A DNA stretch of 29,165 nucleotides from the IMG/VR virus record IMGVR_UViG_3300008120_000362, positions 1 to 29,165 of that record. One strand, given 5' to 3'. Below are positions 1-29,165 of the stretch, piece by piece. The stretch is from a virus. A program made the translations under genes and the position numbers. Within the stretch, counting starts at the first letter, position 1; the number at the start of each line of letters is the position of its first letter. The notes under the pieces are model-generated. The model made no database searches and had not been told where the DNA came from. It saw only the letters and a list, made by a program, of their open reading frames with translations.

Positions 1-57
1 GCGTCAGAACAAAAAGAAGATTTTTCAGTTCCACAAACAGCAAAGAAAGAAAAGTAA
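1..57 (+). CDS. C-terminal end of an upstream gene (partial)
   Basis: The first frame is open from base 1 to a TAA at 55-57 and encodes the last 18 residues of a protein, charged and lysine-rich at the end (it finishes KKEK). The gene's start lies outside the window. It stops one base before the ATG of the next small gene, so the two are probably co-translated. Too little is visible to assign a function; a terminase subunit is a common upstream neighbour of portal genes, but nothing here shows that. Confidence 0.6.
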   Translation, partial: ASEQKEDFSVPQTAKKEK

Positions 58-58
58 A

Positions 59-235
59 ATGTCAGAAGAAACAGCAGTAGAAGCACCAAAAGAATTTACA
101 ATCACTATCAACATTAGCGAAGCAAACCTGGCCTATAAGAGTGATTTTTCAGAGCCAGAAACAATTTTTTGGCTTGAAGCGGTTAAAAATATTATTCTCA
201 CTAAGACGTTTGAAGCAACTGGCCTTAAAAGCTGA
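59..235 (+). CDS. Small acidic hypothetical protein (58 aa)
   Basis: An ATG at 59 opens a 58-codon frame ending in TGA at 233-235. It begins MSEETAVEAPKEF and carries a short beta-like stretch (FTITINI) followed by a likely helix containing FWLEAVKNIIL. It follows the previous stop by one base, and the lysine/glutamate-rich end of that gene (GAAAGAAAAG) may serve as its ribosome binding region. There is no transmembrane segment or signal peptide. I do not recognise a family. The position just ahead of the portal suggests a packaging or head-related accessory protein, but that is only context. Confidence 0.55.
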   Translation: MSEETAVEAPKEFTITINISEANLAYKSDFSEPETIFWLEAVKNIILTKTFEATGLKS

Positions 236-293
236 ATATATTAAATAAAAAACCGTACTATAGAGCAACAAACTAAACCTCTGGAGTGCCCCA

Positions 294-1925
294 ATGCCCA
301 TACGTCAGTATTTACCTTTTCAACAGTCATCTAGTCAAGAGTTCGACTTTGCATCAGCGCAGCTAGATGCTACACAAATTAGTGGCTTAGCTAAGACGAT
401 GAAGGTTGCTGCCTTAGCCCTAGGATATCAGGGGACAAATTATTTTTATACAGGTAGAAGCAATTTTGAGCCGTCGCCATATGACTTTGACCGCATTCTT
501 CAAGCCGTTGATACCGACTCTTATGTTAGACAAGCAGTAGGAAAGTACAAAGATCTTTTTTGGAAAGAAGGTTGGCAGATAGTTGGAGAAAATCCAGCAG
601 CTGTTGAATACTTGTATCAAAGAATTGACTATATGGAAATGGCTATGAAAAGGCCTTTTCTTGATTTTCTTATTGATTTATCTGATCAGCTTTTTAAGTT
701 CGCAAACGTTTTTATTGTAAAAGGAAGAGGAGATTTATCAGAATACTTTCCTTCTAAGATAGAACCCGTTAATGCCAGTCAGCCTGTTGTTGGGTATTAT
801 TTAATTCCAACAGAACAAACTAGAATTTTGCGCGATAGATACAATAGACCTAAGTCTTATCAGCAACAAACAGATCCTTTAACTTACGCACCAACAGATA
901 GAGATCCAGTTTGGTCAGCAGAAAGAGTTATACATCTTTTCTTTGACAGAAAACCAGGACGAGCATTTGGAACTCCATTTATGTCAAACGTTTTGGATGA
1001 CGTTGTTGCTTTAAGGCAAATGGAAGAAGACATACAAAATCTTGTTCACAGAGAACTATTTCCTCTTTATAAGTACAGAATTGGAACTGCCGATCAGCCA
1101 GCAGAGCCAGAAGAAATTGATCAAGCAGCCTCTGAGATAGAAAACCTTAGAGCAGAAGGTGGATTAATTCTGCCATTTAGGCACGACGTAGATGTTATTG
1201 GTGCAAATAATGCGGCACTAGATGCAAGTGCATACTTAGATCACTTTAAAGAAAGAGTTGCTATTGGACTCGGCGTTGCTCCTCATCATTTAGGTATGAC
1301 CTTAAATGGTGGAAATAGAGCGATGACTGAAAGACTAGATACCGCTTTATATGACAAGATAAAGCAGTTCCAAAAGCAGTTTGCGGAAATGATAAGGGTT
1401 CATATATTTAATGAGCTATTATTTGAAGGCGGATTTGATCCAATTACAAATCCTCTTGGAAGCGATACATCTGATAGATGCTACTTTAAGTTTAATGAAA
1501 TCGATGTTGACACTCAAGTCAAAAAAGAAACTCATATTATACAAAAGTATGTTAGCAATTTAATTGGCTTAACAGAAGCAAGAATAGCCTTAGGTGTTGA
1601 TCCAGAAGCAGAAGAAGATGATATGTTTCAGGCCAAACAGGCTAAAGTTCAAATGGATATGGCAATGGCTCAATCACAAGCTGCGCAAGATGCGCAAACA
1701 GACGTCGTTAAAGATGCAGACAAACAAGAGCCTGCTAACAAAGGTCAAAGAAACCTCCCTTCAAAAAGAAGAGGGCCAGGCAACTCTGTTAGGCCACAAA
1801 ATCAACAAGGAAGAAATACTTCGCCAAATATAAAAAGATCCGACAATGCCTGGCTTGGTCTTGTTGAAAGTTTGCTAGAAGACGAGTATAATATATATCC
1901 AGTAGATGTTGAAACAGAAAAATAA
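294..1925 (+). CDS. Phage portal protein
   Basis: This 543-residue protein has the length and layout of a tailed-phage portal, the dodecameric ring at the capsid vertex through which DNA is packaged and ejected. Supporting features are an N-terminal segment with YDFDRILQAVDTDSYVRQAV (the usual start of the portal fold), a central core with a long helical region (VVALRQMEEDIQNLV), the GVAPHHLGM segment near residue 330 followed by a long helix, and a charged, low-complexity C-terminal tail rich in Q, K, N and R from about residue 450. The ATG is preceded by GGAG at 282-285. It sits upstream of the protease/scaffold and capsid genes, the standard head-gene order. Assignment is by pattern and context rather than a diagnostic catalytic motif. 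Confidence 0.85.
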   Translation: MPIRQYLPFQQSSSQEFDFASAQLDATQISGLAKTMKVAALALGYQGTNYFYTGRSNFEPSPYDFDRILQAVDTDSYVRQAVGKYKDLFWKEGWQIVGENPAAVEYLYQRIDYMEMAMKRPFLDFLIDLSDQLFKFANVFIVKGRGDLSEYFPSKIEPVNASQPVVGYYLIPTEQTRILRDRYNRPKSYQQQTDPLTYAPTDRDPVWSAERVIHLFFDRKPGRAFGTPFMSNVLDDVVALRQMEEDIQNLVHRELFPLYKYRIGTADQPAEPEEIDQAASEIENLRAEGGLILPFRHDVDVIGANNAALDASAYLDHFKERVAIGLGVAPHHLGMTLNGGNRAMTERLDTALYDKIKQFQKQFAEMIRVHIFNELLFEGGFDPITNPLGSDTSDRCYFKFNEIDVDTQVKKETHIIQKYVSNLIGLTEARIALGVDPEAEEDDMFQAKQAKVQMDMAMAQSQAAQDAQTDVVKDADKQEPANKGQRNLPSKRRGPGNSVRPQNQQGRNTSPNIKRSDNAWLGLVESLLEDEYNIYPVDVETEK

Positions 1926-1934
1926 GGAAATAAA

Positions 1935-2252
1935 ATGAGTTTTATTATTGAGTCAGAAATCTCTAAACAGTATCTTAGAGAAGAGAATGCAGTTGAAGGA
2001 TTTAAAGAAGCCGTAGAAAATGGTCAAGTAAGATTAGCTCTTCAAATTCTCGTTGATATTGTTGATGCGTTTTCCGATATATTTGAAGCCCTCACTGAAG
2101 ATGACGATGAAGTAGTAGAAGTTGAGCAAACACCTACTGAAGTAGCAAAAGAAGAACCTAAGCAAAAAGAGCAAGAGCAGCCAAAAGAAAAGGCTGAACC
2201 CGCTGCAAAAAAGTCTACAAAGACAGAACCAGCTGATACGCAAGAAGTATGA
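1935..2252 (+). CDS. Small charged hypothetical protein (105 aa)
   Basis: A 105-residue protein with two parts. The first 60 residues look helical and amphipathic (AVEGFKEAVENGQVRLALQI then VDIVDAFSDIFEALTEDDDE). The second half is a disordered E/K/P/Q/A tail of the kind seen in phage scaffolding-associated or portal-associated small proteins. AAGG at 1925-1928 precedes the ATG, and the stop overlaps the ATG of the glycosyltransferase gene (ATGA), so translation is coupled. I do not recognise the family. A role in head assembly is suggested only by its position directly after the portal. Confidence 0.7.
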   Translation: MSFIIESEISKQYLREENAVEGFKEAVENGQVRLALQILVDIVDAFSDIFEALTEDDDEVVEVEQTPTEVAKEEPKQKEQEQPKEKAEPAAKKSTKTEPADTQEV

Positions 2253-3031
2253 TGAAAATATTAATTGGTTGTCCAATTTATAAAAGAAGTTGGATATTCC
2301 CCTTATGGGCATCAGCAATTGAAAGACAGTCAATATCTTTGTCAGACATAGGTTTTGTTTTTGAAACATCTCCAGATGACGAAGAAACAATTGCATTCTT
2401 AAAAAAGTTTGCTAGCGTACATCCAGAGATTCCTCACTATGAGATTGTTATAAGAGAAGACATTCCTCACTTTGAGCATTCTGCTAATTCCAGACAATGG
2501 ACAATGTCTAAGTATCATAATATGGTAAATCTTAGAAACTCTCTTTTAGAAAAAGTAAGAGAAATAAAACCTGATTATTATTTTAGTTTAGACTCTGATA
2601 TAATAATAAAGCATCCTTCTACAATAGAGCTACTCATGGCTCATATTGATGATGGTGCAGATGCAGTTAGTCCACTGATGTTTATGACTCCGTTTGACAC
2701 AAACTTTCCAAGTGTAATGACTTGGAAAAATGACGGATCAGACAAAGCATATCGAGAAGAGTCATATCCAATTGGAAGTTATTTTAAAACAGATATAATA
2801 ATGGCAGCAAAAATGATGTCAAAGAAAACTTACGAAAATATTAATTATGAATTTCATTCTCAAGGAGAAGATTTGGGCTGGTGCCTAGACGCAAAAAGAA
2901 AAGGCCTAGATCTGTACAGTGCAGCATACCTTTATGCTCCACACCTAATGCATCAAGAGCTTCTTCCTAACTTCTTAAAGGAAGGCGATCAAAGAGAATC
3001 TGTTCTTTTTGAAAAGTATATAAAAACGTGA
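2249..3031 (+). CDS. GT-A fold glycosyltransferase (family 2/Anp1-like)
   Basis: A 260-residue protein with the features of a nucleotide-sugar-dependent GT-A glycosyltransferase. The N-terminal strand and first loop read KILIGCPIYKR (residues 3-13). A DSD metal-binding motif sits at 115-117 after the hydrophobic strand DYYFSL. A GED-x-x-W acid/base region lies at 206-211 (SQGEDLGWCLDAKRKG), and PHLMH at 231-235 holds a histidine where many GT-A enzymes have a late metal ligand. It has no membrane segment, so it should act in the cytoplasm. It lies between portal and protease genes, coupled by ATGA to the gene before it, which suggests a virion protein as the acceptor, though the acceptor cannot be read from sequence. 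Two in-frame ATGs (2249 and 2252) are possible starts. Confidence 0.75.
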   Translation: MMKILIGCPIYKRSWIFPLWASAIERQSISLSDIGFVFETSPDDEETIAFLKKFASVHPEIPHYEIVIREDIPHFEHSANSRQWTMSKYHNMVNLRNSLLEKVREIKPDYYFSLDSDIIIKHPSTIELLMAHIDDGADAVSPLMFMTPFDTNFPSVMTWKNDGSDKAYREESYPIGSYFKTDIIMAAKMMSKKTYENINYEFHSQGEDLGWCLDAKRKGLDLYSAAYLYAPHLMHQELLPNFLKEGDQRESVLFEKYIKT

Positions 3032-3054
3032 TATCTTTATATAAAATTGTTTAA

Positions 3055-3063
3055 TGTTATAAA
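3055..3063 (+). promoter_or_regulatory. Candidate extended -10 promoter
   Basis: The 75-base gap before the protease gene contains TGTTATAAA, one mismatch from the extended -10 consensus TGnTATAAT. No convincing -35 element is present at the usual spacing. Similar or exact elements occur at 10261 and 26685, which is the main reason to list it. The AT-rich context makes chance matches easy. Confidence 0.25.
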
Positions 3064-3106
3064 ACTAAATTACTATATATTTTGATCTAATAAAAATGGA
3101 GTAAAC

Positions 3107-4724
3107 ATGGCTTTTGACTTTGTTGAAAACTTTACAATAAAGCTACCTGACTTCTCTCAATCAGATTTTTCTTTTGAGGAAGCAAACAATTTAAATCAAG
3201 GCTTAATTATAGAAGTCGCCGCAATTCATGAGGGCTTGACACGGAAACTATAATAACTACTCAGCTATTGAGTTAGAAAAGGCTCTCCAGTCTTGGGTTG
3301 AGCCATATCCAAAGCCAATCATTTTAAATCATGACTTAAACTCTGAACCAATTGGTAGAGTTATGGCAGCAAAAATGGACAAAGAGCAAGATGGCTCATC
3401 TTATGTAAGATTGCAGATTGCAATTACAGATCCAGTTGCTGTGCAAAAAGTCTTAGATAAAAGATACTTAACTGGATCAGTTGGCGGAAGAGCTAATAAG
3501 GCCGTTTGTTCAATTAGTGGAACAGACCTCGCTAAAGAAACTGAAGCTGGAAGACCACCTATTTCAAAGTACAGAAGAGGTCAAGTCTATAAAGGTAAAC
3601 TAGCATATGTCGATATGCAAGATATTTCTTTTAAAGAATATTCTTTTGTTAATCAGCCAGCAGACTCAAAGTCAAGCGTTAGATCAGTCAAGGGTCCTGA
3701 TTCTGCTGACGTCGCTACAACAGATGGCCAATGGGTGGCTAAGAGTTCTGCGTTTGTTCTTCATATGAATGAGGAAGATATAGTATCAATTGAGGAAAAT
3801 CAATCAGTTCTTACTTCTCTTAAAAAGAAAGAATCAAAACCTTTATATCTCCATCTTAAAGGGTCTTTCTTAACTGCGCTTTCAGTGCATGAAAGCGAAA
3901 ATTATAATAATAGCAATAACTCATTACTATCTGATGGAGATGAAAAAATCAGTACTGATTCTCAGGAGATTAAAACAATGGACAATGTTGAAACACAAGA
4001 AGACATCCTTGCTGTAGCCGAAGAGCTCAGTAGCGATTTGTCTTCAATTGCATCAGAGTCTGGCGAAGAGAAAGAGCAACCAAAAGCTGAAGAGCAAGTT
4101 TCTGATCCAGAAGGTTCAGAAGAAGCTCCAGCAGAAGACGCTGAAGAAAAGCCAGAAGCTGAAGAAAAGGTCTCAGAAGACAATTCAGATAAGGCGGATG
4201 TACAAGCTGAAGAAGCTGTTGATTCCGAAAAAGCTGAAAAGTCAGAAGAGAAGTCTGAGGAAACTCAGACTGTTTCCGAAGAGGAGCAAAAAGAGGATTC
4301 ACTCAACGACAATAAAGAAGAAGTCGCTGAGACCGATGAGACTACCTTACTACAAAAAGTAAAGCTGCTTGAGGAAGAAAATGCGAAACTTAAGAACGCT
4401 CTACATAGAACTCTCGTAGAAAGAGTTGTTGATGCAAAAATTTCTGCAGGAGTAGAGAGCGCTGAAGCAAGAGAAGGTCTAATTGAGGATCACTCAACTA
4501 GAACAGCATCTTCATTAGCTGATTCTTTAAGAGACTTGGCAAAGATGCCTGCAGTTAAAGCTGCAAAGGGATCAATGCCAGAAATGAATTCTGAGATTGA
4601 AGCCGTAGAGGGTGAGAACAATGTTCTTACTGTTGATGGTGAAGTCAAGGAAGAACAAGAAGAAAAAGCCCCAAGTGTCGAACAAATATTTGTAGACGCT
4701 CTTATGGGTCGCCGTAAACTTTAA
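3107..4724 (+). CDS. Prohead protease-scaffold fusion, interrupted by a one-base frameshift
   Basis: Translation from the ATG at 3107 (GGAG at 3098-3101) gives 47 residues ending ...IHEGLTRKL before a TAA. The protein resumes in the frame one base later (NYNNYSAIELEKALQSW...) and stays open to 4724. Removing one A of the AAA at 3245-3247 gives a continuous GLTRNYNNYS reading, about 538 residues in all. The protease part has the herpesvirus-type serine protease layout: a histidine in LNHDL (3330-3332), a serine in TGSVGG (3477-3479) about 49 residues later, then AVCSISG, and the conserved late motif EYSFVNQPAD. Beyond residue ~180 of the second part comes a long E/S/A/K-rich scaffold domain and a coiled coil (KVKLLEEENAKLKNAL). 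It would cleave and remove scaffold during capsid maturation. The ATG at 3363 lacks a ribosome binding site and is not a likely start. The indel may be a sequencing error, a real mutation or a programmed frameshift. Confidence 0.75.
3978..4724 (+). CDS. Probable nested scaffold protein from an internal start
   Basis: Inside the protease-scaffold gene an in-frame ATG at 3978 is preceded by CAGGAG (AGGAG at 3964-3968) with a 9-base gap, which is as good as any gene start in this window. It would produce a 248-residue protein beginning MDNVETQEDILAVAEEL and containing only the acidic scaffold and coiled-coil part without the protease. The start falls at the junction between the protease domain with its linker and the scaffold domain. 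The same arrangement is established for lambda, where the scaffold Nu3 is made from an internal start in the protease gene C. Production of the separate product here is inference. Confidence 0.5.
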   Translation: MDNVETQEDILAVAEELSSDLSSIASESGEEKEQPKAEEQVSDPEGSEEAPAEDAEEKPEAEEKVSEDNSDKADVQAEEAVDSEKAEKSEEKSEETQTVSEEEQKEDSLNDNKEEVAETDETTLLQKVKLLEEENAKLKNALHRTLVERVVDAKISAGVESAEAREGLIEDHSTRTASSLADSLRDLAKMPAVKAAKGSMPEMNSEIEAVEGENNVLTVDGEVKEEQEEKAPSVEQIFVDALMGRRKL

Positions 4725-4753
4725 ACCAATACTTTGCTTAAGGAGAAAAACAA

Positions 4754-5530
4754 ATGAGCTTAGCAAAATTTCGTAAGGTAGGAACTAAAACTGGTTCTGG
4801 TCGTCTTGTGGTTTCAGAGGGCATTGCCCCAGCCGCATACCTCCTTCCAGCCGCTGGTCTTCCAACCTGGTATCTAGATAGTGAAGATGATCGCTTTGAG
4901 ATCGTCATTCCTAAAGGAACAATTCTTTCAGTTGTAGCTAATGGAACCACTGGCGACGCAGAAGTAGCACCAGCTAATGGTACCTCATCTGCAGTTACCT
5001 GGGGTGACAACATGCCAACAAGCTGGGACCCACTTGATGGTGCAACCCCAAGCTACAGCTCCGGCGCAACCGACACTGTCGTTGTTCCAGCAAGATCAGT
5101 TCCAATTGGCGTAGCACAGTATGATCTGTACCGCCCATTCGACAAAGGCACCTCACAAGGTGCAGGATTTATCACACACGGCTACATTGAGTACCCAATG
5201 GTTCAGACCATTAACTCAGATTTAGCAGTAGGTGATATCGTTCGTTCCGATCACATGGGACGTCCAGTAAAGGCAGCTGCAGCAGATCTATACAATAGCT
5301 CTGCAGTATATTCTTACCTCCAGGTTGGTAAGGTTATAGAAGTAGAAAAGTTTGCAACCAACTTCGATGATGGTCTTCTTTCCTACATGCAGCTTCCTTC
5401 AGATCCAGGTGCACTTAAGACTGTGTTCGAGCTTACAAGAGCTGGAACATATTCTGGTAAGCTTGGTATCCGTAGCAACCTGGATGTCCACAACGTAATT
5501 GGCGCGTTCCGCGTTAATCTCACAATATAA
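4754..5530 (+). CDS. Probable capsid decoration/head structural protein
   Basis: A 258-residue protein rich in small and beta-forming residues, with no signal peptide, membrane segment or catalytic motif. It has a strong AAGGAG site at 4740-4745. Its place between the scaffold/protease and the major capsid gene is where many phages encode a capsid cement or decoration protein. Like the capsid gene it uses many CGT/CGC arginine codons and C-ending codons, unlike the AGA-rich neighbours, which suggests selection for high expression. The size is larger than the small trimeric decoration proteins of lambda type. I do not recognise a specific family, so 'decoration' is inferred from context. Confidence 0.6.
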   Translation: MSLAKFRKVGTKTGSGRLVVSEGIAPAAYLLPAAGLPTWYLDSEDDRFEIVIPKGTILSVVANGTTGDAEVAPANGTSSAVTWGDNMPTSWDPLDGATPSYSSGATDTVVVPARSVPIGVAQYDLYRPFDKGTSQGAGFITHGYIEYPMVQTINSDLAVGDIVRSDHMGRPVKAAAADLYNSSAVYSYLQVGKVIEVEKFATNFDDGLLSYMQLPSDPGALKTVFELTRAGTYSGKLGIRSNLDVHNVIGAFRVNLTI

Positions 5531-5558
5531 ACAATAACACAGGAGGAATAATCCTAAG

Positions 5559-6623
5559 ATGAGTAAGACAATCCAAGAGCTCCTCTCGGGTCTCCCAGCT
5601 TGGGAAGCCGCGCTGGCCGAGGATGGACACATTGACGAAGACAACAGAGTAACTATTAAGGAAGCGTTTGCATCGCCAGATGCAGCAATTCTCTTCCCCA
5701 AGATTATCTCTCGTACTCTTAAGGAAGCAGCAGAGCCACAATTGTTGGTAACACCGCTTCTTTCAACAGTTCGCCTCGGAAAGGGACGCTCTTTGGAGTT
5801 CCCTGCAGTAAACGCTATCCAAGCAGCAGAGATTCCCGAAGGACAAGAGTATCCAGAGCAAGCACTCGCTTTTGCAAAGCAAATCGAGGGCAAAGTCTCG
5901 AAGAAGGGCGTTAAGCTAGCATTTACCGAAGAAGTCATTGCAGACTCACTTTGGGATATCGTTGGGCTTCACGTAAGAGCTGCAGGGCGTGCAATGGCTC
6001 GCCTTAAGGAACAGATCGCTCTAAGCCGTTTCAAGGACGCTGCAACAATCGTCTTTGACAACGATAGCGGTTCATACGATGATACAACTGGTCGTGACAT
6101 CGACGGTGCCTATAACAAGACCGTTACATGGGACGACATCATTGATATGGCTGCTGTTCTAATGGCAGAGAATCACATTCCAACCGACTTTATTCTGCAC
6201 CCACTTATGTGGTCCGTATTCCTTAAGGATGCGATCTTCCACACAGGCGGTTCAGCAGCTGCAGTCAACACTAGCTGGGGCTATCGTCCTCAGTCCAAGG
6301 AAGCAGCGCTTAACGCAACTGCTCCCATGGGCCTTAACGTAATCGTTTCACCTTTCGTAAGCTTCACTGCAAAGAGTGGTGCAACCGCTGCTAAGTCAGA
6401 TCTATTCTTGATCGACCGCAACGAAGTTGGTACCCTTCTTGTTAAGGATGACATGAGCACAGATCAGTTCGATGATCCAAGCCGTGACATTCGCTCAATG
6501 AAGATGAAAGAGCGCTACGACATCGTAATGCTTGGTGACGGTGAAGGTATTACCGTTGCTAAGGGTGTTAGACTAGCACGCAACTACGAGGTTCAGGTTA
6601 CAAACGACGTAGCTTTGAGCTAA
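5559..6623 (+). CDS. Major capsid protein (HK97 fold)
   Basis: A 354-residue protein fitting the HK97-type major capsid protein in length, position and texture. An N-terminal helical segment is followed by the ILFPKIISRTLKEAAEPQL region and TPLLSTVRLGKGRSLEFPAV (N-arm/E-loop type sequence). Then comes a long helix (VGLHVRAAGRAMARLKEQIA, spine-helix-like) and a C-terminal beta/A-domain part with DIVMLGDGEGITV. AGGAGG at 5541-5546 is the strongest ribosome binding site in the window. Thirteen of sixteen arginine codons are CGT or CGC, in contrast to the AGA-dominated portal. A strong terminator follows at 6661. These all suit the most abundant virion protein. It forms the icosahedral shell with the portal and the scaffold upstream. 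Confidence 0.85.
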   Translation: MSKTIQELLSGLPAWEAALAEDGHIDEDNRVTIKEAFASPDAAILFPKIISRTLKEAAEPQLLVTPLLSTVRLGKGRSLEFPAVNAIQAAEIPEGQEYPEQALAFAKQIEGKVSKKGVKLAFTEEVIADSLWDIVGLHVRAAGRAMARLKEQIALSRFKDAATIVFDNDSGSYDDTTGRDIDGAYNKTVTWDDIIDMAAVLMAENHIPTDFILHPLMWSVFLKDAIFHTGGSAAAVNTSWGYRPQSKEAALNATAPMGLNVIVSPFVSFTAKSGATAAKSDLFLIDRNEVGTLLVKDDMSTDQFDDPSRDIRSMKMKERYDIVMLGDGEGITVAKGVRLARNYEVQVTNDVALS

Positions 6624-6660
6624 CAATACCTTAGGGTGTTATAGTTACGATACCCGGGGC

Positions 6661-6695
6661 AAAGGGAGTGGTGTAAAAGCCACTCCCTTTGTTTA
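6661..6695 (+). terminator. Rho-independent terminator after the capsid gene
   Basis: A perfect 11-bp inverted repeat, AAAGGGAGTGG (6661-6671) and CCACTCCCTTT (6680-6690), encloses an 8-base loop and is followed by a T-rich stretch (GTTTATT). It lies 37 bases after the capsid stop. The flanking A and T runs would extend pairing if read from the other strand, but no genes converge here. It should separate high capsid expression from the fibre genes. Confidence 0.8.
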
Positions 6696-6747
6696 TTATC
6701 CAAGCTTTTTTTGTTACTAGTATTTATAAATGATTTAGGAGAATAAT

Positions 6748-7545
6748 GTGGCGCTTAATTTAATCGAACACGCAGAAGTGACTTTAAATACTGCAATTAT
6801 TAAATTCGGGAGAACAATAAAAATCTCTTCGTTAAAAAATGAAAATTTTATTGTACAGACCAATGCAGCTACTCCAAGTTCGGTAACTGGCCCATTTTTA
6901 ACAATTAATACCATAACAGATTATAACCAGGTATCAAGAACATTAACTTTATACTGGGATACTGTTTTGCAGAGTCAAACAGAATATAAAATAAGACTAG
7001 TAAATTTCCTAGACGCTGCAAACGAGCTAATATCTGAAGAACAGGTAATCTTTGAAACAACAGAAGCTGCAACACCTTCTAGTTTTTCTTCAATTAAAGT
7101 TCCAGAAATTCAAGAAGTTTATATTGAAGATCATTCAATTAGAACAGATTATAAAAAAGCAAAAGAGTCTTTTTTAAAAGGTGAAATTAATCTGTATTCA
7201 AATACAATAAAAGTATTAATTTTAAATAATTCATATACTCCAAATGCAGAAACACATCAGTTTGTATCAGATATTAATGCTCTGTGTATTGAAGAAAGAA
7301 GTTCAGCTTTAAATAATAAAAGTGTAACTTTGGGAGTTTTTGACGCAGACGATTTAAATATATTAAATTATTCTGGAAATTCTTTTAACTCTTTAGCACT
7401 ATATGTGGATAGTGGATCTGATTCAACTTCTAGATTGATAGCATATCTAGATACATCAACAGGTCTACCATTTTCTACAGTAAATACATCTGCCGATGTT
7501 ACTATAGTGTGGAATAACGATTCCACAAAAATTATATCTTTATAA
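6748..7545 (+). CDS. Phage structural protein, probable fibre/adhesin component (265 aa)
   Basis: The frame starts at a GTG (6748) with AGGAG at 6737-6741, six bases away; the overlapping ATG at 6746 is out of frame. The N-terminal half is beta-rich and Ig-like (TVLQSQTEYKIRLVNFLDA). The C-terminal half, from about residue 150, matches a domain common in phage tail and head accessory proteins: FLKGEINLYSNTIKVLILN, then YTPNAETHQFVSDI, and an end in ADVTIVW. It is the first gene after the capsid terminator and opens a run of fibre-like genes. No enzyme motif is visible. Whether it sits on the tail or the head cannot be told from sequence. Confidence 0.6.
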   Translation: MALNLIEHAEVTLNTAIIKFGRTIKISSLKNENFIVQTNAATPSSVTGPFLTINTITDYNQVSRTLTLYWDTVLQSQTEYKIRLVNFLDAANELISEEQVIFETTEAATPSSFSSIKVPEIQEVYIEDHSIRTDYKKAKESFLKGEINLYSNTIKVLILNNSYTPNAETHQFVSDINALCIEERSSALNNKSVTLGVFDADDLNILNYSGNSFNSLALYVDSGSDSTSRLIAYLDTSTGLPFSTVNTSADVTIVWNNDSTKIISL

Positions 7546-7553
7546 GGAATATC

Positions 7554-7892
7554 ATGGCAACAAATTATCCAACATCTTTAGATAATCTAGTTAATCCAAC
7601 AACTTCTGACAGGCTAAACTCTGTTACAGTTCCGCACCATTTACAGCACGCAAATGCTAATGACGCAATTGAAGCCATACAGACAGTGCTTGGCGTTAAT
7701 CCAGCTGGATCTCATCTAACTGTAAAAGATAGAATTATCGCCACAGAAACAAGTATATCAACACAATCAGTTTTAAATGGTCTTACTGATGTTACTATAA
7801 CTTCAGCTGCCAGTGGAAACATATTACGCTACAACGGCTCTCAATGGGTAAATTACTCTGAGAGCAATCTTACCGATGGAGGAAACTTTTAA
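7554..7892 (+). CDS. Short fibre-associated structural protein (112 aa)
   Basis: A 112-residue protein beginning MATNYPTSLDNLVNPTTSD with VPHHLQHANANDAIEAIQ, an opening that is common at the N terminus of phage fibres and baseplate-attached proteins, where it is thought to be an oligomerisation or anchoring module. The C terminus, NLTDGGNF, closely resembles the end of the next protein (TIDGGTF). AAGGA precedes the ATG. The GGAGGA encoding the two terminal glycines doubles as the Shine-Dalgarno site of the next gene, whose ATG comes two bases after the stop. Likely a small fibre subunit or connector; the exact role is unknown. Confidence 0.6.
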   Translation: MATNYPTSLDNLVNPTTSDRLNSVTVPHHLQHANANDAIEAIQTVLGVNPAGSHLTVKDRIIATETSISTQSVLNGLTDVTITSAASGNILRYNGSQWVNYSESNLTDGGNF

Positions 7893-7894
7893 AA

Positions 7895-10252
7895 ATGGCT
7901 AATACAATAAGAATTAAAAGAAGGTCATCTGGAGGCGCAACAGGAGCTCCTTCATCGTTAGAAAACGCAGAGTTAGCTTATAACGAGGCTGATGATACCC
8001 TTTATTACGGCAAGGGTACTGGTGGAGCTGGTGGCACTGCGACTACAGTTGAAGCAATTGCAGGAGCTGGAGCATATGTTACCAAGGGCACTACTCAAAC
8101 CATAAGTGGCAATAAAACATTTTCAGGCACTATTGCATTAGGATCGTCCGCAACTGCCACAACACAGTCTGCAAGTGACAATAGCACAAAAGTAGCTACA
8201 ACCGCTTACGTTGATTCAGCAGTGTCTACTGCTACCGTTAGTGCTGAGCAAGTACAAGATATAGTTGGAGCACAAATAGCAACTAACGGTTCTCATACCG
8301 GAATTTCAGCATCTTACGATGACGCAGGCGACGGTGCAATTGACCTTTCTTTAACCGACACAACTGTTACCGCTGGTTCATATGGGTCATCTACCGCTGT
8401 CGCAGGATTTACTGTTGACGCAAAAGGAAGATTAACCGCAGCCAGCAATACCAACATAAGAGTTGCAAGCACAAGTCAAACAGGACTTGCATCCTTTGAC
8501 TCAACTGACTTTTCTGTTACAACTGGTAACGTTACTTTAAATGCAGAAAGAATTCAAGACATCGTTGGAGCAATGGTTTCTTCAAATACAGAGTCAGGAA
8601 TTTCTGTAACATATGATGATGATAGCGGCAAGTTAGATTTTAATGTTAATGATCCAACCATAACAATTACTGGTGACGTTGACGGTAGCGCCACAATGAC
8701 CAACCTTGGCAGCACAAGTATAGAGGTAACCCTTGACACTGTGAACTCAAATACTGGAGCATTTGGCTCATCCACCGCCATACCTGTGATTACGGTAAAT
8801 GGAAAAGGTTTAGTTACTGCGGTAACCACACAGTCTATCTCTACAACTCTAACAGTGGGTGCAGATACTGGAACCGCAGACGCTGTTGCTCTTGGAACTG
8901 ACACCTTACAATTTAGCGGTGGCGAGGGAATTGATACCGTAGTTTCTAATAATACAATTACAATTTCCGGAGAAGATGCAACTACTTCAAATAAAGGAAT
9001 AGCATCTTTTAGTTCGGATAATTTTGCTGTAGCATCTGGAGCAGTTACGATTAAAGACGGAGGAGTGTCAAACGCAGAGCTCGTAAACTCTACAATTACT
9101 CTTGGCTCAAGCACTTTAACTCTTGGTTCAACAACTACTTCGGTAGCTGGAATCACAGAGCTTACAGTTGATAATCTTAACTTTAACGGAAATTCAATTA
9201 CTTCAACAGACACCAATGGTAATATAACGCTGAGCCCAAATGGTACTGGAACAGTAGACGTAGCTTCTTCTAGAATTACTGGTGTTGCAGAACCAACCTT
9301 GGATACAGACGCTGCTACAAAATATTACGTAGATAATAGAGTTACAGGACTGTCTTGGAAGCAAGCAGTTCATGTATTGGGTAGTTCAAACGTTGCATTA
9401 ACGGGGTCAACTCCATTAGAAATTGATGGCCATACCCTTAATGATGGCGAAAGAGTTCTTTTAACAGGACAAACAACTGCTAGTCAAAAAGGTATATATG
9501 ACGTTGCAATAACTGGCGGATCTTATACTTTAACTAGATCTTCAGACGTAGATGTTTATACTGAGCTTCGTGGATTGGCGGTATTCGTTCAGCAGGGGAC
9601 CACTTATGCCAATACTGGATGGGTACAAACAGCAGATAACCTTACCGACTTTAGTGGTCAAGTCTGGAGTCAATTCTCTGGAGCAGGTTTATATAGCGCA
9701 GGTTCAGGCCTTTCAATTAATGGAACTGAATTTAATGTAAATGTTGCAACTAATGGTGGAATCGAAATCGATACAGATGCACTTCAATTGAAGTCTTCTG
9801 TAGCAGGAGCTGGCCTGACAATATCTTCTGGAGTCTTAGCAGTTGGTGGAACAACAGACAAGATTACAGTAGATACTGACTCAATCACCATTGCCTCCAC
9901 CTACGCAGGACAGAGCTCAATTACGACTGTTGGAACAATCGCAACAGGAACATGGAATGCTACTGCAATATCTGTAGCTAAAGGTGGAACTGGAGCAACA
10001 TCAGCTCCTGATGCAAGAACCAATTTAGGTTTAGCAATTAATACTGATGTTCAAGCCTATAGTGCAAATCTTGCAGCAATAGCCGGTTTAACATCTGCAT
10101 CAGATAAGCTTCCATATTTTACTGGATCAGGAACTGCTGCAGTGACAACATTAAGTTCTTTTATGAGAACCGTATTGGATGACGCAGACGCAGCAACAGC
10201 AAGAACTACACTTGGAGTTGACAGTTACACTATTGATGGTGGCACATTCTAA
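7895..10252 (+). CDS. Large tail fibre-like structural protein (785 aa)
   Basis: The longest intact protein here (785 aa) is almost entirely beta-repeat sequence rich in T, S, G, A and N. It opens with MANTIRIKRRSSGG and an E-L-A-Y-N-E-A-D segment (TLYYGKGTG), a typical phage fibre head. Three repeat families appear twice each: QDIVGAQI/QDIVGAMV; GSSTAVAGFTVDAKGRLTA/GSSTAIPVITVNGKGLVTA; and TGLASFDSTDFSV/KGIASFSSDNFAV. Around residues 450-600 come a DAATKYYVD linker and a WKQAVHVLG domain widespread in tail fibres. The end carries AKGGTGATSAPDARTNLG, common in fibre shafts, then DGGTF. It starts two bases after the previous stop. It should be a trimeric receptor-binding or connecting fibre, though its position near head genes leaves a head fibre possible. 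Confidence 0.75.
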   Translation: MANTIRIKRRSSGGATGAPSSLENAELAYNEADDTLYYGKGTGGAGGTATTVEAIAGAGAYVTKGTTQTISGNKTFSGTIALGSSATATTQSASDNSTKVATTAYVDSAVSTATVSAEQVQDIVGAQIATNGSHTGISASYDDAGDGAIDLSLTDTTVTAGSYGSSTAVAGFTVDAKGRLTAASNTNIRVASTSQTGLASFDSTDFSVTTGNVTLNAERIQDIVGAMVSSNTESGISVTYDDDSGKLDFNVNDPTITITGDVDGSATMTNLGSTSIEVTLDTVNSNTGAFGSSTAIPVITVNGKGLVTAVTTQSISTTLTVGADTGTADAVALGTDTLQFSGGEGIDTVVSNNTITISGEDATTSNKGIASFSSDNFAVASGAVTIKDGGVSNAELVNSTITLGSSTLTLGSTTTSVAGITELTVDNLNFNGNSITSTDTNGNITLSPNGTGTVDVASSRITGVAEPTLDTDAATKYYVDNRVTGLSWKQAVHVLGSSNVALTGSTPLEIDGHTLNDGERVLLTGQTTASQKGIYDVAITGGSYTLTRSSDVDVYTELRGLAVFVQQGTTYANTGWVQTADNLTDFSGQVWSQFSGAGLYSAGSGLSINGTEFNVNVATNGGIEIDTDALQLKSSVAGAGLTISSGVLAVGGTTDKITVDTDSITIASTYAGQSSITTVGTIATGTWNATAISVAKGGTGATSAPDARTNLGLAINTDVQAYSANLAAIAGLTSASDKLPYFTGSGTAAVTTLSSFMRTVLDDADAATARTTLGVDSYTIDGGTF

Positions 10253-10260
10253 TTAATTTA

Positions 10261-10269
10261 TGTTATAAT
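10261..10269 (+). promoter_or_regulatory. Candidate extended -10 promoter
   Basis: The 41-base gap before the collagen-like gene holds TGTTATAAT, an exact extended -10 element (TGnTATAAT), 24 bases before the ATG. A -35 hexamer is not evident, but extended -10 promoters can work without one. An exact match also occurs at 26685. No host sigma factor is known, so this is a consensus match only. Confidence 0.35.
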
Positions 10270-10290
10270 AACTTAGTTAATATGGAGTGA

Positions 10291-11687
<1,397 letters not shown>

Positions 11688-11688
<1 letters not shown>

Positions 11689-12449
11689 TGGCTGCAATTA
11701 CTTTCCCTTCATCTCCATACACAAACCAGATTTATACTGTCGGCTCTAAGAGTTGGCAGTGGGACGGCGCAGTATGGGCAGCATATTATAATGAAGGCGC
11801 TGATGCAGTCTATGGTACTGGATCAGATGGAGATATAACACTTGATGGCACTACAACCATTTTGGGTATGGCACCATCTTCGAGTGTCTATTCAATGACT
11901 CGTGATATGTATTTTAATGATTTAACAATAAATGCCAATGTTCGACTTGCTCCAAATGGATATAGAATATTTGTTAAAGGTACTTTAAAATTTAATAGTG
12001 ACTCTACAATTGGTTTTACTACAGGTTATTCTACAGCTGGCTCTATAGCACAAGGGGGAGCTGCTACAACAGCAGTTACACATTCTTTGGGAGGCTCTGC
12101 TACAGGATATTCTGCTACAGCACCAACATCAGCTATGGGTGGATCTTCATATTTTCAGATTCCAAGACAAGCAATTACGGGTTATTCAATCACTGCATCT
12201 GGAGGACCAACATTTCTTAGAGGTGGAGCAGGAGGGTCTGGTCAAGCTGGTGGTGGAGTAATAATACTTGCAGCACGTTATATAGCTGGGCCATCAAGTG
12301 GGACTGGATACATTAAGGCACCAGCAACTGCACCAGCTGGTGGGGGAGTGATACTATTAGTTTCTTCTACATCTTCTCTTCCAGCATCTATCTCAACGGA
12401 CGTAACGGGTCAGAATAGTGGAACCTACTATTACATGCAACAGGTGTAA
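11688..12449 (+). CDS. Glycine-rich fibre/adhesin protein (253 aa)
   Basis: The ATG overlaps the preceding stop (TAATG), so translation is coupled to the collagen-like gene. The N terminus has a short fibre module (SPYTNQIYTVGSKSWQWDGA). Then comes a beta-helix-like block with YGTGSDGDITLDGTT and NGYRIFVKGTLKF, shared with the next protein (YGNGSDGDVTISGTI and NGFRVFVKNTAII). The C-terminal half is glycine-rich (LRGGAGGSGQAGGGVIILAA), the texture of tip adhesins that fold into glycine-rich sandwiches. It ends in a beta segment with TGQNSGTYYYMQQV. Most likely a distal fibre or adhesin subunit, paralogous to its downstream neighbour but without the histidine cluster. Confidence 0.65.
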
Positions 12450-12451
12450 GT

Positions 12452-13702
12452 ATGGCAATCTCACGAATAGAAACTAGTGTATCACGCGTAAATAATGATG
12501 AAACTTATGGGAATGGTTCTGATGGCGATGTGACCATAAGTGGAACTATTACATTAACTTCAGATAAATATTATAACAATCTAACAATACCATTGGGAAA
12601 TGTGCTAATTACAAATGGATTTCGTGTATTTGTAAAAAATACAGCTATAATAAACGGAGTTATTGGAATAGGTTCTGTTTCTGGAAACTCGAATGGATCT
12701 ACCAATGGAACAATATCAAGTCCAGGGTCTTCCGTATCTACAGGCACAGTAGCTGGCCATACATCTTCTACTATATCCTATAGAATAGGTGGCCAAGGCG
12801 GTGGGTCTACCAATCCTAATATTACAGCACTTCCAAGTTATTTAATATCTAGAATAGAAGCGGCTACAGGTGTTGTCTTTGATGCTACATATGCAAGTTC
12901 ATCAGCCTTAGTTTTATCTGGTGGATCTAAAGGAACAACAGGTTCTACCGGGGCTAGTGCTCCAGCATTAACAAACAGTGACACTTGGCCAGGTAAAGCT
13001 GGATCTCCTGGTTCTAATGGGACTCATCCAACTGTTGGTACAACTGTTGGAGTACCTGGAGGAAAAGGTGCAACAGGCTCTGACGGAACTGCAACAGGAG
13101 CAACTCCAGGTCCTGGTGGGGCAGGTGGATCTGGAGCTAATGGTGGTGGAGTAGTAGCAATAATGGCTAAGTCAATATCAGGAACTGGCACAGTAATGTC
13201 ATTAGGAATGATTGGTGCGACGGGCTCTGCAGGAACAGCGGGTTCACCTGGCACTGCAGGCGCAGCTGGAGCTAAAGCTCCAGACAGGACAGATCACCAC
13301 CACCACAGCGCCGTTATTCATGAACCTCACACACTGCATCACTACAGTCATCATAATCATGTTCCAGCTTATCATGACAAAATTGTATCTCATGGTGCTT
13401 ATCATGAAACTCTACATAATGGGCATCACCATAATCACTCCGCTACTATTCATGCACCATGCTGTACAGTTAGTCCTGGCCATCATTGGACTGGTGGTGC
13501 TGGTGGTGCTGGAGGAGCTGCTGCACCAGCAGTGACAGGTGCTACAGGAAAAAGAGGCGGTGCTGGAGGAGGCGGTGCTATTATTATAATAACTGAAGAA
13601 ACTCCTAGTGGATTAAACTATGATGTTAGAGCAGGCACTACAGCTGATTTAGATACACATTCTGCTTCCAATGGAAGCACTTATATAATTTTAAACAAAT
13701 AA
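12452..13702 (+). CDS. Glycine-rich adhesin with dense histidine cluster (416 aa)
   Basis: A 416-residue paralog of the preceding protein, starting two bases after its stop. Residues about 20-75 carry the shared YGNGSDGDVTISGT / NGFRVFVKNT block. Residues ~165-275 are glycine-rich with collagen-like and polyglycine patches (GPGGAGGSGANGGGVVAI). Residues 282-345 hold 22 histidines in 64 positions, starting HHHH and including HHNH, HHHNH and a CC pair, and ending in HHW. A second glycine-rich stretch (GGAGGAGGAAAP then KRGGAGGGGAIIII) follows, and then a short beta C terminus. The glycine-rich scaffold with hypervariable loops is typical of phage tip adhesins such as T4-type gp38. The histidine block looks like a metal-binding insert, perhaps a tip domain bound to Zn, Ni or Fe. 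That function is inference. Confidence 0.65.
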   Translation: MAISRIETSVSRVNNDETYGNGSDGDVTISGTITLTSDKYYNNLTIPLGNVLITNGFRVFVKNTAIINGVIGIGSVSGNSNGSTNGTISSPGSSVSTGTVAGHTSSTISYRIGGQGGGSTNPNITALPSYLISRIEAATGVVFDATYASSSALVLSGGSKGTTGSTGASAPALTNSDTWPGKAGSPGSNGTHPTVGTTVGVPGGKGATGSDGTATGATPGPGGAGGSGANGGGVVAIMAKSISGTGTVMSLGMIGATGSAGTAGSPGTAGAAGAKAPDRTDHHHHSAVIHEPHTLHHYSHHNHVPAYHDKIVSHGAYHETLHNGHHHNHSATIHAPCCTVSPGHHWTGGAGGAGGAAAPAVTGATGKRGGAGGGGAIIIITEETPSGLNYDVRAGTTADLDTHSASNGSTYIILNK

Positions 13703-13715
13703 GAGGTAAAATATT

Positions 13716-13949
13716 ATGGGCTTTTTTGACTCACTTAATAATGAAGCTAAATTACAAGCATTAAATTTTAGTATTGAAATGCACGAACGTGAGCTGTACA
13801 GAATATTAGTTGGTTTAGGCATAGATGCTGAAACCTTTGATCCAGATTCATGGCAGGAGCCAGTTAATATGGAAACAGCAATAGGTAAAGTAGCACATTA
13901 TATTTCTCTAATCCAAGATTTAAGAAACAGACTTTCTAATTTTTCATGA
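13716..13949 (+). CDS. Small helical hypothetical protein (77 aa)
   Basis: A 77-residue, mostly helical acidic protein with two predicted helices (LNFSIEMHERELYRILVGLG and AIGKVAHYISLIQDLRNRL) joined by an aspartate/proline-rich loop (DPDSWQEP). AGAGG precedes the ATG and its stop overlaps the next start (ATGA). The size and helical hairpin would suit a fibre assembly chaperone or adaptor, since it directly follows the fibre genes, but no family is recognised. It is the first gene of the coupled cassette that contains the oxygenase and halogenase. Confidence 0.6.
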   Translation: MGFFDSLNNEAKLQALNFSIEMHERELYRILVGLGIDAETFDPDSWQEPVNMETAIGKVAHYISLIQDLRNRLSNFS

Positions 13950-14335
13950 AAAGATATATAGCAGTACCAAGCGATAAATGTATAGATGGCGCAATTCCTC
14001 ACCACATTATGCAAATGGCAAAAAATGAGCTTTTAGAGATTGTTGTTTCAGAAACAGTAAAGGATGCAAAGATCGTATCAGTTCCACAAATAGAAAAATA
14101 TGAACACTATAAACAAGTTCGTAAAAATTATATTTGGAAACTTGATATGACAAATGAATTCATTGAACTTAAAGATAATCTAAAAATAATTTGTTTAAAT
14201 AAAGAAATTTATCCTATAATAAAAGAAAAACATTTAGCATATTTTAGAATGAGGTTTCTTAATAGTGGAATTATAGACTTTCTTATTAAGAATGATGATA
14301 TCATATTGTATGAAGGAAAAGTTGAAGTTATATAA
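13946..14335 (+). CDS. Hypothetical protein (129 aa)
   Basis: A 129-residue protein joined by 4-base overlap to the gene before it and by a 1-base overlap (TAATG) to the oxygenase gene after it. It is a mixed alpha/beta sequence without membrane segments or low complexity. Visible features are IPHHIMQMAKNELLEIVV near the start, a KQVRKNYIWKLDM segment and FRMRFLNSGIIDFLIKNDD near the end. I do not recognise a family. Tight coupling to the oxygenase suggests a shared process, possibly as a partner or substrate-handling protein, but no evidence beyond arrangement supports that. Confidence 0.6.
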   Translation: MKRYIAVPSDKCIDGAIPHHIMQMAKNELLEIVVSETVKDAKIVSVPQIEKYEHYKQVRKNYIWKLDMTNEFIELKDNLKIICLNKEIYPIIKEKHLAYFRMRFLNSGIIDFLIKNDDIILYEGKVEVI

Positions 14336-14907
14336 TGAATGTTAAAAATTTAGCGACTTGTGTATCAGTCTATAGTGATTTTTTTGACTCTTCTCTATTT
14401 TTGGAGCACTTGGAACTAGAAAGTAGAAATGATTGGGGAGATATTTCTTGGAAACACTCTGCCGTAGGAGGTGGATTAGTTCAAAAATATAGAACATCTT
14501 CTGAGTGTGATATCTCTTTTTTGGGTAAAGAAACAGTAAAAACACCTTTAGCACAAATGTTTAAAAACGAGATTCAAACACCAATGTTTGATATAATAGA
14601 AGACTATAGAAGCGAATACAATATTCCAGCACTTTCCAATGAGGGTTGGAGGGTACTGAAGTATTCTATTGGAGCAGAATATCATAACCACTATGACCAT
14701 TCACCAATGAACTCTAGAGTAGTTAGTTTAGTTGCATTCCTTGATGACGTAGAAAAAGGTGGAGATTTGGAATTTCCATTTTTTAATGTAAAAATAAAAC
14801 CAGAAAAAAATACAGCTGTTGTTTTTCCATCAAATTTTCCATACCTACATATAGCACATCCAGTAGAAATAGGCACAAAGTATAGTTTAGTAACATGGTT
14901 TCAGTAG
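14335..14907 (+). CDS. 2OG-Fe(II) oxygenase, prolyl 4-hydroxylase-like
   Basis: A 190-residue double-stranded beta-helix dioxygenase. The iron ligands are H119 and D121 (HYD) and H172, and the 2-oxoglutarate-binding lysine is K182. The stretch HIAHPVEIGTK lines up residue for residue with the prolyl 4-hydroxylase signature H-A-G-C-P-V...G-x-K, including the ten-residue step from histidine to lysine. V-S-L-V-A-F-L-D-D and GGDLEFPFF are the usual P4H strands. It is short, lacking the peptide-binding N-terminal domain of animal enzymes, as in bacterial and viral P4H-like proteins. It would hydroxylate proline or another residue using O2 and 2-oxoglutarate in the cytoplasm. It overlaps the next gene by 13 bases. 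The nearby collagen-like fibre is a plausible substrate, though substrates of such enzymes cannot be read from sequence. Confidence 0.85.
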   Translation: MNVKNLATCVSVYSDFFDSSLFLEHLELESRNDWGDISWKHSAVGGGLVQKYRTSSECDISFLGKETVKTPLAQMFKNEIQTPMFDIIEDYRSEYNIPALSNEGWRVLKYSIGAEYHNHYDHSPMNSRVVSLVAFLDDVEKGGDLEFPFFNVKIKPEKNTAVVFPSNFPYLHIAHPVEIGTKYSLVTWFQ

Positions 14908-16010
14908 TATCAATAAATGAATTTGCAATTAAATCAAACCCCTGTTATGCAGCCATTCCGGCATGTGAGACAGTGGCTTTGACGTATGTCCATCCAAATG
15001 GAATAGAAGAGTTTACTGACTACATAGCGTATGCTCTAGGCGAAAGTACTATAATTGCATTTAACGATTTACCGAATGCATCAGATCCTTATTCCTTAGA
15101 AGCAACAACTGATACTGGAGAAAAGTATATAATTCAATTCAATCTTTACGAAAGAGACATGAATGAATTAAATGGTGTCAATATAAAACCTCATCAATTT
15201 TTTAGTTTTCTTAAACCAGTTCATGTAAAAAGCAGCGAGATTGCTGGCTTAGTTGCATTAAATGATAGATGCGATATAGACAAATATGGCCCAAGAGTAT
15301 ATGATATTTCTGATGGAGTCAGTGAGCAGCCTATGGACTATTCTATGATTGCTGGTAATATAAAAGATTTTAGAGTCATATATTCTATTAACGGCGTAGG
15401 ATATGTAACTGTACAAGAAGTTTGGCCTATTGCTATGAAATGGAGAAATTGGCCAATAGTTGTTGGTGTTTCTAAAACATTTTCTGGAATGGTTAAGCTT
15501 TTATCTGAATGGAAAGCAGCTTATCAATCCGGCCTTTCAGATGAAGAAATTGCAAGAGGCGCTAAAGACCTTTTGGATCAAGCAGGAATAAACGAAACGA
15601 TGATCTCAGAGTTGGAACAATTGGAAACAACAATGCCAGTTGAAAGATTTTTTAGGGGCGAACTAGATGCTAGGCACGGCTTTTCTGAAAAAGGATTTTT
15701 ACCAAATTCAATTAAACAATTAATAAAAGATCAATCAAGATATGAAACACTAACATCTTTAGGATTAAATCATTCTCTGCATCCTGAAATACCCCAGTGG
15801 ATTAAGGATGAGGAAAAAAAGAAAATGGATAATTACTTATTAAAATATGTTTACATAGCTATGCCAGAAATAGATCCAGATACTGTAACTGTAGAGCAGA
15901 TATCTGAATCTCTTGATTTCTTTACTAATGGCCTACCAGAAATAAAAGACACTCAAACTTTTATAAACGCAATAAAAGGAAAAAGATACTACGATGCAAC
16001 AACAAAATAG
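14895..16010 (+). CDS. Unknown 371-aa protein between oxygenase and halogenase
   Basis: A 371-residue protein whose ATG lies inside the last codons of the oxygenase gene (13-base overlap) and whose end overlaps the halogenase start by 17 bases. The N-terminal third is beta-rich (TVALTYVHPNGIEEF, ALGESTIIAFNDL). A central part contains KPHQFFSFLKPVHV and VQEVWPIAMKWRNWP. The C-terminal third is helical and charged (LSDEEIARGAKDLLDQAGI, IKDEEKKKMDNYLLKYV). There is no signal peptide, membrane helix, nucleotide-binding loop or recognisable cofactor site. I do not recognise the family. Being translationally locked between two redox enzymes argues that it works with them, for example as substrate binder or scaffold. 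That is inference. Confidence 0.6.
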   Translation: MVSVVSINEFAIKSNPCYAAIPACETVALTYVHPNGIEEFTDYIAYALGESTIIAFNDLPNASDPYSLEATTDTGEKYIIQFNLYERDMNELNGVNIKPHQFFSFLKPVHVKSSEIAGLVALNDRCDIDKYGPRVYDISDGVSEQPMDYSMIAGNIKDFRVIYSINGVGYVTVQEVWPIAMKWRNWPIVVGVSKTFSGMVKLLSEWKAAYQSGLSDEEIARGAKDLLDQAGINETMISELEQLETTMPVERFFRGELDARHGFSEKGFLPNSIKQLIKDQSRYETLTSLGLNHSLHPEIPQWIKDEEKKKMDNYLLKYVYIAMPEIDPDTVTVEQISESLDFFTNGLPEIKDTQTFINAIKGKRYYDATTK

Positions 16011-17487
16011 AACTATAGGCATAGTGGGCTCTGGAACTGCCGGGCTAATAGCTTCACTAATGTTAAGACGCGCTTTTCCAAATGATGACATAGTAAATAT
16101 ATCGTCCAGTAAAGTTGGAATTGTTGGTGTTGGAGAAGGTAGCACTGAGCATTGGCGAGACTTTATGGACATGTGCAGTATAGGGGTAGAGGATCTTTTA
16201 ACTAATACTAATGCAACACATAAATATGGCATAAGATTTGAGGGCTGGACCAATCAAAGACCAGACTATTTCCATAGCGTTGGTTCAATTCCGGAAATAT
16301 ACGCATTTGGTTTAATTGGCGAGTATATGAGCTTTCTTGAAAATGACAAACCAATAACTTCACAAACAGGTCATCTAGGCTTGGTTCATAATCAAGTGAT
16401 TAAAGAAAACATGCACAACAACACTAATCAGTTTCATTTTGATACGTTTGAGTTAAATAATTATTTAGTAGGACTTTGTTTTAAAAGAATGATTAGATTT
16501 ATTGATGACGAGGTTGACTCAATAAATCTCAATGAAAATGGTTATATTAACTCAGTCACTTTAAGTTCTAAAGTTGAAATTAAAGCTGATATTTGGATTG
16601 ACGCAACAGGCTTTGCAAAAAAACTAATGACATCTATGGGAAATACTGATTGGGTTTCTTTTTCAAAGTATCTACCAACTAATGCAGCGATAGCATTTCC
16701 AACAGAATCAGATCCTAATAATCAGATAAAACCATATACTAGAGCAAGAGCTGCAAGTTGTGGATGGATGTGGGAAATTCCTACAACCGAACGTCGTGGG
16801 AATGGTTATGTATATAATTCTAATTTTATTTCTGAAGAAGAAGCAGTAAAAGAAGCTGAATTAATTTCTGGTTATAAAATAGAAAAATATAGACATTTTA
16901 ATTTTGATCCAGGATATTCTCCTGTTCAGTGGTATAAAAATTGTATTTCCGTAGGTCTTTCTTCTTCATTCGTAGAACCTCTTGAAGCCACTTCAATTGG
17001 TAGCACAATAATACAATGCAAACAGATGATAAATGGTCTAGCATCGTATACCGCAGATTCTTCTGCTATTCAAGAAAGCTACAATAAAAAAATGAAGCAA
17101 ATGATGGAAAACATACTAGATATGATTCGCCTTCATTACATATCTGACAGAGAAGATACTGATTTTTGGAGATACGTAAAAACACTTCCAATTCCAGATA
17201 GTCTTCAAAATTTAATAGACCTTTGGGCAGAACAGGTGCCATCACATTATGACGTTCCCAATAATGGTCATCTTATGTTCTTGTCTAGACATTTCGTTCA
17301 CGTTATGCAAGGGCAGAATCTTATAAATCCTAAAGCATCAACACGAGCCATGGAAAATATGGGTGTAAGAAATATTGTAGAAAAAAATGCAGATGAAGTT
17401 AGACTAAGAAGATATAGTAGAGAAATGATAGATCATAGAGAATCTCTAATGCAGGCCGATATATCTAATAGCAGTTTTGGTATTTAA
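15994..17487 (+). CDS. Flavin-dependent tryptophan-halogenase-like enzyme
   Basis: A 497-residue member of the tryptophan halogenase family, close to the usual ~500-540. An FAD-binding GSGTAG loop lies at residues 12-17, VGVGEGST at 44-51 and the catalytic lysine K77 in HKYGIRFEGW (equivalent to PrnA K79 in FKAAIKF). The family signature W-x-W-x-I-P is at 258-263 (GWMWEIP), and the catalytic glutamate E331 in VEPLEATSI corresponds to PrnA E346. All key residues for activating hypohalous acid are therefore present; the serine after the glutamate in PrnA is alanine here. Such enzymes halogenate indoles or phenols using FADH2, O2 and halide, and need a flavin reductase, none of which is seen in this window. 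The cyanophage halogenase VirX1 is a viral precedent. Substrate unknown. It overlaps its upstream neighbour by 17 bases. Confidence 0.9.
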   Translation: MQQQNRTIGIVGSGTAGLIASLMLRRAFPNDDIVNISSSKVGIVGVGEGSTEHWRDFMDMCSIGVEDLLTNTNATHKYGIRFEGWTNQRPDYFHSVGSIPEIYAFGLIGEYMSFLENDKPITSQTGHLGLVHNQVIKENMHNNTNQFHFDTFELNNYLVGLCFKRMIRFIDDEVDSINLNENGYINSVTLSSKVEIKADIWIDATGFAKKLMTSMGNTDWVSFSKYLPTNAAIAFPTESDPNNQIKPYTRARAASCGWMWEIPTTERRGNGYVYNSNFISEEEAVKEAELISGYKIEKYRHFNFDPGYSPVQWYKNCISVGLSSSFVEPLEATSIGSTIIQCKQMINGLASYTADSSAIQESYNKKMKQMMENILDMIRLHYISDREDTDFWRYVKTLPIPDSLQNLIDLWAEQVPSHYDVPNNGHLMFLSRHFVHVMQGQNLINPKASTRAMENMGVRNIVEKNADEVRLRRYSREMIDHRESLMQADISNSSFGI

Positions 17488-17488
17488 T

Positions 17489-18253
17489 ATGAAAAAAAAT
17501 AAAAATGTATCAAAAATTAAAAAAGTTAAACCAGGCTCAATTAGAATCACTCCAATTGACAATAGGTTTATGGCAAGCGCTCCATATGTAAATAATTCAC
17601 AATCCTTACCAAAATGGTTTAGACAAATACATAAAGGACACGGGTCAATTAGGTCTTGTGCTGGAGTATCAGACTTTTTAAATGCTGGAGTAACAATACC
17701 AGCATGGACAAATTTTTATTTTACTCCAAATATTGAACAAAATGTATGGGCAATATCTGCAGACAATATGAATCCGCCAATTGGTTTTGAGTGGGCAGGT
17801 AATTTTTCTTTTCATCAAACGGGTAAATGTCCCATGACAGATATTAGAAAAATAGAAAAAATGTCTTATCCAAAATTAATAACACCTTGGAGAATACAAA
17901 CAGCTCCAGGATGGTCTTCGTTAATATTGCCGGTTCACTATGAGGAAAATGAAGACTATTCAATACTTCCAGTTATTGTTCATACCGATTTTTATCAAGT
18001 TGCAAATATTGTTTTAAATGTCAAAACAAATTCAGAATTTTCTATAAAGTATCAAACGCCACTTGTTCAGGTAATTCCATTTAAGAGAAATTCAGATATA
18101 ACAGAAATTGAATTTATGGATGAATCATTTTTTAAGTACGCATCAACAAACATGTATATGACTGGTGGAATAGCACCAAGATCTGGAACTGGACAAGCCT
18201 ATAGAAAGGCTGTAAGATTAATTGATTCAATCTTAGAAAAGAAAAAAAAATGA
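17489..18253 (+). CDS. Conserved phage protein of unknown function (254 aa)
   Basis: Start taken at ATG 17489, one base after the halogenase stop (TAATATG); an upstream in-frame TTG (17477) is less likely. The protein opens with a lysine-rich stretch. It then shows the recurring layout of a family I recall from many marine and freshwater phages: APYVNNSQSLPKWFRQI, a middle AGVTIPAWTNFYFTP, TPWRIQTAPGWSSLILPVHY, LPVIVHTDFYQVANI and the late VQVIPFKR. It is beta-rich with many aromatic residues and no membrane segments. The biochemical function is not known to me. It follows the halogenase within the same coupled operon and overlaps the next gene by ATGA, so a linked role is possible. Confidence 0.65.
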   Translation: MKKNKNVSKIKKVKPGSIRITPIDNRFMASAPYVNNSQSLPKWFRQIHKGHGSIRSCAGVSDFLNAGVTIPAWTNFYFTPNIEQNVWAISADNMNPPIGFEWAGNFSFHQTGKCPMTDIRKIEKMSYPKLITPWRIQTAPGWSSLILPVHYEENEDYSILPVIVHTDFYQVANIVLNVKTNSEFSIKYQTPLVQVIPFKRNSDITEIEFMDESFFKYASTNMYMTGGIAPRSGTGQAYRKAVRLIDSILEKKKK

Positions 18254-18450
18254 CTGACAATATCTATCGTTTTAAAGTAGATGATTATAGGAATAGAACA
18301 GACAATAAATACTTTCCTAATACCGAAGAGGATTGGAAGGAGTTTTTGTGGAAAGTACATTTTCTTGGCGGCAAGTCAATGATACTGCTATGGCATTATG
18401 ATCAAATGGAAAAGAAAGCACGAGAAGAAGCAAGTGATAAAGATTCTTAA
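18250..18450 (+). CDS. Small hypothetical protein (66 aa)
   Basis: A 66-residue charged protein starting in an ATGA overlap with the previous gene. It has an aromatic core (TEEDWKEFLWKVHFLGGKSM then LLWHYDQM) and a lysine/glutamate-rich end. There are no membrane segments or motifs I recognise. The start is convincing because of the overlap; the function is unknown. Its 3' end overlaps the beginning of the longest version of the next frame. Confidence 0.55.
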   Translation: MTDNIYRFKVDDYRNRTDNKYFPNTEEDWKEFLWKVHFLGGKSMILLWHYDQMEKKAREEASDKDS

Positions 18451-18712
18451 TGCTGTTAAGACAATGTCTCATGGCTCGTATTGGACAAAAGCCAATACCG
18501 TAGAGGCTTGGGGGTTTGCAACAAAAATTGCAATCATCTTCCCTGGTCTACTTTTAGGTCAACAGTTTTGGTGGCTTTATATATTTGCTATAATATCCAG
18601 TTTAGCTCTGATATGGTCATCAACAGAAAAAACGCTTCCAACCATTATTCTTTTTAATGTTGCCTGGGTTATCTTGGCAAGTCTTTCTATTTTAAAACAT
18701 TTTTTGCAATAG
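18398..18712 (+). CDS. Small membrane protein (up to 104 aa)
   Basis: The frame encodes a cationic N terminus followed by about three hydrophobic segments: ATKIAIIFPGLLLGQQF, WWLYIFAIISSLALIW and TIILFNVAWVILASLSI. The start is uncertain: ATG 18398 overlaps the previous gene by 53 bases, while GTG 18434 (after GAGAAGAAG) and ATG 18464 would give 92 and 82 residues. None has a clear ribosome binding site. The size and topology would fit a holin-like or other inner-membrane phage protein, but no endolysin gene is seen beside it. It ends in TAG, and the same frame stays open for another 45 codons (see next entry). Confidence 0.55.
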   Translation: MIKWKRKHEKKQVIKILNAVKTMSHGSYWTKANTVEAWGFATKIAIIFPGLLLGQQFWWLYIFAIISSLALIWSSTEKTLPTIILFNVAWVILASLSILKHFLQ

Positions 18713-18850
18713 GTAGACACGAAACAAAACCAGTTACTAGTGTTAGTAGGCATATTTATTTGCAGTTTTTTCTATGAAAAAAATGACAATTTTGATAAGG
18801 ATTCAATAAAATGGTTAAATAGCCCTCAAAAAGGTGTAAGATCAGGATAA
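18713..18850 (+). other. Open in-frame extension after the TAG of the membrane protein
   Basis: Directly after the TAG at 18710-18712 the same frame is open for 45 codons to a TAA at 18848-18850, encoding a hydrophobic stretch (LLVLVGIFICSFF) then a polar tail (YEKNDNFDKDSIKWLNS). A GTG at 18740 could start a separate small protein but lacks a good ribosome binding site. It may be a degraded or independent small membrane protein, a readthrough extension or chance. Apart from this the 143-base gap before 18856 shows no terminator or RNA gene. Confidence 0.25.
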
Positions 18851-18855
18851 TTCAA

Positions 18856-19146
18856 ATGCTATACAACGAAAACATTACTTATGATCAACCTGGCTTGAGC
18901 TATGTTGGTACTATAATAATTAATGTTGAGGGCTTATTAGACCCTATAATCATTTCTAATGTTAACGTTGCCATTACCACATCTCAGGATTACTCTAATG
19001 CAACAACTGTTGCAGTACTATCTTACGATATCTACCCAGAAGGCATAATCACCATACAGGCCACTCAGTCGCAGGCAAATGCCTTAGTTGAAGCGGTTAC
19101 CTCTTCTGGTTCTGGCACCGCAGAAATAACGCTATTACAATTTTAA
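18856..19146 (+). CDS. Small beta-rich structural protein (96 aa)
   Basis: A 96-residue protein that appears all-beta (GTIIINVEGLLDPIIISNVNV, then TTVAVLSYDIYPEGIITIQA), with a final ALVEAVTSSGSGTAEITLLQF. CAGGA near 18843-18847 precedes the ATG. It lies just upstream of the connector gene and opens the neck region. No membrane segment, cysteines or catalytic motif is present. I do not recognise the family. A small virion protein of the neck or head surface is the likeliest reading, from context and fold texture only. Confidence 0.6.
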   Translation: MLYNENITYDQPGLSYVGTIIINVEGLLDPIIISNVNVAITTSQDYSNATTVAVLSYDIYPEGIITIQATQSQANALVEAVTSSGSGTAEITLLQF

Positions 19147-19161
19147 ATAACTGGAGTCAAA

Positions 19162-20064
19162 ATGGCCATAAGCAAAGTTTTAGTTAACGATACTGTTAGA
19201 ATTAAGGTAAAGTTCGTAGACACTGACCCAATAACCTTAGAACAAACAGAGGTTAGCCCAGTATCTGTTTCTGTTGTTGTTTTAGATTCAGATGGGACGC
19301 AGATAGCATCAGCATCAGCAACCCAAATTACTAGCTCAGAATATTATTATAATTTTTCTACAGCAACAGCTGGAGAATATACAATTAAATTTACTGGGAC
19401 CTTAGCAAATACGACTTCTATTACGGTTAGTCAACAACTATATGTTAGTTCTATTACCGAAGAATATAAGCCGTCTATTACTTTGAGATCTGATGAGACA
19501 ATATCTTTTGCCCCAGACATTGATCCATTATATTTGGATCCAGAAGAAATATTATCAATATTTCCGGAAGCAGGACTTTTAGAAATAGGAGAGTTAGTCT
19601 ATAATTACTCAAACGAAGTAAAAGAAATGTATTCTATTCAAGATTCAAATACAAATCCAGATTTACCATTTACAGTACTAGAATATATTAAGGCTTCAGT
19701 TTGCTGTGAGCTTAGTAGAACTTATGGATTTGGGGGAGACGACGAAATGAGTCTTAAGCTTGCAGACCTAGAAATAACAAATAGATCAGCACCAAGGGAT
19801 GTTGCCACCAGATCAAATGCAACCACATGGTGTCAAATAGCTGCTTCTTTAAGAAGAGAAATTTTAGCCAAAAAGGTTTATATGAGAGGGGTTCAGCCAA
19901 AGAACCTTCCAAACAAAAAAACTTTTACTTCTGGAAAAACTGTAGATCCACAAACAGGAAAATTAATATACTTGTCTGATAAAGAATTATATGGCCCAGG
20001 AAGAAAAACTCCAACAGATCCAGATGACCCAATGCCAGACAGAGGCTTAAGACAATATGATTGA
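19162..20064 (+). CDS. Head-tail connector with N-terminal Ig-like domain (300 aa)
   Basis: Residues ~5-105 form an Ig-like beta domain (VSVSVVVLDSDGTQIASASA, EYYYNFSTATAGEYTIKFTG). Similar texture opens the sheath-like protein at 20436. Residues ~120-240 are helical (DPEEILSIFPEAGLLEIGEL, VLEYIKASVCCELSRTYGF, WCQIAASLRREILA), the form of the adaptor proteins that bind under the portal. The C-terminal tail is polar with PDDPMP. GGAG precedes the ATG, and the stop overlaps the next gene by 8 bases. Gene order connector, closure, terminator, sheath supports the role. The domain fusion is not typical of the short adaptors of HK97 or SPP1 type. Family assignment is moderate. Confidence 0.55.
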   Translation: MAISKVLVNDTVRIKVKFVDTDPITLEQTEVSPVSVSVVVLDSDGTQIASASATQITSSEYYYNFSTATAGEYTIKFTGTLANTTSITVSQQLYVSSITEEYKPSITLRSDETISFAPDIDPLYLDPEEILSIFPEAGLLEIGELVYNYSNEVKEMYSIQDSNTNPDLPFTVLEYIKASVCCELSRTYGFGGDDEMSLKLADLEITNRSAPRDVATRSNATTWCQIAASLRREILAKKVYMRGVQPKNLPNKKTFTSGKTVDPQTGKLIYLSDKELYGPGRKTPTDPDDPMPDRGLRQYD

Positions 20065-20434
20065 TGCTAAAAAAATATTTGAAAAGATATTAAAACAATG
20101 GGGACATGATATATTCTTGCAAAGAAGATTGTCAGATGATTTTGTTTATAACGATGTCCTAGAGAGGCATACCACTAGATCCTTATACGCTAGAAGTTTT
20201 GCGTTATCAAACGCTAAAGAAGAAGTGCCAGAAGGAGTTATAACAAATTCTGAATTAGTTTATTATTTTAAATCAAATGTTAATCCAAAACCTGGAGATC
20301 GCATTTATGAGCAATCTTTTAATTCTTTAGAAGATACTATTATTTATGTGATAGACGACAGTTATGGCGTCAGGGGAAAAAGAGGCGAAATTAACTATTG
20401 GATAGTTGGTGCAACAAAAGAGGTTCCAAGCTGA
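20057..20434 (+). CDS. Probable head closure protein (125 aa)
   Basis: A 125-residue protein whose size, place directly after the connector and motifs suit a head completion/closure protein (SPP1 gp16 or lambda FII type), which seals the portal channel and provides the docking face for the tail. It begins with a short helix (DAKKIFEKILKQWG), then beta strands, and has the hallmark GDRIYE, then TIIYVIDDSYGVRGKRGEINYWIVGA, where such proteins carry a beta-barrel core. The start lies 8 bases inside the preceding gene. There are no cysteines or membrane segments. Confidence 0.6.
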   Translation: MIDAKKIFEKILKQWGHDIFLQRRLSDDFVYNDVLERHTTRSLYARSFALSNAKEEVPEGVITNSELVYYFKSNVNPKPGDRIYEQSFNSLEDTIIYVIDDSYGVRGKRGEINYWIVGATKEVPS

Positions 20435-20435
20435 T

Positions 20436-22025
20436 ATGTTAATAGCAAAACCAAAAGAGTACGTAGAAATACAGTTTACATATAAAGATGGATATCAGTA
20501 TGTAGATCCAACAGCAGATATAGTTGTATATCTAAAAAGAGGAATTGGGACTCCTGGAGCAGTAATAGATGGACCACTCGTTTATGACATAGATGGCATC
20601 ACTGCAGCAACCCCCACATATATTCAAAACATATCTACAACGGCAACTATAGAAAGAGTTTCCGAAGGTTCATATAAACTTAGGTATATGCTGCCACAAG
20701 GTTTATATAAGGGAAATTATACAATACAAATTTCAACTATAGCTAGTGCAACAACATCAATTAAAGAAACGTATATACAGTGCAATAACCCAAATAATAT
20801 TGATGAAGAATTTTCATATAACGATAAAAGCATATCAATATCGAATAGATCAAAATATGTAGAAATAAATAATCTATCTACCAATTCAATTCTTCTCATA
20901 GGTCACACTGACGCTCTTCAAGAGTTTGAAATATATCGACCAACGTCAATGCAAGACGCAATTAATGTTTTAAGAGCTGACTTTGATTCTCCGTTAACTA
21001 GGGGAATCTTTGATTGTTATGCCGCAGGCGGTAGAGACATTTATATTATGTCGTGTGGCAGTATGTCAGAGTATGTTGCAGATGTTTCAAAAAGAAATGA
21101 AAAAATATTTGCAGACGATGCCGCCACACCAAATATCTACTCGTTCTATGAGTTATACGGAGCAAAACTCTCTCTCTGCTACGAGATACTTTCTGATTAC
21201 GAATTTATAGACATAATCGTTCCACTAGAAACATCATTTATTTCAAGTGGTGGAGTTAATTTTGTAAAACAATTAGCAGACCACTGTCACCAAATGCAGG
21301 TCTCTACTGGCGAAGTGCAAGTGGGAATTATTGGCTCAAGAAGCTCTCAATCAAGACAAGATGACATTACAGAAATCAACAACGCAAACTTTGAAATAGG
21401 TTCTTCAATAACATCATCTGGTGAGATAACAAAAGATAGTGGAAAATATATTATCTTAATATATGGAGAGTCTGTTTTTAATCATAAACAAATAAGAAGA
21501 TCTTATGTCGGTTCTATGGCTGCAGCATATGCAGGGTCACTTTCTTCAAATAGAATTGACTATGGAATGGCCAAAAAAAGAATAGAACCGTGCCTTTCTA
21601 TATTTGGAAATGAAATTAATTCTGAACAAATGGCCATATTAACAAATAAAAAAGTAAATACAATATTTTCAGGAAATAGAGCAAGAAGGGGAGCGCTTTA
21701 TGATGTTAGGGTTAGCGGAGATTTAACTCAGTCTATATCTGAAAATTATTCAGATTCGTCTAACGTAAGGCTAGTTGCCATGATAATAGCTGAAGTCCAG
21801 TCTATGGGACAAAATGCAATAGGTAAATTCGCCAACGATCATCTAATAAGATCAGTTGACGGCTTTATGCAACAGTTAAAAATTAATGATATTATAAGAG
21901 ACTATAATTTTGACGCCTATGCAGACAAATTGGAAAAAGGAAAATTGTATCTTACTATTTCTATAACCTCTGTTAGAACACTAAGGTCAATATCTTTTAA
22001 TGTAGCAACGGGCAGAGGAGCTTAA
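20436..22025 (+). CDS. Sheath-fold protein with N-terminal beta domain (529 aa)
   Basis: Start taken at ATG 20436, one base after the previous stop; a TTG at 20406 is in frame but less likely. Residues ~1-125 form a beta domain (IERVSEGSYKLRYMLPQGLY, GNYTIQISTI). The rest follows the tail sheath fold, parallel to the main sheath gene 800 bases downstream: SMQDAINVL...GIFDCYAAGGRDIYIM matches EQDVIDAF...GFIELLAGGAERIFIV; IDIIVPLETSF matches PDIIVPWG; and SYVGSMAAAYAG begins the conserved core. The C-terminal LTNKKVNTIFSG...ISITSVRTLRSISFNV matches the sheath's LSDAGVNTVALN...LTPAFELKNIDVQV. Lying among neck genes, it may form a special first ring, neck or terminator-associated sheath layer. 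It is clearly a paralog, not a redundant copy. Confidence 0.65.
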   Translation: MLIAKPKEYVEIQFTYKDGYQYVDPTADIVVYLKRGIGTPGAVIDGPLVYDIDGITAATPTYIQNISTTATIERVSEGSYKLRYMLPQGLYKGNYTIQISTIASATTSIKETYIQCNNPNNIDEEFSYNDKSISISNRSKYVEINNLSTNSILLIGHTDALQEFEIYRPTSMQDAINVLRADFDSPLTRGIFDCYAAGGRDIYIMSCGSMSEYVADVSKRNEKIFADDAATPNIYSFYELYGAKLSLCYEILSDYEFIDIIVPLETSFISSGGVNFVKQLADHCHQMQVSTGEVQVGIIGSRSSQSRQDDITEINNANFEIGSSITSSGEITKDSGKYIILIYGESVFNHKQIRRSYVGSMAAAYAGSLSSNRIDYGMAKKRIEPCLSIFGNEINSEQMAILTNKKVNTIFSGNRARRGALYDVRVSGDLTQSISENYSDSSNVRLVAMIIAEVQSMGQNAIGKFANDHLIRSVDGFMQQLKINDIIRDYNFDAYADKLEKGKLYLTISITSVRTLRSISFNVATGRGA

Positions 22026-22026
22026 A

Positions 22027-22767
22027 ATGCCACAAAACGCTTTTAGATTTCCGGTACCAAGCGTAAACGAAATTAATAATGATAGAATGTTTGGAGCACC
22101 CCTCCAGGCATCTGGTAATTTAACCTACCTAGAATTCATTGCAATAGTTAAAGCACTTTGGGAAAATGCCTACCCAGATATTAAAATACAGCCCACTGCA
22201 AGTGGGACATATGCTGAGTATCCGGTTATCGTTTATGGTCTTGAAATTAGAAAAACACATAGTTCAGAACCAAAACCGAGAACTCGAAACAGTCAAGGGT
22301 CGCCAAATGTTATGGTGTTTGGGCAAAGATTTCAAAATGTTGTTAGTTTTACTTTAATAACAAAAGCTGATCAAGGAACCTCAAAAAGCGATCTTGAAAA
22401 AAGATATTCTGGAGCTCAAGTAGCTGATACTTTAATAGAGATATTTGAAGACTTTATGTTGGAGCATACTCCCGTATTTAAAAGGCTAGGGGCTGCAGAG
22501 TTGGTCTATTCTAGAAGACTTTCTGACTCAGATATCAATAGGGATAATACAGATATTGTTAAAAGAACAGTCACATACATGCTAACTACAGAAAAACTGA
22601 TCGCTACATCTGTGGATGTTATCGAAAAAATTGCCATTGACGTTAGAAGATATATGGCTTATGAGCAGTCAATTTTGGACCATAAATCTGATTTTGCTAC
22701 TCCAAATTATGATAACACGGAAATAAATATAATAGACCTATATCAAACTTCTACCCCAAACAGTTAA
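22027..22767 (+). CDS. Probable tail terminator/neck protein (246 aa)
   Basis: A 246-residue protein, GAGGAG before the ATG, one base after the sheath-like gene. It has an N-terminal helix (LTYLEFIAIVKALWENAYPD), a strand-rich middle (YPVIVYGLEIRKT, QRFQNVVSFTLITKA), a helix with AQVADTLIEIFEDFMLEHT, and an RLSDSDINRDNTDIVKRTVTYM segment followed by TTEKL. This resembles tail completion proteins, which cap the tube at the neck and end with a strand near 'RTVTYMLTTEK'. Its place between closure, sheath-like and sheath genes agrees. No enzymatic motif is seen. The specific assignment is moderate. Confidence 0.5.
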   Translation: MPQNAFRFPVPSVNEINNDRMFGAPLQASGNLTYLEFIAIVKALWENAYPDIKIQPTASGTYAEYPVIVYGLEIRKTHSSEPKPRTRNSQGSPNVMVFGQRFQNVVSFTLITKADQGTSKSDLEKRYSGAQVADTLIEIFEDFMLEHTPVFKRLGAAELVYSRRLSDSDINRDNTDIVKRTVTYMLTTEKLIATSVDVIEKIAIDVRRYMAYEQSILDHKSDFATPNYDNTEINIIDLYQTSTPNS

Positions 22768-22773
22768 TGTAGT

Positions 22774-22803
22774 TTGTTTTTATAAGTTTGTTATTACTAT
22801 ATA
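22774..22803 (+). promoter_or_regulatory. Candidate promoter upstream of the sheath gene
   Basis: The 81-base gap contains TTGTTT (22774-22779) and TATATA (22798-22803) with an 18-base spacer, in front of the strongly translated sheath gene. The region is very AT-rich, so the match is weak evidence. Confidence 0.25.
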
Positions 22804-22848
22804 AAAGAAGTTAAAACCAAACTGCCCCAATCGGAGGTCTATAGACTA

Positions 22849-24126
22849 ATGGCTCTACCAGGTGTAAAAACAGTAATTAAAGATCGCTTTTATAGCATCT
22901 CTAGACAGGATATTCCTGTCGGTCCACGAATCTGCCTCATCGCAAGAAGAGGTGCGGCAGTTGCTGGAGATAATTCCAGCAGAGTAAAGGATCTTGACGT
23001 AGTTCAGGCTACAACTGAGCAAGATGTAATCGACGCTTTTGGCGAAGACTCAGATGTCCATAGAGGATTTATTGAGCTTTTAGCAGGAGGCGCAGAAAGA
23101 ATATTTATTGTTCCTCTTCCTTCTGACTCAGTTTTTGATCACAGCGCTGGAACAATTACAAGTTCATCCAGCTCAGGAGTAAACGTTTTTGATGCAGCGT
23201 TTGCAGCAGCAGAAGCTGCGCAACCTGACATTATCGTTCCTTGGGGTCGCGGAGGTCATCCAGATGACTGGCAAAGTCCAGCAACTCCTGGTGACGACTA
23301 TGAATATGGTTTCTATGCAAATAATGCGACAACAACTTCAAGCTGGGCCTATAAGGTTGCAGTAAAAGTTAAAGAGATAAATGAGAACTCACACTCATGC
23401 TTCGCAGTTATGGGTGTTAAGCCCTATAATCCAGGAACTGGAAACGTTACAGAAGTAATGACACCAGCAGAAGTAGCAACACACCTAAATACAAGTGCAA
23501 CATCTGGAAGTGTTCTTAATACTTTGATCACCAGAGATGGAACAAATATGGCAGAAGTTGGCAGACACGTTGTTGTTGTTGCTAGCGAACTAAAGCCAGT
23601 AAATTATGTTTCTACTTGGGGTTACGCAAATGGTGCAACAACAATGGCTGCTGCAATAAGCAGAATGGCATCCTTTACTTCTCCTGTTAACAAGACTGCA
23701 TATAACGTTGCTGCAATGAGATACAACCCAACAAGAACTCAGCAAGAGAGATTGTCAGATGCGGGAGTAAATACTGTAGCACTTAACTTTAATAAGATAC
23801 CAACCTTCATTGAAGGCTTAACAATGGCATCTTCAACATCTGACTATACAAGAGTTTCTACAATGAGAATTATCAACGAAGCAGCTCTTTTGGTTAGACA
23901 AGTATGTCAGAAGTTTATTGGAGAAGCATCAACCATTCAGACTCGTAACTCAATGGAAACTGCAATCACATCAGCTTTAAGAGGTATGCAACAAATTGGA
24001 GCTTTGCTAGATAGTGACTTTACCGTAAGTTACATTCCAGCAGAAAACAAAGCGATTGTTGACCTCGTTCTGACACCAGCATTTGAACTCAAGAACATTG
24101 ATGTTCAAGTAGCAATTAACCTATAA
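22849..24126 (+). CDS. Tail sheath protein (425 aa)
   Basis: The contractile sheath subunit. It opens MALPGVKTVIKDRFYSIS and VPLP follows the GAERIFI strand, as in many sheaths. Key regions are EQDVIDAFGEDSDVHRGFIE, IIVPWGRGGHPDD, VAAMRYNPTRTQQER, DAGVNTVALNFNKIPTFIEG and the conserved C-terminal core with MRIINEAALLVRQVC, a helix (METAITSALRGMQQIGAL) and the last strands ...VDLVLTPAFELKNIDVQVAI, where sheath subunits mesh together. GGAGG at 22834-22838 precedes the ATG. The tube gene follows 35 bases later, the usual order, and the two share a transcript ended by the terminator at 24872. It surrounds the tube and contracts to drive it through the host envelope. Confidence 0.85.
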   Translation: MALPGVKTVIKDRFYSISRQDIPVGPRICLIARRGAAVAGDNSSRVKDLDVVQATTEQDVIDAFGEDSDVHRGFIELLAGGAERIFIVPLPSDSVFDHSAGTITSSSSSGVNVFDAAFAAAEAAQPDIIVPWGRGGHPDDWQSPATPGDDYEYGFYANNATTTSSWAYKVAVKVKEINENSHSCFAVMGVKPYNPGTGNVTEVMTPAEVATHLNTSATSGSVLNTLITRDGTNMAEVGRHVVVVASELKPVNYVSTWGYANGATTMAAAISRMASFTSPVNKTAYNVAAMRYNPTRTQQERLSDAGVNTVALNFNKIPTFIEGLTMASSTSDYTRVSTMRIINEAALLVRQVCQKFIGEASTIQTRNSMETAITSALRGMQQIGALLDSDFTVSYIPAENKAIVDLVLTPAFELKNIDVQVAINL

Positions 24127-24161
24127 ACCATAAATAAAAATACCGAATTGGAGGGTATAAA

Positions 24162-24851
24162 ATGGCAGGAGAATACTATGATGGTCCAGTTAATAAGTAT
24201 CTAAATACTTATACTACATTTTCTGGAGCAGATATTGTTGCCACCTTTGGTGGCGTTGAAATTGGAGCTCTTTCTGGAATTACATTTTCAGTAACAAGAG
24301 AAAAGGCACCAATCTACACTATGGGTTCACCAAACCCACGCTCTTTCTCAAGAGGCAAAAGAGGAATTGCAGGATCATTAATCTTTACTGTTTTTGATCG
24401 TCCAGCTCTTTACCAGATGATTGAAGCTCATCATGCAACAGACAACTCAATGAAGTTCTTTACAAGAAGACACAACACTCTTCCTGGAGATCCTCAGCAC
24501 AAGAGAGGAATTGCAGAGTTTACAGATCAGTCACGTGACATTGTTTCACAAGTTCCATATTATGCGGATCAAATTCCTCCATTTGATATTACCGTAACAT
24601 TTGTTAACGAATATGGACAGGGCGCAGTAAGATCAATTTATGGAGTTGAGCTTTTGAACGAAGGTTCTGGAGCTTCTATGGATGACATTGTTATCGAAGA
24701 GACAATGACATACGTAGCTCGTGAAATTGGTCCAATGTACAGAATTACAACTGATCAACTTGGAAGGTTTAACACTGGAGATCTTAAGGATCTTATCAGC
24801 TCAGACGCAGCTGGACAAAGTGGCTTAAATACCCAAATTATTAGACCATAA
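24162..24851 (+). CDS. Tail tube protein, major (229 aa)
   Basis: The first of three tandem tube-fold proteins. Beta-rich residues include EIGALSGITFSVTREKAPIY, GIAGSLIFTVFD, a middle insertion with DPQHKRGIAEFTDQSRD, IPPFDITVTFVNEYGQGA, IYGVELLNEGS and a closing MTYVAREIGP. It is 229 residues, slightly longer than small tubes of T4 gp19 type (~160). GGAGGG precedes the ATG. It directly follows the sheath gene and precedes a strong terminator, as expected for the most abundant tube protein. Hexameric rings of it would line the tail channel. The C-terminal tail is polar. Confidence 0.75.
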   Translation: MAGEYYDGPVNKYLNTYTTFSGADIVATFGGVEIGALSGITFSVTREKAPIYTMGSPNPRSFSRGKRGIAGSLIFTVFDRPALYQMIEAHHATDNSMKFFTRRHNTLPGDPQHKRGIAEFTDQSRDIVSQVPYYADQIPPFDITVTFVNEYGQGAVRSIYGVELLNEGSGASMDDIVIEETMTYVAREIGPMYRITTDQLGRFNTGDLKDLISSDAAGQSGLNTQIIRP

Positions 24852-24871
24852 TATTTAATTAAAACCCGCAT

Positions 24872-24917
24872 AATATGGAGGACGTGATTATTTTCATGTC
24901 CTCCATATTGTTTTCTA
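24872..24917 (+). terminator. Strong hairpin terminator after the tube gene
   Basis: A perfect 12-bp inverted repeat, AATATGGAGGAC (24872-24883) and GTCCTCCATATT (24898-24909), extends inward by about four more pairs (one G-T) leaving a short TTATTT loop. It is followed by GTTTTCT. It sits between the tube gene and its first paralog, whose own ribosome binding site (TAGGAG) comes directly after the hairpin, so the downstream genes would be read at lower level. Confidence 0.8.
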
Positions 24918-24926
24918 GGAGTATAA

Positions 24927-25646
24927 ATGACATCACTTCAACAAAAAAAAGATGAGATATTCAGATATGAAAGTGGGGTCACTTCCAATAGATTAGCTAA
25001 AGGAATGCCAGACCCATTTTCTAACATGTCCTATGCTGGAACTGATATATCAGCAACAATAGTTGTTCCAAATATAGATAGGAATACCAAGACAGTTGGA
25101 GAAGCTGATATTCTTGAAATGGCAGAAATTCAAACAATATCTTATTCTATTCACCGAGAAAACTCACCTGTTAGAACTCTTGGTCACGTAAATCCAAGAG
25201 GATTTGTTAAAGGTGGAAGAACAATAGCGGGCTCTTTAATCTTTACAGTTTTCAATGAGTATGCGTTTTATAGAATTAAAGAGTTTAGAAATATAATGGC
25301 AGAAACTGGATTATTCTTTGCGCCATTAGCAGACATGCTGCCACCATTTGATATAGTCTTATCTTTTTTTAATGAATATGGAATGGCATCTAAAATGAAG
25401 ATTTATGGCGTTACTATAGTAGATGAAGGTGGTACAATGTCTGTTGACGACTTAATCACCGAACAAACCTACACCTTTATGGCTAGAGGTATGCAGCCAC
25501 TTGTAAGCATGGAAAAAGATCCAATGATGCTACCAGATGATGTTTATGATGCATACGAACAAAGGCAGAAAAACTTTTGGAATTCAAATTCCACAGATAA
25601 GTTAACAGAATATACAACTTTTATAGACAGGGTTCCAAGGGCATAA
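24927..25646 (+). CDS. Second tube-fold protein (239 aa)
   Basis: A paralog of the major tube. TIAGSLIFTVFN matches GIAGSLIFTVFD; HVNPRGFVKGGR matches SPNPRSFSRGKR; LPPFDIVLSFFNEYGMAS matches IPPFDITVTFVNEYGQGA; and TYTFMARGMQP matches TMTYVAREIGP. It has a longer N terminus (about 20 extra residues) and a polar C-terminal tail. TAGGAG at 24916-24921 precedes the ATG. Lying after the terminator, it is probably made at a lower level, as expected for a minor tube such as a baseplate tube initiator or a tail-end protein (T4 gp48/gp54-like in role). That role is inference from paralogy and order. Confidence 0.65.
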   Translation: MTSLQQKKDEIFRYESGVTSNRLAKGMPDPFSNMSYAGTDISATIVVPNIDRNTKTVGEADILEMAEIQTISYSIHRENSPVRTLGHVNPRGFVKGGRTIAGSLIFTVFNEYAFYRIKEFRNIMAETGLFFAPLADMLPPFDIVLSFFNEYGMASKMKIYGVTIVDEGGTMSVDDLITEQTYTFMARGMQPLVSMEKDPMMLPDDVYDAYEQRQKNFWNSNSTDKLTEYTTFIDRVPRA

Positions 25647-25650
25647 TAAA

Positions 25651-26673
25651 ATGGCAAGAGATTATAATTCAATTGTTGGACAAAAAAGTTATAGACCATT
25701 TACTTCTTATATTCCGTATGAATTTAAAGATCCTACTCAAGCTCAAAGCTTTGATCCTTTAAATCCAAACGTAGATTTGCAATGGGCTGGAAAGACAAGC
25801 TCTGCAGAACAATTTAATCAATATTATGATTATTATTTTACTGGAGAAGATGTCAGAATATATATTGATGGACTGTTTGATGCATCAGATGAATTAGATT
25901 TAGCCAGTTTTGCTTTTGCAATTAAGCAGGAGAAGCAGCCTCTTTATGGTTTCTGGTCTTATAATTATGATGTTATGATGGTGGGAACTAGAATCATCAC
26001 TGGAGAATTTAGTGTGTATGCAAGATATCCAGGAAGAATGACCGACCTTTTGTCAAAGGCAGCAGAAAAAAGAGCGGGATTTTATACATCAGAAGGGGCT
26101 AATGCAAAGATTCAATCTTATTTATTGAGTAGGGCAGAGTCTTTAGATGATGAAAAAAATATTAAAAAATACTGGGCAAACAGCAGGCTAGATAGACTAT
26201 CTTCAGATAATAGTTCAGATGACGCAAGAAATATATTTTCTGCACATCCTCCTTTTAATTTTGTTATTAAATATGGAACACAAGAAGGTTCTGTAACTAC
26301 AGTGACAAGAAATAAAGGCGATGATGGAGACGACAACTATGATACTTTGGATAGGTTAATGGCCACTGACTTTAATGAAAGACTAGTGCAAAAAACTGCA
26401 TCCGATAAAATGGATATAGTTTTGCAAAGTATTCAGCTTCTAGGGATGGCATCTGGCTACTCTACTGGAGGGCAGCCTTTGGTGGAAACTTATCAGTTTA
26501 TAGCAAGGGACATGTATGTCTCTTCTGGAGCATCAAGAAAAGCTCCAACATCAAGCGAAACCACAGCCACCAATGAGGCGGCACAAGTTAAGGGAACTAG
26601 TGCAACACAGACTTCTGCACCACCATCAGAAGAAAGAATAGCATATGTTACTACTTATGGACAAGTTCCATAG
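25651..26673 (+). CDS. Third, enlarged tube-fold protein (340 aa)
   Basis: The most divergent of the tube-fold paralogs. DVRIYIDGLFDASDELDLAS, then FAIKQEKQPLYGFW, TRIITGEFSVYAR, HPPFNFVIKYG and VETYQFIARDMYV correspond to the conserved strands of the other two. Insertions of about 100 residues lie between TGEFSVYAR and PPFN (helical and charged, KRAGFYTSEGANAKIQSYLL) and after PPFN (NKGDDGDDNYDTLDRLM). A 50-residue disordered S/T/A tail ends it. The start ATG (25651) follows the preceding stop by four bases with AAGGGC as a weak site. A tail-tube/baseplate junction or initiator protein is most likely. It is followed by a candidate promoter. Confidence 0.55.
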   Translation: MARDYNSIVGQKSYRPFTSYIPYEFKDPTQAQSFDPLNPNVDLQWAGKTSSAEQFNQYYDYYFTGEDVRIYIDGLFDASDELDLASFAFAIKQEKQPLYGFWSYNYDVMMVGTRIITGEFSVYARYPGRMTDLLSKAAEKRAGFYTSEGANAKIQSYLLSRAESLDDEKNIKKYWANSRLDRLSSDNSSDDARNIFSAHPPFNFVIKYGTQEGSVTTVTRNKGDDGDDNYDTLDRLMATDFNERLVQKTASDKMDIVLQSIQLLGMASGYSTGGQPLVETYQFIARDMYVSSGASRKAPTSSETTATNEAAQVKGTSATQTSAPPSEERIAYVTTYGQVP

Positions 26674-26684
26674 GCAGTGTTGTA

Positions 26685-26693
26685 TGGTATAAT
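26685..26693 (+). promoter_or_regulatory. Candidate extended -10 promoter
   Basis: TGGTATAAT is an exact extended -10 element in the 53-base gap before the chaperone gene, 34 bases ahead of its ATG. No strong -35 is present. The same element type occurs exactly at 10261 and with one mismatch at 3055, all in intergenic gaps. Confidence 0.4.
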
Positions 26694-26726
26694 GTTTTAG
26701 GTTTATTTTAAAAATAGGAGAAAAGT

Positions 26727-27239
26727 ATGACCGAGAAAAGAAAAGTAGTAGTTAGTTCATCAGAAGAGTTAATCGAAGAAACTGGCGCACAAGAAGCTCT
26801 TGTAGCACAGATGGTAGATGAAGATTTTGATACAGAAGAGCAGGACATAGAAGCAGTTACTTCAGTAGAAGATTTGCCAGACGAAGAAGAGATTTGGCCA
26901 GATGGGCCGACTGCAGGACAGATCAAAATTTGGAAGAAAGAACATGGTGACGTTTATGTTACGTCAATATCTTTTGACAAGCATATTGCATGGAGACCTC
27001 TTTCTAGATTAGAATATAAAAATCTAGTTAGAAAAATGGAACAACTTGTTCAATCAGGGCAAATGTCAACAGCAGAAGCAAACCTTTGGAATGAAGAAGC
27101 CATAGCTGAGCTTTGCATACTTTTCCCATCTTATGATGTAGCAGCGATGACAAGAGAAATGGCTGGTCTTCCTTCTCTTATTTCTCAAGAAGTTCTTGAG
27201 GCATCCGGATTCGTAGCACTAGAAGTAAGACAGTTATAA
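26727..27239 (+). CDS. Tail assembly chaperone candidate 1 (170 aa)
   Basis: A 170-residue acidic protein between tube genes and a probable tape measure gene, the standard place of tail assembly chaperones. The N-terminal ~60 residues are disordered and acidic (VDEDFDTEEQDIEAVTSVED). Then a folded helical domain has WRPLSRLEYKNLVRKM, EEAIAELCILFPSYDV and MAGLPSLISQEVLEASGF. The last two motifs recur in the next protein. AGGAG precedes the ATG. It ends with TAA TAA in the same frame as the downstream gene, so unlike lambda G/GT the two are separate starts rather than a frameshift fusion. It should keep the tape measure soluble while the tube is built. Confidence 0.55.
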   Translation: MTEKRKVVVSSSEELIEETGAQEALVAQMVDEDFDTEEQDIEAVTSVEDLPDEEEIWPDGPTAGQIKIWKKEHGDVYVTSISFDKHIAWRPLSRLEYKNLVRKMEQLVQSGQMSTAEANLWNEEAIAELCILFPSYDVAAMTREMAGLPSLISQEVLEASGFVALEVRQL

Positions 27240-27242
27240 TAA

Positions 27243-27866
27243 ATGATAGACCCATCTTTTATATTTGAAATAAAAAATAAATATGGGTCCATATTTGAGA
27301 CCTCTATAAAAAAAGAAATTATTCTTTTTAGAGAACTTACTTTTTCAGAATTTGATGAGATATCTGAATTTCAAAAAAATGGCGATAGCTCTAACGCAGA
27401 CATAGAAGACTTAATAATAAAGTATGCTGTTATTTATCCTCATGATTTTGACTCGGATAAATATCCTGCAGGTCTTGTTTCTTCTCTTGCAGAAGAAGTA
27501 TTAGAAGAGTCTGGTTTTTCTTCTGCAAAAAAAGCAAAACACATAGTTGAGCAAAAAAGAGAAGAAGCCAATGAAGTTAGATCTTTAATGAAAGCTTTTG
27601 TTCTGGCAACAATGCCAACATTTAGGCCTTCAGATCTTGATAATATGACATTTTCTAAATTAGCAGAACACGTTGCATTAGCTGAAAAAATAATTGAGAT
27701 TCAACAAAACGCAGCTGGAATGGAATCAACCAATGTTTCTCTACAGTTGATTGATCCAGAAGAAGAAATGCAAAAACAAAAAGATTTTGCAAATAGATTT
27801 AATGCATCTAGAAAAGATGGTGAAGCTAAATTTGAGGACCCAATTGCTCGCAAGCTTTGGGGATAG
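27243..27866 (+). CDS. Tail assembly chaperone candidate 2 (207 aa)
   Basis: A 207-residue helical protein paralogous to the preceding one: LFRELTFSEFDEISEFQ matches WRPLSRLEYKNLVRKM; IIKYAVIYPHDFDS matches ELCILFPSYDV; and AGLVSSLAEEVLEESGFSS matches AGLPSLISQEVLEASGFVA. It continues with long helices (AKHIVEQKREEANEVRSLMK, AEHVALAEKIIEIQ) and a charged C terminus ending in FEDPIARKLWG. Only the double stop TAATAA separates it from gene 1, without its own clear ribosome site, so reinitiation is likely. The tape measure candidate follows with a TTG start. Duplication of a chaperone domain into two adjacent genes is inferred. Confidence 0.55.
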   Translation: MIDPSFIFEIKNKYGSIFETSIKKEIILFRELTFSEFDEISEFQKNGDSSNADIEDLIIKYAVIYPHDFDSDKYPAGLVSSLAEEVLEESGFSSAKKAKHIVEQKREEANEVRSLMKAFVLATMPTFRPSDLDNMTFSKLAEHVALAEKIIEIQQNAAGMESTNVSLQLIDPEEEMQKQKDFANRFNASRKDGEAKFEDPIARKLWG

Positions 27867-27881
27867 TGTTAGGAATCAAAG

Positions 27882-29165
27882 TTGATTAGAGACCGTGGAC
27901 CAATAAGCAGTTTGGGTCATGGAGTTACTTCTAGAGACTCTCAAATTAATGAGGGAGAATCAGAGGGCCCAAGTCCTAATTCTGGCGCTATAGCAAGAGC
28001 ACTAAATGGGCATCCTATGATGCGCTTTTTTGCCTCCACTACAGCTGCTGTTGTTACGTCCGCAGTTTTGGGCAGGGTCGTCAGAGGTCAAGGCTTAAAG
28101 CTTGGTAAAAAAATTCAAGACGCAGCAGACGGTGGCAGTCAGTTTTCTGCTAGATTTGTTGATTCATGGAATAAACTAAGACGTACAGCAGACGAACTAG
28201 AACGGAGTTACAAGATATGTCGATGATAGTGTTGACCCATACAGTAGACTGGTCTATGAATCTGCAGATGGAACTTTAAGTACTGGGCGAGCAACACAGG
28301 CTGTACATAGAGATCAAGTATTAGAGGGCGGCCATTATCTTACTAGGAGCGAAATTCAAGCAGCTGGTGGCGGAATAACAAGAGAGCCAGCAGCTGTTTG
28401 GTCTGCAAGAGACGATCTTCAACAGAAGTTTGTTCAACTTGGAAGAAGACTTCCTTACGAATTGCCAGCTCTATATATTACTCAAAGAGCAGTAACAGAT
28501 CCTCTTTTTGGGAATAATCAAGATAGAAAAAAGGTCAAATGGTATAATCCAGCTGACGTTTTAGCTGACTTTGCTAAGCAATCAGTATATAATATCGCCT
28601 CAATTACTGGCCTAGGTGCCGTAGGTGGAGCAGCATTTGGCAGAGCAAAGTTTTATTACGACTTACCATATGCTCAGAATCCTAATCTGTCTCTAACAGC
28701 AAAGCAAATGGCTAGAGCCAATAGAGTCGCCGACGTCAGGACAATACTAGAAGAAGTTGGTCAAGACTTTTCTAAGATAGCTGGCGAAACAACTAAATAC
28801 ATGTCTAGCGCCGGTGCAGCATTCAGCTACGCAGTGGAGCAGGGTAAGCAAAATCAAGTCGGCCCAGTACAAGCCATGCACAGAGCAAGAGGCGGACCAA
28901 AGGCAGCAGCTCTTGCAGCAGAAAGAGATGGCAAATCAAAGCTAGCACAAGCAGGGCAGTACGCTAAATCTTTTTTTATTGGATTTGAAGATACAACAAC
29001 TAGTTATTATGGGGCCATTGACACAATTCCTGCATTCAGGGGATTTTCTGTTGGATTAAGATCTTTTAATAGCAAGTTTAGAGATGCAAAACTGGGTCAT
29101 GACGTTATATCTGGATCAAAGAACTTTGCAGATGCAGTTTTATTAATTAAGGGCCCATCACTCGA
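27882..29165 (+). CDS. Probable tape measure protein, frameshifted and incomplete at the window end
   Basis: A TTG at 27882 with AGGAA at 27871-27875 starts a frame that encodes HGVTSRDSQINEGESEG, then a hydrophobic helix (TTAAVVTSAVLGRVV) and stops at TGA 28224-28226 after 114 residues. One base later the frame beginning near 28201 is open without interruption to the last base, more than 310 codons, with no early ATG (RYVDDSVDPYSRLVYE, LPYELPALYITQRAV, ASITGLGAVGGAAFGRA, ISGSKNFADAVLLIK). The two clearly belong together, joined by a net one-base insertion between 28201 and 28223. Its place after the chaperones and its alanine-rich helical nature suggest the tape measure, which sets tail length and is delivered at infection, but other large tail proteins are possible. 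The 3' end is outside the window. Confidence 0.5.

Follow-up and report, generated by a model that had tools for sequence, protein, structure and literature searches.

The window analysed here, a 29,165-nucleotide stretch of viral DNA (IMG/VR record IMGVR_UViG_3300008120_000362), harbours on its plus strand a chain of closely spaced genes in which fibre-type proteins are followed by an oxygenase and a halogenase. The first-pass annotation had placed eight chained genes at 13716–18712; all eight ORFs were found, and their junctions were as described at six of seven. In order they encode a 77-aa small protein (13716–13949), a 129-aa protein (13946–14335), a 2OG-Fe(II) oxygenase of the prolyl-4-hydroxylase type (14335–14907), a 371-aa protein (14895–16010), a complete flavin-dependent halogenase (15994–17487), a 254-aa protein (258-aa ORF) of the phrog_7084 family (17489–18253; E 2.7e-25), a 66-aa small ORF (18250–18450) and a protein of up to 104 aa that by eye appears hydrophobic and membrane-like (18398–18712). 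The junctions are overlaps of 4 bases (ATGA, 13946/13949), 1 base (TAATG, 14335), 13 bases (14895/14907) and 17 bases (15994/16010), a gap of 1 base (17487/17489) and a further 4-base overlap (18250/18253). The start of the last ORF is uncertain, position 18398 giving a 53-base overlap and the ATG at 18464 a 13-base gap. With this ATG, five of the seven cassette junctions overlap against 4 of 25 elsewhere in the window (hand count, Fisher p 0.010), so the cassette is packed more densely than the rest of the window, where close spacing is nonetheless frequent. Counts of promoters and terminators in the window lay inside the shuffled range.

The chain continues upstream, with gaps of 2 and 13 bases, through two glycine-rich genes of fibre or adhesin type that share a domain, here called FIB: the histidine-poor FIB1 (253 aa, 11688–12449) and the adhesin-type FIB2 (416 aa, 18.5% Gly, 12452–13702), which adjoins the gene of the 77-aa protein. 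FIB2 contains an insert (13283–13489) with 22 histidines in 69 residues, the proposed target of the enzymes. Its glycine-rich make-up, and upstream genes with matches to fibre PHROGs, suggest that FIB2 may be part of the virion tip. Further upstream lies a collagen-like tail fibre with GPT repeats (10294–11688; phrog_5073 tail fiber, 3.2e-26), a possible second substrate of the oxygenase.

Exchange and selection

Between 11686 and 18704 the window is 87% and 80% identical at the DNA level to two relatives, against 65–77% in flanking stretches of at least 300 bases, which indicates that fibres and enzymes were exchanged together. This block starts at 11686 or 11688 with FIB1 as its first gene, and upstream the identity drops within the GPT-repeat fibre, which lies outside it. 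The cassette is not unique to the phage of the window; the arrangement is shared by the loci L004 and L005 and by many other contigs, and L007 has a rearranged version. Low dN/dS values against L004 and L005, respectively, show purifying selection on the cassette genes: 0.04 and 0.06 for the halogenase, 0.05 and 0.09 for the oxygenase, 0.10 and 0.09 for the 371-aa protein, 0.035 and 0.07 for the 7084 protein (258-aa ORF) and 0.16 and 0.39 for the 129-aa protein. The 66-aa ORF is kept in both with 79–80% identity. Of the 22 histidines in the FIB2 insert, 21 are kept in L004 and likewise in L005, 4 and 7 of these with CAT/CAC swaps.

The enzymes and their partner proteins

The halogenase matches Trp_halogenase (PF04820, 3.7e-96, residues 8–451) and phrog_2928 (9.6e-104). 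Its G12/G14/G17 (GxGxxG), K77, W258/W260 and P263 (WMWEIP) and E328 are invariant in nine aligned phage halogenases. The closest solved relatives are Trp 5-halogenases, a relatedness that does not set the substrate. The oxygenase matches 2OG-FeII_Oxy_3 (PF13640, 8.4e-14) and phrog_61 (7e-27) with its HxD...H...K residues intact. The first-pass annotation would have been undermined had catalytically dead homologs been usual; this objection is refuted by the catalytic lysine in 47 of 47 module halogenases, five of which have Phe for the second Trp of WxWxIP, and by the metal triad in 44 of 44 module oxygenases (copy nearest the halogenase).

The predicted model of the 7084 protein resembles dUTPase (VIA Z 10.7; rmsd of 3.2 for a superposition of 119 residues and of 1.9 for one of 106; Foldseek E 2.3e-4), and dUTPase (PF00692) and, more tentatively, DUF6065 (PF19541) are its closest counterparts. 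Among 32 family members six match PF00692 and three match PF19541 at E values up to 0.01 (best 1.9e-6), while the 7084 protein of the window has no PF19541 match. Motif 3 of dUTPase (VIDSDY) holds the catalytic Asp, in place of which the 7084 family (VhTDyY) has His or Asn, His in the window. Hydrolysis of dUTP is therefore not expected, and the reading of 7084 as an active dUTPase was rejected. No paper on DUF6065 turned up in the literature collection searched.

No Pfam or PHROG match was obtained for the 371-aa protein, nor any match to PDB folds below E 0.001. Its predicted structure (AF2 pLDDT 83) has an N-terminal beta domain and a helical C-terminal part; the best VIA hit (Z 4.5, residues 15–85) possibly reflects just a common beta arrangement, and other parts are barely covered. 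For the 129-aa protein, Pfam and NCBIfam gave nothing at E 0.01, and the best PDB match had E 0.39. A RiPP cluster would have a short precursor peptide with leader and core; small conserved proteins such as the 77-aa protein exist here, and the candidate found linked to the enzymes is a long fibre.

Distribution of the module

Loci were collected by pattern scans from the best 80 of 591 halogenase candidates and the best 80 of 451 7084 candidates (79 loci), and sequences sharing exact 150-mers were joined into clusters, which thins near-copies and nothing more. Among the matches listed, 53 clusters carry the module, all 53 having FIB by definition; 7084 was found in 52, the 2OG oxygenase in 50, the halogenase in 47, the 77-aa protein in 43 (at varying positions), the 129-aa protein in 37, the hydrophobic protein in 27 and the 371-aa protein in 26, with the FIB and 2OG HMMs refined on the same loci as were counted. 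The earlier eight-gene unit therefore holds as a chain but not in its boundary, since the two upstream fibres belong to it and the 371-aa family is present in just 26 of 53 clusters. That the genes stay together is borne out across many divergent contigs. The reservation that related phages might carry them separately fails inside the module. Outside it the reservation stands, as 59 halogenase clusters, short contigs among them, have no FIB in the locus. A 7084 query returned three genome contigs, all with 2OG and halogenase as well.

The module is found on different backbones. Those of the window's downstream structural genes that lay within range belong to families of 5 clusters. Of 41 module records, 7 have its portal and 8 its sheath, and among 10 records of at least 100 kb the portal was in none and the sheath in one, marginally. 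A cyanophage host for the module was considered and rejected: none of 40 module records has PF00124, 21 of 41 have WhiB, and one module contig lies in an Actinomycetota MAG. WhiB is absent from the window's own group (G000–G004), so that the marker evidence does not extend to the window's host. Two other module contigs belong to one Gammaproteobacteria MAG.

Association of the histidine-rich insert with the halogenase

Among the matches listed, FIB occurs in 81 clusters. A His-rich insert (median His content 26%; cut-off 12%, chosen after inspection of the data) is present in 46 of them. The halogenase is present in all 46, while His-poor fibres have it in one cluster and lack it in 34. The same cross-tabulation (His-rich/His-poor by halogenase) from the fibre scan alone gave 16/0/1/28. 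A search along the full length of the 35 records, most of them fragments, behind the 34 halogenase-less fibre clusters found no PF04820. Histidine makes up 25.6% of the inserts in the 46 clusters against 1.2% of the remaining protein, with 4.5% Tyr and 1.2% Trp. Individual inserts range from 13 to 39% His and from 46 to 304 residues, so that the inserts are conserved in composition and variable in sequence and length. Two of the 46 clusters have the enzymes ahead of the fibre, an inverted order, without loss of the linkage. The distribution is largely clade-like, with six label changes for His-rich fibres and three for module halogenases; the 46 clusters are thus not independent trials, very few origins could underlie the association, and a Fisher p value computed on these counts overstates it.

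Some loci depart from this pattern. In L192/L032 a halogenase accompanies an insert of only 30 residues and 5 His, and in the later locus L241 one accompanies an insert of 7.5% His. The six clusters of the L141 group harbour 2OG and 7084 and no halogenase, and in the three inspected the insert is rich in Tyr, Asn and Gly.

Of the 47 FIB clusters with a halogenase among the matches listed, 44 have the oxygenase no more than 3 kb from that gene, and none of the 28 FIB clusters without halogenase and 7084 has 2OG anywhere in the locus. Proximity of 2OG to a halogenase is not special to the FIB module: among the 59 non-FIB halogenase clusters, some of them short contigs, 32 have 2OG near the halogenase and 16 have 7084. 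The 2OG HMM is biased towards prolyl-4-hydroxylases and misses other oxygenases, and among named phages it detects an oxygenase at most 3 kb from the halogenase in one of six clusters.

Comparison with cultured phages

Halogenases beside oxygenases and fibres are already present in sequenced cyanophages. The viral halogenase VirX1 (PDB 6qgm) corresponds along its whole length to Syn10 CPUG_00131, and beside it Syn10 encodes a second halogenase, a 7084 homologue, a 2OG oxygenase and glycine-rich fibre-type proteins (21.8–35.1% Gly). Both VirX1 and the halogenase of the window are PF04820 proteins with fibre, 7084-type and 2OG neighbours, whereas their sequences are distant (phmmer E 2.7e-36) and the Syn10 fibres have only 1.9–4.1% His. 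Glycine-rich cyanophage fibres beside a halogenase have 0–5.2% His in general, the S-SRM01 adhesin having none. P-SSM2, HTVC008M, S-H38 and S-SCSM2R carry a halogenase without a directly adjacent glycine-rich fibre; S-RIM4 and Sf-CH8 carry 7084 and no annotated halogenase in the stretch inspected. An archaeal virus has a 7084 homologue about 0.9 kb from an adhesin matching the FIB profile, and the profile matches the HCTV-10 adhesin at 2e-6. Co-occurrence with 7084 was seen in 7 of 12 named phages, a biased figure since five regions were picked from the 7084 search. Full FIB1 and FIB2 and the 83-aa N-terminus of FIB2 had no match in 50,697 phage records, a search whose sensitivity is limited by low-complexity filtering.

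VirX1 has been described as the earliest characterised viral halogenase. The portions of PMC8407142 and PMC12645471 consulted describe a trimeric enzyme whose large active site is accessible, the preference I > Br > Cl and a discovery that did not proceed via a biosynthetic cluster.

Discussion

We consider it probable, at about 0.6, that the exchanged block encodes an adhesin together with its own tailoring enzymes, and that the FIB2 insert is hydroxylated and halogenated in a manner that alters the tip and thereby adsorption. FIB2 would be made together with the oxygenase, the halogenase and a dUTPase-fold protein lacking the catalytic base. Within the exposed low-complexity insert, rich in His and interspersed with Tyr, Trp and Pro, the oxygenase would hydroxylate and the halogenase halogenate residues, with reduced flavin presumably supplied by the host. 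Holding the fibre, or presenting it to the enzymes, is the probable task of the 7084 protein and the small conserved proteins, the 77-aa protein being proposed as a chaperone or adaptor. The altered side chains could change metal binding, cross-linking or the grip on the cell surface, and so adsorption. The first-pass annotation had named surface proteins or host metabolites as targets, for instance by Trp/Tyr halogenation; modification of a surface protein is now favoured, since it is a specific glycine-rich fibre, nearly always with a His-rich insert, that is conserved beside the enzymes, while Trp and Tyr as main targets are disfavoured by the insert composition. Halogenated histidine is unusual.

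In the parts of PMC2984593, PMC7824862 and PMC10452541 consulted, phage halogenases figure as genes of host metabolism, to which parts in antibiotic, metabolite or capsule chemistry are speculatively assigned. Oxygenase and halogenase could together make a halogenated small molecule in the infected host, be it an antibiotic, a signal or a decoration of surface polysaccharide, their proximity to the fibre being a chance of layout. The 10-gene cluster of cyanophage SSM6a, which like the window combines a phage-encoded halogenase with 2OG oxygenases, is read as metabolite or capsule decoration in the jumbo-phage survey excerpted here (PMC7824862), although its gene set is another one, and the speculative antibiotic role is repeated in an older review (PMC2984593, in part). 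A glycosyltransferase family in 10 of the 53 clusters, and several rarer families without assigned identity, would suit such a pathway. We nevertheless regard it as unlikely, since no further small-molecule enzyme was recognised among families present in at least 26 of 53 clusters, and since the fibre with its His-rich insert recurs and was exchanged with the enzymes as one block.

The insert may alternatively be a metal-binding spike (Fe or Zn), as T4 fibre tips have HxH metal sites, with the enzymes modifying another target or tuning the ligands indirectly. The 22 histidines in 69 residues, inserts of up to 39% His and repeats such as SNHHHHT in L195 fit well with this, as does the zinc binding reported for a His/Gly-rich Nereis jaw protein (PMC13120676, in part). 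Metal binding alone would account neither for the halogenase in 46 of 46 His-rich clusters nor for the lack of 2OG in all 28 fibre clusters that have neither halogenase nor 7084, and as the whole explanation it seems to us improbable; it is compatible with adhesin tailoring rather than exclusive of it. That the enzymes are mere cargo with unrelated functions in a recombination hot spot is very improbable, for although the edges of the block fall at those of the fibre region and the module may go back to one origin, the linkage is kept among halogenases about 40–60% identical to that of the window (among the matches listed), on different backbones and through inverted gene order, and recurs with distant relatives in cyanophages.

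Adhesin tailoring has partial parallels elsewhere. The flavin-dependent brominase SrpI acts on ribosomal peptides and so resembles the proposed module in having ribosomally made substrates; according to the abstract of PMC10858898 it binds via a disordered region and, unlike the window, works in a natural-product setting with a leader peptide, whereas the candidate substrate here is a 416-aa fibre. The Nereis jaw proteins Nvjp-1 and Nai11527 are, like FIB2, Gly- and His-rich structural proteins, in a material with halogens and metal, and a Gly/His-rich jaw protein is described as probably halogenated and cross-linked (PMC13120676, in part). They belong to an animal extracellular material, and the likeness is one of analogy, with no homology claimed. 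A literature search on titles and abstract openings, most full texts lying outside its scope, found no paper stating a link between halogenase and fibre or adhesin.

A broader proposal is more tentative, and we hold it to be somewhat less than evenly probable: that halogenase, 2OG oxygenases and a repurposed dUTPase-fold protein form a widespread exchangeable system acting on a hypervariable His-rich insert and yielding a metal-binding or cross-linked halogenated tip akin to worm jaws, and that the natural substrate of VirX1 is the adjoining glycine-rich fibre. These observations suggest a specific candidate protein substrate and loci in cultured phages where it can be tested. If the reading is true, viruses halogenate and hydroxylate the receptor-binding tip, which would make host range vary in a way that sequence alone does not reveal, and the widely studied VirX1 would have a known natural role.

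The exchanged block and its genes

The enzyme genes of the window, a linear virus record of 29,165 bases, belong to a fibre-plus-enzyme module that is real, conserved and exchangeable. Eight closely chained reading frames were found at 13716-18712 with the overlaps claimed by the first-pass annotation, the start of the last gene being uncertain, and overlapping junctions are denser here (5 of 7) than elsewhere in the window (4 of 25; p 0.010). The chain is real, but the unit is larger than the eight genes proposed, as two Gly-rich fibre genes, FIB1 (11688-12449) and FIB2 (12452-13702), precede the cassette in an exchanged block. Over 11686-18704 the DNA of the window is 87% identical to that of the related contig L004 and 80% to that of L005, with 65-77% in the flanks (aligned stretches of at least 300 bases, short repeat matches left out). 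Downstream of it, L004 and L005 resemble each other over the entire region (88.5%), and the block has therefore been swapped between backbones.

Comparison of the window with both relatives shows purifying selection on the cassette proteins, with dN/dS of 0.035-0.16 against L004 and, where dS was estimable, 0.046-0.39 against L005, a range in which several dS values are near saturation and from which the 66-aa frame is excluded because its dS is not estimable. The 129-aa protein had the highest dN/dS in both comparisons. FIB2 carries an insert of 69 residues, 22 of them His (13283-13489), and L004 and L005 each retain 21 of the 22, in some cases through a synonymous codon, which argues that the insert is maintained as protein. 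In the distant relative L007 (halogenase 42%) the enzymes lie upstream and two fibres downstream, the His-rich insert again being in the second fibre; this one contig also holds, by eye, several small frames like the 77-aa FIB2-adjacent protein (5322-6688, 12333-12620).

Elsewhere in the window, the tandem paralogues at 24162-24851 and 24927-25646, about 34% alike across the matched part, both match phrog_9206 'major head protein', and another major head protein match lies at 5559-6623.

Conservation of the module

Six viral-contig scans and eight named phage regions gave a set of 238 sequences including the window, in 167 clusters, onto which HMMs of five families were mapped (loci from the best 80 of 591 halogenase and best 80 of 451 phrog_7084 candidates; fibre and oxygenase HMMs refined on the same loci). 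The fibre family (FIB) occurs together with halogenase or phrog_7084 (7084) in 53 clusters, of which 52 have 7084, 50 a 2OG-Fe(II) oxygenase (2OG) and 47 a halogenase, followed by the 77-aa (43), 129-aa (37), 125-aa (35), membrane-like 104-aa (27) and 371-aa (26) families. The remaining families occur in at most 16 clusters, except one of 27 that is apparently a shadow reading frame; among them are the 243-aa (13), 199-aa (10) and glycosyltransferase (10; PF00534 in L111) families. Those of the window's downstream structural genes that fall inside the range belong to families of 5 clusters only. Measured on stop-to-stop frames, the 7084 frame starts at most 112 bases before the halogenase frame end, or exactly there, in 43 of 45 clusters. 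FIB2 lies ahead of the halogenase in 44 of 46 clusters and behind it in the other 2. Two tandem module copies, both with fibres, 2OG, halogenase and 7084, are seen in L105 (4.8-20 kb), and L045, L046, L056 and L060 each hold four or five halogenase-matching frames within one 17-21 kb stretch, with 2OG matches in three of the four.

Twelve halogenase-bearing regions of cultured phages were compared. In eight (syn9, Syn10, S-CREM1, S-RIM44, P-TIM40, Sf-FR1, Sf-CH3 and S-SRM01) the halogenases adjoin Gly-rich fibre/adhesin genes or lie one small gene away, and in S-H38, P-SSM2, HTVC008M and S-SCSM2R a directly adjoining Gly-rich fibre is absent. A 7084 homologue follows the halogenase in seven of the eight (not S-SRM01; five were picked via the 7084 search), and annotated 2OG genes come after in all of these seven except Syn10, where a 2OG match follows. 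Neck genes come next in S-RIM44, Sf-FR1 and Sf-CH3, a placement resembling that of the window. S-RIM4 and Sf-CH8 have a 7084 homologue; the 20 kb covered in them contain no gene annotated as a halogenase. The solved flavin-dependent halogenase VirX1 (PDB 6qgm) matches Syn10 CPUG_00131 end to end, and the adjoining CPUG_00132 is a second halogenase. In the archaeal virus HCTV-10 a 7084/DUF6065 gene (27.3 bits, cut-off 26.6) and an adhesin lie about 0.9 kb apart (8896-9729 and 10656-11708), the adhesin being 28% Gly, His-poor and matched by the FIB profile (2e-6); no halogenase match was found in the stretch.

WhiB occurs in 21 of 41 module records, none of them from the window's own group, and PF00124 in 0 of 40, and many module phages therefore probably infect Actinomycetota. 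The window's portal was found in 7 of 41 module records, many of which are fragments, and its sheath in 8, two marginal; the 10 records of at least 100 kb had no portal and one marginal sheath.

The His-rich insert and the enzyme set

Taking at least 12% His in 80 residues as His-rich, the 81 FIB clusters comprise 46 that are His-rich, every one with a halogenase (0 lack it), and a His-poor remainder in which 1 has it and 34 do not. The fibre-scan loci alone gave 16, 0, 1 and 28 in the same order (16/1/1/27 at 8% and 15/0/2/28 at 15%). These counts are not independent trials, since the His-rich label changes 6 times on the fibre tree, compatible with one origin, and 3 times on the halogenase tree. 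No PF04820 was found in 35 whole records searched from FIB clusters without halogenase, and no 2OG gene at the loci of the 28 without halogenase and 7084. The inserts are 46-304 residues long with 13-39% His (median 26%); over 6,632 residues they contain 25.6% His, against 1.2% elsewhere, 7.8% Pro, 4.5% Tyr and 1.2% Trp, and one insert has no Tyr or Trp at all.

Exceptions exist. L192/L032 have an insert of 30 residues with 5 His. A 7084 query gave three further genome contigs, all with 2OG and halogenase, whose fibres are strongly His-rich in L239 (62 His in 304, a fragment), 13.75% His in L240 and 7.5% in L241, the last an added exception. Six clusters (L141, L145, L147, L153, L156, L163) have 2OG and 7084 without halogenase, and the inserts read (L141, L147, L156) are mainly Tyr, Asn and Gly, so that insert composition may track the enzyme set. 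L156 also has an FkbM methyltransferase. A 2OG neighbour is common beyond the module too: 2OG lies near the halogenase in 32, and 7084 in 16, of 59 non-FIB halogenase clusters.

Possible functions

All 47 module halogenases keep GxGxxG, Lys, the first Trp, Pro and Glu, with Phe for the second Trp in 5, and HxD..H..R/K is intact in all 44 2OG genes taken nearest the halogenase. The top solved relatives of the window's halogenase are Trp 5-halogenases, with VirX1 among the matches; weak NCBIfam matches to QhpG and LodB, flavoproteins of protein maturation, fall far below cut-off and are given no weight. Among the PHROG matches of the window's oxygenase (14335-14907) are families labelled DNA endonuclease V and ferrochelatase. 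Genes so labelled stand in 2OG runs beside cyanophage halogenases (L018, L244, L245), which suggests misnamed oxygenases. Collagen-like GPT repeats occur in a fibre immediately upstream of the block (10294-11688), which could be an additional substrate for an oxygenase of prolyl-hydroxylase type.

An AF2 model of the window's 7084 protein with 31 relatives (pLDDT 87.6) resembles dUTPases (Foldseek E 2.3e-4; VIA-align Z 10.7), and 6 of these 32 members match PF00692 and 3 DUF6065. In dUTPases motif 3 holds the catalytic Asp; the profile alignment has His in its place, and the 7084 scan pattern has His or Asn at this position. We infer a binding or scaffold role. dUTPases form trimers, and a 7084 trimer of the same kind would suit a trimeric fibre.

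Roles proposed for phage halogenases and oxygenases, in the portions of the literature available, are antibiotic protection, a secondary metabolite or decoration of the capsule, the halogenation of host metabolites, signalling through 2OG, and DNA repair. The fibre is proposed as substrate in no available portion of PMC7824862, PMC10452541, PMC3037559, PMC2984593, PMC8659048, PMC6224464, PMC8407142, PMC12645471, PMC13120676 and PMC10858898. The best reading, to which we give a probability of about 0.6, is that the enzymes would tailor the phage's own adhesin; a bolder reading would have halogenated histidine as the putative product.
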